Shown here: piece by piece, positions 1 to 64,000 of the stretch
Position numbering within the stretch: the first letter of the stretch is position 1
Layout of the letters: every line of letters begins with the position of its first letter
NCBI RefSeq assembly: GCF_030252325.1
Contig: NZ_CP126981.1
Span: 4,154,001-4,218,000 of the forward strand
Length of the DNA: 64,000 bases
DNA from: Candidatus Mycobacterium wuenschmannii
GTDB lineage: Bacteria > Actinomycetota > Actinomycetes > Mycobacteriales > Mycobacteriaceae
Direction of reading: 5' to 3'
Program-made: the position numbers and the translations under genes
The notes under the pieces: generated by a model
What the model was told of the DNA's origin: nothing
What the model saw: only the letters and a program-made list of their open reading frames with translations
Databases searched by the model: none

Positions 1-2238
1 GTCTACCGGTCGGTGGTCACGGTGCTACTCACGTTGGCGATGGTGGTCTTCGAGCTCGCCGCGGCCCGCGGCACGGTGGCATTCCTCGGCTATCACAAAG
101 TGATTCTGCTGTCGACATTCGCCACCAACCTGTTGGTGACGCTGGCGATCGCGGCGGCCACCGACTACGCGATCTTCCTGATCGGTCGCTACCAGGAGGC
201 GCGAGGCAAGGGCGCGTCGCGCGAAGACGCGTACTACGAGATGTTCTCCGGCACAGCACATGTGGTGCTGGGATCGGGGCTGACCATCGCGGGTGCGACG
301 TTCTGCCTGCACTTCACCAACCTGCCCTATTTCCAGACCCTGGGTATCCCGCTGGCGATCGGCATGGTGGTCGTGGTGGCCGCCGCGCTGACCCTCGGTC
401 CGGCCGTGATCTCGGTGGCGTCGCGGTTCCGTCAGACGCTGGAGCCCAAGCGCGACAATCGCATTCGCGGCTGGCGCAAGATCGGCGCGGTCGTGGTTCG
501 CTGGCCCGGTCCGATCCTAATCGCCACCATCGCGGTCGCGCTCGTCGGGCTGCTCACCCTGCCCGGCTACCGGACCAACTACAACGATCGCCATTACCTG
601 CCGGCCGATCTGCCGGCCAACTCCGGATACGCCGCGGCGGACCGGCATTTCTCCCAGGCGCGGATGAACCCCGAGTTGCTGATGATCGAAAGCGATCACG
701 ATCTGCGAAACTCCGCCGACTTCCTGGTGATCGACAAAATCGCCAAGGCCATCTTCCGGGTGCCGGGAATCGGTCGGGTGCAGGCGATTACGCGACCGCA
801 GGGTACCCCGATCGAGCACACCTCGATCCCGTTCCAGATCAGCATGCAGGGCGTCACCCAGCAGCTGAACCGGAAATATCAAGAAGACCAGATGGCTGAC
901 ATGCTCAAGCAGACCAACGAGATGCAGGAAACCATCGACAGCATGGAGAAGATGTCGAGTCTGACCCAGCAGATGACCGACATCATGCACACCATGGTCC
1001 AGAAGATGCACGCCATGACGATGGACATCGAGGAGTTGCGCGACCACATCTCGGAGTTCGACGACTACTTCCGGCCGATCCGCAGCTATTTCTATTGGGA
1101 GAAGCACTGTTTCGACATCCCGTCGTGCTGGGCACTGCGCTCAGTGTTCGACACCCTCGACGGCATCGACACGATGACCGATGACATCGAGAGCCTGCTG
1201 CCGATCATGGATCGCCTGGACAAGCTGATGCCACAGTTGACCGCGCTGATGCCGTCGATGCTCGCGAACATGCGCGACATGAAGAAGACGATGCAGACGA
1301 TGTATCAGAGCCAGAAAGGCTCGGCCGACCAGCAGGCCGAGGCGCAGAAGAACTCGACGGCGATGGGCAAGGCGTTCGACGAATCGAAGAACGACGAGTC
1401 GTTCTATCTGCCGCCGGAAACGTTCAACAACAAGGAATTCAAGCGCGGCATGAAGAACTTCATCTCACCCGACGGTCACGCGGTGCGGTTCATCATCAGC
1501 CACGACGGCGACCCGATGAGCGAGGAAGGCATTTCGCACATCGACGCGATCAAGAAGGCGGCCAAGGAAGCGCTCAAGGGCACGCCGCTAGAGGGGTCGA
1601 CGATGTATCTCGGCGGCACCGCCGCCACGTTCAAGGACATGAGCGACGGCAGCAACTACGACCTGCTGATCGCCGGAATCGCCTCGCTCTGCCTGATTTT
1701 CATCATCATGCTGATCATCACCCGAAGTGTGGTGGCATCGGCGGTGATCGTCGGAACCGTGCTGCTGTCGCTCGGAGCCTCGTTCGGGTTGTCGGTGCTG
1801 ATCTGGCAGCACCTGATCGGTATCGAACTGCACTGGATGGTGTTGGCGATGTCGGTGATCATCCTGCTGGCGGTGGGCGCCGACTACAACCTGCTGTTGG
1901 TGTCGCGGTTCAAGGAGGAGATCCACGCCGGCCTGAACACCGGCATCATCCGGTCGATGGGTGGCACCGGATCCGTCGTCACCTCGGCGGGGTTGGTGTT
2001 CGCGTTCACGATGATGACGATGGCGGTCAGCCAGTTGACGGTGATCGGTCAGGTCGGCACCACCATCGGCCTCGGATTGCTGTTCGACACCCTGATCGTG
2101 CGGTCACTGATGACGCCGTCGATCGCTGCGCTGATGGGCAAGTGGTTCTGGTGGCCGCAAGTGGTGCGTCAACGACCGAAACCCGCACCGTGGCCGGCGC
2201 CGGTCGCCGAGCGAGACGAGCGACTCGTAAAGGCCTGA
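1..2238 (+). CDS. MmpL family (RND) transporter, 5' end missing
   Basis: The reading frame is open from base 1, so the true start lies upstream; about 745 residues are visible of a protein that is usually 950-1000 long. MmpL proteins are inner-membrane RND transporters that move lipids or siderophores to the periplasm and cell wall using the proton gradient. Both membrane bundles are recognisable: [12 protein letters not shown] in the first and [12 protein letters not shown] in the second, each with the Asp-Tyr pair of MmpL proton relays. Between them lies a Met- and Gln-rich helical stretch (about bases 860-1330) that looks like the periplasmic coiled coil of the MmpL4/MmpL5 type. The protein ends soon after the last membrane helix, without the long tail of MmpL3. 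An MmpL4/5-like lipid or siderophore exporter is likely; the substrate cannot be read from the sequence. Confidence 0.93.
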
Positions 2239-2247
2239 CCGACAGCG

Positions 2248-3459
2248 CTATTCGATCGCACACGGCAGGCTCTTGACGCCGTGTACGAAGGTCGAGCGCA
2301 ACAGATCGGGCGGTGCGGTGGCGTGCAGATCGGGAAAGGCCGCCAGCAGCTTGTCGAGCACGACCCGCATCTCCATCCGGGCCAGGCCGGCGCCGAGGCA
2401 GAAGTGCGGTCCACCGGCGCCGAACGCGTAGTGCTCGCGGGCGTTGGCGCGGTGGATGTCGAAAACATCCGGGTCGGCGAACACGCTCGGGTCGTGGTTG
2501 GCCGCGACGTACCAGACCACCACCTTGTCGCCCTTCGCGATGTCGTGCGAACCCAGTGTGGTGTCGGTGGTCGCGGTCCGGCGCATGTGCAGAACGGGGG
2601 AGCACCAGCGCAACACCTCTTCGATGGCGTTGGCCTGTAAACCCTCGAAGTCGTTGGCCAGCAACCGCTTCTGGTCGGGATGTGCGCTGAGCAGGTGGAC
2701 CGCCCAGGCCAATCCGGTGCGGGTGGTGTCGTTTCCCGCGGCGGCCAGCAGCAGCACGAAGGAGCCGAACTCCTGCGGGGTGAGGCGGGTGCCGTCGATC
2801 TCGGCGAGCATCAGCTTCGAGGTGATGTCGTCGCCGGGATGCTGTCGCCGCTGCTCGCCGAGCGCGATGGTGTACTCGAAGAATTCGACGACGGCCTGCA
2901 CGCTTGTCGCGGCATCGCTCACATCGGTGTCCTGGACGCCGAGGATGAGGTCGATCAGCTCTCGCAGCCGGGGCCGGTCCGACGTCGGGATGTCGAGCAG
3001 GTCGGAGATCACTTGAAACGGCAGGTGCGCGCCGACGGTGTCGACGAAGTCGAAGCTGCGTGCTTCGCGGATCTGCTCGACGATGATGCCGGAGAGTTCA
3101 CCCACGTAATCCGTCAGCTTGCGAATCTCGCGGGGCGAGAACGCAACCTGCACGAGGCCGCGATACTGACGATGCTTGGGATCGTCCATCGCGATGATCG
3201 AGCCCATCATCTGCAGGATTTCCCGAGGCATGTCATCCATCGAGAATCCCTTTGTGCTGGTGAAGGTTTCGGGATCCCGTGTCACCGTACGCACGTCGGC
3301 GTAGGCCGTCACCGACCAGAAGCCCCTACCGTCTTCGGGCTGAATGAATTCGATGCCGCCGCTGCGGTCTCGAAGGGTGTGGAAGGCGTCGAGCCGCGAC
3401 GGGATGTCGCGGTCCCAGAAGGGGCTGAGATTGCCCGGGTTGAGTAGCGCAGTCTGCAT
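2248..3459 (-). CDS. Cytochrome P450
   Basis: A 403-residue soluble bacterial P450, a haem monooxygenase that takes electrons from a ferredoxin. The diagnostic motifs are present in order: the I-helix AAAGNDTTR (acid-Thr pair for oxygen activation), the K-helix EEVLRW (ExxR), and the haem loop FGAGGPHFCLGAG with Cys354 as the expected iron ligand. The length is normal for the family. It lies 65 bases downstream of a mycofactocin-type SDR gene on the same strand, so the two may be co-expressed and the SDR may oxidise the alcohol the P450 makes; that is inference. The resemblance is to mycobacterial P450s acting on sterol side chains or terpenoids, but the substrate is not determined by sequence alone. 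Confidence 0.95.
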   Translation of the reverse strand: MQTALLNPGNLSPFWDRDIPSRLDAFHTLRDRSGGIEFIQPEDGRGFWSVTAYADVRTVTRDPETFTSTKGFSMDDMPREILQMMGSIIAMDDPKHRQYRGLVQVAFSPREIRKLTDYVGELSGIIVEQIREARSFDFVDTVGAHLPFQVISDLLDIPTSDRPRLRELIDLILGVQDTDVSDAATSVQAVVEFFEYTIALGEQRRQHPGDDITSKLMLAEIDGTRLTPQEFGSFVLLLAAAGNDTTRTGLAWAVHLLSAHPDQKRLLANDFEGLQANAIEEVLRWCSPVLHMRRTATTDTTLGSHDIAKGDKVVVWYVAANHDPSVFADPDVFDIHRANAREHYAFGAGGPHFCLGAGLARMEMRVVLDKLLAAFPDLHATAPPDLLRSTFVHGVKSLPCAIE

Positions 3460-3487
3460 GGCGGCCTTCCGTCACGCAGGGACGTTT

Positions 3488-3505
3488 CCATACTTTTTGG
3501 TATGG
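3488..3505. promoter_or_regulatory. Inverted repeat between SDR and P450 genes
   Basis: CCATAC and GTATGG form a perfect 6-bp inverted repeat around a 6-base T-rich spacer, 29 bases upstream of the P450 start codon and 20 bases after the SDR stop. It could be an operator for the P450 gene or a small hairpin between the genes. No regulator gene is adjacent. Confidence 0.35.
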
Positions 3506-3524
3506 TGCAACGAAATGGCCTGTG

Positions 3525-4328
3525 TCAGTGGATGCGCGCGCTGCCGCCCAGTCCGATCTCGAGGACGCTGCCGGTGATGACGCCGGGGTCGGTGACCAGG
3601 TAGAGCACGCCGCGGCTGACGTCTTCGGGCTGCAGCCACGGCTGGGGGATCGGGTTGGCCTTCATCATCCGGCGCACCAGGTCGTCCGGGATGTCCTCGC
3701 CGCCGGCGGGTTGCACCATCGGTGTCTGGGTCGTGGTCGGACAGACGACGTTGATCGTCACGCCGTCCTTCGCGACCTCGAGGGCGGCAGATTTCGCCAA
3801 GCCGATGACGCCCCACTTGGTGGCGTTGTACGCGGCGAGGTCGGGGATGCCCATGCGTCCACCCATCGACGACGTGACGACGATCCGCCCGAAACGCTGT
3901 TGCCGCATTACGGGGATGGCCGCACGCAAGGTGTGGAACGCCCCGGTCAGGTTGGTGTCGATCAGTTGAGCCCACACGCCGTCGCTGACCTCGTCCAGCG
4001 GCCCGGTGCTGACGATGCCGGCGTTGGCCACCACGATGTCGAGGCTGCCCAGGTCGGCGACGGTCTGTCGCACCGCGGCCTCGACCGCGTTCCCGTCGCG
4101 CACGTCGAGGGTCAGTGGCACACATCGGCGACCGAGTTCGTCGACCAGCTTCGCGGTGACGCGGAGGTCGTCTTCGGTGCCGAGCGGGTAGGTCAGGTCG
4201 GCCATCGCGTTCGGGGCGTCGGCGACGACGATGTCGGCGCCCTCGGCGGCCAGCGCCAGCGCATGCGCGCGACCCTGTCCGCGAGCTCCACCGGTGATCA
4301 AGGCAACGCGTCCGTCCAAGGCACCCAT
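3525..4328 (-). CDS. Mycofactocin-type SDR oxidoreductase
   Basis: A 267-residue short-chain dehydrogenase that interconverts an alcohol and a carbonyl. The nucleotide-binding motif is TGGARGQGRAHA, followed by the extended segment ending in YPLGTEDDLRVTAKLVDELG. This insertion is characteristic of the mycofactocin-coupled SDRs (carveol-dehydrogenase-like), which keep NAD bound and pass electrons to the peptide cofactor mycofactocin. The catalytic elements are present: NAG, the Ser in VVTSSMGG and YNATK (YxxxK). It is followed by the P450 gene and is divergent from the SRPBCC gene across 64 bases. No mycofactocin biosynthesis gene is in the window. Cofactor coupling is inferred from family resemblance. 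Confidence 0.9.
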   Translation of the reverse strand: MGALDGRVALITGGARGQGRAHALALAAEGADIVVADAPNAMADLTYPLGTEDDLRVTAKLVDELGRRCVPLTLDVRDGNAVEAAVRQTVADLGSLDIVVANAGIVSTGPLDEVSDGVWAQLIDTNLTGAFHTLRAAIPVMRQQRFGRIVVTSSMGGRMGIPDLAAYNATKWGVIGLAKSAALEVAKDGVTINVVCPTTTQTPMVQPAGGEDIPDDLVRRMMKANPIPQPWLQPEDVSRGVLYLVTDPGVITGSVLEIGLGGSARIH

Positions 4329-4392
4329 AGCGGACGAAGTTACCAGCCGAGTAATCGCTTGCCGCGGGATTCATTTCGCCTACGCTCGCCCC

Positions 4393-4848
4393 ATGCGTGA
4401 ATCCGTGACCGTGCATATGGATGCGCCGGCTGACGACATCTGGGCGCTGGTGTCCGACGTCCGCAACACCGGCCGGTTCTCGCCGGAGACATTCGACGCG
4501 GAGTGGCTGGACGGGGCGACCGGGCCCGCTATCGGGGTCCGCTTCCGTGGGCACGTGAAGCGCAATGAGATCGGCCCGGTCTACTGGACAACCTGCCGGA
4601 TCACGGCGTGCGAGCCGGGTCGCGAGTTCGGCTTTCAGGTGCTCGTCGGCAATACGCCCGTCAACAATTGGCATTACCAATTCACGCCGACGCCGACGGG
4701 CACCGATGTCACCGAGTCGTTCTGGGTGAAAAACTACGGCATGCCGCGCTTCGTGCAATTTGTCTTCGGGGAGCTACGACGCCGTCGCAATATTCGCGAC
4801 ATGACGACGACGCTGGAGCGGATCCGCGCGGTCGTCGAATCGAGCTGA
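4393..4848 (+). CDS. SRPBCC (START-like) family protein
   Basis: A 151-residue single-domain protein. It begins [20 protein letters not shown], the typical first strand and helix of the polyketide-cyclase/START-like SRPBCC fold, and has the usual family length. Such proteins form a cavity for hydrophobic ligands; in mycobacteria most have no assigned function. The ATG at 4393 is chosen because the fold starts exactly there and the upstream frame overlaps the promoter of the divergent SDR gene. No signal peptide is seen, so it should be cytosolic. The tail is basic ([12 protein letters not shown]). Ligand unknown. Confidence 0.85.
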
Positions 4849-4933
4849 GAGACGCCCTTGCGCACGCTGCCCTGGCGGACCCGTCCGGGCTGAAACCGCA
4901 ACGGCGGGGTGGGCAGCCAATACGCTGCGTCGA

Positions 4934-7249
4934 ATGGGGTGGACCCGGAAAGGGTTTGGCGCGCTTATCGCGGTAGTGGCCGCGGTGGGTGGCTGGATGC
5001 CGCCCACCATGGCCCGCGCCGAAGGCCTCGCGTTGGTCACGAATCCGGTCGAACACGTCAATACGCTCATCGGCACCGGGACCGGTAGCGAGACGATGGG
5101 GGAGATCAACAACTTTCCCGGCGCCGCACTGCCGTTCGGGATGGTGCAGTATTCGCCGGACACCACCGATACCTACGCCGGCTACGACTTCCACAACAGC
5201 CGCTCGACCGGCTTCAGCATGAACCATGCCTCGGCGGGCTGCCCGACCTTCGGTGACATCCCGGTGCTGCCGACCACCACCCCGATCGGCTCCGAACCGT
5301 GGTCGGCGTGGGAAACCATCGCGCACGACGAGACCGAGGTCGGCACGCCCGGTTACTACGCGGTCCGATTCCCCGACACCGGGGTGAGCGCGGAACTGAC
5401 CGCGACGACGCGAACCGGTGTCGGTCGATTCCGCTATCCGGCCGACGGCCGACCCGCAATTCTTCACGTGCGCTCCGGCGGTTCGTTGGCAGGCAACACG
5501 GCGTCGAGCATTCAGATCGGCGAGGACAACGCCACGATCACCGGGTCGGCGACCACCGGTGGATTCTGCGGCGCCAAGAATTCCTACACCGTGTACTTCG
5601 CGACGAGGGTCAGTCGACCGTTTGGCGCGCACGGCACATTCGACGGGCATGCGGTCCATCCGGGCGCCCGTGCGGCCGACGCGCCCCAGGTCGGCGGATG
5701 GGTCGAGTTTCCGGCCGGCTCGGTCGTCGAAGTGCACACGGCGATCTCCTACGTCAGCATCGACGGCGCCCGCGCCAACCTGGCCGCCGAAGGCGAAAGC
5801 GGCTTCGACGTCGTCCGCCGAGCCGCAGCGCACGAGTGGAATGCGGCCCTGTCGCGGATCCGGGTGGCCGGCAGCAATGACGACGACATGCGGACGTTCT
5901 ACACGTCGCTCTATCGATCGTTATTGCACCCCAACGTGTTCAACGACGTCGACGGAAGCTACCCCGGTTTCGACGGAGCTGTTCGCACGGTGGGCAAGGG
6001 GCACACGCAGTACGCCAACTTCTCCGACTGGGACACCTACCGATGCCTGGCCGCCCTGCAGGCCTTGTTGTTTCCCCGACAGGCCGGGGACATGGCGCAG
6101 TCGCTGGTGAACGACGCCGCGCAGAGCGGCGCGCTCCCGCGCTGGGGCCTGGCCAATGCGTCGACGGCGATCATGACCGGAGACAACCCGGTGCCGCTCA
6201 TCGTCGGCCTGTACACGTTCGGCGGCAACGACTTTGACGCCAAGACGGCGTTGTACTACATGCTCAAGGCGGCCACCGAGGGCGGTAGGGGACTGGGCGA
6301 CTACGTGGAGCGTCCGATAGCGAAGAGCTATGCCGAGTACGGTTACCTGCCGCAGACCCGCCCGTTCGGCAGCGCCAACCCCTACCCCGGCGCCTCGGTC
6401 ACGCTGGAGTGGTCGGTGGACGACTTCGCAATCGCAAAGTTTGCCGAAGCGCTCGGGTTCGGCTCCGTCGCAACGGAATTCCAACGGCGCGCGCAGTTCT
6501 GGCGCAACCTGCTCAACCCGTCGAACGGCTACCTCTCGCCGCGCGACACCGCCGGCAGGTTCGCGCCCGGGCCGGGCTTGCAACTGCCCGATGAGGACCA
6601 CCTCGGGCAGGAGGGATTCGAGGAGGGCAACGCCGAGCAGTACCTCTGGATGGTGCCGCACAACGTCGCCGGTCTGGTCGGCGTGCTCGGCGGACCGTTG
6701 GCGGCCGGCCTGCGGCTCGACCTCTTCACCGCCGAAGTCAATGCCGGGCCGCACAAGCCGAACCTGTGGATCGGCAACGAACCGAACTTCGGTGTTCCGT
6801 GGCTGTACAACTACATCGGCCAGCCGTGGAAGACCCAACTGACCGTCGACCGGATCCGCCGTTCCGCCTTCGGTCCGACGCCCGACGGCGAACCCGGCAA
6901 CGACGACCTCGGCGCGCTGTCCAGTTGGTACGTTTGGGCCGCGCTCGGGCTGTATCCGGCCACCCCGGGAACGTCGGTGTTGACCGTCAACACACCGATC
7001 TTCGACCGGGCCGAGATCACCTTGCCGACCGGCAATCTGATCCGCATCTCGGCTCCGGGCGCGTCCGCCGGGCAGCAGTACATCGCCGGCCTAGGCATCG
7101 ACGGGCACCCCACGGATCTGACGTATCTGCCGGAGTCGATGATCCGAACCGGCGGCTCCGTCGACTTCGGGCTGTCGTCAGTCCCGAATCTCTTCTGGGG
7201 CAGCGCTCCATCCTCGGCGCCGCCGTCGTTCGACGGTCCCGACCGCTGA
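4934..7249 (+). CDS. Secreted glycoside hydrolase family 92 alpha-mannosidase
   Basis: A 771-residue exported enzyme. Residues 1 to about 30 form a signal peptide (Arg-Lys, a hydrophobic stretch, then ARA before the mature part). The mature protein opens with [20 protein letters not shown] and [16 protein letters not shown], hallmarks of GH92. The C-terminal half has [20 protein letters not shown] and [18 protein letters not shown], where the family's catalytic Glu and Asp residues lie. GH92 enzymes are calcium-dependent exo-acting alpha-mannosidases, mostly alpha-1,2. In a mycobacterium plausible targets are mannosylated wall glycans (lipoarabinomannan, lipomannan) or environmental mannans; this is inference. 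The gene stands alone between the SRPBCC gene and the HExxH protein. Confidence 0.93.
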
Positions 7250-7343
7250 CCCGGATGTGCGCTATGTCAGGCAATCATGTGAACCCGGCATGAGTCGTTT
7301 GCGAGCCCGGATCGGATGCGTGTTTGCTGCTTAGCCTGATCGC

Positions 7344-8549
7344 ATGGCGATGCGATCAACGCGCTTCATCGGAGACGACGTTCTGAACGGTTGCCAGTCC
7401 GGACAGTGGGTGTTGTCGGCAGACGACGACGATCTCGCCGTGATGCGGGTGCAGGAGGCGCTGACCGTTCTCGGTTACAACCCGGGCAAACTCGACGGAG
7501 TCTTCGGCACCAACACCGGCAACGCCGTCAAGGCGTTCAAGCGCGCCCAGGGCCTGTCGCCGGCGGATGCGGTCGTCGGACCCGGCACGTCGACGGCGTT
7601 GGACAACGCGATGTATCACAACCCGCCTTATCTCGACCCTTGGTTCGGTGAAGTGGCCCCCTGGGTGCTGAATCAGGTCGTCGAGCCCTTCGTCGGCTTC
7701 GAGTTGAACTATCTGATCACCCGGCCGCTCAACACGATTCGCCACGACGTCGGCTTCGCGATGCTATCGCTGCTACGGGACGAGATCTGCCTGGCGATGG
7801 TCTCGCAGAACCGCACCGCGGGCATCCCCGACCTACGCGTGGACGAGGATTCGAGAGCCAGCGTCGCAAACCTCACGGGATCGGCCATCTATGTGCCGTT
7901 CACCGGGCCGGACGCCATCACCCGCGGGATCATCGGGTTTCGTGACACCACCATCATGGGACGCCGGTTTCATACCAACAAGCAGGGAAAGAAGGCCAAG
8001 GTCACGCTGCGATCGGCCTTGATTCACGAGCTCACCCACATGCGCAACGTCGACAGCGGTGCGCTGCAGGTGACCGAGGACGACGGCTCGGTGTTCCTCG
8101 ATCCGAATGTCGCGGTAGCTCTTTCGGCGTCGGGCGACATGACGAGAGAGGTGTATGTCCACTTCATTCAAGAGGTGGTCGCCTCACACGTCGAATGGGT
8201 CGGGCAACAGGAAGAGGCCGGTAATCCCTTCGCCGCACGGTTCCTCGACCCCGCTGCCCTGACCGAAGCGGTGCACTACTACTTCACCAGCGTCGACTCG
8301 GGATGGTTCCGCGACAACGGCTATATGGCGGCGTGCGTCGCCGCAGGCGACCTCGGCATCTACCGGCAGGCCGCGCTCTGGCTCAGGGCCGCATCGAGTC
8401 TCGTATTCGCCGACAACTCCGAGCTTGACGCGATCAGTACCCGGTTGTTCCAGGACGCCGCCGACGAGGCGGAGCGCCTGGCCAATAACCCCGGTGCACA
8501 ACATGTTCCACCCGACGGGGTAGCGACCCTACCCCGGGACTACAGCTAG
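7344..8549 (+). CDS. Peptidoglycan-binding domain plus HExxH putative metallopeptidase
   Basis: A 401-residue protein with two recognisable parts. Residues 28-90 are a PG_binding_1 domain (VMRVQEALTVLGYNPGKLDG, then FGTNTGNAVKAFKRAQGL). Residues 224-236 contain IHELTHMRN, a zincin motif with His228, Glu229 and His232 as candidate zinc ligands and catalytic base. A third ligand may be in the helix FIQEVVASHVEW (about residue 270), but this is uncertain. No signal peptide or membrane segment is visible, which is odd for a wall-binding protein; the domain may recognise something else or export may be non-classical. Its stop is 5 bases from the stop of the giant gene on the opposite strand. The substrate is unknown. 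Confidence 0.75.
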   Translation: MAMRSTRFIGDDVLNGCQSGQWVLSADDDDLAVMRVQEALTVLGYNPGKLDGVFGTNTGNAVKAFKRAQGLSPADAVVGPGTSTALDNAMYHNPPYLDPWFGEVAPWVLNQVVEPFVGFELNYLITRPLNTIRHDVGFAMLSLLRDEICLAMVSQNRTAGIPDLRVDEDSRASVANLTGSAIYVPFTGPDAITRGIIGFRDTTIMGRRFHTNKQGKKAKVTLRSALIHELTHMRNVDSGALQVTEDDGSVFLDPNVAVALSASGDMTREVYVHFIQEVVASHVEWVGQQEEAGNPFAARFLDPAALTEAVHYYFTSVDSGWFRDNGYMAACVAAGDLGIYRQAALWLRAASSLVFADNSELDAISTRLFQDAADEAERLANNPGAQHVPPDGVATLPRDYS

Positions 8550-8554
8550 CAGCG

Positions 8555-16320
<7,766 letters not shown>

Positions 16321-16455
16321 TCACGCGGGCGTGTTCCGGTGCGCGGTGCCCCGGTCGGAACGGGGCCAACGTTATGCCGGATCGGGGCCGGAGGGATAGA
16401 GGGATTTCCCTGGTATCTGGCATGAATATGGTGCGGACCGTTGTAGCGTCACGAC

Positions 16456-17511
16456 ATGGCTGACGGGCGTCTTGCTGATCCGGACCGTTCGCTCGAGACC
16501 GACCCTCGTTCCGATCCGCGCATGGTCGCGGCGCTGACGAAGTTCGGAATCGGCGGGAACATGCCTCTCGTCCCCATCACGATCGACGCGCCCCTCGACG
16601 AGCGCCTCGGCTACGCCGATATGTGCGAGGCCGGGATCGGCGCCGTCCTCGACGCCTTCGCCCCCGGCGTTCCCGACGCGGACGGCGTCACCACCACGAC
16701 CACGACCATCACCGGCGAGGACGGCAACGACATCACGTTGTACATCAGCAGACCTGAGACCGCGAGCCCGCTGCCGGCGGTCGTCCATCTACACGGCGGC
16801 GGCATGGCCATCGCCAGCGCCGCCGACGCGATGTACTCCCGCGTCCGCGAGTTCCTGGCGGCCAGCGGTCTGGTCGTCGTCGGCGTCGAATTCCGGAACT
16901 CCGGCGGAAAGCTTGGCCCGCATGCCTTCCCGGCCGGCCTGAACGACTGCGCAGCCGGTGTGCGGTGGGTCGCTGCCCATCGCGCGGAACTGGGTGTCAG
17001 CCACCTGATCGTGTCCGGCGAATCCGGCGGGGGCAATCTCACGCTGACGGTAGGGCACAAGGCCAAGCGGGAAGGCTGGCTGCACGAGATTGCCGGGTTG
17101 TATGCGCAGTGCCCATACATCTCGAACAAGTGGCACGAGGTGCCCGACGACTTCCCATCGCTGCGGGAGTGCGACGGCTACTTTGTGAGCCTGCAGCAGG
17201 CCGAGATGCTCGCCTCGATCTACGACCCGAGCGGCGAGCATGTGAACGACCCCACCTGCTTTGCCGGTTACGCGACAGCTGAAGATCTCAGCGGCCTTCC
17301 ACCGCATGTGATTTCGGTGAATGAGCTCGACCCGATGCGCGACGAAGGCTTGGACTACTACCGCCGACTTGTTCGCGCGGGCGTGCCGGCCGTCGGGAGA
17401 GTGGTCGCGGGTACCTGCCACGGGGGTGACTTGCTGTTCCCGGGTGTGATGCCCGATGTCTTTGCCGCGAGTATGCGCGATCTCAGCGGTTTCGCGAAGA
17501 GTCTCGGCTAG
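16456..17511 (+). CDS. Alpha/beta hydrolase, HSL-type esterase
   Basis: A 351-residue hydrolase of the hormone-sensitive-lipase group. The oxyanion-hole motif is VVHLHGGGMAIAS and the nucleophile elbow is SGESGGGN (GxSxG). The acid is likely the Asp of NELDPMRDEG and the His that of CHGGDLLF. Such enzymes cleave short- to medium-chain esters. No signal peptide is present. The gene is divergent from the giant gene pair across 183 bases. The N-terminal extension before HGGG (about 110 residues) is typical of mycobacterial members. Substrate unknown. Confidence 0.92.
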   Translation: MADGRLADPDRSLETDPRSDPRMVAALTKFGIGGNMPLVPITIDAPLDERLGYADMCEAGIGAVLDAFAPGVPDADGVTTTTTTITGEDGNDITLYISRPETASPLPAVVHLHGGGMAIASAADAMYSRVREFLAASGLVVVGVEFRNSGGKLGPHAFPAGLNDCAAGVRWVAAHRAELGVSHLIVSGESGGGNLTLTVGHKAKREGWLHEIAGLYAQCPYISNKWHEVPDDFPSLRECDGYFVSLQQAEMLASIYDPSGEHVNDPTCFAGYATAEDLSGLPPHVISVNELDPMRDEGLDYYRRLVRAGVPAVGRVVAGTCHGGDLLFPGVMPDVFAASMRDLSGFAKSLG

Positions 17512-17552
17512 ATTCCGCACACTACTGATTTCGACCAGCAAGGAGGCGCGAC

Positions 17553-17948
17553 GTGACAATCGCGAAAATAGCTGCAGCCCCGGTGCTTTGGTGCGGCCTG
17601 CTGATGGGTGCCGCGCTGCAGCCGGCCGGACTCGCGCATGCCGCGCCCGGTGCGACCTTCACGATCGTGAACAACACCGGCAAGGACATGTGGTTGGACG
17701 AGTGGTTCCTCGAGACGCCGGCGTCCGCCACGTTCGGGCCAGGGCGGGTGCCGCCGGGCTCCTACACCGTCCGTACCAAGAGCGACTCGGAACTCCAAGC
17801 GAAGTTCACCCTCGGCGATCAACGGCATGCCATGGTCTCGATGAAGGTGACCAACGGCGTACCGCAGATTCAGTGCCTGACGAACTACGGCAACTGCTCA
17901 CCGCGCGGCAACTGGGCGAACGACTCCACGGCGACGTTCACCTCCTAG
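17553..17948 (+). CDS. Small secreted protein
   Basis: A 131-residue protein starting at GTG with a strong ribosome site (AAGGAGG, 6 bases upstream). Residues 1-30 are a signal peptide ending in AHA before APGATFTIVNNTGKDMW. The mature part is about 100 residues, rich in beta-forming residues, with two Cys near the C-terminus (QCLTNYGNC) that probably form a disulphide. The phrase FTIVNNTGKDMWLDEWFLE recalls small proteins that bind or inhibit other proteins outside the cell, but no family is recognised. It sits 41 bases after the esterase and may share its transcript. Confidence 0.8.
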   Translation: MTIAKIAAAPVLWCGLLMGAALQPAGLAHAAPGATFTIVNNTGKDMWLDEWFLETPASATFGPGRVPPGSYTVRTKSDSELQAKFTLGDQRHAMVSMKVTNGVPQIQCLTNYGNCSPRGNWANDSTATFTS

Positions 17949-18256
17949 CAAATTCTTGGAACGGCTCGCCGGGGCACCGGATACGGGGTGTTCCGAGCAC
18001 CGACCCTCGCCGACCGCAGCCTCTCTTAGAAAAACATATGCGGGACTTGGCCGCGACTCAGGTTTTATGTGCGTTTGACCGCTGCCACTCTGGTGAACCC
18101 CCGATGGGCCCCACACCGACGGATCGGTTTGGGAAAAGACTCTTGAACTGGTCTTATGCTGCGGGATAGTAGCCGGATACCTGACCGGCTCGGAGGCCAT
18201 TGCCGTACGGCCACATCTCCGGCCGTGCATCTATGAGTTGTTTTAGAGTATCTAAT

Positions 18257-18275
18257 TAAGGTAAGGCAACCCTAT
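18257..18275. promoter_or_regulatory. Candidate IdeR/DtxR iron box 1
   Basis: The 19-base site TAAGGTAAGGCAACCCTAT matches the DtxR/IdeR consensus TTAGGTTAGGCTAACCTAA at 14 of 19 positions by hand alignment. It is 76 bases upstream of the start codon at 18352 and overlaps a possible -10 region, where a bound repressor would block transcription when iron is plentiful. Confidence 0.5.
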
Positions 18276-18280
18276 TAAGA

Positions 18281-18299
18281 TCAGGTTTCTCTAAGTTAA
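18281..18299. promoter_or_regulatory. Candidate IdeR/DtxR iron box 2 (weaker)
   Basis: TCAGGTTTCTCTAAGTTAA matches the same 19-base consensus at 13 positions. It begins 24 bases after box 1, on the same face of the helix within error, as in mycobacterial promoters with tandem iron boxes. On its own it would not be convincing. Confidence 0.35.
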
Positions 18300-18351
18300 C
18301 TTGGGCACTGCCGGCCGCCAGGTCGGTAACCGAATCGAACGAAAGATCCTG

Positions 18352-19452
18352 ATGCAGCTAACTCTTCGACACAACGATCTCGGCTGGGCTCGTCAGACCG
18401 CCACGACGCTCAGCGGTGTCCGCGCACGCACTGTTGCGGCCGGTATCGCCGTGGTCGGCGCGAGCGTGATCGCAGCGGTGCCCGCGATCCAACACCCGGC
18501 GGGCCCGCAGCACCGCGATGTGCAACTCGTCAATTCCGGCGACATTATCGAGGTGCTCGGCTCGGCGGCGGCGAATTTGGCCGAGCGTCAAACCGAGATC
18601 GCCGCCAGCGATCTCCCCGCTACCTTGACGGGCCTGACGACGGAATACTCGACCAGAATCAGTGAGAGTTTCGCCGAATCGGGCGCTGCTCTGCAGTCGG
18701 CGATCGCGCAATTTCCCACTGTCCTACAAGAGGTTTCGGCCCTGTACGCCGAAGGCAACGCGCTGGAGGCGTTCACGGACCTCAACGGCTTCTTCCTGCG
18801 CCAAGGTCTCGGGGGCATCGGCCGGCCGCTGTTCGACCTGCTTGACAGCACTCGTCCGGACGGCACCGGCGGGGTGGGCATCATCGGCGAACTGTCGCAG
18901 CTGTCGACCAACGTCACCCAGCAGTTGTTCAGTGTCGAGACCTTCCGAGGTGCGAGCTACGCACTTCTCGCGCCGTCCATCACCGCGGGGTTCCGGGCAT
19001 CGCTGGAGACCGATGCCTACACCGATCAGCTCGAAGCTGGGGATACCGCGGGCGCGCTGAACACGTTGTTTCAAGCGCCCGTTCGGATCTTGGATGCCTT
19101 CTTGAACGGAGACAACTTCGATGGGACGGTAATCGATCTGGAAGATGAGCCGTTCCCGGGCATCTTCACCGAAGCGGGCCCGATCGATTTCTTCTTCCGC
19201 ATCCTCCCCGACAGCATCGCGGAGGCTCTCGGGGGCCCGTCCGGAGGTGACGCCGCAGCCGCGGCGACCGACCTCAGTTTGGTGGAAGACGTGACGTCGA
19301 TCTTCGACGCGTCGTCACTGTTCGACGCATCTTCATGGCTGGACGCATCGTCATGGTTCGACGTGTCGTCATGGTTCGACGAGGGAATGCTCCTCGCTGC
19401 GATCGATCCGGGCGACATCATCAATGCTGTCACCGCTGAATTGGCCATTTAG
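18352..19452 (+). CDS. Exported mycobacterial protein with C-terminal hexapeptide repeats
   Basis: A 366-residue protein. The ATG at 18352 starts MQLTLRHNDLGWARQ and gives an Arg-containing N-terminus, then a hydrophobic segment (VAAGIAVVGASVIAAVPAIQ) typical of exported mycobacterial proteins of no known function. The body is acidic and mainly helical (NLAERQTEIAASDLPATLTG). Near the C-terminus five hexapeptides follow each other, consensus [IWL][FL]DASS (about 19299-19383), ending WFDEG. The protein has no Cys. Two possible iron boxes lie just upstream, so iron-responsive expression is possible. A strong hairpin follows the stop codon. The function is not recognised. Confidence 0.8.
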   Translation: MQLTLRHNDLGWARQTATTLSGVRARTVAAGIAVVGASVIAAVPAIQHPAGPQHRDVQLVNSGDIIEVLGSAAANLAERQTEIAASDLPATLTGLTTEYSTRISESFAESGAALQSAIAQFPTVLQEVSALYAEGNALEAFTDLNGFFLRQGLGGIGRPLFDLLDSTRPDGTGGVGIIGELSQLSTNVTQQLFSVETFRGASYALLAPSITAGFRASLETDAYTDQLEAGDTAGALNTLFQAPVRILDAFLNGDNFDGTVIDLEDEPFPGIFTEAGPIDFFFRILPDSIAEALGGPSGGDAAAAATDLSLVEDVTSIFDASSLFDASSWLDASSWFDVSSWFDEGMLLAAIDPGDIINAVTAELAI

Positions 19453-19458
19453 CGCACT

Positions 19459-19492
19459 GGGCGGCGGGAGGTAAGCACCCCTCCCGCCGCCC
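19459..19492 (+). terminator. Strong hairpin terminator
   Basis: A perfect 13-bp stem (GGGCGGCGGGAGG pairing with CCTCCCGCCGCCC) closes an 8-base loop, starting 6 bases after the stop codon of the exported protein gene. It has no U-run, as is common for mycobacterial terminators. Confidence 0.75.
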
Positions 19493-19703
19493 ACCCGCGG
19501 TCGCTACCGCCGTTCCCGCCCAACGGTTTTCGAGACGCGTGCAGGAGCAGCGCCACGACGGACCGCCGCGAGTGTTTCGGCCATGGTCTTCAGGTCCTGA
19601 GGACCGAAAGCAGCAATCGAATTTGAAAGGGATGGAACACCCTTCGCCGCTGCCTGTCGTGTGCTTAACCTTCGTTGCCGAGTGAAGACGAAGGGACGAC
19701 CAC

Positions 19704-20075
19704 ATGTTCACGCAGCGCACCGTTATCGCAATCCTCGCCGGCGTAGGCGCCAGCGCTCTCGTCGCAGTCGCTCCGATAGCCGGTGCCGACGACCCGCTTT
19801 GCGAGCAGAAGCCGCCGGACCAACGGCAGCAATGCGAGCAGAACCCGGGTGCGGGTATTCCGGACCAGATTGCCGACGCCGCGCAGCGTGGGCCACAACT
19901 GGTCAAGCCATTCATCGATCCGAAGACGGGCAAGGTCAACCCGGGACCGGTCGGCGTGCGTGCGCTCATCAACGGAGTCGATACCTGCATGCCGGCCGGT
20001 ACTCCCGCTCCTTTGGGAGCCGACGTGCAGCCGGTTCCGGGCGACCCGACCGGGCACTGCATACTCGGGTCGTAG
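19704..20075 (+). CDS. Small secreted Cys-containing protein
   Basis: A 123-residue protein starting MFTQRTVIAILAGVGASALV, a signal peptide cleaved after about residue 28 (IAGA before DDPLCEQ). The mature 95 residues are Pro-rich with four Cys (DPLCEQKP, QQCEQN, DTCMPAG, HCILGS), which could form two disulphides. A purine-rich ribosome site (GAAGGGA) precedes the ATG. This is a common type of small mycobacterial exported protein with no known function. It is followed after 21 bases by the DNA-glycosylase-like gene, so the two may be co-transcribed, although no functional link is apparent. Confidence 0.8.
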   Translation: MFTQRTVIAILAGVGASALVAVAPIAGADDPLCEQKPPDQRQQCEQNPGAGIPDQIADAAQRGPQLVKPFIDPKTGKVNPGPVGVRALINGVDTCMPAGTPAPLGADVQPVPGDPTGHCILGS

Positions 20076-20096
20076 GCAGAGCAAGGGGGCCATGCG

Positions 20097-20747
20097 ATGT
20101 CGCCGACACGCAGTGATCGCCGGCGGCGGGACCACGACATGCTGGCCCAGCGAATCAAGGCGTGCAAGAAGTGCGGCGACGACATGAACGTGGAAGCCAA
20201 GACACAATCGTCGCCGGCCTACGGCGACATAGATTCACCGGTCGTCGTAGTGGGTCAGAGCCTTTGCGGTCCATGCATGAAAAAGCAGCAACCGTTCTAC
20301 GGTGGCAGCGGAAAGCACCTAGACCGAGCTCTCGAGCGAGCCGGCCTTCGAAAAGAGATGATCTACACGACCAACGTCGTGCACTGTCATCCCGAGAAGA
20401 ATGTTGCCTCCACGCGCGAGTGGATCGACAACTGTGCGCCCTATCTACGGGAAGAGCTTGCGATCGTGCAGCCTCGCGTGGCAGTCGGTTTCGGCGACGA
20501 CGCACACGATGCATTGCGACAAATCTTTCCAAATTCGACAGAGCTGACCTGGCCGCCGAGAGCCGTGGCCGGATCCGCGCCACGTCGGGGCCAGAGTCCC
20601 GCTCTCTTGTTTCCGCCGCACCCCGGATCATTTCGGTGGATCCCCACTGCGGACGGAAAGCGCGCGAGAGCGGTTGAAGAGTGGGAAAGCTGCCTAGCGC
20701 GAGTCTTCGCGTGGTCGTTCGACCTCGAGCCCACCTGGAGCCGATGA
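20097..20747 (+). CDS. Divergent uracil-DNA glycosylase superfamily protein
   Basis: A 216-residue protein of the UDG superfamily, closest in layout to the Fe-S-containing family 4/5 enzymes. Seen in order: an N-terminal CKKCG pair (residues 23-26), the active-site loop VVVVGQSLCGPCMKKQQPFY followed by GGSGKHLDRALERAGL, YTTNVVHCHPEKN, a further Cys in WIDNCAPYL, VAVGFG, and a late HPGS equivalent to the family's His-Pro-Ser motif. Four Cys in matching places could hold a 4Fe-4S cluster. The usual GEAPG is replaced by GQSLCGPC, so activity on uracil is uncertain. The ATG at 20097 follows AAGGGGG. The stop codon lies within the 3' end of the convergent tRNA gene. Confidence 0.8.
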   Translation: MSPTRSDRRRRDHDMLAQRIKACKKCGDDMNVEAKTQSSPAYGDIDSPVVVVGQSLCGPCMKKQQPFYGGSGKHLDRALERAGLRKEMIYTTNVVHCHPEKNVASTREWIDNCAPYLREELAIVQPRVAVGFGDDAHDALRQIFPNSTELTWPPRAVAGSAPRRGQSPALLFPPHPGSFRWIPTADGKRARAVEEWESCLARVFAWSFDLEPTWSR

Positions 20748-20809
20748 CGGGAATCGAACCCGCGTATTCAGCTTGGGAAGCTGATGTTCTGCCATTGAAC
20801 TACATCGGC
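20739..20809 (-). tRNA. tRNA-Gly (anticodon CCC)
   Basis: A complete 71-base cloverleaf on the minus strand. The acceptor stem is 7 perfect pairs (GCCGATG with CATCGGC). The anticodon stem TCAGC/GCTGA carries the loop TTCCCAA, giving anticodon CCC, and the T arm contains TTCGATT. CCA is not encoded. It overlaps the last 9 bases of the convergent glycosylase-like gene. Confidence 0.95.
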
Positions 20810-20865
20810 AATGTTGCCTGGGAAGGCTAGCACTCGCGGGGCATCCCAGCGGCTACGCTCGTCGC

Positions 20866-21435
20866 GTGCTGCTTTCCGATCGCGATCTCAGGGCCGAAAT
20901 CGCCGCCGGCCGGTTGGGAATCGACCCGTTCGAGGACGCCCTGGTCCAACCGTCCAGCGTCGACGTCCGCCTCGACAGCTTGTTCCGGGTGTTCAACAAC
21001 ACCCGCTACACCCACATCGACCCGAAGCAGCAGCAAGACGAGTTGACCACGCTGGTGGAGCCGGCCGAGGGTGAACCATTCGTACTGCATCCCGGCGAGT
21101 TCGTTCTTGGGTCAACCCTCGAAACGTGCACGCTCCCTGAGGATTTGGCCGGCCGGCTCGAGGGCAAGTCCTCGCTCGGCCGACTGGGTTTGCTGACGCA
21201 CTCGACCGCCGGCTTCATCGATCCCGGCTTCAGCGGACACATCACCCTGGAGCTCTCCAACGTCGCGAACCTGCCGATCACGCTGTGGCCCGGCATGAAG
21301 ATCGGACAGCTCTGCATCCTGCGGCTGACCAGTCCGGCCGAGCATCCGTATGGCAGCGATTCGGTCGGGTCGAAGTATCAGGGCCAGCGCGGTCCCACGC
21401 CGTCGCGGTCCTATCTGAACTTCGTCAAAGACTGA
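20866..21435 (+). CDS. dcd: dCTP deaminase (dUMP-forming type)
   Basis: A 189-residue enzyme of the dCTP deaminase/dUTPase fold. Diagnostic stretches are [30 protein letters not shown] (substrate loop), [20 protein letters not shown] with the catalytic Glu, and the C-terminal [12 protein letters not shown] lid. Mycobacterial Dcd is bifunctional, converting dCTP directly to dUMP for thymidylate synthesis, and this sequence is of that kind. The start is GTG. The gene follows tRNA-Gly and is 42 bases ahead of the ammonium transporter gene. Its 3' end appears again, decayed, at 22771-22809. Confidence 0.97.
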
Positions 21436-21477
21436 GCCAACGCGCGGCAGCGGCGATTCGGCCTTATTCTCCTTCGA

Positions 21478-22755
21478 ATGCAGCAAGTCGATCCCGCCGC
21501 GACTGCCTGGCTACTAGCCAGCACAGCCCTGGTGATGCTGATGACGCCGGGGCTGGCGATCTTCTACGGCGGCATGGTGCGCACCGCCGGTGTCCTGAAC
21601 ATGATCATGATGAGCTTCATCGCGATCCCGCTCGTGACGGTGGCGTGGCTGCTTGTCGGCTACTCGCTGGCGTTCTCCGGCGACGGCGGCGGGTTCGGTC
21701 TCATCGGCGATCTCGCCCACATCGGGATGGCGGGCATCGGCCCCGGCACCTTGCACGGCGCTGTTCCCGAACTGCTGTTCGCCACCTTCCAGCTCACATT
21801 CGCGATCATCACCGCCGCACTGGTCAGCGGCGCGATCGCCGACCGCGCGCGGTTCTCCGCCTGGGTGGTGTTCGTCCCCGTGTGGGCCATCGCCGTCTAC
21901 TCCGTCGTTGCGCACTGGGTGTGGAACCCGCACGGCTGGATGTTCAAGCTCGGCGTGCTCGACTACGCCGGCGGCCTCGTCGTCGAAATCGTCTCCGGCG
22001 CCTCAGCGCTGGCGCTCGCCCTGGTCCTGGGTCCGCGTATCGGCTTCATGAAGGACGCCATGCGCCCGCACAACCTGCCCTTCGTGTTGCTCGGTGTGGG
22101 CCTGCTGTGGTTCGGCTGGTTCGGTTTCAACGCCGGGTCGGCGCTGGCCGCCAACGGCTTAGCCGCGGCGATCTTTCTCAACACGCTGGTAGCAGGATGT
22201 GTCGGCATGCTTGGTTGGCTGGCCGTTGAGAAGATCCGCGACGGGCGGCCGACGACGTTCGGTGCGGCGTCCGGTGTCGTCGCGGGCCTCGTTGCGATCA
22301 CGCCCTCCTGCGGCACGGTCAACACCCTGGGTGCGGTCGCCGTTGGACTGGCTGCGGGCATCGTGTGCTCGTTCGCGATCACCCTCAAGTTCAAGTTCGG
22401 CTACGACGACTCGCTTGACGTCGTCGGCGTGCACTTCGTCGGAGGTGTCGTCGGGGTGCTGCTCATCGGAATGCTCGCCACGGATGTCATGACCGGCGGC
22501 GCGTCGGGTCTCGTCTACGGCGGCGGATTTCTTCAGTTCGGCAAGCAGGCCCTGGCGGCCGCCGTCGTCGCGGTCTACGCGTTCGGGATGTCGTTTCTGC
22601 TGGCCAAAATCGTCGATCGGTTCTTCGGCTTCCGCGTCAGCCCTGAGGACGAGACGGCGGGGATCGACTTCAGCGAACATGCCGAGACTGCGTACGCCGA
22701 GGGTGTGCACGGCCATCTGGCCTCACGCCGCCCGTCGGCGATCGGCGATCACTGA
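21478..22755 (+). CDS. amt: Ammonium transporter with Glu in place of first twin-His residue
   Basis: A 425-residue inner-membrane ammonium transporter with the usual 11 or so helices. Family signatures are FYGGMVRTAGVLNMIMMSFI and DVVGVHFVGGVVGVLLIG. In characterised Amt proteins two histidines line the pore (E. coli AmtB H168 in FAGGTVVHI and H318). Here the first position reads DYAGGLVVEIVSG, with Glu170 instead of His, whereas the second, His319, is kept. A Glu at this site is known in yeast Mep1 and Mep3. The codon is GAA at 21985-21987. No glnK or glnB gene lies downstream, unlike many bacterial amt loci. Confidence 0.96.
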   Translation: MQQVDPAATAWLLASTALVMLMTPGLAIFYGGMVRTAGVLNMIMMSFIAIPLVTVAWLLVGYSLAFSGDGGGFGLIGDLAHIGMAGIGPGTLHGAVPELLFATFQLTFAIITAALVSGAIADRARFSAWVVFVPVWAIAVYSVVAHWVWNPHGWMFKLGVLDYAGGLVVEIVSGASALALALVLGPRIGFMKDAMRPHNLPFVLLGVGLLWFGWFGFNAGSALAANGLAAAIFLNTLVAGCVGMLGWLAVEKIRDGRPTTFGAASGVVAGLVAITPSCGTVNTLGAVAVGLAAGIVCSFAITLKFKFGYDDSLDVVGVHFVGGVVGVLLIGMLATDVMTGGASGLVYGGGFLQFGKQALAAAVVAVYAFGMSFLLAKIVDRFFGFRVSPEDETAGIDFSEHAETAYAEGVHGHLASRRPSAIGDH

Positions 22756-22770
22756 GCGGCGACACGGGGT

Positions 22771-22809
22771 CGCGGTCCGACGCCGTCGAGGTCTATCTGA
22801 ATTTCATAA
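22771..22809 (+). repeat. Decayed duplicate of the dcd 3' end
   Basis: Bases 22771-22809 resemble 21388-21428, the last codons of dcd ([12 protein letters not shown]). About 35 of 41 aligned positions agree, with two single-base gaps, so the copy is out of frame. It lies 16 bases after the amt stop codon. Confidence 0.65.
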
Positions 22810-22931
22810 GCTCTGCTTAACTTCGGCTGCCCCACCGCACAGCTTGCGCGGAGAATATTCAGGAGTAGCGCCGGACGCGGTGTTGCCTCCGCCCAAAACC
22901 GTGGCGCGCTGCGAAAGGTTCTGGAGGCGCG

Positions 22932-24875
22932 GTGGATATCGTGCTCGGGGTGTCGATGGCACCCACATCGGTTCGAATGCTGCTGGTAGAAGGTGAAGAC
23001 GCCGACGGCGTCACCGTGGAAGACAATCAATTCGCCTTCACCGCGGACGACGATGCGGCGACACTGAGCGCCGCCGATCAGGTGATCTCGGCGATCCTGG
23101 GAACCCGCGAAGGCGCAATCGAGGCCGGCCACGCCCTCACGTCGACCGGCGTCACATGGACCGATCCGGTGGACGCCGCCGCCCTGCGCGACGCGCTCGC
23201 CACCCGCAAGGTCGAGAACGTCATGCTGGTGTCGTCCTTCATGGCCGCGGCCGCGTTGGCACAGACGGTCGGTTGCACGGTCGGCGACACGCACACCGCG
23301 CTGCTTTTCCTCGAACCCGACACCGCGACGCTGGCGATCGTCGACTCCGCCGACGGTTCCATCACCGACGTCCACAAAGAGTTGATGTCGGGCGGCCACA
23401 GCATCACCGAATTGGCCGGCATGGTGGCCGGTTTGGAGTCGCTGGAAACCCGCCCGCAGAGCGTGTTCATCGTCGGATCCGGCGTCGACGTCGCGACGAT
23501 CAAGCCCCAATTGGAAGCTGCCACAGCACTTCCCGTCACCGCCGCCGAGGAACCCGACACCGCGCTCGCGTGGGGCGCCGCTCTGGCGTCGGCCAACGCT
23601 CCGCTGTTCGCCTCGTCGACGGCGGCGCTGGCTTACGCGCTCGATCCCGGTACGGGCGCGATAGACCCGTATGCCGTAGCACCGGGATACCTTGCGGCGC
23701 CGGATGTTCCGTTAGGCGCTACGCCGGGCGAGGACGATCTGGCCTACAGCGCGGTACCGGATGAGGATGCCGACGCGCACACCATTGCCCAGGATCCGTT
23801 GGGTGATCAGCATTTCGACGACGAACACTTCGGCGACGAGCCCGGGCGACGCCCACTCGTGCTGGTCGGCAGCATCCTTGCGGTTGCCTTCGTCGCGGCC
23901 GCCCTGTCGCTGGAAGTGGCTCTGGCGCTTGGTATTAAGCCCAGCGTTGCGCTGCTGCCGAGGCCGCTGCAGAACCTGATCATTCAGTCGCCGGTTCCCG
24001 CCGCGCCGCCGGCCCCGGCTTCGGCTCCGGCTCCGGCTCCGGCGAGCGTCGACGTTCCCGCGGTCGCGGTCCCGCCCGCGAATGTGCCGATCCCGGCGGC
24101 CCTGCCACCGGCGCCGGCGGCCCCTGCTCCCGCGCCGCCGCCGGCCGCACTGCCGATTCCGGCCCCGGCGCCGATCATCGAGGCTCCGCCGCTACCGGCC
24201 GCACCGCCACCTGCCCCCGTGGTCGCGGCACCGCCGGTTTTCGTCCCGCTACCGGTGCCGATCCCCGTGCAGCGACCGAATCCCGTCCACGTGGGTCCGG
24301 TGCGCGGGCCGACGCCGCCCGTGCACGTGCCCCCGGCGCCCCCGCCCGTGCAGCTTCCGGACCCGAAGCCACCGGTCAGCGTGCCGCAGCCGCCCGTGGT
24401 CGTCCCGCCGGTCGTCGTCCCGCCGGTCCAGCCTCCGGTGCAACAACCGGATCCTGTGCGCCCGCAGTCGCCGCCGCTCATTCCGGGGCTACCGGGTCTG
24501 CCGGAGTTGGGCATTCCGGGGCTTCCGGGCATACCGGCGCCCGGTGTGCCGCAAGGCCCGTCGCAGCACTCTCCGGGCGGGAACCCGGGCGGCTCCGGCG
24601 GCAACCCCAGCGGCATTGGCGGTAACCCCGGCGGTTTCGGCGGGGGACCGGGTGGCTTTGGCGGCAATCCCGGCGGTAACCACGGCGGCTTCGGCGGGGG
24701 TCCAGGCGGGTTTGGCGGCGGCAACCCTGGCGGCGGTCCGAGCGGTGGCCACGGCTCCGGCGGGTTTGGCGGCGGCGGCTTCGGTAGCGGCGGATTTGGT
24801 GGTGGCGGGCACAGCGGAGGCTTCGGCGGCGGTGGCTTCGGTGGCGGCGGCCACGGCGGCGGTGGACACCACTAG
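22932..24875 (+). CDS. Actin/Hsp70-like N-domain, membrane helix, Pro/Gly-rich tail (paralogue 1)
   Basis: A 647-residue protein, first of three tandem paralogues of a mycobacterial family (I think DUF7159). It starts at GTG after GGAGG. Residues 1 to about 300 have the outline of a degenerate actin/Hsp70-like fold: VLGVSMAPTSVRMLLVEG at the phosphate-1 position, FLEPDTATLAIVDSADGS at phosphate-2, and VFIVGSGVDV with DTALAWGAAL at the adenosine motif. The acidic catalytic residues are weak or missing. A single membrane helix follows (about 307-335). Then come about 200 residues rich in Pro, Ala and Val and a tail of GGFGG-type repeats ending HGGGGHH. With no signal peptide, the N-domain should be cytosolic and the tail in the wall. 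Function unknown. Confidence 0.85.
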   Translation: MDIVLGVSMAPTSVRMLLVEGEDADGVTVEDNQFAFTADDDAATLSAADQVISAILGTREGAIEAGHALTSTGVTWTDPVDAAALRDALATRKVENVMLVSSFMAAAALAQTVGCTVGDTHTALLFLEPDTATLAIVDSADGSITDVHKELMSGGHSITELAGMVAGLESLETRPQSVFIVGSGVDVATIKPQLEAATALPVTAAEEPDTALAWGAALASANAPLFASSTAALAYALDPGTGAIDPYAVAPGYLAAPDVPLGATPGEDDLAYSAVPDEDADAHTIAQDPLGDQHFDDEHFGDEPGRRPLVLVGSILAVAFVAAALSLEVALALGIKPSVALLPRPLQNLIIQSPVPAAPPAPASAPAPAPASVDVPAVAVPPANVPIPAALPPAPAAPAPAPPPAALPIPAPAPIIEAPPLPAAPPPAPVVAAPPVFVPLPVPIPVQRPNPVHVGPVRGPTPPVHVPPAPPPVQLPDPKPPVSVPQPPVVVPPVVVPPVQPPVQQPDPVRPQSPPLIPGLPGLPELGIPGLPGIPAPGVPQGPSQHSPGGNPGGSGGNPSGIGGNPGGFGGGPGGFGGNPGGNHGGFGGGPGGFGGGNPGGGPSGGHGSGGFGGGGFGSGGFGGGGHSGGFGGGGFGGGGHGGGGHH

Positions 24876-25094
24876 CCCGGTGGCCCGAACCGTGAGAAGG
24901 TAAAATCGGCTACGAAGAGTCGGCCCCGGGGGCTTCAGTGGACAGTCGTCCCTGGCCACTTCTTCATAGAAAACAGCTAGGTCCGCGGTAGTTTTGCCGC
25001 GTTCCGGAGTGGCAATAACGTCTGTGTTCGCGGCCGTGAACGGCGCGCTTTTTCAGACGGCCCGCGGACGACTAGCGAAGTGGCGGGAGGATTG

Positions 25095-26695
25095 GTGGAC
25101 ACCGTACTCGGTGTGTCGATGGCGCCCACTGCGGTCCGCATCGTGCTGGTCGAGGGACAAAATGCCGACGGCGCGACCGTCGATGAAGACAATTTCGCCG
25201 TCAGCGGCAACGAAGATCCAGCAACGTTCAGCGGGCCGGACCAGGTGGTCGCGGCGATTCTTGGCACCCGCGAGGGGGCCAACGAAGCCGGCTACGACCT
25301 GCTGTCGACGGGTGTGACCTGGACCGACCAGCATGCCGCCGCCGAGCTGCGCGACGTGCTGGCCGCCCGCAAGGTCGAGAACGTGATGCTGGTGTCGTCG
25401 TTTCTGGCCGCCGCGGCGCTGGCGCAGTCGATGGGCAGCGCCACCGGTTACGCCCGCAACGCCCTGCTCTACGTCGAGCCCGACACCGCCACTTTGGCCG
25501 TGGTGAACACCACCGACGGCTCGATCATCGATGTGCAGCGCGAGCAGCTGCCCGACGACGACGACCAGGCGGTGGCTGCGCTGGTCAATCTGGTCTCCGC
25601 CGCCGGAGAACACGACCAGAACCCCGAAGGCCTGCTGGTGGTGGGCGCGGGAGTCGACATTCCATTGATCAAGCCGGCCCTCGAAGACGCGGCCTCGCTC
25701 CCCTTGAGCGTGCCCGACCATCCCGAGACGGCACTGGCCCGCGGCGCCGCGCTCGCGTCGGCCCACGCGCCGCTGTTCGCCTCGTCGACCGCGGCGTTGG
25801 CGTATGCGCTGGACCCGGGCACCGGCTCGGTCAGCCAACACGTGGACGCGCCCGGCTACCTGGCCGTTGCCGAGGCCGCCGTACCCGACCCGGATGCGGG
25901 TGCGGACGCGCTGGCCTACAGCGCCGTCGCCGACGACTCGGCGGCCGTGTACACCCAGCTGGGTCCCGATGCGTACGAACCCGAAGACTTCACCACCGGG
26001 ATGTACCCCGACTTCGGTCGGCTGCAGCAGGAACACGAGAGCCGCCGGCCGTTCCTGGTGGCGATGGGCGTGCTACTCGTCTTCGTCACCGGCGTGATGG
26101 GGCTGGTGATCTCGCTCGCGTTCAGCATCCGGCCGTCGGCCAACACCCGACCCAGCCTCAGCCACAACGTGATTGCACCGGCCCGCATCCCGGCTCCCGC
26201 CGCGCCTCCAGCGCCCGCGCCGGTGCCGGAGGCCGCTCCGATCCCGGCGGCCGTCCCGGCACCCGCTCAGATCCCCGCCCCGGCGCCGCCGCCTGCGTTT
26301 GCACCCGCCCCGGCGCCGCCGCCGATCTTCGCCCCACCCCGCCGGCGGTCGTGCCGGCGCCGATCCCGATTCCGATCGCCCCGATTCCCGGCCTGGTGCC
26401 GGGGCCGGGCTGGGGAGGACCCCCCGACCGCGGTCCCGGCTGGGGTGGTCCGGGCGGCCCAGGGCGCGGACCCGACTGGGGTGGTCCCGGGCGTGGGCGC
26501 GGTCCCGACTGGGGCGGCCCAGGACGCGGCCCCGGCCCGAAAGGCCCAGGTTGGGGCGGTCCTGGCGGCGGCAAAGGGAAGGGCGGCTTCCCGGGCATTC
26601 CCGGTATCCCGGGCTTCGGTCACGGCGGTGGCGGCGGCTGGGGCAAGGGCGGCGGCGGCTGGGGCCATGGCGGCCACGGCGGCCACGGCCACTGA
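25095..26695 (+). CDS. Actin/Hsp70-like N-domain protein (paralogue 2), frame break
   Basis: Second paralogue. The GTG at 25095 is chosen because it aligns with both sister proteins (MDTVLGVSMAPTAVR) and follows GGGAGG by 5 bases. Domain order is the same: N-domain 1-310, membrane helix about 317-340 (RRPFLVAMGVLLVFVTGV), Pro-Ala stalk, Gly-rich tail. As written, the frame runs into an Arg-rich sequence after PPIFAPP and stops at 26741. One extra C in the run 26337-26340 would restore the family-like text PIPIPIAPIPGLVPGPGWGG and the tail GGWGHGGHGGHGH, ending at 26695 (533 residues). Either the sequence lost a base here or the gene is frameshifted. Confidence 0.8.
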
Positions 26696-26830
26696 CACGC
26701 GCGACCGCATAGGGAAAACAACCCATAGCCGCGTGGTCTGACCAGTCGGTATCGTCGTACTAGCAGACATCGAGCTCACTGCTCACGCCGCTGGACACCT
26801 GTTTGGCAAGCGAGCAGTTTTGGAGGAGAA

Positions 26831-28481
26831 GTGGACACCGTACTTGGCGTGTCGATGGCACCCACTGCGGTCCGCATGGTTCTTGTCGAGGGCGAGAACG
26901 CCGATGGCGTGACGGTCGACGAAGACGGTTTCGACGTCAACGCGTCTGCGGATGCCCCGACGATCAACGCTGCTGACCAGGTTGTCTCGGCCATTCTTGG
27001 TACCCGGGAGGGTGCCGTCGACAGCGGTTACGACGTCCGGTCCATCGGCGTGACCTGGACCGATCCGATCGAGGCGGCGGCACTGCGCGACGCGCTGGCG
27101 GCTCGCAAGGTCGAGAACGTGATGCTGGTGTCGTCGTTCCTGGCCGCTGCGGCGCTGGCGCAGGTCGTTGGCGGCTCCGTCGGATACGCCAAGACCGGGC
27201 TGCTGTTCGTCGAGCCCGACACCGCCACGCTGGCCGTGGTCAACACCGCCGACGGCTCCATCGCGGAGGTACACCGGCAGCCGCTGACGCCGGGGCGCGA
27301 CTCCCTCTCCGAACTGGCCGCGCTGGCATCCGGCGCCCAGGGCCTGGACACCCGGCCCGACGGTCTCTTCCTGGTCGGCTCCAACGGCGTTGACATCACG
27401 ACACTCAAGCCGCAGCTAGAGGCCGCGACCGGGCTGATCGTCAGCGCACCCGAGGAACCTGAGACCGCGCTGGCGCGCGGGGCGGCGCTGGCGTCGGCCA
27501 ACGCCCCGTTGTTCACCTCGTCGACAGAAGCGCTGGCTTACGCGCAGGACCCCGGCACCGGCTTCATCAACCCGTACGCCGTCGCGCCGGGCTACTTCGA
27601 CGTCGCAACCGATAACAAGACCGGCGAGCAGGCTCTGGCCTACAGCGCGGTCGCCGACGACGACGACGACTTCACCGCGTTCGCCGACGAAAGCGAATTC
27701 GAGACCGGCCTCTACACCGGCTCCACCTATACCGGCGTCGCCGAGGCCCAACCGGAAGGCGGCCGTCGGCCGTTGTTCCTGGTCGGCAGTGCCGTCGCCG
27801 CGCTGTTCGTCGTGGGTGCCGCCGCGCTGCTGGTCGCCCTGGCCATCAACCTGCGGCACACCGCCGACACCCGGTCCGACCCCGGCCACGGCGCCAAACC
27901 CGCGCCCGCCTCGGCGCCCGCGCCGCCCCGGCGGCACCCCGCCGGCCCCGGAAGCGCCCGCCCCGGCACCCGAAGCGCCGGCACCCGCGCCCGAAGCTCC
28001 GGCCCCGGCACCCGAGGCCCCCGCGCCCGCGGCACCTGCACCGGCGCCCGTGCAGGTCGCCCCGGCGCCCGCACCGGCCGCGCCTCCTGCCGTTCCCGCT
28101 CCGGTGGCCCCGGCCCCGGCGCCGCCACCCGCGGTCGTCCCGATTCCCATTCCGGTTCCGGGCGTCCCGCCGATCTTCGGTGGGCCTCGACAGGGACCGT
28201 GGGGTCCCGGTGGTGGGGGCTATCCCGGCAACGGCGGTGGCGGCTATCCCGGCAACGGTGGCGGCGGCTATCCCGGCAACGGTGGCGGCGGTGGTGGCTA
28301 CCCCGGTAACGGTGGTGGTGGCGGCGGCTATCCCGGTAACGGTGGCGGCGGTGGTGGCTACCCCGGTAACGGTGGTGGTGGCGGCGGCTGGCCCGGCGGC
28401 GGAGGCGGTGGCGGTGGCCACGGCAGCGGCGGCAGTGGCGGCGGCCATGGTGGCGGGGGTCACGGCGGCTGGGGCCACTGA
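26831..28481 (+). CDS. Actin/Hsp70-like N-domain protein (paralogue 3), frame break
   Basis: Third paralogue, GTG start directly after GGAGGAGAA. The N-domain is the cleanest of the three (LFVEPDTATLAVVNTADGS; FLVGSNGVDI; ETALARGAALASA). The membrane helix is at about residues 312-338. As written, the frame switches to Arg-rich sequence after SAPAPP and ends at 28309. Removing one base between about 27926 and 27949 gives the expected stalk (repeated APAPE, then VVPIPIPVPGVPPIFGG) and a tail of GGGGYPGN repeats ending GGHGGWGH at 28481 (549 residues). The break is in the same part of the protein as in paralogue 2 but has the opposite sign. Confidence 0.8.
28209..28400 (+). repeat. Tandem 24/30-base coding repeats (GGGGYPGN)
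   Basis: Three 24-base units (GGGGYPGN) are followed by three 30-base units (GGGGGGYPGN) and a variant unit ending YPGN-like GGWPGG. They encode the flexible tail of paralogue 3. Such repeats can change copy number by slippage. Confidence 0.85.
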
Positions 28482-28596
28482 CCGGCGCCCTCTGGCCTGC
28501 GCTTTCAACCCGCAGCACGAAACCGTCACCTGACGTTTGACCCCCGCTCAGGAGAGCGATGCCGTTAGCTCATTGCGGCGACTTACACACGGGTGT

Positions 28597-29922
28597 ATGA
28601 GGTGCACCGTATTTGGTACCGGTTATCTGGGTGCTACCCACGCCGCGGGGATGGCCGAGCTGGGGCACGAGGTAGTCGGCGTCGACATCGATCCCGGTAA
28701 GGTCGCCAAGCTGGCCGCGGGTGACGTCCCGTTCTACGAGCCCGGATTGCGAAAGATGTTGCGCGACAACATCGCCGCCGGGCGTCTTCGCTTCACGACC
28801 GACTACGATCTGGCCGCCGACTTCGCCGACGTGCACTTCCTCGGCGTCGGCACACCGCAGAAGCGTGGTGAGTACGGTGCCGACCTGAGTCATGTCCACG
28901 CGGTAATCGACACGCTCGCACCGCGTTTGACAGGCCCCGCGGTGATCGTCGGAAAATCCACCGTTCCCGTCGGGACCGCCGCCGAGTTGGTACAGCGCGC
29001 CCGCGGGGCCGCGCGCCGCGGCGTGGACGTGGAAGTGGCGTGGAATCCGGAATTCCTCCGCGAGGGGTTCGCGATCCAGGACACCCTGAAGCCCGACCGC
29101 ATTGTGCTTGGCGTGCAGGACGGTTCGACGCGGGCCGAGGCGGCGATCCGGGAGATGTACGCGCCGATGCTCGAGGCGGGTGTCCCGTTCCTGGTGACGG
29201 ACCTGCAGACTGCCGAACTGGTCAAGGTGTCCGCGAACGCCTTCCTGGCGACCAAGATCTCCTTCATCAACGCGATCTCCGAGGTGTGTGAGGCCGCGGG
29301 CGCCGACGTGACGCTGCTGGCGGACGCCCTCGGGCACGATCCCCGCATCGGGCGTCGATTCCTCAACGCGGGCTTGGGCTTTGGCGGTGGCTGCCTGCCG
29401 AAGGACATCCGGGCGTTCATGGCCCGCGCCGGCGAGCTGGGAGCCGACCAGGCGCTGACATTCCTGCGGGAAGTCGACAACATCAACATGCGCCGCCGCA
29501 CCCGCATGGTCGAACTCGCGACCAAGGCCTGCGGCGGTTCACTGTTGGGGGCCAACATCGCGGTGCTCGGCGCGGCGTTCAAGCCCGAATCCGATGACGT
29601 GCGGGACTCCCCGGCCCTCAACGTGGCCGGCCAGCTGCAGCTCAACGGGGCGGCCGTCAACGTCTACGACCCCAAGGCGCTGGAGAACGCGCAGCGACTC
29701 TTCCCGACGCTGAATTACGCAGTGTCGGTGGAGGAAGCGTGTGATCGCGCCGATGCGGTGCTGGTGCTCACGGAGTGGCCGGAGTTCGTCGACCTCGACC
29801 CCGGCGCGCTCGCTGACCGGGTGCGCTCCCGCGTCGTGGTCGACGGTCGCAACTGCCTCGACCTGCATCGCTGGCAGCAGGCCGGCTGGCGCGTCCACGC
29901 CCTGGGGCGGCGCGTAGCCTGA
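28597..29922 (+). CDS. udgA: UDP-glucose 6-dehydrogenase
   Basis: A 441-residue member of the UDP-glucose/GDP-mannose dehydrogenase family, which oxidises the sugar nucleotide twice with NAD to give UDP-glucuronate, a precursor for wall polysaccharides. Seen: the Rossmann motif FGTGYLGATHAAGM at the N-terminus, KSTVPVGTA, NPEFLREGFA, the central ELVKVSANAFLATKISFINA helix, and the catalytic Cys266 in GLGFGGGCLPKD. The ATG at 28597 is chosen because the Rossmann strand begins there; upstream codons in this frame do not resemble the family. In M. tuberculosis dcd and udgA are adjacent; here amt and the three paralogues lie between them. Confidence 0.95.
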   Translation: MRCTVFGTGYLGATHAAGMAELGHEVVGVDIDPGKVAKLAAGDVPFYEPGLRKMLRDNIAAGRLRFTTDYDLAADFADVHFLGVGTPQKRGEYGADLSHVHAVIDTLAPRLTGPAVIVGKSTVPVGTAAELVQRARGAARRGVDVEVAWNPEFLREGFAIQDTLKPDRIVLGVQDGSTRAEAAIREMYAPMLEAGVPFLVTDLQTAELVKVSANAFLATKISFINAISEVCEAAGADVTLLADALGHDPRIGRRFLNAGLGFGGGCLPKDIRAFMARAGELGADQALTFLREVDNINMRRRTRMVELATKACGGSLLGANIAVLGAAFKPESDDVRDSPALNVAGQLQLNGAAVNVYDPKALENAQRLFPTLNYAVSVEEACDRADAVLVLTEWPEFVDLDPGALADRVRSRVVVDGRNCLDLHRWQQAGWRVHALGRRVA

Positions 29923-29965
29923 CCGTTCGACCCGCCGCGCCGCTCGACGCGGTACGTTTCTCTGC

Positions 29966-30334
29966 ATGACCACATCGGAGATCGCCACCGTACTGGCTTG
30001 GCACGATGCGCTGAACGCAGCCGACGTCGACACGTTGCTGAGCCTGTCCAGCGACGACATCGAAGTGGGCGACGCGCACGGCGCGGCCCAGGGCCATGCC
30101 GCGTTGCGGGACTGGGTGACCGCCAACCCGCGCACTATCGAGGTCGGCCGGCTGTTCGTCCACGACGGCGTGGTGGTGGTGGAACAAAAGATCAGCGGCC
30201 CAGGCGAATCCGGCTCCGGCGCCGCGTCGGCCTTTCGTGTGGTGCACGACCACATCACCTCGGCGTTCCGCCACGCCAGCCTCGCCGCAGCGCTGGCCGC
30301 GACTGAACTGACTGACGCCGACCTGGTGGAGTAG
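29966..30334 (+). CDS. NTF2-like (SnoaL-type) small protein
   Basis: A 122-residue protein with the length and opening of the NTF2/SnoaL fold (VLAWHDALNAADVDTLLSLS, then DDIEVGDAHGAAQGHAALRD). These cone-shaped proteins bind small ligands, act as isomerases or cyclases, or have no known activity. It lies 43 bases after udgA and only 3 bases before rmlA, so it is probably co-transcribed with the sugar-nucleotide genes. No catalytic assignment is possible. Confidence 0.85.
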   Translation: MTTSEIATVLAWHDALNAADVDTLLSLSSDDIEVGDAHGAAQGHAALRDWVTANPRTIEVGRLFVHDGVVVVEQKISGPGESGSGAASAFRVVHDHITSAFRHASLAAALAATELTDADLVE

Positions 30335-30337
30335 ACG

Positions 30338-31204
30338 ATGCGCGGGATCATCCTGGCCGGCGGTGCGGGCACCCGCCTCTACCCGATCACGATGGGCGTC
30401 AGCAAACAGCTGCTGCCGGTCTACGACAAGCCGATGATCTACTACCCGCTGTCCACGCTGATCCTGGCGGGCATCCGTGACATCCAGGTCATCACGACCG
30501 CTTCGGATGCACCGGCATTCGCGCGAGTGCTCGGCGACGGCAGCGCATTCGGCATCAGTATCAGCTACGCCGTGCAGGACGAGCCGAAAGGTCTGGCGCA
30601 GGCGTTCGTGATCGGTGCCGACCACATCGGCTCCGACCCGGTGGCATTGGCGTTGGGCGACAACATCTTCTACGGCCCCGGCTTGGGCACCAACCTGCGG
30701 CGCTTCCAAAACCTCAGCGGTGGAGCAATTTTCGCGTACTGGGTGGCCAACCCGTCGGCCTACGGTGTCGTCGACTTCGGCGATGACGGCATTGCGCTGT
30801 CGATCGAAGAGAAGCCGGCCACACCGAAATCGAACTACGCGGTACCGGGTCTCTACTTCTACGACAACGACGTGATCGAGATCGCCCGGGGTCTGAAGCC
30901 TTCCGCGCGAGGCGAATACGAGATCACCGACGTCAACCGGACCTACCTGAACCAGGGTCGGCTGGCCGTCGAGGTGCTCGCCCGTGGCACCGCCTGGCTG
31001 GACACCGGGACGTTCGACTCGCTGGCCGACGCCGGCGACTACGTGCGGACGCTGGAGCGTCGGCAGGGCCTGAAAGTCGGTGTGCCCGAAGAGGTGGCCT
31101 GGCGGATGGGCTTCATCGACGACGACCAACTCGTTCAGCGCGCGCAGTCGCTGCTGAAGTCGGGGTATGGGGCGTACCTGCTGGAGTTGCTGGAACGCCG
31201 CTGA
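30338..31204 (+). CDS. rmlA: Glucose-1-phosphate thymidylyltransferase
   Basis: A 288-residue enzyme making dTDP-glucose from dTTP and glucose-1-phosphate, the first step of dTDP-rhamnose synthesis. Rhamnose links arabinogalactan to peptidoglycan in mycobacteria, so the gene is expected to be essential. Seen: the nucleotide-binding loop [59 protein letters not shown], and [12 protein letters not shown]. Length and motifs are typical for RmlA. It runs convergently to within 3 bases of the PPE gene stop. Confidence 0.97.
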
Positions 31205-31207
31205 GGC

Positions 31208-32443
31208 TCAGCCGCCCGACAGCGGACGGCCCATGACGGTCAGCCGGTTACCGTAGCGCGGGCCGTGCCCGAAGGCGCCGGACCGGTTGGCGGACGCGCC
31301 CGGCATACCGGGCATGCCGGCCGGAACCGCACCTGTCCCGCCGCCCTGCGGGCCGACCGCGTTGGTCCAGCCGCCGCCGGCGTACGTGACACCGCTGTGG
31401 TTGGCGACCTGCGCCGTCGCTGTCCAGGTCGGCGGGACGGACAACTTGCCGACCAGCGTGCTGCCGTACGCGTTCGCCGAGACGCCGCCACCTGGAAGGC
31501 TCGTCGGCATTGGCATCGGGGCCGGCGGTGGCTTGATCGCGGCCGTGACACCGGCGCCGCCGGGGGCGGTCTCGCCCGGGCCCACCGAGTTGACGTCGGC
31601 CAGGGCGCTGAACACCGCGGGCGCGATGAGCGCCGGGCTGGTGTATCCGGCCGAGACGAAACCGTTCGTCAAGCTGGAGTTCAGGAAGGTGCCGATGGAG
31701 TTGCCGTCGGCGCCGTCCAGGAAGTTGAGGAGCTGGCCGAGGAATCCGAAGTCGTTCGGCGCCGCCGGTGTCGCCGCCGCGGGTATCGGCGACGTCAGCT
31801 GTTGCAACGACGACGGCACGTTGGAGAGCACCTGCTGCAGTTGCGACTGCACGCCGGTCCCCGTGCTCGCGGCCTGGGACTGGCTGACGGCCGAGCCCTG
31901 GAGCGCCTGAGCGGCCGGGTTCGACGTCTCCGGTGGCTGGGTGAATGGCTTGACCTTGGTCGCGGTCGCCGAGCTGCCCGCGTAGCCGTACATAGCGCCG
32001 GCATCCTGGGCCCACATCTCGCCGTACAGCGCCTCGGTCGCCGCGATCGCCGCGGTGTTCTGGCCGATGACGTTGGTCGCCACCAGCATCGCCAGCTGGG
32101 CCCGATTGGCGGCGATCACCGGCGGAGGGATCATCAACGCGAATGCCGTCTCGAAGGCGGTCGCAGCAGCCGAAGCCTGGGCGGCGGCCTGCTCAGCCTG
32201 CGCTCCGGCGGCGGTCATCCAGGCGATGTACGGCGCGACGGCGGCTGCCATCGTCGCCGAGGTGGGTCCGCGCCAGTCGTCGTCGGACAGGACGTTGATG
32301 GTGTTCTGGTACTGAATGGCCGCGGAATCGAGCTCGGCGGCAAGGAGGTTCCACGCGGCCGAGGCGGTCCGAAGTGGTGCCGATCCGGGCCCGGAATACA
32401 TTCTCCCCGAATTGATTTCAGGGGGTAACGCGCCGAAATCCAT
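31208..32443 (-). CDS. PPE family protein, SVP subgroup
   Basis: A 411-residue PPE protein. It starts [16 protein letters not shown] and keeps the helical PPE domain to about residue 180, including the helix with [13 protein letters not shown] (the WxG turn). The C-terminal part contains GKLSVPPTW, the GxxSVPxxW motif of the PPE-SVP subgroup. PPE proteins are exported by ESX type VII systems, normally as heterodimers with a PE protein; no PE gene is next to it. The ATG at 32443 has a poor ribosome site of its own. A 30-codon open frame with a strong site ends 2 bases before it, so translation may be coupled. Confidence 0.93.
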
Positions 32444-32445
32444 GG

Positions 32446-32538
32446 TCAGATGTCCGACCCGGGAGGCGTCGAGATACACGATCGGTTGCGGTTGGCCGTT
32501 GCTGCGGGCGGCAGCGCCTGCTGTGCAACAGAAAACAT
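32446..32538 (-). CDS. Possible 30-residue leader ORF before the PPE gene
   Basis: The ATG at 32538 follows an excellent ribosome site (AAAGGAGAG, 5-base spacing). The frame encodes [20 protein letters not shown] and 10 more residues and stops with TGA 2 bases before the PPE ATG. It does not resemble a PE protein. It may be a leader peptide that couples translation to the PPE gene, or the ribosome site may have been left behind after loss of an upstream gene. Confidence 0.45.
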
Positions 32539-32873
32539 CGCAACTCTCCTTTCGATGAAAACGGATCTATACAGATCTATGGTGCTGGATTTGTGTCGAG
32601 TGCGGGAGTGCACGGGGCTTGCGCACCCTCGAAATCAGGTCGTGTGCACCGCAGGGCAACTCGTGCAGCCACGTCTGTGTGGCAGGCCAATATGGCGGCA
32701 GCATTGGCAGAGATGTAACCCATAGTGCGCCTAACCTTCACTGCGGCGCGCGGTTGCGATCAAATTCATAGAAAGTTCAAACTTTCTGTCGCTTGGGCGA
32801 ACCACGCAAGAAATTTGCTTGAAGACGCTCGGCGAACGGTGTGACGCTAGCAGGTGAACAGCGCATACGCTGA
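32539..32873. other. 335-base intergenic region between PPE leader and DUF732 gene
   Basis: It holds the ribosome site of the leader ORF (32544-32552), a tandem AGATCTAT-type repeat (about 32563-32581) and an 18-bp palindrome (32770-32787). The base composition around the palindrome is AT-richer than the surroundings. No further gene is seen. Confidence 0.55.
32770..32787. promoter_or_regulatory. Perfect 18-bp palindrome, candidate operator
   Basis: AGAAAGTT-CA-AACTTTCT is a perfect 8+2+8 inverted repeat, 86 bases upstream of the DUF732 start codon. It has no terminator context because no gene ends nearby, so a binding site for a dimeric regulator is more likely than a terminator. Confidence 0.45.
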
Positions 32874-33305
32874 ATGACCGAGATGACGACACCGAACCCC
32901 GACCCCAAGCCGCTGCCCGTGCTGGCCATCGTGGCGGCGATGCTCCTGTTGGTCGGCGCCTTCACGGCCGTCTTCGTGTTCGGCCGGCTGAAGCAGGACG
33001 GCGCCCATCCGGCGTCGTCTCCGGGCGCGATGTCGCCGACGGCGGCCGCCGACAGCCCGGGCAAGGAGAGCCAGTTCATCCGGCGGCTCGAGGTGCAGAA
33101 CCTCCAACTGGACCGATCCGACGCCGCCGCGGTCGGTGATGCGCATCATGTGTGCGAGCGATTCCTGGGTGGGGAGAGCAAGGGCCAGATCATCTCTGAG
33201 ATGCTGCAGGGATCGCCGGGCATGTCACCCGACACCGCCACCGACTTTGCCGATACGGCCATCGACGTCTACTGCCCCGACGGCCACCGGGACGATCCGA
33301 CCTGA
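32874..33305 (+). CDS. DUF732 membrane-anchored or exported protein
   Basis: A 143-residue protein. Residues 15-38 (LPVLAIVAAMLLLVGAFTAV) form a signal anchor or uncleaved signal. The C-terminal half is a DUF732 domain: ESQFIRRLEVQNL through GDAHHVCERFLGG to DFADTAIDVYCP, with two Cys expected to form a disulphide. DUF732 proteins are numerous in mycobacteria, located outside the membrane, and of unknown function. ATG codons at 32874 and 32883 are both possible starts. The stop is 9 bases from the convergent aminotransferase stop. Confidence 0.88.
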   Translation: MTEMTTPNPDPKPLPVLAIVAAMLLLVGAFTAVFVFGRLKQDGAHPASSPGAMSPTAAADSPGKESQFIRRLEVQNLQLDRSDAAAVGDAHHVCERFLGGESKGQIISEMLQGSPGMSPDTATDFADTAIDVYCPDGHRDDPT

Positions 33306-33314
33306 CCCGGTTCG

Positions 33315-34580
33315 CTACTGGCGGTAGGTGGACAGGAAGTTGCCCAATCGCTCGATGGCGCGGGACAGGTCGCGCGACCACGGCAGCGTGACGATCCGTA
33401 GGTGATCCGGTGCGGGCCAATTGAATCCGGTTCCCTGCGTGACGAGGATCTTCTCCTGCAGCAACAGGTCGAGCACGAGTTGCTCGTCGTCGGCGATCTC
33501 GTAGACCTCGGGATCAAGCCGCGGGAAGGCGTACAGCGCTCCGGCGGGCTTGACGCAGGAGACACCGGGGATGTCGTTGAGCTTCGACCAGGCGACATCG
33601 CGCTGTTCGAGCAGGCGCCCGCCGGGCAGCACCAGGTCGTCGATGCTCTGATGGCCGCCGAGCGCGACCTGAATGGCATGCTGCGCAGGGACATTCGGGC
33701 ACAACCGCATATTGGCCAGCAGGTGGATGCCTTCGATGAAGCTGCTGGCATGTTCTTTGGGGCCGGTGATGGCGAGCCAGCCGGCCCGGTAGCCGGCCAC
33801 CCGGTAGGCCTTGGACAGCCCATTGAACGTGAGGCACAACAGATCTGGCGCGACCGAGGCCAGGCTGACGTGCTTCGCGTCGTCGTAGAGGATCTTGTCG
33901 TAGATCTCGTCGGCCAGCAGCAGCAGTTGGTGCTTGCGTGCGAGATCGGCGATCTGCGTGAGGACTTCGCGGCTGTATACCGCGCCGGTGGGGTTGTTGG
34001 GGTTGATCACCACCAGCGCCTTGGTGCGCTCGGTGATCTTGGACTCGATGTCGGCGATGTCCGGTTGCCAGCCCTGGGTCTCGTCGCACAGATAGTGCAC
34101 GGGTGTGCCGCCTGCCAGCGACGTCGACGCCGTCCACAAGGGGTAGTCGGGGGCGGGGATCAGGATCTGATCACCGTTGTCGAGCAGGGCCTGCAAAGTC
34201 AGCGTGATCAGTTCCGAGACGCCGTTGCCGAGATAGACGTCGTCGACGTCGAATCGCGGGAAATCCTCGACGAGCTCGTAGCGCGTGACCACCGCCCGTC
34301 GTGCCGGCAGGATGCCCTTGGAATCGGAGTAGCCCTGCGCGTACGGCAGCGCCTGGATCATGTCGCGCATGATCACGTCGGGGGCGTCGAAGCCGAACGG
34401 CGCGGGGTTGCCGATGTTCAGCTTGAGAATGCGGTGGCCCTCGGCTTCGAGGCGCGCGGCATGATCGTGCACCGGCCCGCGGATCTCGTAGAGCACGTCC
34501 TGCAGCTTCGATGACTGCGCGAACGTACGCTGCCGCGGCTGATGTCCCGCGCCCTGCCACGGCAGCTGATGAGTGGTCAC
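33315..34580 (-). CDS. aspC: PLP-dependent aminotransferase (AspC/AlaA type)
   Basis: A 421-residue fold-type I aminotransferase, equivalent in neighbourhood and sequence to M. tuberculosis Rv0337c. Such enzymes exchange amino groups between alanine or aspartate and 2-oxo acids. Motifs: LNIGNPAPFGFDAPD, the PLP-phosphate turn YLGNGVSELITL, DYPLW, VVINPNNPTGAVYS, DEIYDKILYDD, the Schiff-base Lys in FNGLSKAYRVAGYRAGW, and the C-terminal Arg in PDHLRIVTLP. No signal peptide. It precedes nothing on its own strand closely and is 54 bases downstream of the Fe-S reductase gene start region's 3' neighbour, so it may have its own promoter. Confidence 0.94.
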   Translation of the reverse strand: MTTHQLPWQGAGHQPRQRTFAQSSKLQDVLYEIRGPVHDHAARLEAEGHRILKLNIGNPAPFGFDAPDVIMRDMIQALPYAQGYSDSKGILPARRAVVTRYELVEDFPRFDVDDVYLGNGVSELITLTLQALLDNGDQILIPAPDYPLWTASTSLAGGTPVHYLCDETQGWQPDIADIESKITERTKALVVINPNNPTGAVYSREVLTQIADLARKHQLLLLADEIYDKILYDDAKHVSLASVAPDLLCLTFNGLSKAYRVAGYRAGWLAITGPKEHASSFIEGIHLLANMRLCPNVPAQHAIQVALGGHQSIDDLVLPGGRLLEQRDVAWSKLNDIPGVSCVKPAGALYAFPRLDPEVYEIADDEQLVLDLLLQEKILVTQGTGFNWPAPDHLRIVTLPWSRDLSRAIERLGNFLSTYRQ

Positions 34581-34634
34581 GTCATCAATGGTGCCACGGT
34601 TGTCTATCTAATTAATAATTCCGCGGCGGCCTGA

Positions 34635-37600
34635 TCAGCGCTTACCTGGCGGACGGGCGCCACGGGCGATGCCCAGACCCTTCACCGGGGCGGCCGGTGC
34701 GTCGTCGCCGTTGCTCTCGGCAGGCGCCGATTTCGGCTCTCCCTTCGCCTCGGGTTCGGGTGTGGTCTCGGGTTCCTTGGTCTCCGGTTCGGCGGCTGCC
34801 GGCTCCTTGGCCGCCGGCGCTGCCGGAGCGGCCTTCTTGGCCCCTGGACGCTTCGCCCCGGCCGCGATGCCCAGTCCCTTGACCGGCGCGGCCTCGGTCT
34901 TGGCCTCGGCGGCCGGCTCCGGCTTCGCCGTTTCGGACTCGGGCTCAGCGGCCGGCGCCGACGGAGCCGCGGCCTCCGGCTTCGCGGCGGCCGTCTTCTT
35001 GGCACCGGGGCGTTTGGCGCCACCGGCGATGCCCAGTCCCTTGACCGGTGCGGCCTCGGTCTTGGCTTCGGCGGTGGTTTCGGTGCTCGACGACGCGTCT
35101 GCCGGTTCGGCTTCCGGCTTTGCGGCCGCGGTCTTCTTGGCACCGGGACGCTTGGCGCCACCGGCGATACCGAGACCCTTGACCGGTGCGGCGGTGTCGG
35201 CTGCCTCGGTAGTCGCTTCTGCCGCTTCGGCTTTCGGGGCCGCCGTCTTCTTGGCCCCGGGACGCTTGGCGCCGCCGGCGATGCCCAGGCCGGTGACGGC
35301 CTTTGCCTCGGACTTGTCGTCGTCGGCCTCGGCGGCTTCGGCGGCTTCGGGCTCGGCTTCTTTTTCCTCGGCCGGAGCGGTCGCGGTCGGCGTCGACGCC
35401 TTGGGCTCGGCCTTGGCGGCCTTTTCGGCGCGCTCGGCGGCCTCCTTGGCGGCGGTGCCCTTCTCCGGCAACGTGATTGCGTCGCGGTCGAGCGACTCGA
35501 GCAGCAGCTGGGCGACGTCGCGGACGTCCACCCCCTCGCGGCCGGCGGCCTCCTGACGGTCGTTCACACCATCGGTAACCATCACCCGGCAGAACGGGCA
35601 GGCCGTCGCGACGGTGGTGGCGCCGGTGGCCAGCGCCTCGTCGACACGGTCGTGGTTGATCCGCTTGCCGATGTGCTCTTCCATCCACATCCGGGCACCG
35701 CCGGCGCCACAGCAGAAGCTGCGCTCGGCGTGCCGCGGCATCTCGGCCAGTTTCGCGCCCGCCGCGCCGATCAGCTCGCGCGGCGCCTCGTAGACCTTGT
35801 TGTGCCGGCCCAGGAAGCACGGGTCGTGGTAGGTGACGTCCTGGGGGGAGGCAGGGGTCACCGGGACCAGCTGCTTGTCGCGCACCAGCCTGTTCAGCAG
35901 CTGGGTGTGGTGCAGCACGGAATAGTTGCCGCCGAGCTGCTTGTACTCGCGGCCCAGCGTGTTGAAGCAGTGTGGGCAGGTGACCACGATCTTGCGGTCG
36001 ACGGTCTCCACGCCCTCGAACAAGTCGTCCAGGCTTTCCTTGGCCTGCGCGGCCAGCTGCTGGAACAGGAACTCGTTGCCGGAGCGGCGGGCCGAGTCGC
36101 CGTTACACGTCTCACCCGTGCCCAGCACCAGATACTTCACGCCGGCGGTGGCCAGCAGTTCGGCAACGGCTTTGGTGGTCTTCTTGGCCTTGTCGTCGTA
36201 GGCGCCCGCGCAGCCGACCCAGAACAGGTACTCGAAGCCATCGAAGCTATCGACGTCCTCGCCGTACACCGGGACGTCGAAGTCGACCTCACTGATCCAG
36301 TTGGTTCGGTCGCCCGCGTTCTGACCCCACGGATTGCCTTTGGTCTCAAGGTTTTTGAACAGCACCGAGAGCTCCGACGGGAACTCGGACTCCATCATGA
36401 CCTGGTAACGGCGCATGTCGACGATGTGATCGATGTGCTCGATGTCCACCGGGCACTGCTCGACGCAGGCGCCGCAGTTCACGCAGGACCACAGCACGTC
36501 GGGGTCGATCACGCCGCCCTGCTCGGCTGTCCCGACCAGCGGGCGGGTGGCCTGGGCCGGGCCGGAGCCGACGATGCGGCCGAAGCCCGACTCGGGGACG
36601 TGGTGTTCTTCGGCGTGCTTTTCGCCGGTCAGGTCTTCGGTCAGCCCGCCTTCGGGTGTGCTTTCCAGCGGCGTCTCTTTCTCGCCGAGGATGTAGGGCG
36701 CTTTGGCCATCCAGTGGTCGCGCAGATCCATGATGACGAGCTTGGGGGACAACGGTTTTCCGGTATTCCACGCCGGACACTGCGACTGGCAGCGCCCACA
36801 CTCGGTGCAGGTGGCGAAGTCGAGGTTGCCCTTCCAGGTGAAGTCCTCGATCTTGCCGCGGCCGAACACCGCGTCCTCGGCGGGATCCTCGAAGTCGATC
36901 GGCTTGCCGTCCGATTCGAGCGGCAGCAGCGGGCCCAGCCCGTTGGGCAGTCGCTTGAAGGTGACATTGATCGGCGCCAGGAAAATGTGTAGGTGCTTGG
37001 AGTGCAGCACGATCACCAGGAACACCAGCGCCACGGCGATGTGCGCGAGCAGCGCGATGGTCTCGATCCACTCGTTGGCGGTCACCCCCAGCGGTTGCAT
37101 CAGCACGCCCATGCCGTGCGAGAAGAACGCGCCCCACCCGTAGGGCAGAGTGCCGGTGACCGCCGAGGCGCCGCGGAAGATCGAGAAGCTGAAGATGACC
37201 AGGAAGATCATGAACAGGATCAGCCACGCGCCGCCGGTGTGCGAGCCGTAGAACCGGGACGAGCGGCCGTACTCCTTGGGTTCGGAGCGCAGGCGGATGA
37301 TCGCGAAGGTCGTGATGCCGAACAGCACACCGAGCGCGATGAAGTCCTGCAGGAAGCCCAGTACGTTCCACTGCCCGACGAGCGGGATGTGGAAGTGGTC
37401 GTTGAACAGCGCGCCGTAGGCCTCGACGTACACGGTGGCCAGGATGAAGAAGCCCCACATGGTCAGGAAGTGCGCGACGCCGGGGATTGACCATTTCAGC
37501 AGCTTGCGCTGGCCGAAGACCTCGGAGATCTGCGCCCAGACGCGCGCGCCGACGTCGTCGGTGCGGCCGGTGACCGGCTGCCCGGACATGGTGAGTTTGA

Positions 37601-37691
37601 ACAGCCACAGAACGCGGCGAACCGCGAGCAAAGCGATGATCGCCGTCCCGCCCAGTCCGACAATGAGTCTGATCAGCATCTGCGTGTGCAC
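34635..37691 (-). CDS. Membrane Fe-S/CCG-domain reductase with repeat tail (Rv0338c-like)
   Basis: A 1018-residue protein. Residues 1 to about 260 have six hydrophobic segments like the haem-binding subunit NarI. Then two 4Fe-4S sites appear, CTECGRCQSQCPAW and CVNCGACVEQCPVD, followed by two CCG domains (FWVGCAGAYDD; SFCCGAGGARMW) as in HdrD/GlpC. It should move electrons between a membrane quinone and an unknown partner; the M. tuberculosis homologue is reported essential. The GTG at 37691 has GGGGAG 7 bases upstream; a TTG further up and an ATG at 37679 are alternatives. The last 230 residues are Ala/Lys/Glu-rich with five GLGIAGGAKRPGAKK-type repeats. Two palindromes upstream suggest regulation. 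Confidence 0.9.
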   Translation of the reverse strand: MHTQMLIRLIVGLGGTAIIALLAVRRVLWLFKLTMSGQPVTGRTDDVGARVWAQISEVFGQRKLLKWSIPGVAHFLTMWGFFILATVYVEAYGALFNDHFHIPLVGQWNVLGFLQDFIALGVLFGITTFAIIRLRSEPKEYGRSSRFYGSHTGGAWLILFMIFLVIFSFSIFRGASAVTGTLPYGWGAFFSHGMGVLMQPLGVTANEWIETIALLAHIAVALVFLVIVLHSKHLHIFLAPINVTFKRLPNGLGPLLPLESDGKPIDFEDPAEDAVFGRGKIEDFTWKGNLDFATCTECGRCQSQCPAWNTGKPLSPKLVIMDLRDHWMAKAPYILGEKETPLESTPEGGLTEDLTGEKHAEEHHVPESGFGRIVGSGPAQATRPLVGTAEQGGVIDPDVLWSCVNCGACVEQCPVDIEHIDHIVDMRRYQVMMESEFPSELSVLFKNLETKGNPWGQNAGDRTNWISEVDFDVPVYGEDVDSFDGFEYLFWVGCAGAYDDKAKKTTKAVAELLATAGVKYLVLGTGETCNGDSARRSGNEFLFQQLAAQAKESLDDLFEGVETVDRKIVVTCPHCFNTLGREYKQLGGNYSVLHHTQLLNRLVRDKQLVPVTPASPQDVTYHDPCFLGRHNKVYEAPRELIGAAGAKLAEMPRHAERSFCCGAGGARMWMEEHIGKRINHDRVDEALATGATTVATACPFCRVMVTDGVNDRQEAAGREGVDVRDVAQLLLESLDRDAITLPEKGTAAKEAAERAEKAAKAEPKASTPTATAPAEEKEAEPEAAEAAEADDDKSEAKAVTGLGIAGGAKRPGAKKTAAPKAEAAEATTEAADTAAPVKGLGIAGGAKRPGAKKTAAAKPEAEPADASSSTETTAEAKTEAAPVKGLGIAGGAKRPGAKKTAAAKPEAAAPSAPAAEPESETAKPEPAAEAKTEAAPVKGLGIAAGAKRPGAKKAAPAAPAAKEPAAAEPETKEPETTPEPEAKGEPKSAPAESNGDDAPAAPVKGLGIARGARPPGKR
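34640..35310 (-). repeat. Five GLGIAGGAKRPGAKK repeats in an Ala/Glu/Lys linker
   Basis: The motif [VK]xGLGIAxGAKRPGAKK occurs five times, each separated by 25-45 residues of acidic, Ala-rich linker. The last copy, KGLGIARGARPPGKR, ends the protein. Basic repeats alternate with acidic linkers. Confidence 0.85.
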
Positions 37692-37714
37692 GGAGCGTCT
37701 CCCCAAGATCTGTA

Positions 37715-37730
37715 GTTACTGACCGGTAAC
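37715..37730. promoter_or_regulatory. TTAC-GGTAA type operator 1
   Basis: GTTACTGACCGGTAAC is an imperfect palindrome with outer arms GTTAC and GTAAC, 24 bases upstream of the Fe-S reductase start codon. It pairs with a second copy 25 bases away. Confidence 0.5.
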
Positions 37731-37739
37731 AAGGGCCAT

Positions 37740-37755
37740 ATTACCCGTCGGTAAC
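37740..37755. promoter_or_regulatory. TTAC-GGTAA type operator 2
   Basis: ATTACCCGTCGGTAAC matches operator 1 at 11 of 16 positions and has its own dyad (TTACC and GGTAA). The pair looks like tandem sites for one dimeric, possibly TetR-family, regulator. Confidence 0.5.
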
Positions 37756-37882
37756 TTATCTACTGCGCCTGCTCAAGCCGTATAAGCATGCTCATAGTGA
37801 CATCTCCGGCGGGGTCACCGCGACGAAGGCTGCCCTAACTTGGCTGCCCTCATGGGCGATATGCAGGCGAAGCGTCGCCGAG

Positions 37883-38287
37883 TCAGAAGTGCGGGATCGG
37901 CGGTATCGGGGGCAAATAGCCGTGCCGGTGATGACGCCGCGGGTGCTGCGTGGTCCACGTGCTGGTGGGCGACGGTGCGGGCTCGATCGTCTCTTCGGTG
38001 GTGGTCGTCGGCTCAGTCGTCGACGGGGTGGTGGTCGTCGTGGTGGGTGTGGTTTGCGACGTCGTGGTCGAGGTGTGCGGGGTGGGCGCCGGCGAGCCGC
38101 CGCCGTTGCTGCGGGCCAGCACGGTCAGTCCGTACACGATGACTGCGATCAGAATCACCACCGCCAGCCCCCACAGGGCCAGGACCCACCGCTTCAGGTA
38201 CCACGGCGACGGGTTGTCGACGGTGAACCGTTCGGTGTCGTCACCGCCCCTCGCATAGTCCCCGTACGGAGACTGGCCCCCATTCAC
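37883..38287 (-). CDS. Small membrane protein, Thr-rich stalk and His-rich end (copy A)
   Basis: A 134-residue protein starting at GTG 38287, 2 bases after the stop of the upstream paralogue. It has a short hydrophilic N-terminus (YGDYARGGDDTERF), the conserved PWYLKRW before one membrane helix (about residues 31-57), a Ser/Thr/Pro stalk, and a basic His-rich end (HPRRHHRHGYLPPIPPIPHF). N-terminus in, tail out is expected. The tail could bind metal ions. It is the last of three tandem related genes and lies about 190 bases upstream of the Fe-S reductase gene. Function unknown. Confidence 0.75.
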   Translation of the reverse strand: MNGGQSPYGDYARGGDDTERFTVDNPSPWYLKRWVLALWGLAVVILIAVIVYGLTVLARSNGGGSPAPTPHTSTTTSQTTPTTTTTTPSTTEPTTTTEETIEPAPSPTSTWTTQHPRRHHRHGYLPPIPPIPHF

Positions 38288-38289
38288 TA

Positions 38290-38685
38290 CTAGGGCGTCC
38301 CGCCGTCGTGGTGATGGTGGTGATGGTGGTGACCGTCGTCGGTGCTGGTGGGAGCCGCGGTGGTTGGCTCGGTCGTGGTCGGCTCGACGGTCGTCGACTC
38401 CGTCGGAGCGACGGAGTCGGTGGTGGTCGTGGTGGCCGGCGGCGACGTGGAGGTGGTCGGCGAGGTCGGCGTCTGCGTCGTGCCGCCGGTCCCGCCCGTC
38501 TGGTCGGCGAACAGGTAGAACGCGAGCCCGAGCAGGATGGCGACGAACAGTCCCAGCGCGACCAGGACGATCGGGTTGCGGTACCACGGTCCGCTGCCCT
38601 GAGGTGGTGGCTGGTCGCCGCCGTTGAGGTCGTAGAAGCCGGTCGGCGCTTCGCTGGGGTCGTCTGGTGATCCGTAGCCCGTCAC
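38290..38685 (-). CDS. Small membrane protein with Thr-rich stalk and His8 tail (copy B)
   Basis: A 131-residue protein starting at GTG 38685 (MTGYGSPDDPSEAP). GPWYRN precedes a membrane helix at about residues 38-60 (VLVALGLFVAILLGLAFYLF). A stalk rich in Thr, Ser and Pro follows, then a run of eight His at residues 119-126 and the end DGGTP. The His run uses both CAC and CAT, so it is not simple slippage of one codon. Homology to copies A and C is shown by the shared N-terminal DDPS and WYRN/WYLK before the helix. A metal-binding extracytoplasmic tail is inferred. Confidence 0.8.
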   Translation of the reverse strand: MTGYGSPDDPSEAPTGFYDLNGGDQPPPQGSGPWYRNPIVLVALGLFVAILLGLAFYLFADQTGGTGGTTQTPTSPTTSTSPPATTTTTDSVAPTESTTVEPTTTEPTTAAPTSTDDGHHHHHHHHDGGTP

Positions 38686-38734
38686 GTGCGCCGATCCTAG
38701 CCGCGCAACCTGGCAGCTGTGCAGGGGCTGTGAC

Positions 38735-39216
38735 TCAGAACCCGTGCGGCAGCGTGATCACAGTGTGCGGCAGCGTGATTGTCGACGGGATGTGCGGGTG
38801 ATGGTGATGATGGGTCGGTGGCGCACCCGGAGCGGGGGAGTCGTTGGCCGGGGGTGCCTCGTCGGGAGTCTGTTCGGGCGACTCGTCCGGCGGTGTCGTG
38901 TCGGTGGTGGTCGACGGGCTGGTGGTCGATGACGTCGTCGACGTGCGGGTCGGCGTGGTCGACGACGTAGTGGTGGCCGGGCCGCTGGTCTCGCCGCCGC
39001 CGCGGGACAGCTCGACGATGCCATAGCCGATCAGCGTCAGCAGTAGCGCCACCAGCACCGCCCACAGCGCCAGCAGCAGGCGATTGCGGTACCAGGGGTG
39101 GGGGCGAAGTCGGGTTCGGCGGCGTCGGGGGTGGGCTCGAAGACCGGCCGATGCTGCGTGCCGTCGGCGCCATGGTCGGGCGTCCGATCGCTCGGGTCGT
39201 CCGAGGGGCCAGTCAC
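38735..39216 (-). CDS. Small membrane protein with His-rich tail (copy C), frame break
   Basis: Read from GTG at 39216 the frame gives MTGPSDDPSDRTPDHGADGT and an acidic stretch ending EPDFAPT. It then loses phase: the continuation PWYRNRLLLALWAVL and the membrane helix are in another frame that ends at 38735. One extra base in the G run at 39095-39104 (C run on the coding strand) would join them into a 160-residue protein matching copy B. The tail has HHHHHPHIP and ends TLPHGF. As written, only a 107-residue part from an internal GTG would be made. The start is 15 bases after the F420-type oxidoreductase stop. Confidence 0.7.
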
Positions 39217-39231
39217 GGCCCCGATGCTACG

Positions 39232-40161
39232 TCAGAGCTGCCGCGCCACTTCGTCGGCGAAAAGCCGCAGGTGCTCCAGGTCTGACATATCCAGCAGCTG
39301 CAGATACACCCGCTGGAGGCCGATCTCGGCGTACGGGCCGAGCTGATCGATGATCTGCGCGGGACTGCCGGCCAGCGGCGAATTGGACCGCAGCTCGTCG
39401 ACCTCGCGCCCGATCGCGTCGGCGCGGCGCGCGACCTCGGCGTCGTCGCGCCCGGCGCACACCACGAAGGCCGCGGAGTAGGTCATCGAGTCGGCGGACC
39501 GGCCGACCGCCTCGACCGCCTCGCGCACCCGGTCGAACTGCGTCGTGATGGTGTCCATCGGCGCGAACGGCACGTTGTACTCGTCGGCGAAGGTCGCGGC
39601 CAGCCGCGGCGTCCGCTTGGCGCCCGATCCGCCGATGACGATCGGCGGATGCGGACGCTGCACCGGCTTGGGTAAGGCCGGCGAATCGTTGACTGCGTAG
39701 TGCGCGCCCGCGTAGTCGAATGTCTCGCCGGCCGGCGCGGTCCACAGGCCGGTGATCAGCTCGAGTTGCTCGGTGAGCCGGGCGAAGCGCTCGCGCAGCG
39801 GTAAGAACGGGATCGCGTAGGCCAGGTGTTCCTTTTCGAACCATCCGGTGCCGAGGCCGAATTCGACTCGTCCACCGCTCATTTCGTCGACCTGGGCCAC
39901 CGAGATGGCCAGGGGTCCGGGATGGCGGAACGTCGCCGACGTGACCAGGGTGCCCAGCCGGATCGTCGACGTCTCGCGGGCGATCCCGCCCAGCGTCACC
40001 CAGGAGTCGGTCGGGCCGGGCAGCCCGTCACCGCTCATCGCCAGGTAGTGGTCGGAGCGGAAGAAGGCCGAGAAGCCCAGCGACTCGGCGACCTTCGCCA
40101 CCGCGAGTTGGTCGGAGTAGGTCGCGCCCTGCTGCGGTTCAACGAATACCCGAAAGTCCAC
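39232..40161 (-). CDS. LLM class F420-dependent-type oxidoreductase
   Basis: A 309-residue luciferase-like monooxygenase-family protein. The start GTG 40161 gives MDFRVFVEPQQGATYSDQL, where the barrel begins. Characteristic stretches are ESLGFSAFFRSDHYL, GTLVTSATFRHPG, QVDEMSGGRVEFGLGTGWFE and PPIVIGGSGAKRTPRLA. Most mycobacterial members of this subgroup use coenzyme F420 to reduce or oxidise small molecules; some use FMN. No substrate is recognised. It is divergent from the DHFR-like gene across 58 bases and is upstream of the His-tailed triplet on the same strand, close enough for one transcript. Confidence 0.92.
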   Translation of the reverse strand: MDFRVFVEPQQGATYSDQLAVAKVAESLGFSAFFRSDHYLAMSGDGLPGPTDSWVTLGGIARETSTIRLGTLVTSATFRHPGPLAISVAQVDEMSGGRVEFGLGTGWFEKEHLAYAIPFLPLRERFARLTEQLELITGLWTAPAGETFDYAGAHYAVNDSPALPKPVQRPHPPIVIGGSGAKRTPRLAATFADEYNVPFAPMDTITTQFDRVREAVEAVGRSADSMTYSAAFVVCAGRDDAEVARRADAIGREVDELRSNSPLAGSPAQIIDQLGPYAEIGLQRVYLQLLDMSDLEHLRLFADEVARQL

Positions 40162-40219
40162 GAGAGCCAGACTAGGCGCACGGCGATGAGTCTTGGCCGC
40201 CGCCGGAGTCTGTCCACGC

Positions 40220-40876
40220 GTGAGCAAAACCAACCTTTCGATGTCGATATCGGCCGACGGCTACGTCGCGGGCCCGGGCCAGTGCCTGGAACACCCGGGC
40301 GGCGTCGGCGGTCAGAGCCTGCACCATTGGCACCGTGGGCCCGCGGCCGATCATCCCGTCAACAGCCGGGTGGTCTCCGACATGCTCGATGGCATGGGCG
40401 CAACGATCATGGGCCGCAACATGTTCGGACCGATCCGCGGGCCGTGGAACGACTCTGACTGGCAGGGTTGGTGGGGTGACGAGCCGCCGTATCACTGCCC
40501 GGTCTTCGTATTGACCCACCACCCGCACGAGCCGATCGAACTGCGGGGCGGGACGACGTTCCACTTCGTCACCGACGGTGTCGAAGCCGCCTATGACAGG
40601 GCCGTCGAGGCGGCCGGCGGAGCGCCGATCTCCATCGCGGGAGGCGCCTCGTGTGCGCGACAGGCGCTCGCGGCGGGCCTCGTCGACGAGATCGATCTGC
40701 AATTGAGTCCGATCATCCTGGGGTCGGGCGAGCGGCTGCTGGACGGCTTCGAGGCCGGCACGCCCGCGCTCGAACTCGACCGCGTCCTCGAAGCGCCCGG
40801 CGTCGTGCACGTGCGATACCGGGTTAAGGCTTCGCCTCCGAAACCGGCAACGGCCTCCCCGCGACTTCGGGGGTGA
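40220..40876 (+). CDS. Dihydrofolate-reductase-fold (RibD C-terminal-like) protein
   Basis: A 218-residue protein starting at GTG (MSKTNLSMSISADGYVAGPG). The opening SMSISADGYVAGP, GATIMGRNMFGP, PVFVLTHHP, SIAGGASCARQALAAGLVDE and LSPIILGSGERLLDG are typical of the RibD C-terminal/DHFR-like family, which is common in actinobacteria as stand-alone NADPH- or F420-linked reductases. The C-terminal 17 residues (KASPPKPATASPRLRG) lie in the 53 bases that overlap the convergent MFS gene and look like a frayed extension past an old stop. Confidence 0.9.
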   Translation: MSKTNLSMSISADGYVAGPGQCLEHPGGVGGQSLHHWHRGPAADHPVNSRVVSDMLDGMGATIMGRNMFGPIRGPWNDSDWQGWWGDEPPYHCPVFVLTHHPHEPIELRGGTTFHFVTDGVEAAYDRAVEAAGGAPISIAGGASCARQALAAGLVDEIDLQLSPIILGSGERLLDGFEAGTPALELDRVLEAPGVVHVRYRVKASPPKPATASPRLRG

Positions 40877-42125
40877 AGAACAACGTGGTGGTGCCGATGA
40901 ACCCGGCGAACATCAGAACGAACGCCGGCATCATTGTGTTGCCGGTAGCGGAGATCAGCGACTGTGCGACCAGTGGGGTGGTGCCGCCGTAGGCGGACAC
41001 CGCGAGGTTGTAGCCGATGGACACGCCGCCGTAGCGGACCTCGGGCGGAAACAGCGCCGGTAGCGTCGCCGGTTCAATGCTGTTGAGACACAACAGCGCT
41101 GACCCGATAATCAGCACGCCGACAGCCCTCGTTGCGAAGTCCGATCCGGTGCCCAGCAACAAAAATGCCGGTATCGATCCGATCAACAACAGCGCGCAAC
41201 CCGCGGCTATCAGCGGCTTGACGCCGACCCGATCGGACAGGCCCGCAACGAAGACCACCAGAATTGCCGCAACTCCCAACGCCAGCAAAACCATCAGCAT
41301 CGCTTCAGTGGCGGAGAGCCGCACGATCGCCTTGAGATAGGTCGGCACGTACCCGCTGAGCATGTAGTTGGTGCTGCAGATCGTCTGCTCCAGCCCGAAG
41401 CAGACCAGCAGTGGCCGCCAGTGGCCGATGATGGTTTGTCTGAGTTGCGCGAATTGCCCTCGCTCAGTGGGCATTTGCTCGGAGGCTTTCCCGAGTGTCT
41501 CGCCGAGGCGCAATCGCAAGATCACGGCGGTGAGCCCGAGCGGGAGGGCCAGAAAAAACGGTAGCCGCCAGCCCCAGCGGGCCATGTCGTCCGGGGGTAG
41601 CGCGAGTTGCAGTCCGGTGAGTACAGCGACTGCGGTGACGTTGCCACTCAACGTTCCCATTGGCAGGAAGCCGGCTAGCTTTCCACGTCTTCGGTCTGGC
41701 GCGGTCTCGACGATGTAGGTCATCGCGCCCGCGTACTCGCCACCGGTCGACAACCCCTGGCAGAGGCGCACCGCCACCAAAAGGATGGGCGCCCACACTC
41801 CGATGGACCGATAGCCCGGCAGCAGACCGGTCGCCGTCGCACTGAATGTCATCAGGCCAATGGTCATCAACAGCACCGGTTTTCGTCCGATCCGGTCGCC
41901 GAGCGGGCCGAAGATGATGCCGCCCAGCGGCCTGATGACGAACGCGACGGCCAACGTGCCGAATGTCGCGATCAGGTTGCCGGAGCCTGCCCCGGGATAG
42001 AACGTGTGCGCCAGGGTCGTCGCGACCAGGCTGTAGAGGCTGAAGTCATAGGACTCCATGAAGTTACCGACGGCTGTGCCCGCGATCGCCCGGCGCATCG
42101 CGGTCGGTTCCCGTGACGTCGACAA
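40824..42125 (-). CDS. MFS transporter, metabolite:H+ symporter type
   Basis: A 433-residue 12-helix transporter of the MHS group (shikimate, proline/betaine and alpha-ketoglutarate permeases). Seen: GTAVGNFMESYDFSLYS in helix 1 and IIFGPLGDRIGRKPVLLMTI, the loop motif G-x-x-x-D-R-x-G-R-R/K, then RLCQGLSTGGEYAGAMTYI, typical of MHS. A second RLR-containing loop follows the sixth helix. Probable cation- or acid-proton symport; the substrate is not clear. It overlaps the convergent DHFR-like gene by 53 bases, and its start is 6 bases after the stop of the MsrA remnant. Confidence 0.92.
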   Translation of the reverse strand: MSTSREPTAMRRAIAGTAVGNFMESYDFSLYSLVATTLAHTFYPGAGSGNLIATFGTLAVAFVIRPLGGIIFGPLGDRIGRKPVLLMTIGLMTFSATATGLLPGYRSIGVWAPILLVAVRLCQGLSTGGEYAGAMTYIVETAPDRRRGKLAGFLPMGTLSGNVTAVAVLTGLQLALPPDDMARWGWRLPFFLALPLGLTAVILRLRLGETLGKASEQMPTERGQFAQLRQTIIGHWRPLLVCFGLEQTICSTNYMLSGYVPTYLKAIVRLSATEAMLMVLLALGVAAILVVFVAGLSDRVGVKPLIAAGCALLLIGSIPAFLLLGTGSDFATRAVGVLIIGSALLCLNSIEPATLPALFPPEVRYGGVSIGYNLAVSAYGGTTPLVAQSLISATGNTMMPAFVLMFAGFIGTTTLFFTPEVAGRPLPVSEAKP

Positions 42126-42131
42126 GCCGCG

Positions 42132-42359
42132 CTACTTCTGCAGGTAATCCTGATGCTCTTGCTCGGCGACCCGGAACGGGCCGGCCGGGTTCACCTCGGT
42201 GACGACTTCATGGGAGAACCGGCCAGATTTGTCGAGATCGGCGATCGCCCCGCCGGTATAGCCGACGCGAGACGAGAGCACCCCGTGCTGGTCGCGGATC
42301 CGATCTTGCAGGTTCCAAAAGCACCCGCCTGCCACGATCGCTTGCTGCTCGGACGACAT
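42132..42359 (-). pseudogene. msrA: Internally deleted MsrA remnant (75 codons)
   Basis: The N-terminus (SEQQAIVAGGCFWNLQDRIR, then VGYTGG) is that of peptide methionine sulphoxide reductase MsrA with the catalytic Cys in GCFW. It then jumps directly to the late segment IADLDKSGRFSHEVVTEVNP and AEQEHQDYLQK, where the stop falls. About 70 residues are absent, including the NATYRNH and GNDRGTSYRS regions that bind substrate, as is the C-terminal part. The frame is intact, as if by an in-frame deletion. Normal MsrA is about 165-180 residues. It is very unlikely to be active. Confidence 0.8.
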
Positions 42360-42482
42360 CGGACGCGGATACCCAACCGCGCCGGCGGCTAAGCCCGCAT
42401 GGCAATCGCGCGTGGCGTCGATAGGTGGTCACATCAGATTCGAGGTTGAGACTGTCCGACGATGAGTGGCGCCGGACAGCAT

Positions 42483-43034
42483 TTAGAAGGTGTCGACCTT
42501 CTCGATGCTGACGAACATGCCGTGGCCGGTGTGCTCATTGGTGAACCGGGTGCCGCTCTCGGTGGCCGCGATGGTCCAGCCCGCGGCGTCGTAAGTCTTG
42601 TAATCGATTGTCACCGTAGGGATGTCGCCGAGGTTACCGAGTACCCACTGCACCTCGCCGGTGGCGGTGATGTTGACGCCGTTGGCGCGCTCACCGTCCT
42701 GCATCGGTGAATTGGTGAACTGTGCCTCGCAGCCGACGCTGTCGCTGTCGATCTGGCACCGCGTCTGACCGGACTTGGTCTCGATGAAGACGTGGCCGCT
42801 CTGGTCAGGCGGCAGAGGAATCGCGCTGGCCGGCGGAGTGGCGCTCGACGGGCCGGGCCGCGACGGGGACGGCTTCGGCTTCGGGAACGACGGTTCGGTG
42901 GGCCCCGCATTCGGAGACGGCACCGGGTTGCCTTGTGTGCTCGAGTGGCAACCGCTGAGCAGAGCAGCGCTGAGCGTCAGGCCGGCCAGCAATCGGCGGC
43001 CGTTCACCGGGGCAGTCACTCCATGCGGAAACAT
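42483..43034 (-). CDS. LpqJ-like lipoprotein
   Basis: A 183-residue lipoprotein. A hydrophobic segment ends in the lipobox LLSGC, so the mature protein begins at the Cys (CHSSTQGNPVPSPNAGPTEP) and is lipidated. A long Pro/Ser linker precedes a domain of about 110 residues with two Cys (QTRCQIDSDSVGCE). The Pro-rich GPTEPSFPKPKP sequence resembles M. tuberculosis LpqJ, which lies in the same neighbourhood, before ansP2. ATG 43034 or the internal GTG at 43019 (better signal length) could be the start. Function unknown. Confidence 0.85.
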   Translation of the reverse strand: MFPHGVTAPVNGRRLLAGLTLSAALLSGCHSSTQGNPVPSPNAGPTEPSFPKPKPSPSRPGPSSATPPASAIPLPPDQSGHVFIETKSGQTRCQIDSDSVGCEAQFTNSPMQDGERANGVNITATGEVQWVLGNLGDIPTVTIDYKTYDAAGWTIAATESGTRFTNEHTGHGMFVSIEKVDTF

Positions 43035-43087
43035 CGCGAATCAAGCGTACGCATCGGGCGACGCAAGTGACCGTAGTGACGCGCCGG

Positions 43088-44770
43088 TCAGCCGCCGCGA
43101 ACGGAGACCAGGTGCCGCATGTCGGCCAGGCCCTGCTCCTGGGCGTTGGACAGCCGCGACGGCAGCGGCGCCCGCACCTCGGCCAGCACCGCGTGGTCGA
43201 TCAGCCCCTGCAACTCGGCTTCCTTGGCGCTGCGCCCGGCCTGGTTGTCGACCTCCTGACGGCCTTCGGGCGTCGAATAGTCGTAGAGTTCGCGCTCGAT
43301 CGGCCGGGAGGTGTCGATGTCCATGCCGCCTGGCTTCCAGTACGAGTACGTCGCGAGTTTGGCGTCGCGGGTCCGCACGGCGACGATGTGGTTCGGCGCC
43401 GATGTCGGGATGTTGGTCGGTATGTCCTTGATGCCGAACACCTTTCGCATCAGCGGCGACTTCAGCATCGTCTCCATCTCCTCGACCGACATGTCGTCTG
43501 TGACGTGGGCGACCCACGGCCGCCCGGGGGCCGACGCGTTGGCGGCGATCGCGGCGAGGTCGGCGCGCCCCGCCAGGTAGGCGTATCGGGGATCGGACCG
43601 CCAACCGTTTCCGCCGGAACCGATGGTCAGCAGCAGTGGCGCCAGGTCCACACTCGAGGTCAATTGTGAGCGGGTGTCGCCGGGCTTGGGTGTGAGATGA
43701 CCGTGCGGATCCCGGATCGACAGCGGCACCCGGATCGCCTCGTCGTAGGCCGCTGCGCCCTTGCCGCGCAGGCCATGTGAGCCGCCGTATTCACCGTGGT
43801 CGGAGGTGAAGACCACCACGGTGTTGCGGTCGATCTCGGGCCGCGACGCCAGCTTGTCCAGCACCCGGCCGATCTGGGCGTCCACCTGCTGCTGCAGCCA
43901 CAGATACATATCCAGGCAGCGCGCCCACCCGGACTGCAGGTCAGGACCAGAGTAGGACAACGCGCCGGTCATCAGCGGCGACATGAAATCCTGGTAGTCG
44001 AGCTGCAGCCGCGGCTTGTTGCGACGATGCAGGTCGTCCGGTGTCTCGAAGTTTCCTGGCGTCGACGAAAAGACATGCGGAACGTTCTCGGGGAGTGGGT
44101 TTTTCGGCCACCAGCAGATGTCGTGCGGGTTGACCAGCGAAACCGTTGTGCACCACGGGCCGTCGTCGACCTTGTCGTCGAACCATCCGTTGAACTGGTC
44201 GACGATGTCGTGATCCTCGTCCAAGCCCTGATGCGGCGCGCCATTGGGCGAGGGGAAGGTGCCGCCGAAAAAGCCATGAGCCGCAAGGCCTTCCGGGGTC
44301 ATGTCGCCGGCGCGGCCGAGGTGCCACTTGCCCCACCACCAGGTGCGGTAGCCCTGCTCGCGCAGCATCGTGCCCCAGGTCGGGAACTGCGGGGACAGCG
44401 ACGACTCGGTGGGCCCGGCCCCGGTGAACAGGCAACCGGTCTGGTGCGAGTAGAGCCCTGTGGTCATCACGCCGCGCGACGGCGTGCACATGTTCGAGGC
44501 CGTGTAGTGCGAATCAAACGACAGGCTATTACGTTGCAGCCGGGCAATATTGGGGAGCAGAGCGGCGAGCTTCGCCGACTCCGGGAACCACTGCGACGCC
44601 CGCATCTGGTCGACGACGATCACCAGGATGTTGGGCTTGTTGCCACCGGCAGCCGAGGACTCGCTGCGGCCCGGCTTGCGCAGCAGTTCGTATCCACCCA
44701 CGCCGAGCGCCGTTGCGCTCGTCGCCACCGCAGCACCCGTCAGAACTGTCCGCCGTTTGATCGAAGGCAT
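43088..44770 (-). CDS. Tat-type exported sulfatase
   Basis: A 560-residue arylsulfatase-family enzyme. The N-terminus has IKRRTVLTGAA, a twin-arginine export signal followed by a hydrophobic stretch, so it is expected outside the membrane. The metal site starts NILVIVVDQMR. The sulfatase signature is MCTPSRGVMTTGLYSHQTG, where Cys95 should be converted to formylglycine by a separate enzyme. GKWHLGR and TSDHGEYGG complete the active site. Substrates could be sulphated lipids or environmental sulphate esters. It is 24 bases after the PPOX gene, so probably in the same operon. Its start codon ATG fits the signal peptide. Confidence 0.94.
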   Translation of the reverse strand: MPSIKRRTVLTGAAVATSATALGVGGYELLRKPGRSESSAAGGNKPNILVIVVDQMRASQWFPESAKLAALLPNIARLQRNSLSFDSHYTASNMCTPSRGVMTTGLYSHQTGCLFTGAGPTESSLSPQFPTWGTMLREQGYRTWWWGKWHLGRAGDMTPEGLAAHGFFGGTFPSPNGAPHQGLDEDHDIVDQFNGWFDDKVDDGPWCTTVSLVNPHDICWWPKNPLPENVPHVFSSTPGNFETPDDLHRRNKPRLQLDYQDFMSPLMTGALSYSGPDLQSGWARCLDMYLWLQQQVDAQIGRVLDKLASRPEIDRNTVVVFTSDHGEYGGSHGLRGKGAAAYDEAIRVPLSIRDPHGHLTPKPGDTRSQLTSSVDLAPLLLTIGSGGNGWRSDPRYAYLAGRADLAAIAANASAPGRPWVAHVTDDMSVEEMETMLKSPLMRKVFGIKDIPTNIPTSAPNHIVAVRTRDAKLATYSYWKPGGMDIDTSRPIERELYDYSTPEGRQEVDNQAGRSAKEAELQGLIDHAVLAEVRAPLPSRLSNAQEQGLADMRHLVSVRGG

Positions 44771-44794
44771 GGCTCCATCTATAGCCGATGTCGG

Positions 44795-45250
44795 CTAATG
44801 AGGGGGAAAGCCGCCCGTCGCCACCGGACCCCAGCGGCGCGGCGTCACGCGGATCAGACACTTGCCCTGCTTGGTCATCGCCTCGCGGTACTCGTCCCAA
44901 TCGGGGTGCTCCCCGGCGATCGCGCGGTAGTAGTCGACCAGCGGTTCCACCGCGTCGGGTCCCTCGATCGACTCGGCGTCACCGTCGACCTGCACGTAGG
45001 CGTCGTTGAACTGGTCGGTGAGCACGACCACGCTGGCCTTCGGGGTGCGCCGGATGTTGGCGCTCTTGGCGCGTTGGGGATAACTCGATATCACCAGCCG
45101 GCCCTCGTCGTCGACGCCGCCGGTCACCGGCGAGGTCTGCGGCGATCCGTCCGCGCGAAAGGTGGTCAGCACCATGTGGTGCCGGGGGCGGACGAACTCG
45201 AGCAGCTCGGCACGGCCGACCGTGTCGGCGGTTGCAAACTTGGGAGACAT
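44795..45250 (-). CDS. PPOX-class F420-binding-type protein
   Basis: A 151-residue split-barrel protein of the pyridoxamine-phosphate-oxidase-like class. It contains FVRPRHHMVLTTFRADGSPQ, SSYPQRAKSANIRRTP and GDAESIEGPDAVEPLVDYYR. In mycobacteria such proteins usually bind F420 or FMN, and some reduce quinones or biliverdin. The ATG at 45250 precedes the domain by 20 residues. It follows the aldehyde dehydrogenase gene by 25 bases. Substrate unknown. Confidence 0.9.
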   Translation of the reverse strand: MSPKFATADTVGRAELLEFVRPRHHMVLTTFRADGSPQTSPVTGGVDDEGRLVISSYPQRAKSANIRRTPKASVVVLTDQFNDAYVQVDGDAESIEGPDAVEPLVDYYRAIAGEHPDWDEYREAMTKQGKCLIRVTPRRWGPVATGGFPPH

Positions 45251-45275
45251 GCCACCAACGTAGCCGGAGCCGGCC

Positions 45276-46736
45276 TTACATCTGCGCCCAGACGATTTTG
45301 GTCTGCAGGTAGCCCTCGATGCCGGCTTTGCCGGACTCGTGACCCCAGCCCGACTGCTTGTAACCGCCGAACGGCATCGAATGGTCGTACGGGAAGGCGC
45401 AATTGAGCCCGACGGTCCCGGCCTTGAGCCGCTTGGCAAGTCTGTGCGAGCGACCCAGTTCCTTGGTCCACACGGTGGCGGCGAGCCCGTAGGTGCTGTT
45501 GTTGGCCAGCGCGACGGCCTCGTCCTCGTCGTCAAATGCGACGATCGTGACGACTGGGCCGAAGATCTCCTCTTGGAACAGCCGGCTGGTGTCCGGGTCG
45601 AGGTTGGTGACGACGGTCGGGTGCACGAAGTAGCCCTTGCGGTCGATGCGGTGACCGCCGGTGACGATCTCGGCGCCGTCGGCGCGGCCTTGGTCGAGGT
45701 AACCCAGCACACGGGTGAGCTGTTTCTGGCTGATCAGCGGGCCGCTCATCACCCCTTCCTCGTCGGGGGCGCCCATCTTCATGGCGTTGGCCACCACCGT
45801 CATGCCCTCGACGACCTGGTCATAGACCCCGCGCTGCACCAGGATTCGTGATCCGCACACACACGCCTGCCCCGAATGGACGAAGGTGCCGAAGGCCGAC
45901 ATCGGGATCGCCTTCTTCAGCTTGGCGTCGTCGAAGATCAGCACCGGCGACTTACCGCCGAGTTCGAGCGTGACCTTGTTGAGGTTGCTGTCGGCGGCGG
46001 CGTGCACGATCGCCCGGCCGACCTCCGTCGACCCGGTGAACGCGACCTTCTCGACGTCGGGATGCGCGGTGATCGCCGCGCCAACCGTGTGCCCGTAACC
46101 GTTGACCAGGTTCGCCACCCCATCGGGAACGCCCGCCTCGGCCAGCAGACGCATCAAGACGTGCGCCGAAAGTGGGGTCTCCTCAGCGGGTTTCACGACC
46201 GAGTTGCACCCCGCCGCCAGCGCGGGCGCCAGCTTGGCGCAGAAGTTGAAGACCGGCCCGTTCCACGGGAAGATCAGGCCGACCACGTCGTAGGGTTCGC
46301 GCACGGTGTAGGCGTGCATGTGCGAGTCGACACCGGTCAGTCCGCCGGTACTGACGTCGCGCGCGATGCCGTCGATCTTCGTGCACCAGCCGGCGTAGTA
46401 GCGGAACCATTCGGCACCGATCTGCACCTGCATCCTGGCCTGTGCGGGATACATTCCGCCATTGAGCATTTCGAGATCGGCGAGCAGATCGGCGTTTTCG
46501 TCTATCAGGTCGGCGACCCGCCAGAGGATCCTGGCGCGCTCGTAATCGGGCTTGCCCGACCAGATTCGGGACTCGGCGCTGGCCTTCGCGCGCGCCACCG
46601 CGGCGTCGACGGCGTCGACCCCGCAGTCGGTGAATTCGGAGATCTGCTCCTCGGCGGACGGGTTGAACACCGGGATGACGTCGCCGCTCCCGGGCTGTTC
46701 GCGGACCTCGTCGAGCACTGCCTGCACGGTTGCCAT
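45276..46736 (-). CDS. Aldehyde dehydrogenase
   Basis: A 486-residue NAD(P)-dependent aldehyde dehydrogenase oxidising aldehydes to acids. Motifs: FPWNGPVFNFCAKLAPALAA, VAFTGSTEVGRAI (nucleotide-binding turn), VTLELGGKSP with the general-base Glu, and GQACVCGSRI with the nucleophile Cys. The ATG at 46736 follows GGGAGGGACGACCC, a good ribosome site. It is downstream of an enoyl-CoA hydratase and a TetR regulator on the same strand, with the PPOX and sulfatase genes behind. A catabolic operon for an aldehyde or fatty substrate is likely. Confidence 0.95.
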   Translation of the reverse strand: MATVQAVLDEVREQPGSGDVIPVFNPSAEEQISEFTDCGVDAVDAAVARAKASAESRIWSGKPDYERARILWRVADLIDENADLLADLEMLNGGMYPAQARMQVQIGAEWFRYYAGWCTKIDGIARDVSTGGLTGVDSHMHAYTVREPYDVVGLIFPWNGPVFNFCAKLAPALAAGCNSVVKPAEETPLSAHVLMRLLAEAGVPDGVANLVNGYGHTVGAAITAHPDVEKVAFTGSTEVGRAIVHAAADSNLNKVTLELGGKSPVLIFDDAKLKKAIPMSAFGTFVHSGQACVCGSRILVQRGVYDQVVEGMTVVANAMKMGAPDEEGVMSGPLISQKQLTRVLGYLDQGRADGAEIVTGGHRIDRKGYFVHPTVVTNLDPDTSRLFQEEIFGPVVTIVAFDDEDEAVALANNSTYGLAATVWTKELGRSHRLAKRLKAGTVGLNCAFPYDHSMPFGGYKQSGWGHESGKAGIEGYLQTKIVWAQM

Positions 46737-46842
46737 GGGTCGTCCCTCCCGCGTCGTTGCGAGCCAGCGGTTCGGCATCTACGAAAATAGAGTGCCGCCT
46801 TGCGCCGTACGTTATGCGCCGCACCGCGGGAAGTCCAGGGTG

Positions 46843-47502
46843 CTAAGACGTGGTGGTCAGCGCCTGTGCCGCGGGGCCGAACATCGTCTGCTTGATGGCG
46901 CCCAGGGTGCCCTGGTCTTTGCCGTTGAGCGGGCGCAGCAGGTCGACGGCCGCCTGGGCCACCGCGCCCTCGCCGGCGACGGCGTCGACGATGCCGAAGC
47001 GGAGGGCGTCCTCGCCGCCGAAGCGCCGGCCGGTGGTCATCGACGCGACCGCCGCCTGCGGGGTGAGCTTGGCCTGGATCAGCGCGGCCATGCCCGGCGT
47101 GAAGGGGATGCGGATGTCGACTTCGGGGAAGCAGAAAAAGCCGCGGTCCGAGCGCATTACGCGGAAGTCGTGTGCGACCGCCAGCATTGCTCCCGCACCG
47201 AACGCATGGCCGACGACGGCGGCCGCGGTGGGGATGGGCAGGGTGAGGAACCGAGCCAGCATGCCCTGTACCCGGCCGACGTACCACGTGGTCTGGTCGC
47301 CGTGCGCGGTCAGCCAGTCCAGATCCAGGCCGTTGGAGTAGAACTTGGCGCCGCCGGTGGTGACCAACCCCTGTGCGCCAGAGCCGACCACCTCGTCGAG
47401 GAGTCCGTCGATCGCGTCGAGAAACTCTGGGGAGAAACGGTTTTCGTCGTCTCCCAGGTCCAGAACGGCGATCTTGTCTTCATGGCTCAGGCTGAGTCCC
47501 AT
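46843..47502 (-). CDS. Enoyl-CoA hydratase/isomerase family protein
   Basis: A 219-residue crotonase-fold protein. It has the oxyanion-hole strand AKFYSNGLDLDWL and the second oxyanion glycine region AVVGHAFGAGAMLAVAHDF, then RGFFCFPEVDIRIPFTPGM. It is short compared with 250-280 residues for typical hydratases and lacks part of the C-terminal helical region, as do several delta3,delta2-isomerase-like members. The two catalytic Glu of hydratases are not obvious, so isomerase or other activity is possible. The start is 2 bases after the TetR stop, so it is translationally coupled. Confidence 0.88.
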   Translation of the reverse strand: MGLSLSHEDKIAVLDLGDDENRFSPEFLDAIDGLLDEVVGSGAQGLVTTGGAKFYSNGLDLDWLTAHGDQTTWYVGRVQGMLARFLTLPIPTAAAVVGHAFGAGAMLAVAHDFRVMRSDRGFFCFPEVDIRIPFTPGMAALIQAKLTPQAAVASMTTGRRFGGEDALRFGIVDAVAGEGAVAQAAVDLLRPLNGKDQGTLGAIKQTMFGPAAQALTTTS

Positions 47503-47504
47503 GA

Positions 47505-48122
47505 TCAGCTCCCTTTCTTCAGCGGCGGTGGTCCCACGTCGAGGACCGCGTGGACGGCCGCCCGCAGTTGTTCGCGGGCGGTTGGATTGTGTAACCGGTT
47601 GCGGCGCAACACGATGGCGGTGGGTAGGTCGACGATGCAGGTGGTGATCGTGTCGACGGCCGGTGCGTCTTTGCGGGCCCACAGCGCGACCGCCAGCCGG
47701 ATCATCAGGCCGATCAGCAGCCGGTGGGCATCGCGCAGTTCCGCGGCCAGGTCGTCGGGCAGGTCCGAGTCCATCAACTCCTCTCGGGAGACCGCCCACA
47801 GCACCGTCGAGGATTCCGGACGGCGCTCGGCGAACACGACGGGCGCATCGGCGGCCGCGACCACGGCGGCCTGCGGCCCCTCGTCCGCCATGGCCCGATC
47901 CACCAGAGCGTTCTGCACGTCGAAGAACCGCCGCGCGGCCCGCAGCCATGCGCGTCCCATCAGGCCCGCCCGCGACTGAAACGTGTGGTAGAGCGCACCG
48001 TTGGAGACGCCGACGGCCGAGCCGACCGCGCGGATGGTCACCGCACCGGGACCCGACGCGGCGACCAACGACTCGACGGCGTCGAGCACGCGGTCAGGTT
48101 CGTGGAGGCGGGGGCGGGGCAC
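47505..48122 (-). CDS. TetR family transcriptional regulator
   Basis: A 205-residue regulator. The GTG at 48122 starts MPRPRLHEPDRVLDAVESLV. A TetR-type helix-turn-helix follows, TIRAVGSAVGVSNGALYHTF, with the ligand-binding helical domain after it. It probably controls its own operon: the enoyl-CoA hydratase gene begins 2 bases after it, and a perfect palindrome sits 14 bases before the start codon. The ligand may be a CoA ester or a related compound of the pathway. Confidence 0.93.
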   Translation of the reverse strand: MPRPRLHEPDRVLDAVESLVAASGPGAVTIRAVGSAVGVSNGALYHTFQSRAGLMGRAWLRAARRFFDVQNALVDRAMADEGPQAAVVAAADAPVVFAERRPESSTVLWAVSREELMDSDLPDDLAAELRDAHRLLIGLMIRLAVALWARKDAPAVDTITTCIVDLPTAIVLRRNRLHNPTAREQLRAAVHAVLDVGPPPLKKGS

Positions 48123-48136
48123 CCCGGAACAATAAC

Positions 48137-48150
48137 AGAGCGTCCGCTCT
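48137..48150. promoter_or_regulatory. Perfect palindrome, candidate TetR operator
   Basis: AGAGCG-TC-CGCTCT is a 14-base perfect inverted repeat, 14 bases upstream of the TetR start codon and 1 base from the permease stop. The flanks AATAAC and ATT continue the symmetry loosely. Position and form fit autoregulation by the TetR protein. Confidence 0.6.
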
Positions 48151-48151
48151 A

Positions 48152-49627
48152 TTACTCCTGGGCCAGCTCCGGGAGGTCCGCGGCGGGCGCACCGAGTTCG
48201 GCGGCCGCCGCACGGACGTGGTTGCGGACCAGGAACCAGCCGACGGTCAGCGCCGGCCCGGCGAGGACCAGCGCAACGATGATCCAGCGGCCGTATTCGG
48301 CCTGGCACGCCATCAGGACCACCACGCCCGCCAGGAATGCGAGCGTCAGGTAGCCGCTGTACGGCGCGAGCGGCATCTGGAATGACGGCCGAGTTGTGCT
48401 GCCCGCCTTCGCCATCCGGTACAGCCGTAGCTGGCACGCCACGATGGTCGCCCAGGCCGCCAGCACGCCGAGCGCGGCGATATTCAGCACGATCTCGAAG
48501 GCCTCGCTGGGCTTGATCGCGTTGAGAACGACACCGAGCAGGCCGATCGTGCAGGTCAACAGGATCCCGCCGTAGGGGACGCCGTTCTTCGACATCCGCG
48601 CGGTGAACTTCGGTGCGCTGCCGTTGACGGCCATCGACCGCAGGATCCGGCCGGTCGAGTACAGCCCGGCGTTCAGGCTGGAGAACGCGGCGGTCAGCAC
48701 GACGACGTTCATCAGACTGCCCGCACCGCCGAATCCCACATGCGAGAAGAACGTCACGAACGGACTCTGGTTGCGCTTGTAGTCCGTGTACGGCAGCAGC
48801 AGTGCCAGCAGGGCCACGGACCCGACGTAGAAAACCGCGATCCGGAAGACGACCGAGTTGATCGCCCGCGGCATGATCTTTTCCGGCTCTGCCGTCTCGC
48901 CGGCCGCGGTTCCCACCAATTCGACTGCGGCGTAAGCGAATACCACCCCCGAAGTGACCAGGACGACGGGCAGCAGGCCGGTCGGGAAGAAGCCGCCATG
49001 GTGGGCCCACAGGCTGGGTCCGGTGGTGTGGCCGTCGACCTTGAAGCGTCCGACGAGGAAGATGGTGCCGATCACCAGGAACGTCGTCAGCGCGACCACC
49101 TTGATCAACGCGGCCCAGAACTCCAGTTCCCCAAAGGCTTTCACCGAGATCATGTTGATCGAGACGACGACGATCAGTGCGAGCAGCGCGATGGTCCACT
49201 GCGGGATCGCACGCAGTGGCGTCCAGTAGTGGAAGTAGTTCGCGATCGCGGTGGAGTCGACGATGCTCGCCATCGCCCAGTTCAGGAAGTACATCCAGCC
49301 CGCGACGAAAGCTGCCTTCTCGCCGAAAAACTCGCGGGCGTAGGACACGAAGGAGCCCGCCGACGGACGGCGCAGGACGAGTTCGCCGAGCGCGCGCAGG
49401 ATCAGGAAGACGAAGCCGCCGCAGATTCCGTAGACCAGGAACAGGCCCGGCCCGGCCGAGGCCAGCCGGCCGCCGGCCCCGAGAAACAGGCCGGTTCCGA
49501 TGGCCCCGCCGATGGCGATCATCTGAATCTGGCGCGGCCGCAGGTCATGGTGGTAGCCGGCGTCTTCACGGGCGAACGCGGCATTTCCATCTGCGGCGGG
49601 TCCGGGCGTGCTGGGCGGCGGAGGCAT
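48152..49627 (-). CDS. ansP2: Amino-acid permease, L-asparagine permease type
   Basis: A 491-residue APC-superfamily transporter with 12 membrane segments, homologous to AnsP/GabP permeases. It has the helix-1 substrate motif [20 protein letters not shown] and the second-helix region [16 protein letters not shown], then [16 protein letters not shown], typical of this family. It should import an amino acid, most likely asparagine, with protons. The ATG at 49627 follows AGGAAG. The neighbourhood before the dnaK operon is as in M. tuberculosis (Rv0346c, ansP2). The exact substrate is inferred. Confidence 0.9.
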
Positions 49628-49729
49628 GGACTTCCTATCGTCGTGGGGCAACACTGCGGCGCCGGGCACGACCGCTTAGGGGCTGATTGGCGAAACTATC
49701 CCACGCTGTGATGGCGGCCTCAACCGTTG

Positions 49730-49742
49730 GGGAACAAACTCT
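49730..49742 (+). repeat. First copy of 13-base direct repeat GGGAACAAACTCT
   Basis: Identical to 49875-49887, which contains the SigH -35 of dnaK. This upstream copy lacks a GTT at the right spacing, so it is probably not a promoter itself. Confidence 0.6.
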
Positions 49743-49875
49743 CGGGGTCCGGCATCACGAGTCCCGGACCGGGCGCGGCGAGCAGTTCGTCATCGGCGCC
49801 GTGCCCCGGCGACCGCAAATCACGATGCCCGTCTGAGGCTGGATACGCGCTGGTGAGAATTTCTCCCGGACGCCG

Positions 49876-49901
49876 GGAACAAACTCTGGAGGCGGCCCGT
49901 T
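49876..49901 (+). promoter_or_regulatory. SigH-type promoter of dnaK
   Basis: GGAACA, 17 bases, then GTT preceded by C matches the SigH/SigE consensus GGAAYA-N16/17-cGTT. A transcript would have an untranslated leader of about 125 bases carrying both HspR sites. Confidence 0.65.
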
Positions 49902-49916
49902 GAGCCCTAAGACAAA

Positions 49917-49937
49917 CCTGAGTGACATAGGCTCAAC
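49917..49937. promoter_or_regulatory. HspR site (HAIR) 1 before dnaK
   Basis: CCTGAGT-N7-GCTCAAC fits the consensus CTTGAGT-N7-ACTCAAG with three mismatches in 14 positions. It lies just before the housekeeping-like -35. Confidence 0.8.
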
Positions 49938-49971
49938 CTTGGCTTGACAGCGACTTGCCGTTCGAGGCAAT

Positions 49972-49992
49972 CTTGAGCGCGGTTCACTCAGC
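49972..49992. promoter_or_regulatory. HspR site (HAIR) 2 before dnaK
   Basis: CTTGAGC-N7-ACTCAGC fits the HAIR consensus with three mismatches. It overlaps the -10 and start region of the putative housekeeping promoter, where HspR would block transcription. Confidence 0.8.
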
Positions 49993-50034
49993 AGCGTAGT
50001 GCATACGTAGCTCGAATATCAGGGAGGAATCACT

Positions 50035-51884
<1,850 letters not shown>

Positions 51885-51888
<4 letters not shown>

Positions 51889-52514
51889 GCGAGGGCAATC
51901 CCGAAGAAGAGCCGGTAACCGTCACCGACAAGCGGCGGATCGACCCCGAGACCGGCGAGGTACGTCACTTCGGTTCCGGTGCTGCCCCTTCGGGGGCGGC
52001 GCCGGCCGGTGACGGCTCGACCGGCGACGAGAAGGTCGCCGAGTTGACCGCCGATCTGCAACGGGTCCAGGCCGACTACGCGAACTACCGCAAGCGGGCG
52101 TTGCGCGACCAGGAGGCCACCGGCGAGCGTGCGAAAGCCGCTGTGGTGAGCCAATTGCTGGGCGTGCTCGACGATCTCGAGCGGGCGCGCAGTCACGGCG
52201 ATCTGGAGTCGGGGCCGATGAAGTCGGTGGCCGACAAGCTGATCGGTGCGCTGACCGGCCTCGGGCTGACGGCCTTCGGCGCCGAGGGCGACGACTTCGA
52301 CCCGGCGCTGCACGAAGCCGTTCAGCACGAAGGCGATGGCGGCGAGGGCTCCAAGCCGGTGATCGGCAACGTGATGCGACAGGGTTACACGCTCGGCGAG
52401 CAGGTGCTGCGGCACGCGCTCGTCGGGGTGGTCGACACCGTCGCCGGGGACCCGTCAGCCGATAACGACGCGAACGAGGGTGAGCAACACGCAAAATCAG
52501 AACCGTCGGAGTGA
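51885..52514 (+). CDS. grpE: GrpE nucleotide exchange factor
   Basis: A 209-residue GrpE. It has the long N-terminal coiled coil ([20 protein letters not shown]) and the C-terminal beta domain ([34 protein letters not shown]). GrpE dimers exchange ADP for ATP on DnaK. The GTG start at 51885 overlaps the dnaK stop by 4 bases (GTGA), so translation is coupled. The N-terminal 35 residues are acidic and disordered. Confidence 0.98.
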
Positions 52515-52555
52515 CGGCGGTACAACTCAGGGAAGGTGTGAGGGGGTGACGCAGC

Positions 52556-53734
52556 ATGGCCCAACGCGAGTGGGTCGAAAAGGACTTCTACAAGGAGCTG
52601 GGCGTCTCCTCTGACGCCAGCGCCAAAGAGATCAAGACGGCGTACCGCAAGCTGGCCTCGGACCTCCATCCGGACAAGAACCCGGATGGGGCCGAGCGCT
52701 TCAAAGCGGTGTCCGAGGCGTACAGCGTCTTGTCCGACGACGCCAAGCGCAAGGAGTACGACGAGACCCGACGACTGTTCGCCGGCGGTGGTTTCGGTCG
52801 CCGCTTCAACGGCGGTGGCGGTGGCGGAGGCGATTTCACCGGTGGCTTCGGCGGCGACGGCGCTGAGTTCAACCTCAACGACCTGTTCGATGCGGCCGGC
52901 CGCAGTGGCGGCAACAACATCGGTGATTTGTTCGGTGGTCTGTTCGGTCGCGGTGCTCAGCCGCGGCCCAGCCGGCCCCGGCGCGGCAACGACCTGGAGA
53001 CCGAAACCGAACTCGACTTCCTGGAGGCCACCAAGGGCGTGGCCATGCCGCTGCGGCTGACCAGTCCGGCGCCGTGCACCAACTGCCACGGCAGCGGCGC
53101 CCGGCCGGGTACCAGCCCGAAGGTCTGCTCGACGTGCAACGGCTCGGGCGTAATCAATCGCAACCAAGGCGCTTTCGGCTTTTCCGAGCCGTGCACCGAC
53201 TGCCGCGGTACGGGGTCGATCATCGAGAACCCCTGCGACGAGTGCAAGGGAACCGGGGTCACCACCCGCACCCGGACCATCAACGTCCGCATCCCACCGG
53301 GCGTGGAGGACGGCCAGCGGATCCGCCTTGCCGGGCAGGGCGAGGCCGGCCTGCGGGGAGCCCCGTCGGGCGACCTGTATGTCACCGTGCACGTGCGGCC
53401 CGACAAGGTTTTCGCCCGTGACGGCGACGACCTGACGGTCACCGTACCGGTCAGCTTCAGCGAATTGGCTTTAGGAACAACGCTTTCCGTTCCTACTCTG
53501 GACGGCAAGGTCGGTGTCCGGGTGCCCAAGGGTACGACGGACGGCCGGATTCTGCGGGTCCGCGGCCGCGGTGTGCCCAAGCGGTCCGGCGGTCAGGGCG
53601 ACCTGCTGGTCACCGTGAAAGTCGCTGTGCCGCCGAACCTGGAAGGTGCGGCCAAGGAGGCGCTCGAGGCCTACGCGGTCGCCGAGCGGTCCAGTGGCTT
53701 CGATCCTCGTGCCGAATGGGCGGGTAACCGCTGA
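52556..53734 (+). CDS. dnaJ: Chaperone DnaJ (DnaJ1)
   Basis: A 392-residue DnaJ. The J domain includes [14 protein letters not shown] (HPD activates DnaK). A Gly/Phe-rich linker follows, then four zinc motifs of the form CxxCxGxG ([32 protein letters not shown]), and the C-terminal client-binding domain. This is the full DnaJ type, positioned as M. tuberculosis dnaJ1. The stop overlaps the start of hspR by 1 base (TGATG). Confidence 0.98.
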
Positions 53735-54108
53735 TGGCCAAGAAGGACGACGCGGCCCGGACGTTTCTGATCTCGGTCGCCGCCGAGCTGGCCGGTATGC
53801 ATGCGCAGACGCTGCGCACCTACGACCGGCTCGGTCTGGTGAGTCCCAGCCGCAGTTCCGGTGGGGGACGGCGCTATTCGCAGCATGACGTGGACCTGCT
53901 CCGCGAGGTGCAACGGCTGTCCCAGGACGAGGGCGTCAATCTGGCTGGGATCAAAAGGATTATCGAGCTGACGAATCAGGTCGAGGCGCTGCAGTCGCGG
54001 CTGCAGGAGATGGCCGCCGAGATCGAGGTATTGTCGCGCAACCAGCGGCGCGACATCGCGGTCGTCCCGAAGAGCACCGCTGTGGTGGTCTGGAAGCCGC
54101 GCCGCTGA
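53734..54108 (+). CDS. hspR: Heat-shock repressor HspR
   Basis: A 124-residue MerR-type regulator. The winged helix-turn-helix is at the N-terminus (MHAQTLRTYDRLGLVSPSRS), followed by GGRRYSQHDVDLLREVQRLS and a coiled coil. HspR binds HAIR sequences together with DnaK, shutting off dnaK and clpB until DnaK is titrated by unfolded protein. Three matching sites are in this window. The gene is last in the operon, so it is autoregulated. A strong hairpin follows. Confidence 0.97.
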   Translation: MAKKDDAARTFLISVAAELAGMHAQTLRTYDRLGLVSPSRSSGGGRRYSQHDVDLLREVQRLSQDEGVNLAGIKRIIELTNQVEALQSRLQEMAAEIEVLSRNQRRDIAVVPKSTAVVVWKPRR

Positions 54109-54117
54109 GTTCTTGCG

Positions 54118-54174
54118 CGAAACCGAAGCCAGGGCTGCGATTGTCCCGAATTCGCAGCCCTGGCTTCTGTTTCG
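54118..54174. terminator. Large hairpin between convergent hspR and aldose epimerase genes
   Basis: A perfect 16-bp stem (GAAGCCAGGGCTGCGA with TCGCAGCCCTGGCTTC) and 11-base loop, extended by CGAAAC/GTTTCG after one mismatch. It lies 10 bases after hspR and 7 bases before the other gene's end, so it can end transcripts from both sides. Confidence 0.85.
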
Positions 54175-54181
54175 GTGAGGC

Positions 54182-55072
54182 CTACACCCGAATCGAGAAC
54201 TGCGCGACGCCCCAGTCGCCGGGCTGCGCGGAGCGGTAGCCGCCGGACCGCAGCGCGTCGGCGACCGCGGTCATCGGCTCGAAGCACACGACGTCCTCGC
54301 CGGGTGGCGCGAAGATCTGCGCTGCGGGGTAACCCTCTTCGAAGTGGACCTCGATGCGCCGGCCACCACCGGACACCGCGAACGCCGAGCCGTCGGCAAC
54401 CTGGTCGTAACCATCATCAAAAGTCCTGTCGCCCAACGGTTCACTGATCGCCGGCTGGACAATCGCATCGCCGGTCGGCAGCCCCTTGTCGTCGAGCGTC
54501 AGGTGGCGCATCGCCGGGGTCTCGATCAGCCACTGATCGCGTGGCACGCCGGGCAGTTGCAGGTAGGGGTGGAAGCCGAAGCACAATGGAACGGCCTGTT
54601 CACCGGTCGGTGTCACCGAGACGCGTAGCCGCAGCGTCCGGTCGACGAGCGTGATGGTCAGCGACAGCCGGTGCGGAAAAGGAAAGCTGGCCAGCAATTC
54701 GTCGTCGGTGGTGAAGTCGACCCCGGCGGCGAGTTCGTGCTCGGACTCGTGGGTCACCCGCCAGTTGGAAAACGCAGCGAGGACGCCATGGATCGGTAGC
54801 CCGTTGGGATCGGTGCGCACCCCGTACTCGCCGTCGGTCAGTGTGACCGTCGTGCCCTCGGCTTCATAGGTGTTGGCGCCCAGCCGATTTGCCCATGGGT
54901 ACAGGATTGGGATGCCCATTGTCTTCCCGTTGGCGACGTAGGCATCCAATCCGCGGCGCTGCCCGAGCAGTTCGACGCCGTCGTCGGTCAGCGAGATGCC
55001 GATCATGCCGGCCTCCGGCACGAATTGGGCCTCGACCGAGGATGACGGGTCGCTCAGCGTGACGATATGCAC
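54182..55072 (-). CDS. Aldose 1-epimerase family protein
   Basis: A 296-residue mutarotase-fold enzyme that interconverts alpha and beta sugars. Seen: YPWANRLGANTYEAEG, LPIHGVLAAFSNW with the first His, the second catalytic His in CFGFHPYLQLPG, and the catalytic Glu in VVCFEPMTAVADAL. Length is normal. The substrate could be glucose, galactose or a sugar phosphate (the closely related YeaD type acts on the latter). It converges on hspR. Confidence 0.93.
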   Translation of the reverse strand: MHIVTLSDPSSSVEAQFVPEAGMIGISLTDDGVELLGQRRGLDAYVANGKTMGIPILYPWANRLGANTYEAEGTTVTLTDGEYGVRTDPNGLPIHGVLAAFSNWRVTHESEHELAAGVDFTTDDELLASFPFPHRLSLTITLVDRTLRLRVSVTPTGEQAVPLCFGFHPYLQLPGVPRDQWLIETPAMRHLTLDDKGLPTGDAIVQPAISEPLGDRTFDDGYDQVADGSAFAVSGGGRRIEVHFEEGYPAAQIFAPPGEDVVCFEPMTAVADALRSGGYRSAQPGDWGVAQFSIRV

Positions 55073-55096
55073 GTAACCGACACTATGCGAAGGCGG

Positions 55097-56260
55097 CTAG
55101 CGGGACAGCGGGTCGTGCTGAATGCGGTCGGGTGGCGCACCCTTGGCGATCAGCGCATCCCTGGTCGCGCGGACCATGTCCGGGCCGCCGCTGATCAGGA
55201 TCTGCCGATCACCCCAGTTGCCGTAGCGGGTGACGACGTCCAGCAGCTTTCCGGTCTGGCGTACGTGCAGACCGCGCGGCGGCGTGACGTCGGGATAGTC
55301 GGCCGCCCACGCCGGGTCACCGGCGAACTCGGATACCGGTGTCACCGACAGCCACGGGTTGCTCGACGCGATCTGCCACAGCGTCGGCAGGTCGTAGAGC
55401 TCGCACGGGTAGCGGCCACCGAAGAACATGTGCACGCGCGGGTTCTCGCCCCAGCGCGCGAGGTCCATGACGAGCGCACGCAGCGGCGCGAGCCCGGTGC
55501 TGCCCGCCACCATCAGCACGTCCTCACCGTCGCGGTCGACCTGCAGGGCGCCGTGCGGACTGGACAACCGCCAGCGGTCGCCGGCCCGTGTCTCGTTGAC
55601 GATCGCGTTGCTGACCAACCCGCCCGACACCGCCCGGACGTGGAACTCGACCGCGCCGGTATCATCCGGCGGGATGGCCGGTGTCAGGTACCGCCAGCGC
55701 CGCGGGCATTGCGGCACAGCAACATTCACGTATTGCCCGGCGTGGTACGGCATCGGGTTGTCCAGCTGCAGCCGGACCACGGCCAGGTCGCGGGAGACCC
55801 GGACCTGCTCGACGACGGTGCCGTCCCACCAGGCCGGGCCCTGCTCGGCGTCGGCGGCCCCGCTCATCACCCCGGCGAACAGGTTCAGCGACTGCTGGGC
55901 GGCGGTGTCGACGGCGTCGGTCCACGAGTCGGTGAGCGTCTCGCGCAGCGTTGCGTACAGCGCCTGTCCGAGTGTTTGGTAATGCTCGGCCACGACGCCG
56001 TACTTGCGATGGTCGCGGCCGAGTTGGGCGAGAAACGCGACCGGTTCCTCGGAGCGTTGGGCGATCAATTCGCCGTACAGCCATTTCAGCGCCTGCGCGA
56101 AGGCTGCCCGCTGGGCGCCCATGTCCGGCGGGAACAGGTCGCGCGGGGAGACGTCGAAGGCGAACCAGCGGGTATAGAACCGGCCGATGAGCCCGTTGCG
56201 GTCGTCCGGGTCGATCGCGGCGTGCAGCACCGCCAGCGCGTCCCGGTCGTTGAGGCTCAC
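55097..56260 (-). CDS. Type II flavohaemoglobin-like oxidoreductase
   Basis: A 387-residue globin/FAD/NAD fusion. Residues 1 to about 140 are globin-like, with LGRDHRKYGV holding the likely haem-binding His. Then a ferredoxin-reductase-type FAD domain (AGQYVNVAVPQCPRRWRYLT) and an NAD domain (EDVLMVAGSTGLAPLRAL; ILISGGPDMVRATRDALIAK). The FAD loop reads RWRYLTPA instead of RxYS, as in M. tuberculosis Rv0385, the type II flavohaemoglobin reported to act in D-lactate oxidation rather than NO dioxygenation. Rv0385 lies next to clpB there as well. Confidence 0.9.
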   Translation of the reverse strand: MSLNDRDALAVLHAAIDPDDRNGLIGRFYTRWFAFDVSPRDLFPPDMGAQRAAFAQALKWLYGELIAQRSEEPVAFLAQLGRDHRKYGVVAEHYQTLGQALYATLRETLTDSWTDAVDTAAQQSLNLFAGVMSGAADAEQGPAWWDGTVVEQVRVSRDLAVVRLQLDNPMPYHAGQYVNVAVPQCPRRWRYLTPAIPPDDTGAVEFHVRAVSGGLVSNAIVNETRAGDRWRLSSPHGALQVDRDGEDVLMVAGSTGLAPLRALVMDLARWGENPRVHMFFGGRYPCELYDLPTLWQIASSNPWLSVTPVSEFAGDPAWAADYPDVTPPRGLHVRQTGKLLDVVTRYGNWGDRQILISGGPDMVRATRDALIAKGAPPDRIQHDPLSR

Positions 56261-56293
56261 GGCCGCCGATCTTATGCCTGACCGGGCGGGACC

Positions 56294-56977
56294 TCAGCTG
56301 AGTGCGGTCACGCCGTGGTAGAGCACCATCCCGCCGATCAGGACGAGAACCGCGGCGAGCATGGCGGCGTTGTTGCGCTCCATCCACTCCTTGAGCCGCG
56401 CCATCGGATCGTCGAGGCGGTTGCCGGCGGCCGCGTAGGCGAGGACGGGGATTGCGACGGTCGACGCGGCGACCGCGATGTAGATCGCTCCCGTCACCAA
56501 TTCGCCCGTGCGGCCGAGCTTTCCGCTGCCGATGGCCAGCCCGGCCAGCGCGCACATTGTCAGCACCTCGATTCGGACCACCGTCAGCACCGCACCGAAG
56601 ACCGCGGCCCGCGGGGGCGTGAGCGTCTCGAACGATCGCATCCACTTCGGCGACTCGGAGTGGCCCCCGCGGTGCAGCCAGCGGTAGATGCCGAACGCGA
56701 TCAGCGCCAGTCCCAGCACCACGCGCGTCCACGAGGCCCAGAGCGGCGGCTTGTCGTGCAGGCCGGTCAGGGCGTCAGACGACGCGATGAACCCGGCGGT
56801 CAACGCGATCAGGCCGACGAGCCAGCCGGCGAGGAACGCGAGACCGGTCGGCCGCGGCCGTGGCGTCTGCAGCACCAGCACCGCGGGGATCACCGACAAC
56901 GGCGAGATCGACACCACGAGCGCCAGCGGAACCAGCGTGCTCAGCAGGGAAACCCAACTTGCGGTCACGCGCAGCAT
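56294..56977 (-). CDS. Membrane protein of the LysE/GAP type
   Basis: A 227-residue membrane protein with six helices. The ATG at 56977 starts just before the first helix (VSLLSTLVPLALVVSISPLS). SPLSVIPAVLVLQTPRPRPTGL resembles the GAP family (Sap/GAP proteins thought to export glycolipids) within the LysE superfamily. The middle loop is basic (RWLHRGGHSESPKW). Function uncertain; export of a lipid or small molecule is the best guess from the family. Confidence 0.85.
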   Translation of the reverse strand: MLRVTASWVSLLSTLVPLALVVSISPLSVIPAVLVLQTPRPRPTGLAFLAGWLVGLIALTAGFIASSDALTGLHDKPPLWASWTRVVLGLALIAFGIYRWLHRGGHSESPKWMRSFETLTPPRAAVFGAVLTVVRIEVLTMCALAGLAIGSGKLGRTGELVTGAIYIAVAASTVAIPVLAYAAAGNRLDDPMARLKEWMERNNAAMLAAVLVLIGGMVLYHGVTALS

Positions 56978-57105
56978 CTTCGCATCGAGCGGTCGATCGT
57001 GCGGGGCGAACCACCGCGTGACGACGAGTCCCAGCGGCACGCGCGGACCATGATGGGCAAGGGCTGGGTGCGCATCGCCGGCCAGCTCGGCGCGATGCTC
57101 GACGA

Positions 57106-57411
57106 CTAGCGCTTTCGCTGGAGAGTCCAGGCCGGCACCCAGTGCGTCACGGTCTTGCGCTTGGACCCGTAGGCGATCGGATACGTCACCAACCCCCACC
57201 AGTCGCCCTGCTCGCAGATGCCCCAGCAGGTCAGCCGACCCTCGACGACCTTGTGCAGTTGCAGCCCGTTGGCCTGGTAGCGCCCGGTGCGGTGCGGCTC
57301 GCGGGGAAACAGCACGGTCAGGTCGATCAGCACGGTGACCGGCGGGCGCACCACCCGGAACGGATTGCGCAGCGGCTGCCCGTTGTATCCGATCGAGGCC
57401 AGGTCTCCCAC
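57106..57411 (-). CDS. Conserved-looking small protein of unknown function
   Basis: A 101-residue protein, MGDLASIGYNGQPLRNPFRV to TLQRKR. It has seven aromatic residues in its second half (CWGICEQGDWWGLVTYPIAY) and a basic end. It has no signal peptide and no recognised domain. Codon use is typical and no alternative frame fits better. It shares a short region with the divergent membrane-protein gene at 57524. Confidence 0.65.
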   Translation of the reverse strand: MGDLASIGYNGQPLRNPFRVVRPPVTVLIDLTVLFPREPHRTGRYQANGLQLHKVVEGRLTCWGICEQGDWWGLVTYPIAYGSKRKTVTHWVPAWTLQRKR

Positions 57412-57523
57412 TGTTCGATCATACGTTCGAATGAGCGGGCTGGAGGATGATCCGATCGCTCTCCGATCGCCGCTGCTGAGGCCTAGGATCGGCGCTCACG
57501 GGGGCACGTCGGAGGTGCATTCG

Positions 57524-58366
57524 ATGGGCAGATTCTCGCGCGGTTGGGCGCTCACCCGGCGGAGCTGGGACGTGCTGCGGGGCGACGCGTCGCTGGCGGT
57601 CTTTCCAATCCTGTCGACGATCTTCGCCGCCCTGGCGATGGTGTCGATCTGGGCGCCGACGCTGATCAGCCGCGGTGTCTTCGACCATCAGACGGTCGAG
57701 CGCAACGACCCCGTCATCTATGCCGCCGGCATCGCCTCGGCATACGCGTCGACCTTCGTCGCGCTGTTCTTCAACGTGGCGCTGGCCGCGTGTGCGGCCC
57801 GCTCGATGCGCGGCGAGGACACCAGGGTTCGCGACGGGCTGGCGGCGGCCGCCCGCCGGATCGGCCCGATCCTGGGCTGGACGCTGGTGGCGACGACGTT
57901 CGGCCTGCTGCTGCGGGCGTTCGAGAACCGGGTGCCGCTGCTGGGCAAGATCGTGGCCGGAATCGCCGGTGCCGCATGGGGAATCGCGACGTTCTTTGTC
58001 GTGCCGGTGATCGCCCTCGAGGGCACCGGACCGCTGACATCGCTGCGACACTCGGCCGCGATCATCAGGGCGCGTTGGGGCGAGGGCGCGACGGGCGCGG
58101 CGACGATCGGCTTGGTGACGGTCGGCTTCAGTCTCTTTCTCGGGACGGTGTCGGTGTTCGCGGTGATGTTCCTGCTGATGGGTGGGCAGGCGCTGGCGGG
58201 CTGGATCGTGCTGGCGGTCGCGGCCCTGTTGATGTTCGCCGCCGCGGTCGTTTCGGCGACGCTGAGCCAGATCTTCCGCGTCGCGGTCTATGAGTTCGCG
58301 CTGAACGGGCAGACGCCCGGCGGGTTCGACGGCCCGCAGTTGCAGGCGGCGTTCCGGCCGGCGTGA
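57524..58366 (+). CDS. DUF6159-like membrane protein
   Basis: A 280-residue membrane protein with about six helices. The ATG at 57524 follows GGAGGTG and starts MGRFSRGWALTRRSWDVLRG, a basic amphipathic N-terminus typical of the family I know as DUF6159. LRHSAAIIRARWGEGATGA and SQIFRVAVYEFALNG, near the end, are also typical. It stands 124 bases before clpB on the same strand. Function unknown. Confidence 0.8.
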   Translation: MGRFSRGWALTRRSWDVLRGDASLAVFPILSTIFAALAMVSIWAPTLISRGVFDHQTVERNDPVIYAAGIASAYASTFVALFFNVALAACAARSMRGEDTRVRDGLAAAARRIGPILGWTLVATTFGLLLRAFENRVPLLGKIVAGIAGAAWGIATFFVVPVIALEGTGPLTSLRHSAAIIRARWGEGATGAATIGLVTVGFSLFLGTVSVFAVMFLLMGGQALAGWIVLAVAALLMFAAAVVSATLSQIFRVAVYEFALNGQTPGGFDGPQLQAAFRPA

Positions 58367-58392
58367 GTGGAGTCGGGTAAAAATAGTTAGAG

Positions 58393-58413
58393 TTGAGCGG
58401 AACAGACTCAACC
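58393..58413. promoter_or_regulatory. HspR site (HAIR) before clpB
   Basis: GTTGAGC-N7-ACTCAAC fits the HAIR consensus with three mismatches. Its 7-base spacer contains the SigH -35 GGAACA. HspR bound here would cover the promoter. Confidence 0.8.
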
Positions 58414-58425
58414 TTGACGGCGTTG
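58400..58425 (+). promoter_or_regulatory. SigH-type promoter of clpB
   Basis: GGAACA (58400-58405), 17 bases, then GTT (58423-58425) preceded by C. Same layout as the dnaK promoter. The -35 lies inside the HAIR spacer, so HspR and the sigma factor should exclude each other. Confidence 0.65.
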
Positions 58426-58489
58426 AACAACGCGACAAGCATTTTTATCGGGCCGCTGTCGGCCCTCTCACACTCTGAACGGAGGTGTC

Positions 58490-61036
<2,547 letters not shown>

Positions 61037-61145
61037 TGGGCTACCGGGTCGGTGTGGCGTGCTGCTACGCCGACTCGGTAGCAAACATTAATTCTGTTGT
61101 GACCTGCTCGCATTCCCGGTCCCGGGCTAACAGCGGTTAGGCTAC

Positions 61146-62000
61146 GTGGCGATGGTTCCGCTTTGGTTTACGCTCTCCGCGCTGTGCTTCGTCGGTGCGG
61201 CGGTGTTGCTGTACGTCGACATCGACCGCCGCCGGGGACGAGGACGGCGCCGTAAGTCGTGGGCTCGTTCGCACGGATTCGACTACGAGCCGGAATCCAC
61301 TGAGATCCTCAAGCGGTGGAAGCGCGGCGTGATGTCGACCGTCGGCAGCAACATCCCGGCCCGCAACGTCGTCCTCGGCCAGATCCGCGGCGAGGCCGTC
61401 TTCATCTTCGACCTCGAAGAGGTCGCGACCGTGATCGCGCTGCACCGCAAGGTCGGCACCAACGTCGTGGTCGACGTCCGGCTCAAGGGACTGAAAGAGC
61501 CTCGCGAGAACGACATTTGGCTGCTCGGCGCGATCGGGCCGCGGATGGTGTACTCCACCAACCTCGACGCCGCCCGGCGCGCTTGCGATCGCCGCATGGT
61601 CACCTTCGCGCACACCGCGCCCGACTGCGCCGAGATCATGTGGAACGAGCAGAACTGGACGCTGGTCAGCATGCCGATCGGCAGCACCCGCGCCCAGTGG
61701 GACGAGGGTCTGCGCACGGTCCGCCAGTTCAACGACCTGCTGCGGGTGCTGCCCCCGGTGCCGCAGTCGGGCTCCGGCGCATCGCAGGCGCCCAGTCGCC
61801 GCAAGGCGGCGCCGAGCCGTCCGCTCGCCCCGGCGCCCGCCGGTCGCGCCGAGACGCCGCAGCGCCAGCCCGAAACATCCGCCCGTGAGGGTGGGGCCTC
61901 GACGCGAGCCACTGCGACCCCGCCGCCCGCGCGGCAAGAGCCGAGCCGCCGCCCGCCGACCGGGCGCAATGGTCACCAGGCGTCGCACCACCAGCGCTGA
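61146..62000 (+). CDS. ttfA: TtfA-like trehalose monomycolate transport factor
   Basis: A 284-residue protein with a single N-terminal membrane helix (PLWFTLSALCFVGAAVLLYV), a globular domain to about residue 205 and a disordered Pro/Arg/Ala-rich C-terminus. Order (clpB, this gene, pyrE) and size fit M. tuberculosis Rv0383c. That protein and its M. smegmatis homologue were described as TtfA, a partner of MmpL3 needed for trehalose monomycolate transport. Start GTG 61146 or ATG 61152. The domain has FDYEPESTEILKRWKRGVMS and WNEQNWTLVSMPIGST. Confidence 0.85.
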   Translation: MAMVPLWFTLSALCFVGAAVLLYVDIDRRRGRGRRRKSWARSHGFDYEPESTEILKRWKRGVMSTVGSNIPARNVVLGQIRGEAVFIFDLEEVATVIALHRKVGTNVVVDVRLKGLKEPRENDIWLLGAIGPRMVYSTNLDAARRACDRRMVTFAHTAPDCAEIMWNEQNWTLVSMPIGSTRAQWDEGLRTVRQFNDLLRVLPPVPQSGSGASQAPSRRKAAPSRPLAPAPAGRAETPQRQPETSAREGGASTRATATPPPARQEPSRRPPTGRNGHQASHHQR

Positions 62001-62086
62001 ATTCACATCCGCCACACCGGCCTCCGGCCGCGGCGGGTACCGATGTGCCCGCCTCTGAGCGAATTCGCGCTCAGTACACTGGCGCC

Positions 62087-62866
62087 GTGCCTCGCCCCGT
62101 CGCCCTGATCACCGGGCCCACATCCGGAATCGGCGAGGGATTCGCGCGGCGCTACGCGGCCGACGGCTACGACCTGGTGCTGGTGTCCCGCGATGTCAGC
62201 CGCCTCGAAGCGCTGGCCGCGGAGCTGTCCTCCGAGGGCGGCCGCAAGGTCGAGGTGCTGCCCGCCGATCTCGCCGACTCCGCCGGTCGCGACAAGGTGG
62301 CCGACCGCTTGGCCGCCGGCGGCGTCGATGCCCTGGTCAACAACGCCGGCTTCGGCACCTCCGGCGAATTCTGGACCGCCGACCCCGCCCTGCTGCAGCG
62401 CCAACTCGACGTCAATGTCACCGCGGTGGTCCAGCTGACTCGCGCCGCGTTGCCGGCGATGATCGACAAGGGCGCCGGTACCGTCATCAACGTCGCGAGC
62501 GTGGCAGGCCTGCTGTCGGGTCGCGGCTCGACCTACTCGGCGTCCAAGGCCTACGTGGTGTCGTTCACCGAAGGCCTGGCCGCCGGGCTGCGCGGCACCG
62601 GCGTCAGCATCCACGTGCTGTGCCCGGGCTACGTGCACACCGAATTCCACGACCGCGCGGGCATCGACATGGCATCGCTGCCGTCGTTCATGTGGCTCGA
62701 GGTCGACGACGTGGTTCGAACCACCTTCGCCGACGTCGCCCGCGGCACCGTGTTGATCATTCCCGGGCTGCAGTACAAGGCGATCACCAGCGTCACCCGG
62801 ATGGTGCCGCGACCGGTGTCACGCGCCTTCACGAGCGTTTTCGGGCGGGGCCGTGGCCGGACCTGA
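62087..62866 (+). CDS. Short-chain dehydrogenase
   Basis: A 259-residue SDR of the classical, ketoreductase-like kind. The GTG at 62087 is chosen because the Rossmann strand begins there (MPRPVALITGPTSGIGEGFA). NNAG, the Ser of VINVASVAGLLSG and the YSASK catalytic pair are intact. LVLVSRDVSRLEALAAEL indicates NADP preference. The C-terminus is basic (SVFGRGRGRT). Its last 14 bases overlap the pyrE start, so it is in the pyrE operon. Substrate unknown. Confidence 0.93.
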   Translation: MPRPVALITGPTSGIGEGFARRYAADGYDLVLVSRDVSRLEALAAELSSEGGRKVEVLPADLADSAGRDKVADRLAAGGVDALVNNAGFGTSGEFWTADPALLQRQLDVNVTAVVQLTRAALPAMIDKGAGTVINVASVAGLLSGRGSTYSASKAYVVSFTEGLAAGLRGTGVSIHVLCPGYVHTEFHDRAGIDMASLPSFMWLEVDDVVRTTFADVARGTVLIIPGLQYKAITSVTRMVPRPVSRAFTSVFGRGRGRT

Positions 62867-63392
62867 CAAGACCGAATTAGCCGATCTGGTACGGCAATTG
62901 GCCGTCGTGCACGGCCGGGTCACCCTGTCGTCCGGCAAGGAGGCCGACTACTACGTCGACCTGCGCCGAGCCACCCTGCACCACCGGGCCGCCCCGCTGA
63001 TCGGTCGCCTGGTCCGCGAGCTCACCGCCGACTGGGACTACGCCGCCGTCGGCGGCCTCACGCTGGGTGCCGACCCGGTGGCGACCGCCGTCATGCACGC
63101 GCCCGGGCGGCCGATCGATACCTTCGTCGTGCGTAAATCGGTGAAAACCCATGGCATGCAACGCCTTATCGAAGGGCCCGACATCGCCGGTAAGCGCGTG
63201 CTGGTGGTCGAGGACACCAGCACCACCGGCGGCTCCGCGCTGACCGCGGTGCGCGCGGTGCTGGAGGCCGGTGCCGAGGTCGCGGGCGTCGCGACCGTGG
63301 TCGACCGCGCCACCGGTGCGGCCGAAGCCATTGAGGCCGAGGGCTTTCCGTACCGCAGCGTGCTTGGTCTGGCGGACCTCGGGCTGAGTTAG
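62853..63392 (+). CDS. pyrE: Orotate phosphoribosyltransferase
   Basis: A 179-residue enzyme of pyrimidine synthesis joining orotate and PRPP to give orotidylate. Seen: the PRPP loop VLVVEDTSTTGGSALTAV, FVVRKSVKTHGMQRLIEGPD (flexible catalytic loop), and ALSSGKEADYYVD-like LSSGKEADYYVDLRR near the N-terminus. Length is normal. The GTG at 62853 overlaps the SDR end by 14 bases, so expression is probably coupled. Confidence 0.97.
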   Translation: MAGPDKTELADLVRQLAVVHGRVTLSSGKEADYYVDLRRATLHHRAAPLIGRLVRELTADWDYAAVGGLTLGADPVATAVMHAPGRPIDTFVVRKSVKTHGMQRLIEGPDIAGKRVLVVEDTSTTGGSALTAVRAVLEAGAEVAGVATVVDRATGAAEAIEAEGFPYRSVLGLADLGLS

Positions 63393-63397
63393 TCGCC

Positions 63398-64000
63398 GTG
63401 CGCACTGTCCTCGCGATGATCGCGGCGTTGTTGTTGCTGTGCGGTTGCTCGAATTCGTCCGCACAGCAACGGGTTTACGGCGCCGGGACCGCGCGGATCG
63501 GCGAATCGCAGGCGGTCCTGGGTTGGAACACCTCGATCTCGAACCTGCGCTGGCAAGACGACTACGTGCTCGTCGACGTCGACGCGGCTCCCGCCGACCC
63601 GGCCAAGCCGCATGCGGACGCGCGCGACATCCGATTCGGGCTGTACGGCGCCCTGGCGCACCCATTGGAGGCCGTCGGCATCGGCAGCTGTGACGGCGTG
63701 AAAAACGTTGTCATTCAATCGCTTTTCGCACCCGGCGGCAATCGCCTCACCGGAACGGCCTGTCTCGGCCCGATGAAGGAACGCGCCGCCGTTCGCGGGG
63801 TCTACCTGTATTCGCCCCGCGACCGCATCCCCGACACCGCGGCCGCCTACGCGGCGGCGTTCCCGGTCGGGGTCCTGCCGACCAAGGAGAGTGACACCGG
63901 GTTGGTGGTCCGGACAACCAGCGCCGCGGCGTGGCGGACCGACGGCACGCAGCTCAGTCAGCAGTCGCTCGGCGACCCGGCGGCGTTCACCGGCACCGGC
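63398..64000 (+). CDS. Lipoprotein, Rv0381c-like, 3' end beyond window
   Basis: The frame is open from GTG 63398 to the end of the window (201 codons). It begins MRTVLAMIAALLLLCGCSNS, a signal peptide with a lipobox ending LCGC, so the product is probably lipidated at the second Cys. The mature part starts SNSSAQQRVYGAGTARIGES and contains WNTSISNLRWQDDYVLVDVD, with further Cys (GSCDG, TACLG). Position after pyrE and size so far fit M. tuberculosis Rv0381c, a protein of unknown function. Confidence 0.85.
   Translation, partial: MRTVLAMIAALLLLCGCSNSSAQQRVYGAGTARIGESQAVLGWNTSISNLRWQDDYVLVDVDAAPADPAKPHADARDIRFGLYGALAHPLEAVGIGSCDGVKNVVIQSLFAPGGNRLTGTACLGPMKERAAVRGVYLYSPRDRIPDTAAAYAAAFPVGVLPTKESDTGLVVRTTSAAAWRTDGTQLSQQSLGDPAAFTGTG

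What the first reader, a model, noticed from the sequence alone, without database searches (positions are those of the whole stretch)
22932..28481. Three tandem proteins linking an actin/Hsp70-like domain to a wall-spanning Pro/Gly tail
The N-domains show the spacing of ASKHA-fold nucleotide proteins: GVSMAPTxVR at phosphate-1, EPDTATLAVV at phosphate-2, VGSGVD with TALARGAAL at the adenosine site. No signal peptide precedes them, so they should be cytosolic, with one helix and then a Pro-Ala stalk and Gly/His tail outside. That is an unusual architecture: an ATPase-like sensor joined to an extracytoplasmic fibre. The match is by eye.
Basis: inference. Interest (0 to 1): 0.7.

Follow-up and report, generated by a model that had tools for sequence, protein, structure and literature searches.

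The report
Membrane-anchored degenerate actin-like wall proteins
Three neighbouring genes of a mycobacterium encode proteins with an inner actin/Hsp70-like domain that seems to have lost its ATP-handling residues, one membrane helix and a long proline- and glycine-rich outer tail; they belong to a family found across mycobacteria whose function is unknown, and they may link the growth machinery inside the cell to the cell wall.

The parts
22932..24875 (+). ORF1, 647 aa: DUF7159 N-domain, one TM helix, Pro-rich stalk, Gly/His-rich end, all in one frame
22932..23597 (+). ORF1 actin/Hsp70-like (ASKHA) N-domain, residues 1-222
   Evidence: AlphaFold2: 18 of the 22 ten-residue blocks have mean pLDDT 90 or more, the other four 73-88; BBB-a-B-a-B-a twice; Foldseek and VIA
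22947..22967 (+). phosphate-1 position GVSMAPT (residues 6-12): hairpin turn; the ASKHA Asp position holds Ser/Ala
   Evidence: placed by the model only: the N-half shows no sequence similarity to Hsp70-like NBDs above shuffles
23313..23330 (+). phosphate-2 position EPDTAT (residues 128-133): E replaces the Asp, no Gly run
23472..23588 (+). adenosine segment, residues 181-219 (VGSGVD ... DTALAWGAALA)
   Evidence: hhalign to Hsp70-like NBDs score 41.7 against at most 23.6 in 60 shuffles
23856..23933 (+). ORF1 transmembrane helix, residues 309-334
   Evidence: hydropathy and the helix at 312-334 of the model
24249..24269 (+). core [VIL]P[VIL]PIP[VIL] in the ORF1 tail (from residue 440), shared with Hsp70-like proteins
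25080..26741 (+). ORF2, 553 aa: DUF7159 N-domain, TM helix 26055-26111, start of Pro stalk; frame changes in the stalk
26351..26695 (+). Pro/Gly/His-rich ORF in another frame, resembling the tail of ORF2-like relatives (not joined to ORF2 here)
26831..28309 (+). ORF3, 492 aa: DUF7159 N-domain, TM helix 27791-27847; frame changes in the stalk
27789..28481 (+). Pro/Ala then Gly/His-rich ORF in another frame, resembling the tail of ORF3-like relatives (not joined to ORF3 here)
   Evidence: (P0177)
20866..21435 (+). dCTP deaminase (dcd), conserved upstream flank of the array
28537..29922 (+). UDP-glucose dehydrogenase (udgA), conserved downstream flank of the array

Best explanation
Each gene encodes a bitopic membrane protein. 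SHOWN by computation: the N-terminal ~222 residues are a minimal actin/Hsp70-like (ASKHA) domain of family DUF7159 with degenerate phosphate loops, followed by a low-confidence (probably disordered) acidic linker, one TM helix and, in ORF1 and in relatives, a Pro-rich stalk that often holds a conserved VPxPIPx core and a Gly/His-rich end. INFERRED: the N-domain stays in the cytosol as a nucleotide-independent (or weakly binding) pseudo-NBD that docks a protein partner; the stalk crosses the periplasm and docks an extracytoplasmic partner through the core; the protein thus couples an inner assembly to the wall, much as GspL links the cytosolic ATPase GspE to the outer parts of type II secretion. 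The likeliest setting is polar envelope growth, because Hsp70-like proteins of the Rv0312 kind, which have the same architecture and tail core, include a reported member of the FhaA (elongasome) interactome and of the MtrA regulon.
For: Family and fold. Sequence-level ASKHA signal in the C-half: hhalign to Hsp70-like NBDs 41.7 against a best of 23.6 in 60 shuffles; FGGY_C over its cut-off (30.5 against 27 bits) in the third C-half of the ABC fusion. Degenerate site. Cytosolic N-domain: 58 of 360 returned relatives carry an ABC Walker pattern, 57 of them without a later segment of KD 1.8 or more; one lies in this genome beside an FtsX-type permease. More R/K before than after the helix in 233 of 297 (equal in 50, fewer in 14). 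Shared tail core: 60 of 117 and 42 of 54 DUF7159 tails (sets) and 13 of 19 Hsp70-like tails; 4 of 14,050 shuffled DUF7159 tails. DUF7159 lies directly downstream of an Hsp70-like gene in 2 of the 7 genomes seen by both searches. Papers, passages only: PMC11898655 (MSMEG_0692/Rv0312 in Table 1 of FhaA interactors, 1 TMH) and PMC11126594 (Rv0312: Hsp70-family domain, MtrA regulon). No FtsA, and no MreB match apart from DnaK and the Hsp70-like L048.
Against: No functional data on any DUF7159 protein were found; no paper in the library holds the name. The FhaA and MtrA links are for the Hsp70-like relative, not for DUF7159; my match of L049 to Rv0312 is by architecture and recall, and no Rv0312 or MSMEG_0692 sequence was compared. 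PMC11898655 lists 'ATP binding' for MSMEG_0692, so the relative may not be nucleotide-free. The tail core is missing in the set (0 of 110), as is the Gly/His end. N-half similarity to Hsp70-like NBDs is not above shuffles (13.3 against up to 16.5), so phosphate-1 rests on the model alone. In the three window ORFs the charge bias across the helix is weak (R/K 2 against 1, 3 against 2, 2 against 2). A full-length ABC fusion was found in 1 of 41 genus genomes.
Confidence: 0.42

Rival explanations
1. The N-domain is a working nucleotide-binding ATPase sensor that signals energy state to the outer tail.
For: ASKHA fold; G182 in 65 of 65, G215-A216 in 65 of 65, an acidic residue (E 62, D 3) at the phosphate-2 position in 65 of 65; 'ATP binding' listed for the Hsp70-like relative MSMEG_0692 (PMC11898655).
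Against: No Asp at the phosphate-1 position (S 52, A 5, gap 8 of 65); no Gly-rich phosphate loop; second adenosine Gly is Ser in 61 of 65.
Confidence: 0.15
2. DUF7159 is mainly a docking module for an ABC-type export or FtsEX/MacB-like system; the stand-alone bitopic proteins recruit or regulate such a transporter.
For: Natural fusions to an ABC ATPase with extra C-half repeats, one of them beside an FtsX-type permease.
Against: Full-length fusion in 1 of 41 genus genomes, while DUF7159 is in 193 of 198; none of the 19 window ORFs scanned matched an ABC ATPase.
Confidence: 0.17
3. The proteins are surface adhesins or antigens whose function is in the Pro/Gly tail, the N-domain being only a cytosolic plug.
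For: Long low-complexity tails; Gly/His-rich ends in 85 of 120 (one search set) and 48 of 62 non-fused (one search set), though 0 of 120 in the set.
Against: The N-domain is well conserved (invariant in 65: T75, W76, G182, A211, A213, G215, A216 among others) and occurs without the tail in ABC fusions.
Confidence: 0.13
4. ORF2 and ORF3 are decayed here, so only ORF1 is a full protein.
For: Frame changes in the stalk of both; relatives L006 and L007 have them in one frame.
Against: N-domains are open and match the family; R-rich, apparently other-frame tail stretches appear in 29 of 292 relatives with long tails, as expected if sequence errors in GC-rich repeats are common.
Confidence: 0.13

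Closest known systems
Pfam PF23717 (DUF7159), genus Mycobacterium
   Same: All three ORFs are members well above the cut-off.
   Different: Pfam's line gives no function or fold; tails differ between branches (Gly/His end here; DUF7157 end in others).
Hsp70-like NBD-TM-Pro/Thr proteins of mycobacteria (Rv0312 kind, by recall; L049 and L048 here)
   Same: ASKHA domain, one TM helix, Pro-rich tail; tail core in 13 of 19.
   Different: NBD ~340 aa, matches PF00012; L049 and L048 read LDFGGGGTS and CDFGGSGTT at phosphate-2; DUF7159 is ~222 aa and the three ORFs do not match PF00012.
GspL / PilM-PilN (type II secretion, type IV pili)
   Same: An actin-like cytosolic domain linked to an outer part; PilM among the fold matches; review passages read (PMC4471445). 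GspL's single TM helix is recalled.
   Different: GspL's periplasmic domain resembles the ferredoxin-fold PilN; here a low-complexity Pro/Gly tail. None of the 19 window ORFs scanned matched a secretion or pilus family.
ASKHA superfamily: ROK kinases, CoaX, FtsA, BiP (VIA); EutJ, DnaK, PilM (Foldseek)
   Different: Phosphate-loop residues absent in DUF7159.

Membership tests
DUF7159 (PF23717) | profile match above the curated cut-off | tested here: met
   64.1, 58.4, 58.9 bits against 27
ASKHA superfamily | duplicated BBB-a-B-a-B-a fold | tested here: met
ASKHA superfamily | phosphate-1 Asp (DxG) | tested here: not met
   S 52, A 5, gap 8 of 65; motif definition recalled
ASKHA superfamily | Gly-rich phosphate-2 loop (DxGGGT) | tested here: not met
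   E-P-D-like turn; position 128 E 62, D 3; position 129 P 63 of 65
ASKHA superfamily | adenosine segment with GG and GAA | tested here: inconclusive
   G182 65 of 65 but S183 61 of 65; G215-A216 65 of 65; profile similarity to Hsp70-like NBDs there
ASKHA superfamily | ATP binding or hydrolysis | not testable with these tools
   needs purified protein
Hsp70 (PF00012) | profile match | tested here: not met
   no PF00012 match at E <= 1 for the three ORFs; NCBIfam shows only HscA at E 0.04-0.05, far under its cut-off, for two of three
Hsp70 (PF00012) | substrate-binding domain after the NBD | tested here: not met
   linker, TM helix and Pro/Gly tail instead
MreB (PF06723) / FtsA | profile match of the three ORFs | tested here: not met
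   no such match at E <= 1; fused relatives reach MreB_Mbl only below its cut-off (E 0.0004-0.008)
GspL-type coupler | actin-like cytosolic domain plus one TM helix | tested here: met
   fold and helix; cytosolic side inferred from fusions and charge count
GspL-type coupler | ferredoxin-like periplasmic domain | tested here: not met
   by composition only: the ORF1 tail is 88 Pro and 73 Gly of 320 residues; the tail was not modelled

The most novel reading that the evidence does not exclude
This mycobacterium has no FtsA and no true MreB match, but its genus carries a nearly universal, locally multiplied set of bitopic pseudo-actin proteins. Together with their Hsp70-like cousins these could form a cytosol-to-wall linkage in which degenerate ASKHA domains bind the polar scaffold (FhaA/Wag31) and a shared outer VPxPIPx core docks one wall partner: a nucleotide-independent stand-in for FtsA/RodZ-type couplers. 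Repeated C-halves fused to an ABC ATPase would be the same docking module reused on a transporter.
Probability: 0.25. Interest if true: 0.78.

Novelty: new variant of a known kind. Interest (0 to 1): 0.52.

Why it matters
DUF7159 scores above its cut-off in 193 of 198 sampled genomes of the genus and, of 66 genera sampled in the order, in this one only, with 1 to 9 matches per genome, yet no paper in the library names it. Recognising it as a degenerate actin/Hsp70 domain on a membrane stalk gives a testable place to look: how a genus without MreB or FtsA (both searched for in this genome only; for the genus recalled) connects its inner growth machinery to a thick wall. The shared tail core gives a specific bait for finding the outer partner.

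Tried and rejected
Rejected: Hsp70 membership (no PF00012 match); MreB or FtsA membership; SpoIVA_ATPase (E 0.056) and HscA (E 0.047 and 0.038) as real family hits, though the HscA stretch coincides with the adenosine segment. A PDB sequence search with one N-domain gave one chance-level hit (E 0.35); the profile search with A3 was dominated by low-complexity tails and ABC parts. N-half of DUF7159 against N-half of Hsp70-like NBDs: no signal (13.3; best of 40 shuffles 16.5), and N-half against C-half of DUF7159: none. The second AlphaFold job, on an ABC fusion (P0128 with 42 rows), gave a weak model (mean pLDDT 64.5, pTM 0.41); it hints that the extra C-half is a third RNase-H-like half, and I draw nothing on how the domains pack. 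Literature: searches gave nothing used; led to PMC4471445, again to PMC11126594. PMC6528289 (a predicted ligand for Rv0312), PMC8006519 (predicted Rv2264c epitopes), PMC2936551 (Rv2264c only as the edge of a cosmid) and PMC4319475 (a table row) were seen as passages and did not bear on mechanism; PMC8562490 does not name these genes in its main text. The other papers were seen as listings only. GspL itself is not among the 50 rows shown of either fold search; PilM is. Foldseek TM-scores are modest (0.33-0.44 by the 346-residue query, which includes the unfolded linker).

Limits: relatives in the tallies are related, so counts are not independent events. 'Rv0312-like' and 'Rv2264c-like' for L049 and L048 are my assignments by architecture and recall. 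Family names of PDB hits and the ASKHA motif definitions are partly recalled. In one search, 13 of 35 loci were not found by the pattern and 4 more (L023, L024, L026, L034) were left out of the alignments by choice. In one search, 5 of 22 Hsp70-like loci were not found by the pattern; of the 17 found, L049 and L050 are the same gene, so 16 are distinct, and one (L058) has a tail cut by the end of its stretch. In one search, 58 ABC fusions, 5 proteins with short tails and 5 without a helix were dropped; the ABC fusions and tails under 60 residues (281 of 360 remained), and 2 of 21 Hsp70-like loci without a whole tail. The TM test is a hydropathy threshold. In one search, two genomes outside the genus (G056, G279) and the Caulobacter control have matches below the cut-off.
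Full report
What is there. The window lies in a 5.10 Mb genome that is Mycobacterium by its relatives (all 8 named loci). Three + strand ORFs follow each other: ORF1 22932-24875, ORF2 25080-26741, ORF3 26831-28309. All three match Pfam DUF7159, a family of unknown function, at 64.1, 58.4 and 58.9 bits against a cut-off of 27. Each has one strong hydrophobic helix some 90-100 residues after the N-domain; a weaker segment at residues 97-115 of ORF1 and ORF3 lies in the folded core. None has a signal-like N-terminus by hydropathy; of 297 relatives with a helix, 14 have an N-terminal segment of KD 1.8 or more.

The tails. ORF1 runs in one frame through a Pro-rich stalk into a Gly/His-rich end (88 Pro and 73 Gly in 320 residues). 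ORF2 and ORF3 do not: their frames change in the Pro-rich stretch, and Gly/His-rich parts are open in other frames (26351-26695 and 27789-28481). The same three genes in L006 and L007 have in-frame tails. Whether the change is real or a sequence error in GC-rich repeats cannot be told; R-rich, apparently other-frame stretches are seen in 29 of 292 relatives with long tails.

The nucleotide site. But of 65 aligned sequences, the phosphate-1 Asp position holds Ser 52, Ala 5, gap 8; phosphate-2 reads E (62) or D (3), then Pro (63); the second adenosine Gly is Ser in 61; GA at 215-216 is kept in 65. I read this as a degenerate site that may not bind nucleotide. This is inference until tested.

Topology. 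An ABC Walker pattern is present in 58 of 360 returned relatives (all 58 among the 120), 57 of them without a later segment of KD 1.8 or more, the other at 1.87. One fusion is in this genome (L014 5949-8180), with the C-half present three times, beside an FtsX-type permease. A domain fused to a cytosolic ATPase is most simply cytosolic. In the bitopic relatives, R/K are more numerous before than after the helix in 233 of 297, equal in 50, fewer in 14; in the window ORFs the bias is slight (2:1, 3:2, 2:2). So the N-domain is probably inside and the tail outside.

Distribution and neighbourhood. In the order, 38 of 298 genomes score above the cut-off, all of this genus; two more, outside it, match below the cut-off, as does the Caulobacter control. 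In the genus, 193 of 198 score above it, 2 below, 3 have no match. This genome has five copies. The array sits between dcd and udgA in 8 of 8 loci where both flanks are in the fetched stretch (16 loci tested).

The Hsp70-like cousins. The same genome encodes two Hsp70-family proteins of like build, L049 (673 aa) and L048 (566 aa): NBD, one helix, Pro/Thr-rich tail. All 17 loci read by the pattern (16 distinct genes; 5 of 22 were not found by it) show the same build. In 2 of the 7 genomes seen by both searches (G048, G250) a DUF7159 gene follows an Hsp70-like gene directly. In these two the DUF7159 tails carry M-T-M-Y-L-H-x-P-F-V-x-I-P-I-P-I, and their Hsp70-like neighbours M-T-T-x-W-x-H-V-P-L-L-P-x-P-I-P. 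The long form is in 10 of 19 Hsp70-like proteins with a whole tail (0 of 3800 shuffles); no protein among the 360 returned relatives had the L-x-x-P-F form. The shorter core [VIL]P[VIL]PIP[VIL] is in 60 of 117 (one search set), 42 of 54 (one search set, non-fused) and 0 of 110 (one search set) DUF7159 tails and in 13 of 19 Hsp70-like tails; shuffled DUF7159 tails reach it in 4 of 14,050. ORF1 has it at residue 440.

Mechanism. Best reading: a bitopic coupler whose degenerate actin-like domain binds a protein inside and whose stalk docks a partner outside. The envelope-growth setting is borrowed from the Hsp70-like relative: MSMEG_0692/Rv0312 is in the table of proteins detected exclusively in FhaA-mediated complexes, with 1 TMH and 'ATP binding' as proposed activity (PMC11898655, passages), and Rv0312 is annotated with an Hsp70-family domain in the MtrA regulon (PMC11126594, passages). 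This genome has no FtsA match, and MreB_Mbl matches only DnaK and, below cut-off, L048. GspL is the closest published architecture (PMC4471445, passages). No paper in the library names DUF7159.

Verdict. The fold and topology calls are good; the ATPase claim is not supported; the architecture is known in kind. New here, as far as these searches show, are the assignment of DUF7159 to degenerate ASKHA domains, the ABC fusions with repeated C-halves, and the outer core shared with the Hsp70-like family.

Noticed in passing
L014 5949-8180 (G000:C1:3707948-3710176): DUF7159 with its C-half present three times, fused to an ABC ATPase and followed by an FtsX-type permease gene; similar fusions are 58 of the 120 best profile hits listed, but a full-length one was found in 1 of 41 genus genomes.
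   Followed up: partly
25080-26741 and 26831-28481: Frame changes within the Pro-rich stretches of ORF2 and ORF3; intact copies of both exist in relatives. Real or sequence error not decided.
   Followed up: partly
21478-22755: An ammonium transporter gene lies between dcd and the DUF7159 array here; no match to it (E 1e-8) in the 16 related loci tested, and in the 13 where dcd is seen the array follows dcd within about 200 bases.
   Followed up: no
L020 1510-2655 and similar loci: Another DUF7159 branch ends its Pro stalk in a conserved DUF7157 segment (RLRDRIIERIPIINRFHEP), perhaps a second outer docking end.
   Followed up: no
L074, L075: DUF7159 genes directly downstream of Hsp70-like genes carry a tail motif very like that of the Hsp70-like family.
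   Followed up: partly
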